IMG/VR virus record: IMGVR_UViG_3300042305_000692
Location: 1-30,633 of that record
Length of the DNA: 30,633 nucleotides
Source of the DNA: a virus
Direction: 5' to 3' (one strand)
A model generated the notes under the pieces. It had not been told where the DNA came from, did not search any database, and worked only from the letters and a program-made list of their open reading frames with translations. Of this stretch, positions 1-30,633 are shown piece by piece (position 1 is the stretch's first letter; the number at the start of each line of letters is the position of its first letter). A program made the translations under genes and the position numbers.

Positions 1-312
1 CTGCTCAAGAATGCGCGAGATGTTTGTCGCCCGCTGCTGAGCTTCAGATGCCATAGACGGCCGAGCAGCCCCTTGCGCCCCGACATTCGCAGCATCAGAC
101 AACGCGGACTCAACTGCAATCCTATCGGCGGGCGTGATGTCCGGCTGCGACTCAGGTGGAGCAGGTGGCGGCGGTGGCGGCGGTTCCGGCATGGCTGCCG
201 GGCCGGCCATCGGAGGTCCAGGGGGTGCGCCAACCATTGGCAAGCCAACCCTACTGTCATACGGAGGAACCGGCGGCCCGTATCCTTGTCCGACCTGGAC
301 GGTGCTTGCCAT
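1..312 (-). CDS. Proline-rich virion-associated protein, N-terminal part (runs off the window)
   Basis: The open frame starts at the ATG at 312 and continues past the left edge, so only about 104 residues are visible. The N-terminus is Gly/Pro-rich, and a run of seven prolines lies near residues 44-50. After that the protein becomes Ala/Glu/Gln-rich and helical in character (from about residue 60). I do not recognise a family. It follows the 315-962 gene after a gap of two bases, so it is probably co-transcribed with it. Its position downstream of the tail-tubular pair is where podoviruses encode internal or ejection proteins, so an internal virion role is a positional inference only. Confidence 0.6.
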   Translation of the reverse strand, partial: MASTVQVGQGYGPPVPPYDSRVGLPMVGAPPGPPMAGPAAMPEPPPPPPPAPPESQPDITPADRIAVESALSDAANVGAQGAARPSMASEAQQRATNISRILEQ

Positions 313-314
313 TG

Positions 315-962
315 TCAGCCCCTAAACTGGACAAATGGATTGCGCTGAAAAATGTCTCCAAACAAACTCTGCGGGCGAGGATCATTGACGCTTCCCTGCA
401 CCGGACCTTGCGTCTCCTTCCCCATCAGCGGCAACCTACCAAGAATCTCTCCGGCTCCATACAAGCCACCAACCAGACCAGACAACTGAGCCGCTCGCTG
501 CTGCTGCCGCGCCCTAGCGGCGACATCATAGCCTTGCATGGCAGTTCCATATGCCCCGGCGGCGCCAGACAACTGCGCGCGAGCAGCGGCATCTGCCCTC
601 GCCTGCTCGTTCTGCCCCATCTCCATCAGACGGCGCGAAATCTCCTCGTCCCGGCGAGGGTTGCGGGCAAAGAAAGCCGTCCCCCCACCAGCCTGGAAGC
701 GCCGCGCTTGGCGAGCCTGCTGCCCCATCAGATCCCGCAGCATCTGCGCCTGCGCCGTGCGGCTCTGCTCCATCGCCTGTTCCCGAGCCTGCTGGAACAT
801 GGGACTTTGTGGGTTAGCCAAGGCTTCAGCAATCGCTGCCTGCCTCTGAGCCGCCTGGCGTGTGGCCTTTGACTCTCCACCCCCGCCCAGTCCAAACATT
901 GAACCCACCGCAGCGGCCCCACCGGCCAGCCCAAGCGCGTCACGAAGGAAAGAGAAAGCCAT
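315..962 (-). CDS. Putative internal virion protein, 215 aa
   Basis: The start is the ATG at 962, which overlaps the stop of the preceding gene as TGATG; a longer in-frame start upstream would run deep into that gene and is rejected. The N-terminus (residues about 1-30) is hydrophobic and glycine-rich, ending in a short GLGGGG stretch, and could insert in or lie on a membrane. The rest is Ala/Gln/Arg-rich and strongly helical, including a QQARQAR segment. This composition is common in podovirus internal or ejection proteins, and the gene lies just after the tail-tubular A/B-like genes. No domain is identified; the ejection role is inference. Confidence 0.6.
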   Translation of the reverse strand: MAFSFLRDALGLAGGAAAVGSMFGLGGGGESKATRQAAQRQAAIAEALANPQSPMFQQAREQAMEQSRTAQAQMLRDLMGQQARQARRFQAGGGTAFFARNPRRDEEISRRLMEMGQNEQARADAAARAQLSGAAGAYGTAMQGYDVAARARQQQRAAQLSGLVGGLYGAGEILGRLPLMGKETQGPVQGSVNDPRPQSLFGDIFQRNPFVQFRG

Positions 963-3022
963 CAGCGTCTCCCAAGAATCTCTGCGTACACCGCGAAGCC
1001 AGCAAGAACATCCGGCCCCGCTGCGTCTTCTGTCGTGAACGAAAGCCGGAACGACTTGCCCCGCCACCGCAATGGCGTCTTCTGGCCCATCGTCTGCGCC
1101 GTTCCGACCGGGACAGAGCCAATCGTGTAAACCCCGATAGGCCGCCCCCCGATGTCCTCACGCGCCGTCACCGAAACAGAATCCAGCGAAAGCATGTCGT
1201 AATCGCCAGTTGCCTCAATCCGATATACCACGTCGCCGCCGACCTGATAGTTGGGGATGATGAAACTCCCCATCTTCATCCGCGTCGTCTTCCGCGGCTC
1301 CTCCAACGTCAACCAGCCCGTGACGTACTCCGTCGAATAGGTCTGCCCGGCGTCCGTGTACGTGCCCTGGTCGAACGTGTAGACCTTGCCGCCAGCGCCG
1401 CCCAGGATCAGGTCCGAATTGTTCCTGACGGACATGACCCGCTGCGCGCCGATCGCACCGTCAAAGTCAGCCCAACTCGCCCCAGCCAACAGCCGACCGT
1501 CGTCCCCCAGGAAGTTGCTGTAGTTGTAGATGTAGAGCTTGCTGGCAATCTTCAGGATGATCCAGGACCGCCTCTGGTAGTTGACAACCTGGATGTCAGG
1601 CTCCGCTGGGTTCTGCCGAACGACATCGCGGATGATGCCTCGCAGGGTGTTTTTCAACTGCTCCGACAGGTTCGACCGCTGGAGATTGTTCGTGTTCATC
1701 AGCAGGCTAATGCTCAGCAACCCGTCGTAACCCACGAAGGCGACATCGTTGCCGGTGTTGACAAACCCATCAGGGCCAACAACGCCCTGCGGGAACAGAC
1801 CGGCTGGCGCCAGTTCTGTCGGGTTGGTCCCACGATAGGCGTAGATCGCCCGCTCCGTGCCGACAACCAGGAAGTTCTGGAAACTGTCCATCGCCTTGAC
1901 GGTATCGGCTCCGTCCTGCTGCGTTCCGATGTTCAGCGTCCTGGCCTCCAACGTCTCGGAGTCCACCGTCATGTCGAGGATGTCGTCCACCCCGCTGGCG
2001 ACGATTGTGCGCCGGTCCCGCGCATCGACCATCCAAGCCCGGCCAAAATGCACATGGATGAAGGACGCGATCGGCATGGCCGACTTGTGGAACGTCACCG
2101 TATCCCCGGCGACCATCGTCGGAATGCCAGGAGACAGGAACAAGCCGGAAGACGTAACCGACGAAATGAACGTGGCCGCGTTCCTGGTCGTATTGTGCAG
2201 GACGTCCCCAGGGCGCGTCTCTGTCGTCAGCCAGTTCGCCACCCGATCTGCCGAGACCGCAACAAACGTCCCCGACCCCGTGGAGGTTGTAACCGTCGCC
2301 ACGTTGTCGAATACGCCATTGACGTTGACAACGTTCAGTTCAATCGTGTCGTAGATTTTGTATGCGTCCCCGACACTCGGCTCGCCCCCGACCCCGCTGA
2401 CAACCGTGCTGCCAAAGCCAAGCGCCGCTGCCGACATGGGCGTGTGAGACACCCGAGCAGACGTAACCGCTGTCACAATGCCATACGAACCGCGCGTGGC
2501 ATTGAACACGATGTCGCCGGTCGTGACAAAGGTCGAGGCCGTCCAGTCCACGATGTCGGCGTCGGTCAAGGCAGCAGCGGAAGTCCCCGCCGCGCACAGA
2601 CCCTGCTCCATGACTGCTTCCAGGCGCTCAAACTGCCCGGACACGCTGTCAATGCCAACCTGCCGATCGTATCCGTTCCAGAACACCAACTTGCTGCCGA
2701 ACTGGATCGACCGAACTCGCGCCGCCGTGGTGAAGGCATGGACCTGCGTCCACCCGTCCGTCACCCGCCGGAAGATGATCCCATCTGCTGATGCAAACAG
2801 GGTCTCGTTGCCATCGTTGTCAACGTACTCATGCAGTCCGGTGACAGTCCCAGCCGTGGGGAGATCCCCGCTGACCTGAACATAACCAGGCCGCTTCTCC
2901 GCGCCGCCAGCCGTGTTGATGAATCGGTTGCGGAACCGGACGGCGTAATCGACCGGGATTTCTGTCTCGGTGAAGTTCGTTGCCAGGCCGCGCTTGGCAA
3001 TGTCGTAGAACCTCTCGCCCAT
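962..3022 (-). CDS. Tail tubular protein B-like (tail nozzle) structural protein, 686 aa
   Basis: This large, beta-rich protein begins MGERFYDIAKRGLATNFTET and continues with a segment of the form RFRNRFINTAGGAEKRPGY (about residues 28-46). That kind of opening (an early pass through 'N...GG...RPG') is typical of the T7 gp12-like nozzle family and its distant relatives. The middle contains many short strands with conserved-looking GVVGPDGFVNTG and ILGGAGGKVYTFD segments, as expected for a beta-propeller-like tail component. An in-frame TTG sits one codon upstream, but the ATG at 3022 overlaps the previous stop as TGATG and is preferred. It directly follows the adaptor-like gene, matching the usual gp11-gp12 order. 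Family assignment is by pattern and synteny, not by search. Confidence 0.65.
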   Translation of the reverse strand: MGERFYDIAKRGLATNFTETEIPVDYAVRFRNRFINTAGGAEKRPGYVQVSGDLPTAGTVTGLHEYVDNDGNETLFASADGIIFRRVTDGWTQVHAFTTAARVRSIQFGSKLVFWNGYDRQVGIDSVSGQFERLEAVMEQGLCAAGTSAAALTDADIVDWTASTFVTTGDIVFNATRGSYGIVTAVTSARVSHTPMSAAALGFGSTVVSGVGGEPSVGDAYKIYDTIELNVVNVNGVFDNVATVTTSTGSGTFVAVSADRVANWLTTETRPGDVLHNTTRNAATFISSVTSSGLFLSPGIPTMVAGDTVTFHKSAMPIASFIHVHFGRAWMVDARDRRTIVASGVDDILDMTVDSETLEARTLNIGTQQDGADTVKAMDSFQNFLVVGTERAIYAYRGTNPTELAPAGLFPQGVVGPDGFVNTGNDVAFVGYDGLLSISLLMNTNNLQRSNLSEQLKNTLRGIIRDVVRQNPAEPDIQVVNYQRRSWIILKIASKLYIYNYSNFLGDDGRLLAGASWADFDGAIGAQRVMSVRNNSDLILGGAGGKVYTFDQGTYTDAGQTYSTEYVTGWLTLEEPRKTTRMKMGSFIIPNYQVGGDVVYRIEATGDYDMLSLDSVSVTAREDIGGRPIGVYTIGSVPVGTAQTMGQKTPLRWRGKSFRLSFTTEDAAGPDVLAGFAVYAEILGRR

Positions 3023-3735
3023 CAAGTCCTCGTAGAGATGCCGGGCTGAAAGCGCGTGAACTCACCAGTCTTCGCCGTCTGCCGGCCAAGACTGTTGTTC
3101 CGCAGCACGAAGAACTTGCCTTGCGCCGCCTTGAACTGGTCGGTCTGAACCCCGCCAGACTCATCGAGGATCGCCGCCGCATGCAGACCAGCGACCATCA
3201 CCCGACCGGGGAACGGCATGACCACGTTGTCGTCGGTTCCAGCCTCATAGCGGGGCGGAAGAACCTGGAAGCGTACAAAGGCCGAGTTGCCGTCAAACTG
3301 CGTCCCAGGGCGCGGGAACAGGCCCAGACGAGGGTTGCCGTCGCCATCGGAACCGTAGACCGCATACCTGCTGGGCGTCCCGATCGAGTAGGTCCGGGAG
3401 AGCATGCGGAACTCGTTCTTGTCAGCGATCGGCTCCAAGCTCGCGATACGGCCAGAGACGTAGACCTCCTGGATCGAATGGACGAACCGCTTGGCCGTGA
3501 CCAGCGCCGATGTCGGGATCGTATAGACCGACTGCCCGCAGACCATCGTAACCGCAGCCGAGGCTTGCAGTTCGTTCCAAGTCCCGTAATCGCAGAGGTC
3601 TTCCACGATGTCGTTGATGAGATTGACGCAATTCCGGGTGAACAGATTGCTGGTCGTGGCCGTCACCCGGCGCACGTTCATCCGGTCGCAAACCTCATTC
3701 ACGACCTCCAGAACCGTCAGATATGGCGACGCCAT
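3022..3735 (-). CDS. Tail tubular protein A-like head-tail adaptor, 237 aa
   Basis: The N-terminal helix-rich segment (PYLTVLEVVNEVCDRMNVRR, then a long helix ending in DIVEDLCDYGTWNEL at about residues 38-54) resembles the opening of gp11-like adaptor and tail-tube A proteins of podoviruses. These form a ring between the portal and the nozzle. The central part holds a YxIP-type beta segment (SVYTIPTSAL), and the C-terminal third is again helical. The ATG at 3735 has a GAGG Shine-Dalgarno sequence about seven bases upstream. It lies immediately before the nozzle-like gene, sharing one stop/start overlap, which supports the pairing. Assigned from pattern and gene order. Confidence 0.6.
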   Translation of the reverse strand: MASPYLTVLEVVNEVCDRMNVRRVTATTSNLFTRNCVNLINDIVEDLCDYGTWNELQASAAVTMVCGQSVYTIPTSALVTAKRFVHSIQEVYVSGRIASLEPIADKNEFRMLSRTYSIGTPSRYAVYGSDGDGNPRLGLFPRPGTQFDGNSAFVRFQVLPPRYEAGTDDNVVMPFPGRVMVAGLHAAAILDESGGVQTDQFKAAQGKFFVLRNNSLGRQTAKTGEFTRFQPGISTRT

Positions 3736-3744
3736 GCGTCATCC

Positions 3745-4350
3745 TCACGTATTGGTTGCCTTCAGGACAGCGAAGCGGATCTGGACCGCCTCCGACAGCG
3801 TACCAGCCGCCTGGAGATTGAACAGTGACAGTCGGGCCGAGTTCGCCCGGAGGTTGCTCACCTGGACGACATAGGCGCCAGCCGTGGCCGACGACGAAAT
3901 GTTGGTGATGACTGCATCCGTAGCGGCGATCCGAGTGTTCTTCAGCGCAAAGGTCACGGACGACTGAGCCGTCAGCGCCGCCGCCGCCATCGTGATCGTG
4001 CCGCACATGGCGTTCAGCGTCACCGCCGAGGTCTTCTCACCCGTCTGCGTCGCCGTCCCGCCCGCCGCAAACTCGATCTGCGTGAACCTGGCGGTTGTCG
4101 CTCCAAGGCTCGTCACGGTCCCGGATGTTGCATTCAGCGTGGCAAACGTCCCCTGCGCGCCGCCAACAGTCGCAGCCGACAGCGACGCCGCGGTAAAGCC
4201 GCCCGCAAAGTTGATCGGGCTGTTGATGGTCTGCGAAGCGGTCTCAGCCAGATTGAGGGCGCTGTCGATGAGGTTCGCGAAGTCATTGCCGGTGGGGCTT
4301 TGACCCGTTGCGAAAGCTTGCTTCAGCGTTGCGCGGTCCTGCTCAGACAT
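3745..4350 (-). CDS. Tail fibre/appendage-like protein, 201 aa
   Basis: The first 40 residues contain the pattern FATGQSPTGNDFANLIDSAL. The same 'F.TG..PT..DFA.LIDS' signature occurs at the N-terminus of many phage tail-fibre and appendage proteins. The remainder is low in charge and rich in Thr, Ala, Ser and Gly, with repetitive short beta segments (for example LNATSGTVTSLGATTARF), which suits an elongated trimeric or solenoid fold. The start ATG overlaps the preceding stop (TGATG). It lies between small structural genes and the adaptor-like gene. Whether it is a true fibre or a small decoration protein is not clear; at 201 aa it is short for a receptor-binding fibre. Confidence 0.55.
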   Translation of the reverse strand: MSEQDRATLKQAFATGQSPTGNDFANLIDSALNLAETASQTINSPINFAGGFTAASLSAATVGGAQGTFATLNATSGTVTSLGATTARFTQIEFAAGGTATQTGEKTSAVTLNAMCGTITMAAAALTAQSSVTFALKNTRIAATDAVITNISSSATAGAYVVQVSNLRANSARLSLFNLQAAGTLSEAVQIRFAVLKATNT

Positions 4351-4784
4351 CAGTTCACCGGGGGCAGGGGTTGACCGTCAGGGAAGACAATGAAGGAACA
4401 CCCAATCTCCATGCTGGAGACGCTGCTGCCAACATAGAGGTTGTATCCAGGGAAGGGGCGCAATGGCGTCCGCTCGTTGGGGTAGACCTGAAAGCTCTGC
4501 TCGATGACCAGTTCGCCAATCCCAAGCGCCCAAATGCCCGTGCTTTGATACGGAGGCTGAGTGCGGCAAGCAGGAGGGCTGATGTCGTCGGGCCTGACAA
4601 ACGGCAGCGGCTTCGGATCGTTCTGAGATGTGATGAACCATTGCGGGTCAATCGGCTCGTCCTGATCCTTGCGGACGTACATCCCATCCCAGCGGCGGAC
4701 AACCTGATCCGAATAGAGGACTTGGCCGGATTCGTCATCAACGACCAGCCACCTCCCCTTCCGGTATCGGTTGCGCTCATACAT
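4350..4784 (-). CDS. Conserved phage structural-region protein of unknown function, 144 aa
   Basis: The protein starts MYERNRYRKGRWLVVDDESG and is rich in Trp, Tyr and Pro, with a hydrophilic first half and beta-rich second half (YNLYVGSSVSSMEIGCSF at about residues 114-131). The 'KG.WLV.DDESG....SD....WDG..V...D.E...P..F' pattern is one I associate with small proteins encoded among phage head and tail genes, but I can give it no function. Start and stop overlap both neighbours by one base (TGATG on each side), so it is translated as part of the same message. Codon use matches its neighbours. Confidence 0.6.
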   Translation of the reverse strand: MYERNRYRKGRWLVVDDESGQVLYSDQVVRRWDGMYVRKDQDEPIDPQWFITSQNDPKPLPFVRPDDISPPACRTQPPYQSTGIWALGIGELVIEQSFQVYPNERTPLRPFPGYNLYVGSSVSSMEIGCSFIVFPDGQPLPPVN

Positions 4785-5128
4785 CAGGAGACCCGTTCAG
4801 GCCCGCTCTGCATCGCCATGATTTCGAACATTGCGTCGCCACTCGCACGAAGCCGGAACCGGAAGCACGACGCAGGGTCTTCGTGAACGACCTGACAGTT
4901 CGTCGTGAATGCCGTGACTTGGATGAAATGAGCAGAGACCGTGCCCGTTGCGAGGACGCGATCAATGCTCCACGCAGCAGAGCAGCCCTCCATGAACCCG
5001 CCAGTCGATCCGGGGTGCCGGAAAACGATAGAATACTCCTGGGTCGAAACCCAAGTGTCTGTCGGCCAAAAGATGGTCGTCGTGTCGCCAGACGCCATCG
5101 CAAGCTGCCAGATTTTGGGACGTGCCAT
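4784..5128 (-). CDS. Unknown small structural-region protein, 114 aa
   Basis: Begins MARPKIWQLAMASGDTTTIF. The sequence alternates short hydrophobic strands and polar turns (FRFRLRASGDAMFEIMAMQ near the C-terminus), suggesting a compact beta protein, perhaps a decoration or accessory tail protein. No known motif is recognised. Its stop overlaps the start of the next gene by one base, and it begins one base after the stop of the three-repeat protein, so all belong to one translationally coupled run. Confidence 0.55.
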   Translation of the reverse strand: MARPKIWQLAMASGDTTTIFWPTDTWVSTQEYSIVFRHPGSTGGFMEGCSAAWSIDRVLATGTVSAHFIQVTAFTTNCQVVHEDPASCFRFRLRASGDAMFEIMAMQSGPERVS

Positions 5129-5129
5129 G

Positions 5130-6560
5130 TCAGACTCCGTAAATAGAGGGGGCGAGGCGGGCGTAGACGATCTCGATAGCCGCCTGTCCGCTCAGCGCCG
5201 CGATACTGCCAGATGTCGCGGCAATGTTGATGTAGATCGGGACCGCCGTCGCCCCGGCCACCGCGCGGTTGACGCCCGTAAACCCGAAAGCCACCGGAGC
5301 CGTCGCGCCAATCACCGAATAGTACCCGGCCGCCGAAACAGAAACCGAGCCGAGCAGATCCGAGGTGAACACGGTTGGCGAGGTCGTCGCGCGGACAAGC
5401 GCCTCTCCAGCCGCAGCCGTCGCCGTGATGTAATTGATCTCAACCAGGGCGGCGCCAATCGGCAGGAAGCCGACAAGCTGACCCGACACGACGCCGTTGG
5501 TGCTGGCAATCGTCGTGGTCATTTTCGAAAGACGCGCCCAGCCAGTATCAACCCGGCCATCGAACCGTCCAGTATTCCGCCCGCTCCCAATCGGCCCCTG
5601 GAAATCCGTCTCCTTCTGCCCGACACCGGGAAACCCCTGCGCCTGGCCGCGCCTGGTGAATACGATCTCGCCAACGCCAGCAAAGCTCGTAAGCGCCCCG
5701 TTCCCAGAGACGATTGTCATCTGAACCGGCTGCGCCGACCCGGTGTTGATTCCCCGGAAAAGCGTACGGGCTGCCGTCGTCAGGGCCACACGGTACACGC
5801 CTGCCGCCGAGACCCCAATCGACCCCAGATTGTCGCCGTCAGTGCCGGCAGAGAACCGGACCACCGCATCGCCTGTCACACCCGTGCGAACGTAGAAGTT
5901 CAGTTCGCTCAGCGTAGCGCCGAAAGGAACGACGCCCACAACCTGGGCCGTGACAGGCGCCGATCGCGCCGTAACCTGCTGGACGGTCTGGACATAGGCG
6001 AAGGTGTTCCGAGCCGGAATCCCGACATCCGGAGCGCCCGAAATAATCGGCCCCTGATAGGTCGTATCGGCTCCCTTCCAAGGGGAGACAAGGTCGGGCC
6101 GGTCATCCAACTGGATGCGCGTGTAGACGACCTCAACCCAAGCCGCCGACGACAAGGCGCTGGCTGCCCCGGAGATCGCTGCCGAGGAAAAGAAGATCGG
6201 CGTCGGGTCAGCCGAGACCCTGGCATGGCCGAAAGGCAACGTTGCCTGCGCCGTCGCAGAGTTGACGTAGGCGCGGTAAATGGCGTTGCCGGAGATTGAG
6301 ACCGTGCCAAGGTTGTCCGATCCATTCGTCACAGTCCCAAAGCGAAACAATGCCTCGCCAGAGAAAGACCCTGCCTTCCAGACATTGATCTCGGACAGAA
6401 CCCCATCCGGGGGCAGGACCGCCACCACACGGCCCGAAGAGGGCAGCGTCGTGATCGGGGTCCAGGTGGTAAACCGAGCATAGCTCTTGGTCGTGGTGGC
6501 AGGCGCACCCGTGTCCAGACCGGACGCAAGAGGCCCGAGGAACTGCGTTTTATTGCTCAT
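5130..6560 (-). CDS. Three-repeat beta-rich virion appendage/decoration protein, 476 aa
   Basis: The protein is built of three tandem copies of about 160 residues. Each copy opens with an F/Y-x-GP(I/L)-x-SG signature (residues about 7-14, 168-175, 329-336). Each then carries a '(L/V)P..G..L.EIN(V/F/Y)' segment (about 49-60, 210-222, 366-376), an 'NLG(S/T)(V/I).(V/I)S..G.Y(R/S)' segment (about 83-96, 243-257, 402-415), and ends with 'E(V/I)V(Y/F)(T/A)R' (about 143-148, 298-303, 463-468). Composition is low-charge and Ala/Thr/Val/Gly-rich, as in exposed virion proteins. It is the first gene after the terminator that follows the capsid gene. A head-surface or appendage role is inferred; a single chain may provide pseudo-trimeric symmetry. 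Confidence 0.7.
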   Translation of the reverse strand: MSNKTQFLGPLASGLDTGAPATTTKSYARFTTWTPITTLPSSGRVVAVLPPDGVLSEINVWKAGSFSGEALFRFGTVTNGSDNLGTVSISGNAIYRAYVNSATAQATLPFGHARVSADPTPIFFSSAAISGAASALSSAAWVEVVYTRIQLDDRPDLVSPWKGADTTYQGPIISGAPDVGIPARNTFAYVQTVQQVTARSAPVTAQVVGVVPFGATLSELNFYVRTGVTGDAVVRFSAGTDGDNLGSIGVSAAGVYRVALTTAARTLFRGINTGSAQPVQMTIVSGNGALTSFAGVGEIVFTRRGQAQGFPGVGQKETDFQGPIGSGRNTGRFDGRVDTGWARLSKMTTTIASTNGVVSGQLVGFLPIGAALVEINYITATAAAGEALVRATTSPTVFTSDLLGSVSVSAAGYYSVIGATAPVAFGFTGVNRAVAGATAVPIYINIAATSGSIAALSGQAAIEIVYARLAPSIYGV

Positions 6561-6627
6561 GTGCGGAAATCCCTTGTAAGGACTGGCGCATCATATCCGC
6601 TTTTCCGGCAAGGATGCGGCCACTTAC

Positions 6628-6656
6628 AAAAAAGGGGCGATCCGAAGACCGCCCCT
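6628..6656 (-). terminator. Strong intrinsic terminator downstream of the capsid gene
   Basis: On the minus strand, arms AGGGGCGGTC and GATCGCCCCT pair over ten positions (one G-U) around a TTCG tetraloop closed by C-G. The 3' arm runs directly into six Ts (6633-6628). The hairpin lies 25 bases past the capsid stop and 68 bases before the start of the three-repeat gene. It probably limits read-through from the head genes into the tail genes, keeping capsid mRNA in excess. Confidence 0.9.
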
Positions 6657-6680
6657 CTCTCGTCACCAGGACGCCAGAAC

Positions 6681-7574
6681 TCAGGCGCCCGCCGACCCGT
6701 AGGCATATCGCCAATCGGTCACGCCGACCGAGAAGCGCGCCGTCGTCTTGATCTTCAGATTCTCCGTGTCGAACTCGTTGTCACGGGTGATCTGAGCGTT
6801 CCGGCGCCGGTAGAACGTGGCGCCAGCGTTGCTGTTCGTGAGGATGAACCAGGCGTCAGGGTCCGTGAAGAACGGATTGACCACCAGATCCAACTGACCC
6901 GCCATCGGGTTGATGTCGTTGTCAGCCGATCCCACAGCAAACTTGGTCCCCAGGATCTTCTCAGCCACGAACCGGTTGGTGGGAGCCACCAGCAACTTCT
7001 CCGGCATGAGGTTGATGCGGAGACCAGCGTCGTCCAGCCAGCCCATGATGTCGATGTACGCCTGCTCCAGAGAAGCCTGCGTAAGATCCGACGCCACGGC
7101 GGGCTGATTGCTCTGCGTCCCGCCCCGAACGTTGGGATGCGACGCATTGAAGAACGAGACGCCATCGGCGCCCAGCATGCTGGTCGAGAAGCCGAGGTTG
7201 AAGACAGAGGCGGAAACCGTCTCCTCGGTCTGTCGCATCGACTCAGCCAGCATGCGCGGGACGTTGTTGATGACATTGTACTGCTCGTCCTCCATCAACT
7301 CCTGCGTGATAATCGTCCCCAGACCATAAGTCAGGTTGACGTATTCACGCTGGTAGCCCTGGAGCATGTCCACGTAGGGAACCGAGGCCGATTCCGTCTT
7401 CTGGCCGACAAGGCCAAATCCGGTGATCCCCTGCTCCTTCTCGAACGCCTTGGTGCTGCGGCGCAGGATCATCATCCGGTTCCAAAGCGGAGGATACCGG
7501 CGATACGTGTCGGCCCAGATCGTACTGATGCCAGGCCAAAGCAGTTCAGGGAAATTTGCGGTGCCAGTCGTCAT
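6681..7574 (-). CDS. Major capsid protein, HK97-fold (gpT-like type), 297 aa
   Basis: The sequence has the character of HK97-fold capsid proteins of the Mu gpT-like group. There is an N-terminal arm (residues 1-35), a 'K..E...GFG...Q..E....PY.D' beta hinge near residues 43-72, and a long helical spine around 'LTYGLGTIITQELMEDEQYN' (about 80-100). Next come a 'RQTEE' helix (about 114-118) and the 'GADGVSFFNASHPNVRGGTQSN' loop region (about 134-155) typical of this group. The start has a strong Shine-Dalgarno sequence (AGGGAGGA, about seven bases upstream). It follows the scaffold and a small head gene, and a strong terminator lies just downstream, both usual for the most highly expressed virion gene. 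Confidence 0.85.
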   Translation of the reverse strand: MTTGTANFPELLWPGISTIWADTYRRYPPLWNRMMILRRSTKAFEKEQGITGFGLVGQKTESASVPYVDMLQGYQREYVNLTYGLGTIITQELMEDEQYNVINNVPRMLAESMRQTEETVSASVFNLGFSTSMLGADGVSFFNASHPNVRGGTQSNQPAVASDLTQASLEQAYIDIMGWLDDAGLRINLMPEKLLVAPTNRFVAEKILGTKFAVGSADNDINPMAGQLDLVVNPFFTDPDAWFILTNSNAGATFYRRRNAQITRDNEFDTENLKIKTTARFSVGVTDWRYAYGSAGA

Positions 7575-7589
7575 GTGATGTCCTCCCTA

Positions 7590-8186
7590 TCAGGTGCTGG
7601 TCAGGGAGTGCAGAGCAATGCGGACCTCAAGGTCGATGTCCGTACTGCCCCAAGCCGCATTCCCGGCGAAGCTGCCAAGTCCGCGAGACTCGGTAGGCGA
7701 CACGCCAACGACCTGGAAGGTCTTGATGGACGTATCAGCCGACCCCGCGCGAATCTGGATGATCGACGTACCCGCAGCGGTGTTGCCGCCGTTGGTCGCC
7801 GCCGTCAGCGACACATACTGACCGATCAGCGTCTCAGCCGCCGAACCGTCAACCTGACAGATGAACGTGATCTGCGAGGAGTCGTAGACCGCCGCCCAGC
7901 CAGACGTGGCGGCCGGAAGGAACGGCCCGCGAGTCGGCTGAGAGAACGTCAGCGGTCGCCCGTTGTCATCGAACATCTGCGCGACGACACCAAGGCAACG
8001 AGTGTTAGGCGCGGCATTGGCGGAAAGGCGGGCAATGCCGAGGCCATTGGGGTTGAAGCGAACCGGATCGCCAATGAACAGGCCCTGAGTGTTTCCCGTC
8101 GCAGTCACTCGATACATGCGAGTCGGGAGATCCGAGCCAGCACCAGCGTTCCGAACGGGGGAAAGCCCGAACGGTGCGTTGGACAT
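7590..8186 (-). CDS. Capsid-adjacent structural (decoration-like) protein, 198 aa
   Basis: Begins MSNAPFGLSPVRNAGAGSD. The 'APFGL.PVR...G' opening is frequent in small structural proteins encoded next to phage capsid genes. The rest is beta-rich: 'RYRVTATGNTQGLFIGDPVRF'-type strands near residues 25-45, then a FICQVDG segment (about 107-113) and an FQVVGVSP segment (about 161-168). It sits between a small head gene and the capsid gene with an AGGAGA ribosome site. A decoration or capsid-stabilising role is the likeliest reading of the context, but no catalytic or named domain is visible. Confidence 0.65.
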   Translation of the reverse strand: MSNAPFGLSPVRNAGAGSDLPTRMYRVTATGNTQGLFIGDPVRFNPNGLGIARLSANAAPNTRCLGVVAQMFDDNGRPLTFSQPTRGPFLPAATSGWAAVYDSSQITFICQVDGSAAETLIGQYVSLTAATNGGNTAAGTSIIQIRAGSADTSIKTFQVVGVSPTESRGLGSFAGNAAWGSTDIDLEVRIALHSLTST

Positions 8187-8197
8187 GAGGATTTCTC

Positions 8198-8638
8198 CTA
8201 ATCGATTTTGATTTCACCATCGACAACCGCCCCAGTCTTGGAACGGATGTCATTCTTGGTCCTTGCCGCGAGACCTGAAAGTTGCTGCTGCGAGACCTCG
8301 CGGTAGTAGGACTCCCGCTCTCGCGCCATCTCTTCAGGCATCTTCATCAGGACCATATCCCGATACTCCAGCACACCGGCAGGAGCGCCGGCACCACTCT
8401 CCACACCGTTGGGACGGTCATGGACAGCATCGTGCCGACCTGCGGCTTCCCAGCCCTCTGCTCGCTTCTTGAGCATATTGGCAGGGTCAGTATGAACCCA
8501 GCGAAGCCGCGACGCGGGGTCCTTGCTCCTGATTGCGAGAGGCGCTGCCGGGGTCCACGACCGGTTTCCCTTCTTCAGCTTCGCCTTGCCACGAGCGCGA
8601 GGCTCGATCTCGGCATTCAGGATTTCACTATCAGACAT
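8198..8638 (-). CDS. Small head-region protein of unknown function, 146 aa
   Basis: I choose the ATG at 8638 (MSDSEILNAEIEPRARGKAK), which has GGAGGA about six bases upstream; a longer frame would overlap the scaffold gene by about 100 bases. The N-terminal half is basic and Pro-rich (KAKLKKGNRSWTPAAPLAIR), with a W-V-H-T-D-P segment at about residues 53-58. The second half is helical and charged (MPEEMARERESYYREVSQQQ, about 98-117). It lies between the scaffold and the decoration-like gene. It could be an assembly accessory; no family is recognised. Confidence 0.6.
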   Translation of the reverse strand: MSDSEILNAEIEPRARGKAKLKKGNRSWTPAAPLAIRSKDPASRLRWVHTDPANMLKKRAEGWEAAGRHDAVHDRPNGVESGAGAPAGVLEYRDMVLMKMPEEMARERESYYREVSQQQLSGLAARTKNDIRSKTGAVVDGEIKID

Positions 8639-8639
8639 A

Positions 8640-9557
8640 TCAGTCCTCCACCGAAACAGCCCGGCTAAGGGCCTGCTTCTGCTTGAGATACAGGGCGTGG
8701 GCGTCCTTGGCACTCTTCGCCAGCGCCCCACGTCCACCCGTAAACATCATCTCGGCGATCAGACGCTCCTGAGCCGAAAGATTGCTCCGCTCCTGCGCCG
8801 CCGGGCGGCTGCTGCGCGGGGCAGCAAAGGCACGGCGAACCGGGTTGCGAGGCTCGTCGTCGTCCTCATCCACCTTGGCGAGCTTCGCCATCCGCCGATC
8901 GACTTCTGCCAGGATCTCCCGAATCGAGGCGTCCGCCATGTCGGCAGACCCCGCCACGCGACGGATCATGTCCTGCGTCGTGGCGAACTCGGGATGATCC
9001 GGCTTAGCCCAGGGGCGAACCGGCTCGTCGTCATCGCCAACAGCGTCCTGCCAGTTCTTCAACACCTTCATCTCGGTGTCGCTGATTGAAGGCTGAGCGG
9101 GCGCAGCAGGCTGCGGAGGCGCCGCCTTGGCCTCCTGCTTGATCTCCAGCAGACGCTCGTTGACGTTGACAAACGCCTCCGTGTCGCCAGTCGCAAGAGC
9201 CTCCTTCTGCTGCTGTTTCAGAGACTTGAGTTCCGCCTGGACCTTCTCGTCCTTCATCCCGGCGTACATCGTCTCCAAAGCCTGCTGGAGCTTCTTGTTC
9301 TGCTCGGCAAGCAGAGAAATCTGCCGCTCGGCACGGGTCGCCTTCTCGTTGGCCTCCTTCGTGTGCCGATAGAGCCGGTTGAACCGGGCCTTGACCTTGG
9401 GGTCTTCGATCTCAACAAAGTCCGTCCCGTCCTCGTCCTTGGCTTCAGCCTTCGGTGCGGGGGCAGGGGCAGGCTCTGGCGCTTTGGGCGCTGGCTTTGC
9501 AACGGGCGCCTGGGGGGCTTCGTCGTCCGAAACCTCAATGCTGTTCGCGGTACTCAT
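8640..9557 (-). CDS. Capsid scaffolding protein (putative), 305 aa
   Basis: The protein is acidic and almost wholly helical. It has an Ala/Pro/Lys-rich disordered N-terminus (residues about 13-45), a coiled-coil segment (RFNRLYRHTKEANEKATRAE onward, about 58-125, with a NKKLQQALE stretch), an Ala/Pro linker, and a basic C-terminal part (about 240-305). This layout, and the position directly before the capsid cluster, are those of podovirus scaffolding proteins, which fill the procapsid and then leave. The start is the ATG at 9557, which overlaps the GroES-like stop by four bases (ATGA). A protease activity is not visible. Assignment rests on composition and context. Confidence 0.7.
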   Translation of the reverse strand: MSTANSIEVSDDEAPQAPVAKPAPKAPEPAPAPAPKAEAKDEDGTDFVEIEDPKVKARFNRLYRHTKEANEKATRAERQISLLAEQNKKLQQALETMYAGMKDEKVQAELKSLKQQQKEALATGDTEAFVNVNERLLEIKQEAKAAPPQPAAPAQPSISDTEMKVLKNWQDAVGDDDEPVRPWAKPDHPEFATTQDMIRRVAGSADMADASIREILAEVDRRMAKLAKVDEDDDEPRNPVRRAFAAPRSSRPAAQERSNLSAQERLIAEMMFTGGRGALAKSAKDAHALYLKQKQALSRAVSVED

Positions 9558-9853
9558 GCGGCCTCCTGGATGACGCCAATGACGTCCTCTTCCTGCATGA
9601 CGAAGAGACCTGGCTCGAAAGCGATGGGTTTTGCGGCCCACTTTCCGAAAAGCACACGGTCTCCTGGCTTCAACGCCTCGCAGGTGTCTCCCACGGAAAC
9701 GATGACGCCCTCGTCTGGAATCTGCTTGTCCTCCACGGCCTCCGGGACTTTGAATCCCATCTTGGCAAGCCCGGTGTACTTTGTGCTGACCGTCGATTGC
9801 AGGGTTTCGGCGCGGACGACCACGCGCGCGAACAGCGGTTTTAATGTCCTCAT
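9554..9853 (-). CDS. GroES-like co-chaperonin (Cpn10 family), 99 aa
   Basis: Length and motif order fit the GroES/Cpn10 family. There is an N-terminal LKPLFARVVVRAE strand pair (residues about 4-16), corresponding to the 'RPL.DRV.V' start of GroES. A mobile-loop region follows (about 17-45), then PDEGVIVSVG (about 47-56; family 'GEV.AVG'), LKPGDRVLFG (about 61-70; family 'VKVGD.V.F') and a C-terminal FVMQEEDVIGVIQE (about 84-97; family 'I..E.DILA..E'). The start has a GAGGAG site. It probably caps the host GroEL, or a modified ring, to fold a phage protein, most likely capsid, as phage T4 gp31 does. Its position directly before scaffold and capsid supports this. Confidence 0.85.
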   Translation of the reverse strand: MRTLKPLFARVVVRAETLQSTVSTKYTGLAKMGFKVPEAVEDKQIPDEGVIVSVGDTCEALKPGDRVLFGKWAAKPIAFEPGLFVMQEEDVIGVIQEAA

Positions 9854-9876
9854 GCTCTCCTCTTGCGCTCATGCGC

Positions 9877-9893
9877 TGTGTAGAAAATACACA
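9877..9893. promoter_or_regulatory. Perfect palindrome upstream of the GroES-like gene
   Basis: TGTGTA and TACACA form a perfect 6+6 inverted repeat around GAAAA, 24-40 bases upstream of the GroES-like start. It could be an operator or a small RNA hairpin. No clear -35/-10 pair accompanies it, so function is unknown. Confidence 0.35.
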
Positions 9894-9916
9894 TTCAGGG
9901 AGAGTTCGTAAGGGGG

Positions 9917-9953
9917 GGCTGGCAAAAAGGAGGAGGGGGCCTCTTTGCCAGCC
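9917..9953. other. Hairpin between a structural gene and the GroES-like gene
   Basis: GGCTGGCAAA pairs perfectly with TTTGCCAGCC (ten base pairs), and an inner GAGG/CCTC can extend the stem past a three-base bulge. No T-run follows on either strand, so it is not a classical intrinsic terminator. It may be an RNA processing or stability element in the 183-base gap at 9854-10036, which otherwise holds no gene. Confidence 0.5.
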
Positions 9954-10036
9954 GGTGTCGCCATCTCAGCAATCACCCAAGCGGTCAACAACCTCGCTTG
10001 CCCTTTTTCTTCTGCTTCATCATTTCGATCACCTCC

Positions 10037-10885
10037 TCACAAAGACCCTCTGATCGCTTCGAAAGCCTGGCTTGGCGTCGATGCCTGTCGCCCAAAGACG
10101 CTGCCAAGGTACTGCTGCTCGACCGGGAGCATATACGCCTGCTCGTTGATAGCTCCAGTCGGGCTGACAAGTTCCTGGGCCAGCAAGGAAGCGTAGTACC
10201 GGCGAGCATCGTCTGTGCGGAATGCCGGGTTTACCCCTTGAGTCCCGAACGTCCCGATCGCACTTCGCTGCTGGAGCGGCGACATGCCTGAAGTCAGGAA
10301 CGGAGTCAGTTCGTTTGGCATTGCGCCAACCGATGGCCGGGCAAAGGAAGGCGTTGCAGCAGCAGACGCCATCTGCATCCCCCGCTCTTCGCCAGTCGGC
10401 CCAAGTTCGCCAGCGTTGAACCCGCCAACAATCGCCGGAGACCCAACACCCTGGGACGCAGGGCCAAGGAAGGACTCCAGGACAGGCGTGATGTTGCGGC
10501 CCAGGAAATCAGCCCCACGGTACATCATGCCCATGCCCGTGTAGGCTGGCGGTGGGCTTGTCAGGAAACTGTTGATGGCGCCGCCGATCGCCTGCTGAGC
10601 CTGTTCACCAAACGATTGCTCCGAACCCTGTGGCGTCGTCGGACTGGGCGCAGCACCCATGCCGGCGCCTTCTCCGTAAGCCGTGTCTACGCCAGCAAGC
10701 TGAGCGTCCGAGTAGCCGTCGAAATACTCCCGCAACCCGGTCTTTGGGTTGACCGTCCCAGAACCGCCCATTGCCCGCAAGATCGCAGATTCGCGCGGCG
10801 TGATGTGCGCCAGTTCCGTATCGCCGTTTCGCCCCTGACGGCGAACGACCTCAAGGGCTTCTGCGAGCTTTATGGGGTTGGGCAT
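10037..10885 (-). CDS. Putative minor virion protein, 282 aa
   Basis: The ATG at 10885 gives MPNPIKLAEALEVVRRQGRN, followed by 'GDTELAHITPRESAIL.AMGGSGT.NP.TGL.E' (about residues 21-54). This N-terminal pattern recurs in phage virion proteins, including putative tail and internal proteins. The middle is Gly/Pro/Gln-rich and probably disordered (about 60-210). The C-terminal part is more helical (RTDDARRYYASLLAQELVSP, about 228-247). It starts one base after the previous stop. I infer a minor structural role; no enzyme motif is seen. Confidence 0.55.
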   Translation of the reverse strand: MPNPIKLAEALEVVRRQGRNGDTELAHITPRESAILRAMGGSGTVNPKTGLREYFDGYSDAQLAGVDTAYGEGAGMGAAPSPTTPQGSEQSFGEQAQQAIGGAINSFLTSPPPAYTGMGMMYRGADFLGRNITPVLESFLGPASQGVGSPAIVGGFNAGELGPTGEERGMQMASAAATPSFARPSVGAMPNELTPFLTSGMSPLQQRSAIGTFGTQGVNPAFRTDDARRYYASLLAQELVSPTGAINEQAYMLPVEQQYLGSVFGRQASTPSQAFEAIRGSL

Positions 10886-10886
10886 G

Positions 10887-11087
10887 TCACACCAACAGGT
10901 CCGGGTTCTGGATCGCCCTGCCGAGGTTCTGCAAGGCCATGTCGTATCCCTGGGCGCGGCCAAGACTGACGAGATCATTGGCTGCACGATAACGGTGGAT
11001 GGGATCTTCTTTCTTGATCGCCTTCAGCAACTCCTGCGTGACAGGATTGCGCTTCCACATTTCGATCTCGTCAGGGTCGAGCTTCAC
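10887..11087 (-). CDS. Small unknown phage protein with GTG start, 66 aa
   Basis: Reads from a GTG at 11087 (KLDPDEIEMWKRNPVTQELL follows the initiator) with AGGA a few bases upstream. The start overlaps the previous stop as GTGA, which favours this start over the internal ATG at codon 10. It is short, charged and helical throughout. No family or motif is recognised. It is placed in a cluster of four small genes between the lectin-like group and the GroES-scaffold-capsid group. Confidence 0.55.
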   Translation of the reverse strand: MKLDPDEIEMWKRNPVTQELLKAIKKEDPIHRYRAANDLVSLGRAQGYDMALQNLGRAIQNPDLLV

Positions 11088-11242
11088 TTCTTCCTCGCGG
11101 CCCGCATGTTGTCCACAAGATTGGGGTAGGGGCGACCCGCCGCTTTAGCCGCAGCCTTGGCCGAGGACTTCTGGGCGGGAGACAACTTCTTGGGCTTGCC
11201 AAGAGACTTGGGACGCTCGCGGTCCCAGATTGGCTTTTTCAT
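11084..11242 (-). CDS. Small basic phage protein, 52 aa
   Basis: A short frame starting MKKPIWDRERPKSLGKPKKL and ending in NLVDNMRAARKK. It is extremely rich in Lys, Ala and Pro, and resembles small basic proteins often encoded in phage structural regions ('KKP.WD...P..LG.PK.L.P.QK..AK..AKAAGRPYPNLVDN'). An AAGGG site lies about eight bases upstream. Its stop overlaps the GTG of the next gene (GTGA). The 5' 98 bases overlap the end of the preceding gene in another frame. A DNA-binding or disordered assembly role is possible, but unproven. Confidence 0.6.
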   Translation of the reverse strand: MKKPIWDRERPKSLGKPKKLSPAQKSSAKAAAKAAGRPYPNLVDNMRAARKK

Positions 11243-11414
11243 TTGCATGACCCTTGTAAACATGAATCCTGATCGGACCGCAGATAATGACTTCTTCCAA
11301 AAGACGCTCCAAGCGCTTCATGCCGTCCTTTGTCAAGCCTGGGTCCAGTTTCTTGTAAACTGATTCCTCAAGCCAGACAGTTCCCCCATACATGAGCCTT
11401 GATGCGTCTGACAT
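11145..11414 (-). CDS. Small unknown protein, 89 aa, overlapping the next gene
   Basis: Starts MSDASRLMYGGTVWLEESVY one base after the preceding stop. The first 55 residues look like a genuine folded helical/beta protein (GMKRLERLLEEVIICGPIRI). The last 34 (from about HANEKANLGP) overlap the small basic protein in another frame and look like shadow translation, being Gly/Gln/Pro-rich. Either two genes overlap by 98 bases, or the reading frame has been extended by loss of an earlier stop. Codon third positions here are more mixed than in its GC-rich neighbours. Confidence 0.5.
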   Translation of the reverse strand: MSDASRLMYGGTVWLEESVYKKLDPGLTKDGMKRLERLLEEVIICGPIRIHVYKGHANEKANLGPRASQVSWQAQEVVSRPEVLGQGCG

Positions 11415-11415
11415 A

Positions 11416-11700
11416 TTAGCACTTCCTTGCACTAATTCTCTTCGCGGCTGGCAGAACCATGTCGGTAATAACATGCGCCGCAATAGATATTGCTTTCTGC
11501 ATCCGCATTATCTCTTCACCGGAAGAAGCAAAGATTTTCTTTGCGCCTGCGTCGAAGACTTCCTGTTCCATAGGTTCCATCAAATCCTTCGGGTATTTTA
11601 GCAGTAGGTACGCCTCAAGGATTGGCACCTTGGCATAATTCCACCTCAAGTAAAATAGCTCAAGGTTGGTTTCAAAATTGGTGATATCCCGCTGTTTCAT
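11416..11700 (-). CDS. Small unknown helical protein, 94 aa
   Basis: The ATG at 11700 gives MKQRDITNFETNLELFYLRW; a slightly longer frame overlaps the upstream gene and is not preferred. It is predicted to be helical, with aromatic residues in the first half and a segment EEIMRMQKAISIAAHVITDM (about residues 64-83). The coding DNA is visibly AT-richer at third positions than its neighbours, which suggests more recent acquisition. No family is recognised. It is separated by one base from each neighbour. Confidence 0.55.
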   Translation of the reverse strand: MKQRDITNFETNLELFYLRWNYAKVPILEAYLLLKYPKDLMEPMEQEVFDAGAKKIFASSGEEIMRMQKAISIAAHVITDMVLPAAKRISARKC

Positions 11701-11701
11701 G

Positions 11702-11950
11702 TCAGCACTTCCATGCACGGAGGGACTTGTTGATGCGGGAGTTGGGATCGTTGGCGGTCTTGGCCGAGGTCAGCTTCTTCTTCATGCCCGTCATCCTGGC
11801 ACAGAATGACCGCTTGCGCGGGCCACCCTCCGGCTGCGGTGGCTTCAGCGTCCCGCCCGTCTGCGCCTTATAACTGGCGCGACCTTTGGCGTTCAACCCG
11901 CCCTTTGGGTTCTGCCCCGCTTTGCGCTGCCATGCCGGTGTCTTAGCCAT
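11702..11950 (-). CDS. Conserved small basic phage protein, 82 aa
   Basis: Begins MAKTPAWQRKAGQNPKGGLN and contains NAKGRASYKAQTGG, LKPPQPEGGPRKRSFCARM and TSAKTANDPNSRINKSLRAW. This 'GGLN.KGRASY......LK.PQPEGG.RK.SFCARM.GMKKK.TS.KTANDP.SRIN..LR.W.C' pattern is widely shared among small proteins of phages. I recall it only as a domain of unknown function. The protein is strongly basic, with conserved Cys/Arg/Met positions that suggest nucleic-acid or virion binding. It has an excellent AGGAGG site seven bases upstream. The 59 bases before it hold an AT-rich inverted repeat (CTTTATC/GATAAAG, 11968-11999) without a T-run. Confidence 0.7.
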   Translation of the reverse strand: MAKTPAWQRKAGQNPKGGLNAKGRASYKAQTGGTLKPPQPEGGPRKRSFCARMTGMKKKLTSAKTANDPNSRINKSLRAWKC

Positions 11951-12009
11951 GCGACCTCCTGCGATCCCTTTATCCTACAACCGATAAGATGAGATAAAGC
12001 CGCCCCCGC

Positions 12010-12519
12010 TCAAATAATCCCCAACGCGACAAGCGCCAGGATCTCTTCGTCAACCGAATCCGCCACGACCAAAACCCGCTTCGGCATTGAAGCATTGACC
12101 TCTGCGATCAGCTTCTCTGCCTCTGCCGACTTGACTGGTTCCGGCGTCGGCTCGTCCAGGCGGCGTAGGATCTTGCGGATCTTGCGAGCGTCGCGCTTGT
12201 CCAGCCCCTGGGCCAGCATCGCTGCCAACCGCTCGCCGCGCACATCCTCTGCCGGGCCGATCTCGCGTTCGTTGACGACAACGACCGGCGCCTCAGTCTT
12301 GGAGGCGCGCAGGTAGACACCAGGCGAGACTTGCCGGATGAATGTTCCGGGGTGGCGCTGGTATGAGGCCCAGCGGGCAAATTTCGTTGGGACAGATGCC
12401 CCACCGCCGATAACCTTGCCGAATGCCCTTGCGGTCGATGATCCAGTGGCTGTCGCGGTGGCGGATACGATTGTCCCGCCAGCGACTTCAGATAGAAGAG
12501 GAACACGTACCCGGAGCAT
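12010..12519 (-). CDS. Unknown protein, 169 aa
   Basis: The N-terminal third (residues about 1-60) is Ala/Gly/Thr/Val-rich and beta-like. The C-terminal half is charged and helical, with ERLAAMLAQGLDKRDARKIR (about 96-115) and a hydrophobic end (EEILALVALGII). No family is recognised. It begins one base after the lectin-like gene and is the last of the run of appendage genes that follows the portal, so a virion role is likely by position only. Confidence 0.5.
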   Translation of the reverse strand: MLRVRVPLLSEVAGGTIVSATATATGSSTARAFGKVIGGGASVPTKFARWASYQRHPGTFIRQVSPGVYLRASKTEAPVVVVNEREIGPAEDVRGERLAAMLAQGLDKRDARKIRKILRRLDEPTPEPVKSAEAEKLIAEVNASMPKRVLVVADSVDEEILALVALGII

Positions 12520-12520
12520 C

Positions 12521-13315
12521 TCAGTCCCCGATCAGCGGAGGGCGGTTGGCGAATGGATGATCGGCGGCGAGGGGGATTCCCCATTTCCAGGAAAGGTAGC
12601 CTTCAATTCCCCACCTATCGCGCGAAGCAAAGGCAGAAGAGAAAACAAGCAACTCCGCAACGTCTCCTGCAAACCTGTTGAATACATAGTCAGCCCACCG
12701 ACCAACGCTCAACGGCTGAGAAAGGATATTTGGAGCGTTTGCGCCTGTGCTGACTGAAAACGTCGCACCATTGCGAAATGACGTAGAGTTTGTGAAAGCG
12801 CCGGCTGGTTTTACGAACGACGCGATGCCCCATTCGTTATTTTGCGGAATGGGAGTTTGATGCGAGTAACTGGCGCCGCCAGCGGATGCCCAGGACGCAT
12901 TTGTTCCGTCGTCGTAATAACCAAAAGCCGACCCTGGGGACGAAAGGGTAGGGCCGCCCCAGCCAAAAACGGCTCCTTCTGTATTTGTCGTCTTGCGATA
13001 AGCAACAATCGCCGTGATATTAGGGTCGCCGGTTAGTGTGAAGTTGCTCGCCGTTTGAAGTAATTTCCCAACGCTGAAATTGACGACGCTCAGTCCATTC
13101 AGCCCCAAGGGAGTGTATGCTGGCTGATTTCCTGCGGTCGCCTGGACCACATTCCAGCCGTTGTTGGACTTGTCACGCCATTCGGAAACGCCGGTCGCGA
13201 TCGAAATCGTTGAGATGTCGGCTGCGTCAAGCCATACCGTCGGCCGCAACACCGCAGGCGACCACAGCCGCTGCTGATACTGTGCCTCCAAGTAGATGTT
13301 AGGCATACGCGGCAT
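12521..13315 (-). CDS. LamG/concanavalin A-like lectin-fold virion protein, 264 aa
   Basis: Motifs are those of the laminin-G-like jelly-roll family as it occurs in phages and marine bacteria. 'VWLDAADISTIS......VSEWRDKSNNG' lies near residues 27-54, followed by a 'QPAY.P...NGL..V.F' strand (about 64-80), an interior 'FGYYDDGTN' segment (about 131-139) and the diagnostic C-terminal 'DVAELLVFSSAFASRDRWGIEGYLSWKWG' part (about 219-246). Almost the whole chain is this one domain. Such domains bind glycans, so it is a candidate host-surface adhesin or head decoration. The start ATG shares a TGATG overlap with the previous gene; a second ATG three codons on is an alternative. Confidence 0.8.
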   Translation of the reverse strand: MPRMPNIYLEAQYQQRLWSPAVLRPTVWLDAADISTISIATGVSEWRDKSNNGWNVVQATAGNQPAYTPLGLNGLSVVNFSVGKLLQTASNFTLTGDPNITAIVAYRKTTNTEGAVFGWGGPTLSSPGSAFGYYDDGTNASWASAGGASYSHQTPIPQNNEWGIASFVKPAGAFTNSTSFRNGATFSVSTGANAPNILSQPLSVGRWADYVFNRFAGDVAELLVFSSAFASRDRWGIEGYLSWKWGIPLAADHPFANRPPLIGD

Positions 13316-13728
13316 CAGACGATCTCTTCGCCGTACGTCCTCACATACAGTTCATTGCCGCTGGCTGCCGTCGTCGCGCCGCCGTTGTTCACAATGCTAA
13401 ACCGCAAACTGTACGGGTACAGAGTAACTCGCGGGAAGATCGCAACCTTGGCGCTGTTCCCTGGCGTAATTGCCTGCGGGTAAACATCCCCGCCAACCTT
13501 GTCCGCCGTATCGGTCCCGTCATTGGTGGTCACACGCAGCGACACAGAACCACCAGTCGTCGCCGCAAACGCCGCCAACTTGAGCGTGATCGTCGCGTAG
13601 TAAGCCTTGGCCGTCGTGTTGTCGAAGGTAATCGTCGGGCCTTCAGAGCCGTTGGCAAGACTGTTCGCCGCGGTCGAAAGGATGTTCGCCGTTCGAACTG
13701 CCGGGGTTGAATAGGACGCGACTGCCAT
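13315..13728 (-). CDS. Unknown beta-rich virion-region protein, 137 aa
   Basis: I choose the ATG at 13728 rather than the GTG one codon earlier, because GGAGGT is then about six bases upstream and the start overlaps the preceding stop as TGATG. The protein is low-charge and Thr/Ala/Val-rich with clear alternating strands (KAYYATITLKLAAFAATTGG at about residues 41-60; LYPYSLRFSIVNNGGA at about 102-117). It resembles small phage decoration or appendage proteins in composition, but no family is recognised. Confidence 0.55.
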   Translation of the reverse strand: MAVASYSTPAVRTANILSTAANSLANGSEGPTITFDNTTAKAYYATITLKLAAFAATTGGSVSLRVTTNDGTDTADKVGGDVYPQAITPGNSAKVAIFPRVTLYPYSLRFSIVNNGGATTAASGNELYVRTYGEEIV

Positions 13729-14156
13729 CACCGACCTCCGCGCGCAAGACCCACAGCCCGCGCATCGACATGAACCTTGTTGTGTTCAGCCCAAGACGGG
13801 TAGACCACATATCGCGCGGCGTCCAAAATCTTGAGCGCCTGCGGATCGGTCAACAGTCCGTTCTCAACGGCCAGATTGATGAGTTCGCGGGACGAAGGGC
13901 GGCTCATGTCAAACCGCCCCTGATCCACCAGCCGGCAGAACAAGATGAAAGGGCCGCGGGTGTATTGCTCGGCAGCGGCCAAGAACCTTGCCGCATCCTC
14001 CATGCCAAGGATGTCCATGAAATCGGCCATGCCCCAGTTCGTCGGCGACCACCGCTCGATGCCCGGCAAGGTCGGATCTGGGGTGTTGAGTTTCTTGGCC
14101 GCGTCGCCATCCGACAGCAACACCATGTCCCGGTCCTGAAGTCTTTCACTCAACAT
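13728..14156 (-). CDS. Unknown protein, 142 aa
   Basis: Begins MLSERLQDRDMVLLSDGDAA. It is predicted to be helical, with ERWSPTNWGMADFMDILGME (about residues 34-53), EDAARFLAAAEQYTRG and a C-terminal segment VVYPSWAEHNKVHVDARAVG. It has no recognised family. It begins one base after the previous stop and ends overlapping the next start, so it is part of the coupled run downstream of the portal. A connector or completion role is possible from position but not shown. Confidence 0.5.
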   Translation of the reverse strand: MLSERLQDRDMVLLSDGDAAKKLNTPDPTLPGIERWSPTNWGMADFMDILGMEDAARFLAAAEQYTRGPFILFCRLVDQGRFDMSRPSSRELINLAVENGLLTDPQALKILDAARYVVYPSWAEHNKVHVDARAVGLARGGR

Positions 14157-14157
14157 T

Positions 14158-14589
14158 TCACTCCTCCGTGATGTTGGAGCCAGAAAGAAGGCGTGGCGTG
14201 TTCCCAGGGTTGATTACCAGCGCCGCCGAAACAGTCCCCCGGTACAAAATCTTCCCTGGCCCACTGGCATCCGTACCGACCGAAAAGAACGGCGCAGTCG
14301 TCGTGGCGCCGCCAGAAGAAGCAGGGAAGTCAAGGTCAAACGCCAGAGAAGCCGAATTGCCAGACACCAGAAATGCTGCCGAAGTCCTGGCGACGCTTGC
14401 ACGAAAATAAGAGGGATACGCAACCTCAAAGGTTGACTGGTCGCCAGCCTCACCAGGGTCAGCCGTGTGCAGGGCAAAATAAAGCCCAGTCAGCGGGCTG
14501 ACAGTCGCGTTCTGCGCCAGATTGGCAATCGTCCCCCCGTTGAATATCAACTTCAGGAGATCGTTTTCAAATACGTTGCTCTTCGCCAT
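14158..14589 (-). CDS. Conserved phage structural protein (tail-fibre-like), 143 aa
   Basis: The opening 'MAKSNVFENDLLKLIFNGG...NLA....SPLT.LYFALHTADPGEAGDQSTFE..Y..Y.R..VARTS' is a well-known pattern in small structural proteins of tailed phages. The C-terminal half follows the same family form (strands leading to GKILYRGTVSAALVINPGN, about residues 112-130, and a final NITEE). It has no known enzymatic function and is thought to be part of the virion. It has a GGGAGGAG ribosome site and is separated by 24 bases from the portal gene. Confidence 0.7.
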   Translation of the reverse strand: MAKSNVFENDLLKLIFNGGTIANLAQNATVSPLTGLYFALHTADPGEAGDQSTFEVAYPSYFRASVARTSAAFLVSGNSASLAFDLDFPASSGGATTTAPFFSVGTDASGPGKILYRGTVSAALVINPGNTPRLLSGSNITEE

Positions 14590-14613
14590 GTCGGCTCCTC
14601 CCGCCGCGTTAAC

Positions 14614-16872
14614 TTATCGCGGGGTCGAAACAATCTCGACCTTCCTGGGTTCAGATGTGATCTTCACTTCTTTCGGCCCAGTCATGGCGCTGGTCACAGC
14701 CTTCATCATCTCGGCCATCTGCTTGGCGCCGTTCTCCGACGTTTGGGCCGCGGCCTGCTGCTGCTCTCGACTCGCTTGCGCCTTGGCCGCTTCCGCCTCG
14801 CGTTTGACCTCCGCGTCCATCATGATCTTCTCGCGGTCGATCTGAGCTTGGATCTGCAACTTCATAGTCGCCAGTTCACGCTCCAGGTTCATCTTCTCCT
14901 GGGCGATTGCGCGCTCGTTCGCCAGTCGCATCTCCTGGACCATCCGCTCGGACTCGATCCGCATCTGCTGCAACTGCTGGTCGCCGGCAATCCGCGCCTG
15001 CTCAATCTGCGTCTGGACCTGTTGCTTCTGTTGCTCCAGCATCATCTCTTGCTGAGCCTTCTGCTGCTCAAACTGCAACTTGGCCGCTTCAACCTGAGCC
15101 TTCTGCTGCTCTGCCATCGCCTTGGGGTCAGGAGGCGGCGGCGGCAGTTCCTCGACGCTGCGAGGCAGCAGACCGTCAATGCTGTCGATCTCCATCTCCT
15201 CCAACAACCGCCGGGAGATCCGCAACAAAGCGTCCTGGTTGGTGGCGATCAACGGGTTCTTGGTCGCAAAGTCAAACAGGAACTGGGCCTTCTGAATGCG
15301 CGACTGCTGGCTTGCCAAGCGCGGATCGGCCACAGGCATAATCATCATGTCCTGGAGGAAGTCATCCGCCGTCACCTCGCTGGCCTGCGCGCCGTCCGGG
15401 GTCAGGGTTACGAACGCCTCGTACCCACGGAAATACAGCCCATTGAGCCGATAAATCTTGTTCAGTTCCCGCGACCAGGAATTGAGCAGGAACTCCTGCA
15501 CCGACGTAAAGACCGTCAGCGCCTGGTCGATCAACTGGCTTACTGTAGACGGCTGAAGCACTTTGGTCACATCGCCAGACACAGCATCCGTCGTCGCGCC
15601 AATGCGCTGCGCGCGAGCCTCCAGGGCAGTCATGGCCTGCATGACTGTCGGCGGCGGCGCGGGGAACGAAAGCGTCTTGATGCCCTTCTGAATGTCGTCC
15701 GTGCTTGCCGAAACCGACTTGAACGACCCCAGTTCGATCTTGATCGGCCCCGTGTTGATGTTCAGGGACTCGGAAATGAACCCCGACATATTCCCGGCAA
15801 TCGAAAGGGTCGTGGCGTCAATGAACTGCCGTAGCAGCTTGTTGATCGCAATGTTCGTGTTGCCGAGCAGGAACCCAAGGCCAAAGCCATAGAAACCGTC
15901 TGGGTTCACCAAGAACCGATAGTGGGTGTACTCCTCGATCGGCATCCGTCCGTTGGTCGGGCGCCCCGTGTTGTCCACCTCATAGCGGACCTCGATGCGA
16001 AGAAGCTCCTCCGAGGTAAGGTCCACCCACACCTTGTAAGGCTCTGCAATCCCGTCCCCGTCAAGGTCGAGATCGCGATGCTGCTCAATAATCTGGGCGT
16101 AGTCGTCGCTCTCCGCGTTGACCTGGACCACTCCGGTATCCTGGTCGTTTTGCTCCTGAATTGGAGAGCGGTACTGCCCGATCTGCATCGGGTCAGGGGC
16201 GACCAAGAAGTACCCCTCGCTGGCCCGAATGCGGCCCTCGTTCAGCGCCAAATGGATCAGTTCGGTCTTGCGGGGAACCTCGTCAATGCTGACTGGTCCC
16301 ACCGCATAAGGCACGTACAGATCCTCTGCCCTGACAGAGCGCACAACAATCCGGTTCATCACCGGGTCAAAGTACGTCTTGGTGAAGTCCGAGCCGTGGA
16401 CCGCGACGCGCAAAAGCATCGCCGCCTTGTCCTCCTTGTAGGACTGCTCCTTCACGAACAACGACCATTGAAGGTACTGCGCCACCCGCTTCGCCCTGTC
16501 TGACGAGTCCTCGCTCTGAGGGCCGACCGGGATGGCAGCCACAGGCATTCGGGAGGGGAAGAACGCCTTGTAGGCCCGCGCTTGGAAACTGTTGCAGGCT
16601 TCCGTAAGGATGCCAAGGCTCTCCGTGCTTGACCCCTCCCAGGGACGGTTTACGGGCGTGTCCTGCTGGTTGTAGACCGCCACCCAGTCGGCGTGCATGG
16701 CGTCCCAGCCCTGGCGCGATAGCCGATCGGACTTAAAGTCCTCAAGGCAGAGTTGCGCGATCTCCCGGCGAGCTTCCTTGTCGATGCCATCGGCAACGTT
16801 GACCAGGAAGGCCGAAAGAGGCGCGCGACGCCTGCGCTTGATCTTCGTGCTATCGCCCCGGTATTTGCTCAT
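14614..16872 (-). CDS. Portal protein, P22-like, with long coiled-coil C-terminal barrel, 752 aa
   Basis: The length and organisation fit the P22-type portal family. The N-terminal helical part contains 'DRLSRQGWDAMHADWVAVYN' (about residues 50-69) and the 'RPWEGSSTES' segment (about 77-86). The wing and stem region includes 'YTHYRFLVNPDGFYGFGLGF' (about 319-338) and 'NTNIAINKLLRQFIDA' (about 343-358). The crown follows. From about residue 575 to 720 the protein is a nearly unbroken Gln/Glu/Lys/Ala-rich coiled coil, preceded by an ELPPPPPDPKA hinge. That segment matches the helical barrel that extends into the capsid in P22. The protein forms the DNA gate at the special vertex and docks terminase. 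Its ATG overlaps the previous stop as ATGA. Confidence 0.85.
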   Translation of the reverse strand: MSKYRGDSTKIKRRRRAPLSAFLVNVADGIDKEARREIAQLCLEDFKSDRLSRQGWDAMHADWVAVYNQQDTPVNRPWEGSSTESLGILTEACNSFQARAYKAFFPSRMPVAAIPVGPQSEDSSDRAKRVAQYLQWSLFVKEQSYKEDKAAMLLRVAVHGSDFTKTYFDPVMNRIVVRSVRAEDLYVPYAVGPVSIDEVPRKTELIHLALNEGRIRASEGYFLVAPDPMQIGQYRSPIQEQNDQDTGVVQVNAESDDYAQIIEQHRDLDLDGDGIAEPYKVWVDLTSEELLRIEVRYEVDNTGRPTNGRMPIEEYTHYRFLVNPDGFYGFGLGFLLGNTNIAINKLLRQFIDATTLSIAGNMSGFISESLNINTGPIKIELGSFKSVSASTDDIQKGIKTLSFPAPPPTVMQAMTALEARAQRIGATTDAVSGDVTKVLQPSTVSQLIDQALTVFTSVQEFLLNSWSRELNKIYRLNGLYFRGYEAFVTLTPDGAQASEVTADDFLQDMMIMPVADPRLASQQSRIQKAQFLFDFATKNPLIATNQDALLRISRRLLEEMEIDSIDGLLPRSVEELPPPPPDPKAMAEQQKAQVEAAKLQFEQQKAQQEMMLEQQKQQVQTQIEQARIAGDQQLQQMRIESERMVQEMRLANERAIAQEKMNLERELATMKLQIQAQIDREKIMMDAEVKREAEAAKAQASREQQQAAAQTSENGAKQMAEMMKAVTSAMTGPKEVKITSEPRKVEIVSTPR

Positions 16873-18830
16873 CCAAACTGTTCCTCGAAGCTAGGCAGGT
16901 TGCCCTTGGTGTTTTTCCAGAGATACGCGACCATGCCAGGCCCGTGCGCGTCCCAATGGATCCAGGGGCATTCGTTGAGGAACCGGCTGAAGTCCTGAGC
17001 CTGACAGAGAATGTCGCGATCGGTCCAGAATTGCTTCTTGGCTTTGCCCGCGCCGACTTCCATCAGGAAGTACTTTTCCGTGCCGTCCTGATGCCTTGCA
17101 TTCTTGTCAATCTTGGACTCATCCAAGTGACAGGAATCAAAGGCATACAACCCGATGCTTGTGAACCCAAGGAACTGCCAGGCCAGGATCATAGCACGGC
17201 CGGCAGACGATGATCCGCCACCCATGAGAAATTTCTTGTGGTTGTCAGGCAAAACCGAAACCTCGTTTGCCCCAACCGCCGCATGCCAGCCCACCACACG
17301 GCCCCCGGTGTCGAGAAGCCGCTTGACCGTGCCAGGGTCAACCATCGACGCGCAGAAATAGATCACCCCTGGATGCGCCGCGGGAAGAAGGTCAGCCCGT
17401 GGCTCGCCGTGCGTCGAGATGCCTTCATGCGGGCGCGGGTCGAGCAGGACGCATGCCCTGGGGATGATCCCGGCGTTGATGAGCTTGCGGTGCGAATGCT
17501 TCACGCAGAACAAGAAAGCGCCGTCGGCCACCTCTTTGCGGATGGCGTCCAAGGTCTCGGGCAGATCCAGACTGGGACCAGCCGACACGATGATAGCCCG
17601 CCTCCGGTGCGGCAACGTCCCCTGGACCCACTCCTTCACTTGGTCAAGGTTGGCGACGATGTTGGCCCGGATGGTCTCTTCATCAACGCAGTTCTGCGTC
17701 TTGACCAGCATGTTGGTCTGGTAGGCGCCGTTGGTGATTTCGCGCGCCTGCTCCTTGCTGATCACCTCAAGTTCGCGGTGCCGGAAGACAGGGAGATCGG
17801 CGGGGAATGGCGTGTCCCGATCAACGGCAAGGTGGATGAACCCGCCGCCCTTGGCCGGCTCGATGCTCTCAAAAGCCACCAAGTCCGTTCGAACATTGTT
17901 GATACCAAAGCGCGTGGTGTCCACATGCGCGCCGGTCGCGTCCTGAGAGTACCAGCCACGATAGATGACTGTCTTGCCCGTCAACTTCGGGACAACCTCG
18001 CGCAGCAGTTCGACGGGCTGCATGTCGCAATCCAGGACGACGACATCCTCGACAATGCCGTCAAACGGGCCAGTCGGGCGCACGATCTTGGCCGTCCTGC
18101 CTTGCAAGAGACGGGCCAGGATCTCGGCATTGGTCAATGCTTCGGCCTGGAACTTGCGGTTGCCCTTCTTGTGGTAGAAGAAGTCATTGAGGATTGAAGC
18201 CTCAAACGCATCCAGCCCATGCGGCCCGACGCCGGCTGGCGCCAAGTCTTCCCAGACCGAATCAGCGAACTTGGTGTGGGCGACCAGCATAATCATGAAC
18301 GCATGGCTGTCGTGCCATTCATTCAGCTTCAGGATGTTGTCGCTTTCATACAAATTGATAAAACGATTCAGAAAATCCCGTCCTTTGCGACGCAGGTTGA
18401 ACGACATGAACCCGCATTCAGGGTGCGGCGCGCTATCGGCTCTGGACAGCAATGCGCCGTCCTTGTCGTCCGGGCAGATCTTCGCCAGCAGGTCGTCCGT
18501 GATCTCGGCCTTGGTTTCGACATCCCCGTCAAGCCAGATCAGATAGTCGTATCCTTCGGCGTCCTTGAGCGCCGCCTTGAGGGCAAAGACCTTGTGGGCA
18601 AAACGCAGCAAGTCCTTGCGGTAGTCGTAGCCTGGATGGCTGGCATCCAGAACCTTGTCGGCATGGCGCTCCTTAAACGCCGTGAACTGCTGGTCAATGC
18701 TCAGGTGCCAGTCGGTCACAACCAGCTTGGTGCAGCTTCCAGGCCAGTACTTGTCGAACGTCTCGACCCACCGGCGCCCATAGAGTTCGTAACCAACGTC
18801 CGACCAACTCGTAACAACCAGCGCGCGCAT
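16869..18830 (-). CDS. Two-domain glycosyltransferase: GT-A-like N-terminus fused to Maf/MptE-like (DUF115) domain, 653 aa
   Basis: Residues about 1-260 look like a GT-A-type glycosyltransferase, with a hydrophobic strand leading to the metal-binding 'YLIWLDGDVET' (D-G-D, about 102-112) and a later 'CGFMSFNLR' acceptor-side segment. After a linker, about residues 420-600 match the Maf_flag10/MptE-like (DUF115) type. The diagnostic features are 'RAIIVSAGPSLD' (GPSL motif), 'AGIIPRACVLLDP', and 'MGGGSSSAGRAMILAWQFLG' followed by 'YAFDSCH'. DUF115 proteins of the Maf group put nonulosonic (sialic-like) acids on flagellin; archaeal members are pterin kinases. The start has a near-perfect AGGAGGG site; a longer frame is rejected. 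The substrate is unknown; a virion protein or surface glycan is an inference from the neighbours. Confidence 0.7.
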   Translation of the reverse strand: MRALVVTSWSDVGYELYGRRWVETFDKYWPGSCTKLVVTDWHLSIDQQFTAFKERHADKVLDASHPGYDYRKDLLRFAHKVFALKAALKDAEGYDYLIWLDGDVETKAEITDDLLAKICPDDKDGALLSRADSAPHPECGFMSFNLRRKGRDFLNRFINLYESDNILKLNEWHDSHAFMIMLVAHTKFADSVWEDLAPAGVGPHGLDAFEASILNDFFYHKKGNRKFQAEALTNAEILARLLQGRTAKIVRPTGPFDGIVEDVVVLDCDMQPVELLREVVPKLTGKTVIYRGWYSQDATGAHVDTTRFGINNVRTDLVAFESIEPAKGGGFIHLAVDRDTPFPADLPVFRHRELEVISKEQAREITNGAYQTNMLVKTQNCVDEETIRANIVANLDQVKEWVQGTLPHRRRAIIVSAGPSLDLPETLDAIRKEVADGAFLFCVKHSHRKLINAGIIPRACVLLDPRPHEGISTHGEPRADLLPAAHPGVIYFCASMVDPGTVKRLLDTGGRVVGWHAAVGANEVSVLPDNHKKFLMGGGSSSAGRAMILAWQFLGFTSIGLYAFDSCHLDESKIDKNARHQDGTEKYFLMEVGAGKAKKQFWTDRDILCQAQDFSRFLNECPWIHWDAHGPGMVAYLWKNTKGNLPSFEEQFG

Positions 18831-18831
18831 C

Positions 18832-19440
18832 TCAATCCCTCCTGGCAAAAACCTGGTCTTTGTTGACCCGACCAACCGGCAGATAGCCAAGGTTGCACAG
18901 ATAGATGGTCGTGTCTGTATCTGGCATCTCAACAATCAGGACCGGCTTGTCGCGCCGCAACAGCATGTTGGCGCCCATCAGAATGTCCTGCTCGGCGCCC
19001 TGGGTGTCGATCTTGATGAGCTTCACCGGCGAAGTCAGGAACAGGTCGATAGGGAACACCCGGATCTCGCCCTTTTCAAAAGGGACAAAGCTCCTGGCGC
19101 CAGAGTTTGGCTTGTGGTCCACCTGAACCGATCCCCAGCCATTGGTGCGGCCCAGGGCAGCGTGGATCGGCTTGACATTCGGCAACATGGCCGTGTTCTC
19201 GACCAGACAAGCGTAGTTTTCAAAGTCAGGCTCAAAGGCCAAGACCTCAGAAAACACCCGCATCCGTCGCGTAAAGATGCCCACATGGGCGCCGGCGTCG
19301 ATCGCCGTGCATTGATGGTCAATGTCGTCAACGTATCCCATCGCCATGTCGAACACGGCCTTCTGGTATTCCGTGACCTTGCCGTGGAAGTGATCGTCGT
19401 CGGCGGGAAAAACCAACCCGTCCCTCAGAACCTGTCTCAT
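18832..19440 (-). CDS. FkbM-family SAM-dependent methyltransferase, 202 aa
   Basis: The Rossmann motif I 'TAIDAGAHVGIFTRRM' lies at about residues 44-59. It is followed by 'EVLAFEPDFENYACL' (about 64-78) and by 'LIKIDTQGAEQDILMGA' (about 136-152). This order (AGAHVG, then FEP, then K-ID-QG-E-D-L-GA) is diagnostic of the FkbM family, which O-methylates sugars or polyketides. The C-terminus 'KPVLIVEM' completes the fold. The ATG at 19440 overlaps the stop of the preceding glycosyltransferase as ATGA; a longer frame from upstream is rejected. It probably caps or modifies a sugar made or transferred by the same cassette. Confidence 0.85.
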   Translation of the reverse strand: MRQVLRDGLVFPADDDHFHGKVTEYQKAVFDMAMGYVDDIDHQCTAIDAGAHVGIFTRRMRVFSEVLAFEPDFENYACLVENTAMLPNVKPIHAALGRTNGWGSVQVDHKPNSGARSFVPFEKGEIRVFPIDLFLTSPVKLIKIDTQGAEQDILMGANMLLRRDKPVLIVEMPDTDTTIYLCNLGYLPVGRVNKDQVFARRD

Positions 19441-20177
19441 TCGAATCTTCCCTCCGTTTTCATCATTTCGTCGTACTCTGTCGTCCACCAGGAGGCGAAC
19501 GGGCAGTCGCGCATGTGGTCAAACCAGGGACCGCCTTCGGTAAAGTGCATCAGCCGGGGCTTGACCTTCCACCGCTTGCTGTAACCGACCAGGAAGTTCC
19601 ATCCAGGGTCTAGGGCGCCTATCTGCGCGTCGGTCAGCCATGAAAACCGATGCAGGAACTCGCCCGTCATAGTGTTGACGATGTTAGGCGTCAGCGCCCT
19701 GTTGGCCGGGTGCGAACAGTTCCACAAGATGACCGACGACCAGTTTTTGCGCGGATACCAAGACTGAATCTGGCCGTCCATCTTGCGCGTCGTTTCAGGA
19801 ACGTGGTCAAGCTTCACGACCATGACGGCGTATCTGTTGTCCCGCTCGGCAAGCAACTTGCCGATGTCGTCCAACCAAAGGACATCGCAATCGGTAAACA
19901 GCGCCCAGCCCTGATAGTTCTGAAGCGCGGGCACCAAGAACCGGGTGAAGGCAAACTCAGTGCTGAACGGACGGCCATCCACAACGTCGTGCATGATGCC
20001 GTTCTCGGTCCGCCACTCGCGCGTGAACAAGCCAGACCCGCGCAAGTCTCTTGCCTTCAGGGGGCGGACAACCAGCGGGATTGACGACTTGCGCTGAGCA
20101 GAGAACATGGCGACATCAAACGCCTCACGTTCCCTGGCGTCGTAGCCTATCCAGTAGGGAAGGGGGTCAATCTCCAT
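19437..20177 (-). CDS. Glycosyltransferase, GT-A/GT8-like, 246 aa
   Basis: The opening 'YWIGYDAREREAFDVAMFSAQ' (about residues 8-28) and 'GRPFSTEFAFTRFLVPAL' (about 68-85) are seen in phage and bacterial GT8-like transferases. 'GWALFTDCDVLWLDDI' (about 90-105) supplies the D-x-D metal/nucleotide-sugar site. A later 'GGPWFDHMRDCPFASWW' segment closes the domain. I prefer the ATG at 20177, with AGGTGG upstream, over a TTG five codons earlier. It overlaps the methyltransferase stop by 11 bases. It lies within the cassette between terminase and portal; the donor sugar cannot be told from sequence. Confidence 0.8.
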   Translation of the reverse strand: MEIDPLPYWIGYDAREREAFDVAMFSAQRKSSIPLVVRPLKARDLRGSGLFTREWRTENGIMHDVVDGRPFSTEFAFTRFLVPALQNYQGWALFTDCDVLWLDDIGKLLAERDNRYAVMVVKLDHVPETTRKMDGQIQSWYPRKNWSSVILWNCSHPANRALTPNIVNTMTGEFLHRFSWLTDAQIGALDPGWNFLVGYSKRWKVKPRLMHFTEGGPWFDHMRDCPFASWWTTEYDEMMKTEGRFE

Positions 20178-20682
20178 CGAAGACCACCTCAATCTGGCAT
20201 GAACTGGTTGGGATGATGGCTGGCAACGAGTTAAACATGCCGAACCACCAGTCTGGTGGCTGGATGGTCAGGTGCGCGTTGCGGCCATCGGGCAGGCTCT
20301 TCTTTGCCTTCTTTGTTGAGATAGAGAAGAAAGCAAACTTCTTGGCGCGGATGACGACGTTGAACATCGCACCCATGATTTCCTTGCCTTCAAGATGCTC
20401 CAGCACATCGCAGCAGATGACGCCATCAAACGGTCGCAGGGCATTGGGCAGGACATCTATGCCAGGAACGGCAGGGTCATACATCGTCGGCTTGGCAACG
20501 CCCCACGCCTCATGGAGCTTCTGATCGTCGTATTGCATTCCCTGGCCGCTGCCATAGTCCAGGATGGTTTTGGCGCCATGCTTGTCGATCAGGCTCTTGA
20601 TCTGAGTTGACCATTTGCGGGTGCTGTGGCCGCGGAAATGCCCCTCTTGGTGCATCTTCCGGTACATCTCAATGTTGCTCAT
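20167..20682 (-). CDS. Class I SAM-dependent methyltransferase, 171 aa
   Basis: Motif I 'KTILDYGSGQGMQY' (about residues 38-51) and the 'FDGVICCDVLEHLEGKE' motif (about 85-101) define a class I methyltransferase. A substrate-side 'LTIQPPDWWFGMF' follows near the C-terminus (about 138-150). It starts MSNIEMYRKMHQEGHFRGHS with a GAGGG site; a longer frame overlaps the preceding gene and is rejected. The small size is typical of phage and cell-surface sugar methyltransferases. Its start overlaps the preceding stop as ATGA. Confidence 0.75.
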   Translation of the reverse strand: MSNIEMYRKMHQEGHFRGHSTRKWSTQIKSLIDKHGAKTILDYGSGQGMQYDDQKLHEAWGVAKPTMYDPAVPGIDVLPNALRPFDGVICCDVLEHLEGKEIMGAMFNVVIRAKKFAFFSISTKKAKKSLPDGRNAHLTIQPPDWWFGMFNSLPAIIPTSSCQIEVVFDGD

Positions 20683-21191
20683 GCGACCCTCTCGGCAACG
20701 ACCCACATATCAAGGCCCTTGCGGTTGAACTTGGCGTCGTGGCTGGCTTCCTTCACATAAAACCCGGCCTTGTTCAGTTCCTGTACGAACTCCCGGACAG
20801 TCCAGACATACTGGTTGCCGATGCTGCCTTCCCATTGGTCGCCGTACAGCGCCCATTGCCCGACGTTGAGGTAGCCCAGGGGCGTGGCAATGAGATCGCC
20901 CGCCGACTGACGCTCGCGCAGCAGAATTGCCTTGTCCAAGTCCGGCATTTCGATTGCCAGCAAGCCCTGGACGCGGAGCTTGTCGTACCAATCGCGCAGC
21001 AGGTTAACGACCAGCCACCGGGGCATAGTCTGGACAACCCCCGTGCAAAGGATCTGGTCGATAGAGCCTGGGGTGGCGCCCAGCGGCTCGGCGTAGTTCT
21101 CGACATGCAACCAGCCGGGGATCTGGTCCCCACCCAGCTTGAGACGGATGATCTCGAATCCTTCCGCCTTGGCGCGTTCGTTGATGGTCAT
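20679..21191 (-). CDS. Degenerate methyltransferase-like protein, 170 aa
   Basis: The arrangement 'FEIIRLKLGGDQIPGWLHVENY' (about residues 12-33), then 'SIDQILCTGVVQTMPRWLVV' and 'LLRDWYDKLRVQGLLAIEMPDLDK' (about 64-87), follows the plan of sugar-linked 'predicted SAM-dependent' methyltransferases ('LNLGCG...PGW.NVD', then 'P......L.E..R.LKPGG...I..PD'). However, the SAM-binding GCG is replaced by GGD, and the usual H in the 'HVLEH' motif is missing. It may be inactive, a partner subunit, or have changed cofactor binding. It is ATGA-coupled on both sides. Confidence 0.6.
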   Translation of the reverse strand: MTINERAKAEGFEIIRLKLGGDQIPGWLHVENYAEPLGATPGSIDQILCTGVVQTMPRWLVVNLLRDWYDKLRVQGLLAIEMPDLDKAILLRERQSAGDLIATPLGYLNVGQWALYGDQWEGSIGNQYVWTVREFVQELNKAGFYVKEASHDAKFNRKGLDMWVVAERVA

Positions 21192-21517
21192 TTGACCAAC
21201 CTTTCGAACGTGGACCATTTCATGTAAACGCGCGGCTCGTTCTCGGGCTTGAACGGCTCCGGGTCAATCCTGACTACCAGGATGTCGGCCCGGCCAAGCC
21301 ACCTTTCGCCCGTTGCCCAAGCGTCCTTCTTGCGCTGCTTCGCTTCGACCAGCACCCGATTGCCGTCTTTCAGCACGGCTTCGACATCATGCGGGAAAGC
21401 GTCAAAAGCGCCAGAACCTGGCTGGCGCCGTGCCAGCAAGCCCAAGCCCTCAAACTGCTTGACGATCCATTGTTCCAAGCGTCGGCCCTTAGCCTTCGCA
21501 GACTTGGCTTTGATCAT
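21188..21517 (-). CDS. PD-(D/E)XK-family nuclease (Holliday-junction-resolvase/VRR-like), 109 aa
   Basis: A small protein with a basic N-terminus 'KAKGRRLEQWIVKQFEGLG' (about residues 7-25, E14 fitting the first acidic site). It is followed by 'RRQPGSGAFDAFPHDVEA' (about 29-46, with the D of 'HDVEA') and 'VLVEAKQRKK' (about 54-63, the E-x-K). This is the standard order of the PD-(D/E)XK resolvase-like fold. Phages use such enzymes to resolve branched DNA before or during packaging, which fits its position near terminase. It has a TTGGAGGG site and is ATGA-coupled to its neighbours. Its presence inside the sugar cassette is unusual. Confidence 0.7.
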   Translation of the reverse strand: MIKAKSAKAKGRRLEQWIVKQFEGLGLLARRQPGSGAFDAFPHDVEAVLKDGNRVLVEAKQRKKDAWATGERWLGRADILVVRIDPEPFKPENEPRVYMKWSTFERLVK

Positions 21518-22299
21518 TTGCCCTCCAAGGCGATCTCGCCGTTTGCCATCATGTGTTCCAGCGCCGTGCCGTTCTGCATCTCGCGCACGGTAAAGTTTCT
21601 GCCAGCGATATACGCTAGCGCCAGCATTCTCTCCTTGTCCTCGCCCGCCCAAACCTGATTGCAGCCAGGCATGTGGTTGCGATTGCCAGCAATCAGGAAC
21701 GGAATCCCGCGTTGCAAGCACTCGACGGAAATCGTACTGCCAAAAGACGCAAACGCGCCAAGGTTGGCATAGAAGTCTTCTTGTTTCGGCCCCTTTTCGT
21801 AGACCCGAAACTCAAGATTCGGCCAAATGTCCGTTGCCACACGCTTGACAACAATGTCAAAATTAGGCGGCAGGTTGGCAAACCTCCGCATGTGGTCGCT
21901 TGGCGGCTGATAGGCCAAGATTTGGCCACCTTGGGGCGGTTTATAGCCAGAAACTCGCAAAATCCCGGCCGAAAGTAGCTTATCAAGCCTCTTTCGGTCG
22001 TTTTCCGATGGCGTCCGGTAAGTGTTGCTCTGGCATTCAGCCGAAAAGCGGTAATACCCGTCCCACTTGTTCAGCCCAGACGACCGATGGAACATGCCGT
22101 GATCGACATGAATCCACCGTTTGCCCTGAGCCTTGCAACGCATCCTCAGATCCTGGGCGTAGAGGATGCCATAGTGCATGTTGTTATGCCCGAGTTCGTC
22201 CCCATGCCATGCTGGGGTTGCGCCCAAAAAGGACTTTGCCAGGATTTCGCCCTCGGGATGAGGCGCCCGGTACGGGATAAAGAACTTTAACGCTGCCAT
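21514..22299 (-). CDS. Putative GT-B-like glycosyltransferase, 261 aa
   Basis: The C-terminal half holds 'DFYANLGAFASFGSTISVECLQRGIPFLIAG' (in parts, about residues 175-205). This is the G-S-T-x-S-x-E-x-L-x-x-G-I-P nucleotide-sugar site pattern seen in GT-B enzymes of polysaccharide synthesis. The N-terminal half has 'KRWIHVDHGMFHRSS' and 'GYKPPQGGQILAYQPPSDH' segments compatible with the linker and second Rossmann-like domain. At 261 aa it is short for a full GT-B enzyme, so it may be a compact or partial member. It begins after a TGGAGGG site and is the first gene after the large terminase. Confidence 0.55.
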   Translation of the reverse strand: MAALKFFIPYRAPHPEGEILAKSFLGATPAWHGDELGHNNMHYGILYAQDLRMRCKAQGKRWIHVDHGMFHRSSGLNKWDGYYRFSAECQSNTYRTPSENDRKRLDKLLSAGILRVSGYKPPQGGQILAYQPPSDHMRRFANLPPNFDIVVKRVATDIWPNLEFRVYEKGPKQEDFYANLGAFASFGSTISVECLQRGIPFLIAGNRNHMPGCNQVWAGEDKERMLALAYIAGRNFTVREMQNGTALEHMMANGEIALEGK

Positions 22300-22324
22300 A
22301 ATGCCCTCCAGAAACGAACTAGAC

Positions 22325-24637
22325 CTATCTGCGGCGTCTCACCGCGTATGGGTCTCGCGCAACCCCGCCGTGTTGCTCGGCAAGCTCACGCATTTCATCG
22401 TTATAACGATCTTGCTCCGTTGTCACCCTCAAAAACGCCGACAGGAGTAGCGTCGTTTCGTCATAGCAGTTGTGGGTTACCAATCCGCCCTCAATCGTGA
22501 ATACCGGGACCGTCTCCACCCGAAGGTTGTACACGTTTGCGACGCCGTATGGCGTGATACTCTGGATTGAGACGGCGGAAGTTTTCACGTTGGCATACGC
22601 TTGAGCAGATGCGCGATCGACGTTGCTTCGCCATGAAGCCCGCACCGCAGATTTTGCATACATTGGCAAATCTAGCAGGAAGCGCGCCGTTTGCTTTGCC
22701 GCGTTCCGAATGCCATTTGCGGCCTTCTTCACTGCCATGCCAAGCGCGAGCAGCTTTTTGGGCAGCCTTGATCGCTCGGTCAAGGTGCTTTCTTCGCTCC
22801 GGCTCCCGCATGTGGCGCGACAAGTGTTCTGAGCCGTGGACAAGCTCAAGATTGGAGATGTCGTTGTTGCTTCTGTCCCCGTCCTTATGGTGGACGTGGT
22901 ATCCTTTCGGAATAACCCCGTGATAATGCTGCCAAACCATGCGGTGAAGTCGCTTGCCACGGCGCTGCCAATACTTGCCGCAAAGCCAATACGCTTCACC
23001 ATTGAAATACTGTGCGGACATGAGGAAACCTCCTGTTCCACCAGCATATCATTCAAAGTCAATTCGTCAATGGTTAGCCACCCACGATGAGTAAGCATTC
23101 TATGGCTAGGCGTGGCGATGATTGTCCGGCCTTCAGCCTGAACCATCCAAACTTCTTGGTGTGTTCCTGTCATACCGCAAGCAAGAACCTTGGCGTACCC
23201 AAGCGGGGTGACGACATGGCATCCAGGTATCAGGTATTCAATCGGAACAGGCCCGCGCTCTAACGTGTCAACAAGCGTGCCGGCCGCAAAGCAATGGTCC
23301 TCCTGCGTCCTGGTCGCCGGCCCCTTGTCGGGTTCCATCGTGTCTAGCACAAGGCCAGGCACCGTTCTCCAGAAATGTCGGCAGTTGGCCGTCACATAGA
23401 ACATCGGGACCGTTTTGCCATCGTCCGACCGCTCGCCAACCAGCCGATTGACAATCTCGGTGTAGTTTGCCTTCCGATCGCGCCTGCCTTGCTTGAGGAT
23501 GATCCGTCCATTGGTCGCAACGCGCATGTTCTGCTGCGGACTCGGCCCATCCTGGCTCGCCCACATCTGCGGGTCAGCAATCCGCAAATCAATCGGCGGC
23601 AGTTCCATTTCCTGTTCCAGTTTGAGAATTTCGCGGGCAACCTCCCCCGACGACATGCGGCACCCCGTGTCCGCCTCTCCAGACCAGCCGTACCACTCGG
23701 CAAACCGTATGACCGCCCCCTTTGGCAGATGAACCTCCGGGAACCCGTTCTTTGCTGCCAGCACGGCGCCTTCGCTTATCGTGTACCACCCCACCGAAAA
23801 TGGCTTGGCTGTCCCCCAGTCCATAGCCATGACGTGCGTCCAATGTCTCGGTGGCTTGAAGTGCCGTACCATATGCTTCCCGCGCTCAAGCATCGAGAGT
23901 GCGGCTCCAGCCACCACATCCCAGTCGCCGTCCCGGAGTGCCTTGGCCCGTTCGGCTGACAAGGCGGTAAAGGTTCCCTCATAGTTCTCCACATCCAGGT
24001 AAGGGTTATCGTCCATCCGGGCCGGGATGTAGACGCTCTTCCACCCCTTGCTCCGCTTGGTCGATGTCGTCCGGTCATAGAACACGTGCATCGGCGGCGC
24101 CTGCTCGATGAACACCTCGCGCAGAAAGTTATGCGCCGGGCCTCCAGGGTTGCTGCCAATGACAATCCTGGGAAACATATCCTGCTGCGTCGGCTGCCAC
24201 CGGCCAAGCCGCACTCGGGTCCGCAAGAACTTCAACTGATCCGGCAGGAACAACGCCCCCTCGTCCACCCCCAACCAGTGCATCTCCGCGCCCTGGTACT
24301 TGAAGATGTCCGCTTGGTCCTCGGCAAAACAGAACTGAAGGAAACTGTCGTTGTAAAACGTCAGCTTCCGATCCGTCTCCTTCCACGTCGCCACCTCGGG
24401 CGGAATCGCCATCTGCTGGATCGGAATCAGATGGTTGTCCTTCAACTCCGGATACGTCCTGCGAAACAGGTATGCCTGCAAGCCAGGGTTCTCCAGGCAG
24501 GCAATCAAGCCATCCATCCTGAGCGCGTGGCTCTTCCCGCCCCCAGCCGCCCCGCCATACATCACCTGCCTGGCGCGAACGGCATGCAGGACAGACTGCT
24601 TAGCGTTTGGCTGGTAATTGAGCGACCACTTCGGCAT
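22325..24637 (-). CDS. terL: Terminase large subunit precursor with embedded intein, 770 aa (495 aa after splicing)
   Basis: This is the packaging motor with an ATPase and a nuclease domain. Walker A 'GGAAGGGKS' is at residues 28-36, Walker B 'LGVDEG' at 122-127, and the coupling segment 'GSNPGG' at about 161-166. The RNase H-like nuclease acidic residues are in 'AMDWG' (D273) and 'IADPQMW' (D355), and a third site 'EDH/CYDE' is split by the intein after H448. The intein covers residues 449-723, and the last 47 residues (from C724) are the C-terminal extein. Spliced length (495 aa) is normal for phage large terminases. Terminase is inactive or impaired unless the intein is removed, since the third nuclease motif is interrupted. 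It overlaps the small terminase gene by 38 bases. Confidence 0.9.
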   Translation of the reverse strand: MPKWSLNYQPNAKQSVLHAVRARQVMYGGAAGGGKSHALRMDGLIACLENPGLQAYLFRRTYPELKDNHLIPIQQMAIPPEVATWKETDRKLTFYNDSFLQFCFAEDQADIFKYQGAEMHWLGVDEGALFLPDQLKFLRTRVRLGRWQPTQQDMFPRIVIGSNPGGPAHNFLREVFIEQAPPMHVFYDRTTSTKRSKGWKSVYIPARMDDNPYLDVENYEGTFTALSAERAKALRDGDWDVVAGAALSMLERGKHMVRHFKPPRHWTHVMAMDWGTAKPFSVGWYTISEGAVLAAKNGFPEVHLPKGAVIRFAEWYGWSGEADTGCRMSSGEVAREILKLEQEMELPPIDLRIADPQMWASQDGPSPQQNMRVATNGRIILKQGRRDRKANYTEIVNRLVGERSDDGKTVPMFYVTANCRHFWRTVPGLVLDTMEPDKGPATRTQEDHCFAAGTLVDTLERGPVPIEYLIPGCHVVTPLGYAKVLACGMTGTHQEVWMVQAEGRTIIATPSHRMLTHRGWLTIDELTLNDMLVEQEVSSCPHSISMVKRIGFAASIGSAVASDFTAWFGSIITGLFRKDTTSTIRTGTEATTTSPILSLSTAQNTCRATCGSRSEESTLTERSRLPKKLLALGMAVKKAANGIRNAAKQTARFLLDLPMYAKSAVRASWRSNVDRASAQAYANVKTSAVSIQSITPYGVANVYNLRVETVPVFTIEGGLVTHNCYDETTLLLSAFLRVTTEQDRYNDEMRELAEQHGGVARDPYAVRRRR
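22469..23293 (-). mobile_element. Intein inserted in the terminase nuclease motif, 275 aa
   Basis: Block A begins 'CFAAGTLVDT' (C1). Block B is 'GRTIIATPSHRML' (residues 55-67) with the T-x-x-H catalytic pair (T61, H64). The C-terminal blocks are 'VYNLRVETVPVFTIEGG' and 'LVTHN', ending in H274-N275, followed by Cys as the +1 nucleophile. All residues needed for standard (class 1) splicing are present. Only about 91 N-terminal and 36 C-terminal residues form the splicing domain; the 148 or so residues between are unlike any endonuclease domain in this frame. That DNA instead carries an HNH gene in a different frame. The insertion lies exactly in a conserved acidic motif, as is usual for inteins. 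Confidence 0.92.
22491..23021 (-). CDS. HNH homing endonuclease nested in the intein in another reading frame, 176 aa
   Basis: The protein opens with a 'YFNGEAYWLCGKYWQRRGKRLHRMVWQHYHGVIPKGYHVHHKDGDRSNNDISNLELVHG' region (residues 5-63, quoted in outline: H26, H44-H45, N53, N57). This is the HNH_3-type domain of phage homing endonucleases. A second Zn-binding unit follows (C122-x2-C125 and C139-x3-C143). It has its own start at 23021, with AGGAGG seven bases upstream, inside the intein DNA but in another frame from the terminase-intein reading. The gene stops 22 bases before the intein's end, so its last codons overlap the C-terminal splicing block. It probably drives homing of the element into intein-less terminase genes. 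Confidence 0.9.
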   Translation of the reverse strand: MSAQYFNGEAYWLCGKYWQRRGKRLHRMVWQHYHGVIPKGYHVHHKDGDRSNNDISNLELVHGSEHLSRHMREPERRKHLDRAIKAAQKAARAWHGSEEGRKWHSERGKANGALPARFANVCKICGAGFMAKQRRSRICSSVCQRENFRRLNPEYHAIRRRKRVQPSGGDGPGIHD

Positions 24638-25340
24638 TCACCGGCTCCGGCGTCACGTCGATAACCCCATTGTCCGCAGCAATCTGCTTGTCCCGGCTGA
24701 CATTGATCTCAATGACCAGCTTGTCCTGCTGCACCCGATCCTGACGAAACTCCTCCTTACCAACATTCCGCTCCAACATCCACGCCGCCGCCCGCCAATC
24801 CTCCGACCGCATTACCTTCTCAACCAACGGCCTAGCCGCCAACGCACGAGCCTGGACAAACAACTGGTCAATCTGCGGCCTCGTCTGCCGCATCTTGTTC
24901 ACCTGAGCCGTAGAAAGACCCGCCCCCTCACACGCCAACCCTATAGGCACCCCACGCGCCAACGTGTCCAACGCCACCGCATACGCATCCAACTGAAACC
25001 CCTCCCCAACCCCACACCCCACCAACGCATCCAACCACATCTCAACACTCGTATACCCCTCCAACCCACCCTCCACCACAACACCCTGCCTCCGCGCCAT
25101 AGCTCCTTCCCTCCGCTCATGATCCCAAGAAGAATACCTACCCTCAATCTCCCGCCCCGTCACACCCCACCTACGCCTCAACCACCACTCCGACGCCCCA
25201 GCCTCCCAACACCTCCGTATCGCCCCCCAATCAACAATAACCTGCCTAGACCAACCACAAGGGATGGAATGGCGAGATCCATCAAATTTGATTTTTTTTG
25301 TAGGAAGCAAGGCCCGTTCTATTGGCAAGGGTGAGGACAT
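24600..25340 (-). CDS. terS: Terminase small subunit (putative), up to 246 aa
   Basis: It lies just upstream of and overlaps the large terminase gene. The N-terminal part reads 'WGAIRRCWEAGASEWWLRRRWGVTGREIEGR..SWD' (in parts), a plausible helix-turn-helix for DNA recognition. Later there are 'LACEGAGLSTAQVNKMRQTR' and 'EDWRAAAWMLERN', as in many phage small terminases. The start is uncertain: ATG at 25340 is the only in-frame ATG before the HTH but lacks a ribosome site, whereas the ATG at 25100 (MARRQG) has GGAGGG upstream but would remove the HTH. A non-ATG start is also possible. The coding strand is extremely G/T-rich over roughly 24,900-25,260, unlike all neighbours. Confidence 0.65.
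   Translation of the reverse strand: MSSPLPIERALLPTKKIKFDGSRHSIPCGWSRQVIVDWGAIRRCWEAGASEWWLRRRWGVTGREIEGRYSSWDHERREGAMARRQGVVVEGGLEGYTSVEMWLDALVGCGVGEGFQLDAYAVALDTLARGVPIGLACEGAGLSTAQVNKMRQTRPQIDQLFVQARALAARPLVEKVMRSEDWRAAAWMLERNVGKEEFRQDRVQQDKLVIEINVSRDKQIAADNGVIDVTPEPVNAEVVAQLPAKR
25281..25292. promoter_or_regulatory. Perfect palindrome next to a T8 tract near the small terminase start
   Basis: ATCAAATTTGAT is a perfect 12-bp palindrome whose last T begins a run of eight Ts on the plus strand (25292-25299). It could be a protein-binding site near the start of the leftward block. A role in termination is weak, as there is no loop. Confidence 0.35.
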
Positions 25341-25504
25341 ACACGTAGCGCGCGCAGATCGTCTTGGCAAACCCCAAGGCCGGGGGGGGGTCTGTTGTCG
25401 CCAATTCGTCAAGGGTAGGGGAGGGGTGCCGGTCGAGCGGCCGCGCGCTGTCGTCTGCCCCCAGCATCGGGCCGGGTCGAGCTTGATGGTCGAGCGCCGC
25501 CGGG

Positions 25505-25517
25505 TCTAGGCCCTAGA
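25505..25517. promoter_or_regulatory. Perfect palindrome in switch region
   Basis: TCTAGG and CCTAGA flank a single C (6+1+6, perfect). Its centre is 43 bp from the centre of the next palindrome (25548-25560), about four helical turns. It may be an operator. Confidence 0.4.
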
Positions 25518-25547
25518 TCGGTGGCATTTTAGATGTAGGGGTATAGC

Positions 25548-25560
25548 GTGATATTATCAC
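25548..25560. promoter_or_regulatory. Perfect palindrome GTGATA-T-TATCAC in switch region
   Basis: A 6+1+6 inverted repeat. It shares the GTGA...TCAC half-sites with the 19-bp palindrome at 25824-25842, though at different spacing. It is a candidate operator for the leftward or rightward promoter. Confidence 0.45.
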
Positions 25561-25823
25561 GGTGGCGGGGAAGTGATGTCGGCTTGATTGTGCAGCTTCT
25601 GTCGGTTGCCAGCTCCGTCGGCCAGCGCCAGGCCGCGGGCCGAAGTCTGTCCTATCTCCCCCCTTACATCCCCTCTATCTGACCCTTGAATTGATGGAAA
25701 GCGGGGCTTGGGGGCTTTCTTCCCCCTGCCGAATCCATACAATTTTCGACAACCCCGTTTAAAGATTCCCTAGGGGCTACTTAAAGAAAAAATGCGGTGA
25801 CAGATTGCCAGATTCCTATTCCC

Positions 25824-25842
25824 TAGTTGTGAATCACAACTA
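25824..25842. promoter_or_regulatory. 19-bp perfect palindrome overlapping the rightward promoter (operator candidate)
   Basis: TAGTTGTGA-A-TCACAACTA is a perfect 9+1+9 inverted repeat. Its last two bases are the first two bases of a perfect TATAAT. A protein bound here would cover the spacer and -10 box. This is the strongest operator-like site in the window. Confidence 0.6.
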
Positions 25843-25846
25843 TAAT
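25841..25846 (+). promoter_or_regulatory. TATAAT -10 box of the rightward block
   Basis: A consensus -10 hexamer 43 bases before the first rightward gene. No good -35 lies at 15-19 bases upstream, where the palindrome and a CT-rich stretch are found. The promoter may therefore need an activator, or be weakly recognised until the operator is freed. Confidence 0.55.
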
Positions 25847-25889
25847 GACCGGCATAGGCGGCGCGGTGCTGCCCTGAGGAGAAACCAAG

Positions 25890-26075
25890 ATGATCGAAGC
25901 TTTCGCAATCGCGACCGGAACCGTAGCGCTCTACGGGATCATCATCGCCCATGGGCGCCGGCAATGCGACCGTCGCGCCGCCGAGTATCGGGCGCGGTAC
26001 AACGCCAACGTCGCAGCCTACCGCGCCGCCCGCGCTTTCGACCGCGCGGCACTCGACGCGAAGCTGCGGGGATGA
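25890..26075 (+). CDS. Small single-span membrane protein, 61 aa
   Basis: First gene of the rightward block, with AGGAG about nine bases upstream. The N-terminal 21 residues (AFAIATGTVALYGIIIAHG at about 4-22) form one hydrophobic segment. The rest is Arg/Ala-rich and positively charged, so the C-terminus should stay in the cytoplasm. Function unknown; small membrane proteins at the start of phage early operons often alter the host envelope or exclude other phages, but this is speculation here. Confidence 0.6.
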   Translation: MIEAFAIATGTVALYGIIIAHGRRQCDRRAAEYRARYNANVAAYRAARAFDRAALDAKLRG

Positions 26076-26084
26076 TCCACACTA

Positions 26085-26105
26085 GGGGGCGCACACTGCG
26101 CCCCC
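26085..26105 (+). other. Gene-boundary hairpin
   Basis: GGGGGCGC and GCGCCCCC form a perfect eight-base-pair stem with an ACACT loop, 11 bases before the GGAGGA site of the next gene. There is no T-run, so an RNA processing, stability or translation-control role is more likely than termination. Confidence 0.6.
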
Positions 26106-26126
26106 GCTACCTTTGGAGGAGACGTT

Positions 26127-26432
26127 ATGTACACAATCGGCATAGGGTTTATGGGGGTTTTCCGTCCCGCCTACTTTCAAGCGGAAACCGTGAAGGAGGC
26201 CGCTTCCAAGGCTATCGCAGCGTCGCGCGGCATGGTGGAAGCCGACAAGATTACCGCTTGGATTCAGCAATGCGCGCGCAATGTTCGACCGCAACATTGC
26301 CCGTACTCGGCAATCGAGCATGGCAGTCTGAGCGTTTCGATTCGGAGAGCGCCGCATGATCCGTTCTTGGATTCCGTCACTCGGGGCATGCCGCAATGCC
26401 CCGGACTCGACTATTCGCAATGCGCCAACTAA
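26127..26432 (+). CDS. Unknown protein, 101 aa
   Basis: Starts MYTIGIGFMGVFRPAYFQAE with GGAGGAGA upstream. The first 45 residues are a plausible compact alpha/beta unit, with 'AETVKEAASKAIAASRG' as a helix. The last 40 residues are Cys/Pro/His-containing and less regular. A strong hairpin (26382-26403) overlaps the final codons. No family is recognised. Confidence 0.55.
   Translation: MYTIGIGFMGVFRPAYFQAETVKEAASKAIAASRGMVEADKITAWIQQCARNVRPQHCPYSAIEHGSLSVSIRRAPHDPFLDSVTRGMPQCPGLDYSQCAN
26382..26403 (+). other. Hairpin inside the end of the 101-aa gene
   Basis: CGGGGCAT and ATGCCCCG form an eight-base-pair perfect stem around GCCGCA. It lies within the last coding codons, about 35 bases before the next ribosome site, and uses the same GGGGC/GCCCC arms as other boundary hairpins. 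Confidence 0.55.
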
Positions 26433-26449
26433 TAACCTTGGAGGGCTTT

Positions 26450-26671
26450 ATGTATCCAATCGAGATGACAGACACTTTCGGCGGAGAAGCTAACTATTCT
26501 TGGGTGCGCCGCGGCGAGATACAGGCCAGCGACAAGCCTAGCAGACTCGCCCTCGTGCGCCGCGCCAAGCGGTGGGCAGGACTATCCCGAGTGCGTTGCG
26601 ACGTCTGCGATTTCGGCGATACCATCGAAATCCGGCCGCGCAATCAATGCGTCGTCGTTTTCGTGGGTTAG
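26450..26671 (+). CDS. Conserved hypothetical phage protein, 73 aa
   Basis: I use the ATG at 26450 (MYPIEMTDTFGGEANYSWVR), with TTGGAGGG about seven bases upstream; a longer frame lacks a ribosome site and overlaps the previous gene. 'FGGEANYSWVRR.E', 'LVRRAKRWAGLSRVRC' and 'GDTIEIRPRNQCVV' recall a common small protein of phages and plasmids that I know only as hypothetical. It is probably a small beta-alpha-beta fold. It is followed by a repeated boundary element. Confidence 0.6.
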   Translation: MYPIEMTDTFGGEANYSWVRRGEIQASDKPSRLALVRRAKRWAGLSRVRCDVCDFGDTIEIRPRNQCVVVFVG

Positions 26672-26677
26672 GCCGAA

Positions 26678-26694
26678 ACGGGGCATTCCCCCGT
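26678..26694 (+). repeat. Boundary hairpin element, copy 1
   Basis: The bases from the TAG stop at 26669 to 26685 (TAGGCCGAAACGGGGCA) are identical to those at 28109-28125. ACGGGG pairs with CCCCGT around a five-base loop. The downstream gene starts with GGAGAATGTTATG, similar to the second copy. Confidence 0.65.
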
Positions 26695-26740
26695 CGCGCC
26701 GTGAGGCGGCGCCTGAAGAGGTCAGACAACGGAGAATGTT

Positions 26741-27169
26741 ATGAATTATGAAGCCGCAAGGATCATCGGCGCAATCGAACGCCACATAAACCGCCGCAGC
26801 GGGATCAATCCCGCCGACTACGGTCGTGAGCTTGAAAGCCTGCGCATAGACCGCCGTGACGTCGCCAATGATGGTAAGGATTGCCGTGCCATGCTGCGAT
26901 TGCTGCGACGGTTCCCAAGCTTGAAGGCGGAAACCATGCGCGAAGCCTTGAAGGCTTACGGCGGGCGCTTGTCATATGATGACGCCACGCAATCATGCGA
27001 CTACACGCCCGGTCAGTATTGGGCAACGGAATATCGAGCCGCTGCCGGCGCCGTTTTGGCCCGCGCTATCACCCTGCATCTTCGGCAAGGGACGGCCGCA
27101 AGCCCGCATGATGATCGCATGCGCGCGGAACGCGAACTAGGCCGCGGAATCGCCCGGCGCTGGTTCTGA
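26741..27169 (+). CDS. Unknown protein, 142 aa
   Basis: Starts MNYEAARIIGAIERHINRRS with CGGAGA upstream. Predicted mostly helical, with 'DCRAMLRLLRRFPSLKAETM' (about residues 47-66) and a C-terminal part rich in Arg and Ala ('RMRAERELGRGIARRWF'). Codon use matches its neighbours. No domain is recognised; a DNA- or RNA-binding role is possible from the charge but unproven. Confidence 0.6.
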   Translation: MNYEAARIIGAIERHINRRSGINPADYGRELESLRIDRRDVANDGKDCRAMLRLLRRFPSLKAETMREALKAYGGRLSYDDATQSCDYTPGQYWATEYRAAAGAVLARAITLHLRQGTAASPHDDRMRAERELGRGIARRWF

Positions 27170-27171
27170 CC

Positions 27172-27258
27172 ATGCGCCTGCTATCCGAAATTGCAATCGG
27201 CATATTGTGGGTAATGGCGATGCTTTTTGTCGTCGCGAACCTGATTTTTTGGGGATGA
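27172..27258 (+). CDS. Membrane micropeptide, 28 aa (putative)
   Basis: A frame of 28 codons, MRLLSEIAIGILWVMAMLFV followed by VANLIFWG, begins two bases after the previous stop. It is nearly all hydrophobic, i.e. a single membrane-spanning peptide. There is no clear Shine-Dalgarno site, but translational coupling from the preceding stop is possible. It could be a small membrane-active phage peptide. It is below the usual annotation size and only moderately supported. Confidence 0.4.
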   Translation: MRLLSEIAIGILWVMAMLFVVANLIFWG

Positions 27259-27260
27259 TT

Positions 27261-27389
27261 ATGCAAATATTCACGATCTCTGACTTTCGTCGCGCCATGC
27301 GAATCGGGCCGTATTCGGCGCCTGGTCCAAGCCGGGCGCCCATCTTCTTGCCCCAGATCCGCAGACCCAGCTTGCCATGCCATCCATAA
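27261..27389 (+). CDS. Small protein, possibly truncated, 42 aa
   Basis: Starts MQIFTISDFRRAMRIGPYSA three bases after the micropeptide stop, with GGGG upstream. The beginning recalls a common small phage protein ('Y...DFR.A.R.GPYAWPGG(Y/F)P'), but after 'GPYSAPG' the chain turns into Pro/Arg-rich sequence and stops early. A frameshift or rearrangement may have cut it short. Confidence 0.4.
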   Translation: MQIFTISDFRRAMRIGPYSAPGPSRAPIFLPQIRRPSLPCHP

Positions 27390-27413
27390 CCACAGCAGAA
27401 AAGGAAACACGCC

Positions 27414-27671
27414 ATGCCCGATTATAACCCGGTTTATCTGCGGTATTGCGCCGAACACGGCGAGACCGATCCCGACGTCATGCTCGCGAAGGATTCGGAA
27501 CGCTACACAGGCGGTCGCATGGCGGGCTTTCTGTTATGGGTGTCCGCCAAGCGCCGCGCGTTCCACGCCTCAAACCCTAAGGCGTTCTTTCAGGGGAGCG
27601 CGGCGAGCGGCATCAGTGATCTAGGCGCATGGTATCGGTTCCTCGGCGTGCCGGCCAAGGAGGGGGACTAG
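27414..27671 (+). CDS. Unknown protein, 85 aa
   Basis: Starts MPDYNPVYLRYCAEHGETDP with AAGGAAA upstream. Contains 'DVMLAKDSERYTGGRMAGFL' and 'AWYRFLGV'. The composition and length suggest a small globular helical protein. The family is not recognised, though similar short proteins occur in phage early regions. Its stop is two bases before the GTG of the next frame. Confidence 0.55.
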   Translation: MPDYNPVYLRYCAEHGETDPDVMLAKDSERYTGGRMAGFLLWVSAKRRAFHASNPKAFFQGSAASGISDLGAWYRFLGVPAKEGD

Positions 27672-27673
27672 AC

Positions 27674-28111
27674 GTGCCGAACTATACCGCCCGCCTGGTC
27701 GGAAAGGACGAGAACGGCCGCAAGGTCTGCCTGGTCTTAGGAAGACGGCCCCGGCCATGCCCACCGATGTCGGCATATACAGCGTCACGCGGGCCTGCCG
27801 CTGCGGCGGTGGAGGAATTGTGCGAGATGGGGGATTTTCTCTCTTGCCGAACCGCACAAATTGTGCAATTAAGCGCACGCAACTTTATGGAGGACGATAT
27901 GTACAAGGTCTATGCCGACTACGACGACGCCCGTCACGCGCTCGAGGAAGACGGCGGCTGGCTCCTTGAGAGCCAATGCGGGAGCGGCGCCTACATCGTG
28001 ACCGACGATCAGGGTGTCGTTGAGGACATGCTGGGCGCCGACTACGTTGCCAAATGCGAGCGGCTACAAGTCTGGGATCAGACGATCGTTGACCGGCACC
28101 GGATGAACTAG
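27674..28111 (+). CDS. Unknown GTG-start frame, 145 aa (alternative long form)
   Basis: GTG at 27674 follows AGGAGG and gives 'PNYTARLVGKDENGRKVCLV', a plausible small beta unit. The middle (about residues 25-70) looks irregular (Pro/Arg/Ala-rich). The last 70 residues are identical to the 70-aa frame from 27899. Either this is one gene, or it is a remnant (27674 to about 27750) merged with the downstream gene. Confidence 0.4.
   Translation: MPNYTARLVGKDENGRKVCLVLGRRPRPCPPMSAYTASRGPAAAAVEELCEMGDFLSCRTAQIVQLSARNFMEDDMYKVYADYDDARHALEEDGGWLLESQCGSGAYIVTDDQGVVEDMLGADYVAKCERLQVWDQTIVDRHRMN
27899..28111 (+). CDS. Small unknown protein, 70 aa (internal start)
   Basis: MYKVYADYDDARHALEEDGG starts after a strong GGAGG site five bases upstream. 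The sequence is acidic and compact ('WLLESQCGSGAYIVTDDQGV', 'DYVAKCERLQVWDQTIVDRH'). This start explains the best-formed part of the frame better than the GTG at 27674. Function unknown. It is followed by the second copy of the boundary element. Confidence 0.55.
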   Translation: MYKVYADYDDARHALEEDGGWLLESQCGSGAYIVTDDQGVVEDMLGADYVAKCERLQVWDQTIVDRHRMN

Positions 28112-28117
28112 GCCGAA

Positions 28118-28137
28118 ACGGGGCAGACCAGCCCCGT
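28118..28137 (+). repeat. Boundary hairpin element, copy 2
   Basis: Same 17-base start as copy 1 (28109-28125). ACGGGGC pairs with GCCCCGT around AGACCA, one base pair longer than copy 1. It lies between the 70-aa and 96-aa genes, and the next start has AGGAGACTGTTATG. Confidence 0.65.
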
Positions 28138-28195
28138 CGTGGCGTCACGCGCCGCCTGAGGATGGCCCTCAGTAACCGTTCAACAGGAGACTGTT

Positions 28196-28486
28196 ATGGC
28201 AAATATCCGCATCAACGCAATCTCATACGGCCAGCAATCTCCGGCCGAGATCAGCGTCGAAGCGCGCTATCTGTACAGCGCCCGTGAGGTTCTCGCTGGG
28301 GAAGCGACAACGCCCGATTTCTTCGAGGTATCCCTGCCCGACACCGGCGTCTGCCTCTCCATCAATGCGTCCGTTGCCGAGCGCCTGGCCCACGCAATTC
28401 TGACCGCCGTCGCCGAGCGTCGTCGCGATCTCGACGCTGCTCGCGGGCCTGCCGCTGTCGCTGCTGAACTGACGGAAGTCGCATGA
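28196..28486 (+). CDS. Unknown protein, 96 aa
   Basis: Starts MANIRINAISYGQQSPAEIS with AGGAGA upstream. The first 60 residues are beta-like ('FFEVSLPDTGVCLSINASV'), the last 35 helical and Arg/Ala/Glu-rich. No family is recognised. It is coupled to the DnaA-like gene by an ATGA overlap, which suggests the two work in the same process. Confidence 0.6.
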   Translation: MANIRINAISYGQQSPAEISVEARYLYSAREVLAGEATTPDFFEVSLPDTGVCLSINASVAERLAHAILTAVAERRRDLDAARGPAAVAAELTEVA

Positions 28487-28788
28487 GCCGGCACCCCGAA
28501 ACAGAGGCTATCAGGGCGATTACGCGCCTGGTGGCCGAGGTCACGGGGGTGGAGGTGGCCGATATCCTCGGCCCCTCCCGATCCCGCCCTGTAACCGCTG
28601 CCCGCGCGCTTGCCGCTGCGCTTTGCGTGGATCTAGTACGAGGGGCGACTACGACGACGATCGCCCACGCTCTGGGTGGCAGGCATCACTCGTTTGCGGT
28701 CAGGGCGGCTCAGGCTGCGAGCGGGACGGCCAAGTATGCCGCCTTGAAGGCAATGGCAATCAAACTTGAGGAGGTACGCGCATTATGA
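28483..28788 (+). CDS. Stand-alone DnaA domain IV-like DNA-binding protein, 101 aa
   Basis: Residues about 15-82 match the C-terminal DNA-binding domain of DnaA. 'VAEVTGVEVADILGPSRSRPVTAARALAAAL' (in parts) corresponds to the 'V...Y.I...DL...RRSR.V..PRQ.AM.L' segment. 'TTTTIAHALGGRHHSFAVRA' corresponds to the signature 'IG..FGGRDHTTV.HA' that contacts the DnaA box. The AAA+ ATPase and N-terminal domains are absent. It could bind DnaA boxes at a phage origin or block host initiation. Translation is coupled to both neighbours by four-base overlaps. Confidence 0.8.
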   Translation: MSRHPETEAIRAITRLVAEVTGVEVADILGPSRSRPVTAARALAAALCVDLVRGATTTTIAHALGGRHHSFAVRAAQAASGTAKYAALKAMAIKLEEVRAL

Positions 28789-29474
28789 TTACGACCCTGA
28801 ACAAGATCCGCAGCCACAAACCCTGCCGAGAGGGATGGGAGAAATTGCTGCGCCATTTGGTCAAAACCGCAGCCGACGACGAGCCGCTGGCAATCGCTAC
28901 GGTTCTCGACAGCAACGGGCTTGATGACGCGCTCTGGTGCCTGCGCGCGGTCGAAGGCCGAGATCGAGAGATCCGACTCTATGCTGTGTGGGCCGCGCGG
29001 CAGGTGCAGCACCTGATGACCGACCCCCGCAGTTTCACGGCTCTCGATGTCGCAGAGGAATATGCCCGAGGCCGCGCAAGCACTGCCAAGCTGACGGAGG
29101 CGGCGTGGACGGCGTGGTCGGCGACGGCGGCGTGGGCGGCATCGGAGGCGGCGAGGGCGGCGGAGGCGGCGTGGGCGGCGGCGGCGGCGTCGAGCGCGGT
29201 GGCGGCGTCGGCGGCGGAGGCGGCGAGGGCGGCGGTGGCGGCGGTGGCGGCGTCGGCGGCGGAGGCGGCGTGGGTGGCGGAGGCGGCGTGGGTGGCGGAG
29301 GCGGCGTCGGCGGCGGCGGCGGCGGCGGCGGAGGCGGCGGCGTGGGAAACGCGAACGGCGGCATATATTTCTTCGCGCGACGCCGCGAGAGCCGCGCAAG
29401 CCGACGAATTGCGCCGGATCTGCCAGGAGATCGAGGCTGGGCGAGACCCTTATCCGGAGGAGGATGGACGATGA
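28785..29474 (+). CDS. Conserved phage protein with Ala-rich repeat, 229 aa
   Basis: The N-terminal 95 residues ('MITTLNKIRSHKPCREGWEK', 'DDEPLAIATVLDSNGLDDALWCLRAV', 'REIRLYAVWAARQVQHLMTD' in parts) belong to a type common in phages and plasmids, which I recall as resembling an 'immunity-like' helical domain of unknown use. Residues about 104-190 are almost only Ala with periodic Trp, Glu and Arg, encoded by GCG/GGC-type trinucleotide runs. A normal helical C-terminus follows ('AAQADELRRICQEIEAGRDP'). The repeat is prone to slippage and may vary in length. The toxin-immunity link is a recollection, not shown here. Confidence 0.65.
   Translation: MITTLNKIRSHKPCREGWEKLLRHLVKTAADDEPLAIATVLDSNGLDDALWCLRAVEGRDREIRLYAVWAARQVQHLMTDPRSFTALDVAEEYARGRASTAKLTEAAWTAWSATAAWAASEAARAAEAAWAAAAASSAVAASAAEAARAAVAAVAASAAEAAWVAEAAWVAEAASAAAAAAAEAAAWETRTAAYISSRDAARAAQADELRRICQEIEAGRDPYPEEDGR
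29096..29345. repeat. GC-rich trinucleotide-type repeat tract
   Basis: The tract is made of GCG/GGC/GTG triplets, with an 18-bp tandem repeat (GCGTGGGTGGCGGAGGCG, twice) near 29268-29303. All frames read low-complexity sequence: Ala/Trp/Glu in the true frame, Gly/Val in another, and Pro- or Arg-rich on the minus strand. Confidence 0.8.
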
Positions 29475-29683
29475 GCGACGACGACGAGAAGCTGGCCGAG
29501 CGGATCGCGCGCGAACGGTGGAACGCCGTCCTGGTCGCCGACGGCCAACGGATGACCGGCATCGCCGACTGGGACGGCCTGTCGCAGAACGCGCGCGACG
29601 AGGTTCTCGCCGACGTCGAGGCGACGCTGGACGCAATCAGGGCCGCCGGGCTCACGGTGGTCGAGAGGGAGGACGGACGATGA
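29471..29683 (+). CDS. Unknown small acidic protein, 70 aa
   Basis: ATG at 29471 overlaps the previous stop (ATGA), with GGAGGA upstream. The sequence starts MSDDDEKLAERIARERWNAV and includes 'RMTGIADWDGLSQNARDEVL' and 'ATLDAIRAAGLTVVE'. It is a small helical protein with the form of common phage hypotheticals. No function can be given. Confidence 0.6.
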   Translation: MSDDDEKLAERIARERWNAVLVADGQRMTGIADWDGLSQNARDEVLADVEATLDAIRAAGLTVVEREDGR

Positions 29684-29937
29684 GCGACATCCCAACTTGG
29701 CATGAACGCGCAATGCGCCACCCTGACCACCAATCCGGCATGATCAGCGAGGGCATGATCCGCGCGCGCATGGCCGAGGAGATCGCGGATTTGCGGGCCG
29801 AGGTCGAGCGGCTGCGGGCGGTGCTGCGACAGTGTGCCTGCTCTTGCAAGGCACTCAGGGAGTCCTGTCCGGAACTGGAAATGGACGGCACCTGCCCGCA
29901 TTTGAGCGCGCAAGAGTCGCTGGAGGGAAAGCTATGA
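29680..29937 (+). CDS. Unknown coiled-coil/Cys-containing protein, 85 aa
   Basis: ATG at 29680 overlaps the previous stop (ATGA). 'MAEEIADLRAEVERLRAVLR' (about residues 31-50) is a coiled coil, followed by a Cys cluster ('CACSCKALRESC', 'DGTCPHL') that could bind metal. The same 'ADLRAEVERLR' stretch recurs in the next gene, hinting at shared ancestry or a shared partner. Function unknown. Confidence 0.55.
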   Translation: MSDIPTWHERAMRHPDHQSGMISEGMIRARMAEEIADLRAEVERLRAVLRQCACSCKALRESCPELEMDGTCPHLSAQESLEGKL

Positions 29938-30455
29938 GCGGCGGAAGCATGAATTATCTGTACATCTTGGTCAGGGATGCCGAATTCCACACTCACTCAC
30001 CAGAGCGAAAGGCATTTCGCGAGCATCTCATGCTCGTTGCAAACGCTTTGAGGGCCATTGAGTGGAACGACAGCGGTGATGGAGACGATCAAGAGGTTCA
30101 CAACATCATGGCCTGCATATCCCTGTCGGTATCGGAAAATGACATGCTGCGCGCCGAAAACGCCCGCCTCCGCGCCGATGTTCCAGTGTACTCAAGCGAG
30201 ATCGAGCGGCTGCGGGGGGAGATGCCCGTGGCCGAATCTCTAAGGGTCGATGCCAAGTGCGCGGAGATCGAGCGCGACGAGGCCCGCGCTGTTGTTTGGA
30301 AGCAGGCCAAAGATAACGCGGATCTGCGGGCCGAGGTCGAGCGGCTGCGCGAGATCATCAGGACCATTCGCGCACGTTGCGTGGAACTCGACGACGGCGA
30401 CGCCGTTTCGGCAACGCTCGACATCACAAGCGCAGTTTTGGATAGCAAGCCATGA
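29934..30455 (+). CDS. Conserved phage protein with coiled coil, 173 aa
   Basis: ATG at 29934 with TGGAGGG upstream and an ATGA overlap with the previous stop. The N-terminal part 'MSGGSMNYLYILVRDAEFHT', 'AFREHLMLVANALRAIEWND' and 'SGDGDDQEVHNIMACIS' matches a common small phage protein of unknown function. The middle and C-terminal half is coiled coil with 'NARLRADV', 'EIERLRGEM' and 'ADLRAEVERLREII'. I cannot assign a function. It is coupled to the final partial gene by ATGA. Confidence 0.65.
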   Translation: MSGGSMNYLYILVRDAEFHTHSPERKAFREHLMLVANALRAIEWNDSGDGDDQEVHNIMACISLSVSENDMLRAENARLRADVPVYSSEIERLRGEMPVAESLRVDAKCAEIERDEARAVVWKQAKDNADLRAEVERLREIIRTIRARCVELDDGDAVSATLDITSAVLDSKP

Positions 30456-30633
30456 GCGTGATCAATCTCTCAGATCGCCGCCCGCCGGTTAAGTATACCG
30501 TGAGGATCACTCACCATTGGGACGACAGCCTGGAAGTATTTGTCGAAGATGTGACTGACGACGAGCGCCGCCGTCAATCCGTTGCCGACGCGCTAGCTCG
30601 GGCCGCGCGCGTGTTCGCCAATCGCGCAGCACT
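30452..30633 (+). CDS. Unknown protein, N-terminal part (runs off the window)
   Basis: MSVINLSDRRPPVKYTVRIT begins with an ATGA overlap and remains open to the window end (about 60 residues). 'HHWDDSLEVFVEDVTDDERR' follows. No family is recognised from this fragment. Confidence 0.55.
   Translation, partial: MSVINLSDRRPPVKYTVRITHHWDDSLEVFVEDVTDDERRRQSVADALARAARVFANRAA

What the first reader, a model, noticed from the sequence alone, without database searches (positions are those of the whole stretch)
22491..23021. HNH homing endonuclease encoded inside the intein in another reading frame
A complete HNH_3-type endonuclease with a Cys4 unit lies wholly inside the terminase intein. It is shifted relative to the intein frame and carries its own AGGAGG seven bases before ATG. 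Classical endonuclease-bearing inteins carry the endonuclease in-frame between the two splicing halves. Here splicing element and endonuclease seem to be two separate proteins from one DNA segment, so the endonuclease can be made without splicing. I cannot check whether such an arrangement has been described; it would be a distinct design of homing element.
Basis: partly seen in the sequence, partly recalled or inferred. Interest (0 to 1): 0.92.

Follow-up and report, generated by a model that had tools for sequence, protein, structure and literature searches.

The report
Intein with endonuclease in second frame
A phage DNA-packaging gene carries a self-splicing protein insert (an intein), and the same stretch of DNA, read one base out of step, encodes a separate DNA-cutting enzyme that probably spreads the insert; the arrangement recurs in over eighty other phage sequences and grades into naturally split inteins.

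Summary
Window 22469..23293 (-) is a 275-aa intein in the phage terminase large subunit (TerL). Wholly inside it, in the -1 frame, lies a 176-aa HNH_3/Cys4 endonuclease ORF (23021..22491) with its own AGGAGG-7nt-ATG. Alone, the open intein frame is unremarkable (P=0.36 by synonymous-codon shuffling).

Relatives settle it. In 88 distinct loci both intein halves flank this HNH in one frame. That frame is open through the HNH in 84 (81 in the window's phase, 3 in the other), against 8.4 expected. The four exceptions have the halves in separate ORFs. None has the HNH in frame.

Selection acts on HNH amino acids in the overlap and on intein amino acids outside it. AlphaFold gives an ordered HNH, and ordered Hint halves joined by a disordered stretch. 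Three contigs 98.2% identical to the window have an exact empty site.

Best reading: a mini-intein whose linker is overprinted by an independently translated HNH homing endonuclease. Relatives, including phages CL2, 1.238.A and BL3, are natural split inteins with the HNH or its relic between the halves. The closest published element (ShiLan) has no splicing domain. Splicing, translation and homing are untested. One possibly relevant preprint could not be read.

The parts
22325..24637 (-). terL precursor ORF, 770 aa: N-extein, intein, C-extein
   Evidence: ORF; PHROG terminase large subunit E=8e-34; empty alleles encode the joined 495-aa TerL
23294..24637 (-). N-extein, 448 aa, ending ...TRTQEDH
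   Evidence: Junction fixed by exact empty alleles L156-L158
22469..23293 (-). Intein, 275 aa, Cys1 to terminal Asn; followed by Cys+1
   Evidence: Weak Pfam intein/Hint matches, E 2e-6 and 1.5e-4, below curated cut-offs; profile of relatives matches solved inteins, E to 1e-20; Foldseek to Ssp DnaB and DnaE inteins, E to 4e-6
23024..23293 (-). N-terminal splicing half (residues 1-90)
   Evidence: pLDDT block means 90-98; C1 and H64 invariant
22469..22582 (-). C-terminal splicing half (residues 238-275, block F and G)
   Evidence: pLDDT block means 92-98 for residues 241-275; C-int profile E=6e-9
22583..23023 (-). Overprinted linker of the intein (residues 91-237), predicted mostly disordered, read in the intein frame
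   Evidence: pLDDT block means 32-63; intein-altering changes that are silent for HNH are 2.6 times expected in relatives
22491..23021 (-). HNH_3/Cys4 endonuclease ORF, 176 aa, intein +2 (-1) frame; stop 22 nt before the intein end
   Evidence: HNH_3 E=3.8e-17; pLDDT 91; 64 IMG/VR relatives on a first search
23029..23034 (-). Shine-Dalgarno AGGAGG, seven bases before ATG 23021
   Evidence: Sequence; anti-SD duplex -11.0 kcal/mol
22986..23060 (-). Possible hairpin around SD and start codon
   Evidence: -24.1 kcal/mol, z -2.6; not tested in relatives
22325..22468 (-). C-extein, starting Cys+1 (CYDETTLL...), stop included
   Evidence: Junction fixed by empty alleles

Best explanation
This is a mobile intein in the TerL nuclease motif whose long middle linker is overprinted by an independent HNH homing endonuclease gene. 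Translation in the TerL frame gives a precursor; the two Hint halves fold together with a disordered linker between them and splice TerL (inferred). Ribosomes also start inside the intein at ATG 23021 and make a free HNH protein (inferred). That protein would cut intein-free TerL alleles near the insertion site, and repair would copy the whole element (inferred). The intein frame within the HNH is kept mainly as a stop-free linker (shown by comparison). In relatives where it is not open, the halves sit in separate ORFs as a split intein with the HNH gene between them.
For: 84 of 88 loci with both intein halves in one frame around this HNH are open through it, 8.4 expected; none in frame. N- and C-int parts under purifying selection; in the overlap HNH is the constrained protein. 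HNH and Hint halves confidently folded, overlap disordered in the intein frame. Catalytic residues of both intact. Own SD and ATG; upstream in-frame stop inside the intein, median 239 nt after Cys1. HNH stop inside the block F Tyr/Phe-Asp/Asn codons in 36 of 81 loci. Exact empty site at 98.2% identity. Freestanding relatives beside terminase genes.
Against: No protein, splicing or cleavage data. The single-locus openness is not significant. SD is weak or absent in many relatives. The empty alleles could be recent losses, since they carry Cys at +1. The HNH's target site is unknown.
Confidence: 0.85

Rival explanations
1. HNH is made by programmed -1 ribosomal frameshifting, as a TerL-IntN-HNH fusion, not from its own start.
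For: The HNH frame is the -1 frame in 81 of 84 nested loci; SD is weak in many relatives.
Against: Canonical slippery heptamers in phase in only 4 of 87 loci and none in the window; an upstream stop closes the HNH frame. 82 of 85 have an ATG or GTG before the conserved domain, and the window has a strong SD. The +1 variant occurs too. Split relatives have a standalone HNH gene.
Confidence: 0.05
2. The HNH is a packaging cofactor of terminase, like the HNH proteins encoded beside phage terminases, not a homing enzyme.
For: Freestanding relatives often lie beside terminase genes; such HNH proteins can act in packaging (reported for HK97, cited in PMC10448857).
Against: No HNH of this family in the 5-7 kb fetched around the empty terL of 98% identical L156-L158; position varies between phages; it sits inside an intein; nearest solved sequence is the homing enzyme I-HmuI.
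Confidence: 0.06
3. A classical in-frame HNH intein put out of frame by indels or assembly error: a decaying or artefactual HNH.
For: Could explain how the arrangement first arose. L045 does look frame-disrupted.
Against: Same nesting in 84 distinct loci and in isolate records TJE1 and Highwayman; HNH conserved at amino-acid level; no in-frame relative found.
Confidence: 0.01
4. The insert does not splice; TerL tolerates it, as proposed for the ShiLan methylase insert.
For: ShiLan elements (PMC11855218) persist without a splicing domain.
Against: Cys1, block B His, terminal Asn and Cys+1 are intact; relatives' splicing halves are under strong purifying selection; the insert breaks the nuclease motif of TerL, a gene that tailed phages generally need.
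Confidence: 0.03

Closest known systems
Canonical homing-endonuclease-containing inteins (Hint plus in-frame HEN domain)
   Same: Hint splicing halves with intact catalytic residues; endonuclease sequence lies at the usual place between the halves
   Different: The endonuclease is in another reading frame, with its own start and stop, so it is a separate protein
ShiLan-type out-of-frame HNH insertions in phage DNA methylases (PMC11855218)
   Same: HNH encoded out of frame in an insert that leaves the host frame open; patchy distribution
   Different: ShiLan has no splicing domain, no detectable RBS and a GTG start; here an intact intein surrounds the HNH, in TerL
Fractured genes: split inteins with a free endonuclease gene between the halves (Dassa et al. 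2009, recalled; not readable here)
   Same: Separate nuclease gene between the two intein halves; close relatives of the window (L004, L071, L074, CL2) have this layout
   Different: In the window the halves are still one polypeptide read through the nuclease gene
Group I introns carrying HNH genes (I-HmuI type)
   Same: Nuclease gene inside a self-splicing element, translated on its own; I-HmuI is the only solved sequence relative found
   Different: The splicing element is a protein, so its frame must stay open through the nuclease gene

Membership tests
Intein (Hint, class 1 residues) | Cys1, block B T-x-x-H, terminal Asn, Cys/Ser/Thr at +1 | tested here: met
   C1, T61/H64, N275 and C+1 present; C1 and H64 invariant across relatives
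Intein (Hint, class 1 residues) | Hint fold | tested here: met
   AlphaFold halves confident; Foldseek to solved inteins, E to 4e-6
Intein (Hint, class 1 residues) | Precise in-frame insertion with intact empty alleles | tested here: met
   L156-L158 lack exactly 825 bp
Intein (Hint, class 1 residues) | Protein splicing | not testable with these tools
   Needs expression
Canonical HEN-containing intein | Endonuclease domain in frame within the intein polypeptide | tested here: not met
   HNH in intein +2 frame; 0 of 88 relatives in frame
HNH_3 homing endonuclease | HNH motif and zinc-ligand cysteines | tested here: met
   HNH_3 E=3.8e-17; H44, H45, N57, H66, C122, C125, C139 invariant, C143 at 90% or more
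HNH_3 homing endonuclease | Cuts alleles lacking the element and drives copying | not testable with these tools
   Only empty and occupied alleles shown
ShiLan-type insertion | No splicing domain in the host frame | tested here: not met
   Intact Hint halves
Fractured gene / split intein | Intein halves in separate ORFs | tested here: not met
   Single 770-aa ORF in the window; met in L004, L071, L074 and CL2
Group I intron with HNH ORF | Rfam intron match; host frame interrupted | tested here: not met
   No Rfam match in the window; frame open

The most novel reading that the evidence does not exclude
Overprinted HNH inteins are a widespread architecture and a recurrent source of natural split inteins. 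Because the nuclease gene already has its own start and stop between the Hint halves, one stop in the linker plus a start before IntC would give a three-cistron split intein. The series nested (window), split with HNH (L074, L071, CL2, 1.238.A) and split with HNH relic (BL3) would be its stages.
Probability: 0.45. Interest if true: 0.92.

Novelty: new variant of a known kind. Interest (0 to 1): 0.86.

Why it matters
Inteins are taught as splicing and endonuclease domains in one polypeptide. Here one DNA segment encodes two proteins in two frames: the splicing protein must stay open through the nuclease gene, while the nuclease is made without waiting for splicing. It bears on how free nucleases and inteins join, and on where natural split inteins, used widely in biotechnology, come from. 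It also yields a large natural set of dual-coded sequences, with named phage records (TJE1, Highwayman, CL2, 1.238.A) to start bench work from.

Tried and rejected
Significance of the single locus: not significant (P=0.36), so the case rests on relatives. A first joint test defined the nested class by openness and was circular; replaced, which classes loci by intein halves alone (the half profiles were themselves built from nested loci). Group I intron: no Rfam match. Frameshift expression: slippery sites too rare. Strict SD conservation: not found; many AT-rich relatives have none, and choosing the best of several starts inflates the comparison. Foldseek of the HNH model gave nothing under E=0.001 (best I-HmuI, E=0.37, prob 0.95). 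Co-conversion tract: no mismatch in 212 nt around the site against 3.8 expected, P=0.02, too weak to claim. Direction of nested-split changes: the tree shows repeated changes (split 6, at least 4 forced by starred branches) but cannot tell gain from loss, and it is a quick tree with many weak forks. Literature: the preprint 10.1101/2025.01.02.630785 and Dassa 2009 could not be read.

Full report
WHAT IS THERE. On the minus strand, TerL ORF 24637..22325 (770 aa) holds an intein at residues 449-723 (DNA 23293..22469). Its start CFAAGTLV, block B TPSH, C-terminal VTHN and Cys+1 are intact. Inside it, in the intein +2 (= -1) frame, lies ORF 23021..22491, 176 aa, matching HNH_3 at E=3.8e-17, with AGGAGG seven bases before its ATG. 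The record is a 30,633-base IMG/VR virus contig; no Rfam family matches it.

IS IT MORE THAN CHANCE. For this locus alone, no: shuffling synonymous codons of the HNH leaves the intein phase open in 36% of trials. I therefore collected relatives by the HNH protein only, blind to frame: IMG/VR (336 confirmed in the second scan, best 80 kept), GTDB genomes and phage records. This gave 107 distinct HNH sequences. Profiles of the two intein halves were then searched around each. In 88 loci both halves flank the HNH in one frame. That frame is open through the HNH in 84 (81 in the window's phase, 3 in the other) against 8.4 expected; the nominal P is about 1e-149, but related loci are not independent, so it is only a guide. 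The four exceptions have the halves in separate ORFs. No HNH is in frame with its intein. The third frame carries 1747 stops in the loci open in the window's phase.

WHICH FRAME IS SELECTED. In near-identical pairs, N-int and C-int parts show strong purifying selection in the intein frame (amino-acid changes 0.34 and 0.09 of expected). In the overlap, changes silent for HNH but altering the intein are 2.6 times expected, and HNH-altering changes are depleted (0.43-0.74) (8 pairs, some sharing a sequence). So the HNH protein is what is conserved there, and the intein frame mainly avoids stops. AlphaFold agrees: HNH pLDDT 91; intein halves at block means of 90-98 and the overprinted middle at 32-63. 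The intein model matches Ssp DnaB, DnaE and RecA inteins.

HOW THE TWO GENES FIT. The HNH frame is closed upstream by a stop within the intein, median 239 nt after Cys1, so HNH needs an internal start (or a frameshift, for which slippery sites are rare). The HNH stop lies in or near intein block F; in 36 of 81 loci it falls inside the Tyr/Phe-Asp/Asn codons of that block. Insertion points across most loci fall at similar TerL motifs such as EDH/C.D or NH/C.DA.RY, within a few residues of each other. Host ORFs sampled match several terminase families. In the window a hairpin may cover the SD and ATG (-24.1 kcal/mol, z -2.6), a possible control that I did not test.

MOBILITY. Contigs L156-L158 (identical to each other over 4.5 kb) are 98.2% identical to the window there, identical over the 90 bp around the site, and lack exactly the 825-bp intein. 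No HNH or intein of this family lies elsewhere in the fetched region. They keep Cys at +1; many other intein-free relatives have Val or Ile. This shows recent gain or loss, consistent with homing.

RELATIVES WITH OTHER LAYOUTS. Split: L004, L012, L016, L071, L074 and Lactobacillus phage CL2 have TerL-IntN, HNH and IntC-TerL as separate ORFs, with an ATGA-type junction between HNH and the IntC ORF in L071 and L074. Vibrio phage 1.238.A is split too; Brochothrix phage BL3 has the split halves and only a C-terminal HNH relic. Freestanding: PAE1, SN1, FBPa53, Poludnitsa, EauM-23, Shemara and BP10 carry the HNH beside or near terminase genes without this intein. The tree mixes these states, with at least 4 changes for split and 5 for freestanding forced by well-supported branches.

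MECHANISM. Shown by comparison: two conserved open frames, an intact Hint domain, an intact HNH, an exact empty site. Inferred: splicing, internal initiation, cutting of the empty allele, copying by repair.

COMPARISON WITH WHAT IS KNOWN. Published out-of-frame HNH insertions (ShiLan and Pacc40 methylases, PMC11855218) lack a splicing domain. Searches of the held library found no out-of-frame endonuclease inside an intein. The preprint 10.1101/2025.01.02.630785, whose title names non-canonical intein architecture and which the ShiLan paper cites for overlapping frames, could not be read and may contain it. I rate it a new variant of a known kind.

Noticed in passing
L153 (Lactobacillus phage CL2, KR905067.1), locus 447-2763: Annotated large terminase ends in an N-intein, the next gene is the HNH, and an ORF not annotated in the record holds the C-intein and TerL C-terminus: a natural split intein.
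   Followed up: yes
L214 (Vibrio phage 1.238.A, NC_055735.1), locus 260-3991: Split TerL intein with the HNH unannotated between gp11 and the 'hint domain protein' gp12; a second N-intein-like match lies near the start of gp11 (518-760).
   Followed up: partly
L215 (Brochothrix phage BL3, NC_015254.1), locus 709-2604: Split intein halves in gp02 and gp03 with only a C-terminal relic of the HNH between them.
   Followed up: partly
L082, L085, L128: HNH nested in the other (+1) phase of an open intein frame; one group on the tree, near the window's branch.
   Followed up: partly
L003:2167-5745: The same TerL ORF also matches LAGLIDADG/Hom_end families near residues 284-362, suggesting a second intein with an in-frame endonuclease.
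   Followed up: no
L156-L158 against L159-L171: Empty alleles closest to the window have Cys at +1 while the other close relatives have Val, Ile or Leu: either pre-existing Cys or traces of intein loss.
   Followed up: partly
L045: N- and C-intein halves lie in different frames around the HNH: a frameshift by mutation or assembly error.
   Followed up: no
window 22986..23060 (-): Predicted hairpin pairs the HNH Shine-Dalgarno region, z -2.6; could couple HNH initiation to TerL translation.
   Followed up: partly
window 28785..29474 (+): 229-aa ORF matching PHROG 18326 (E=1e-42), function unknown.
   Followed up: no
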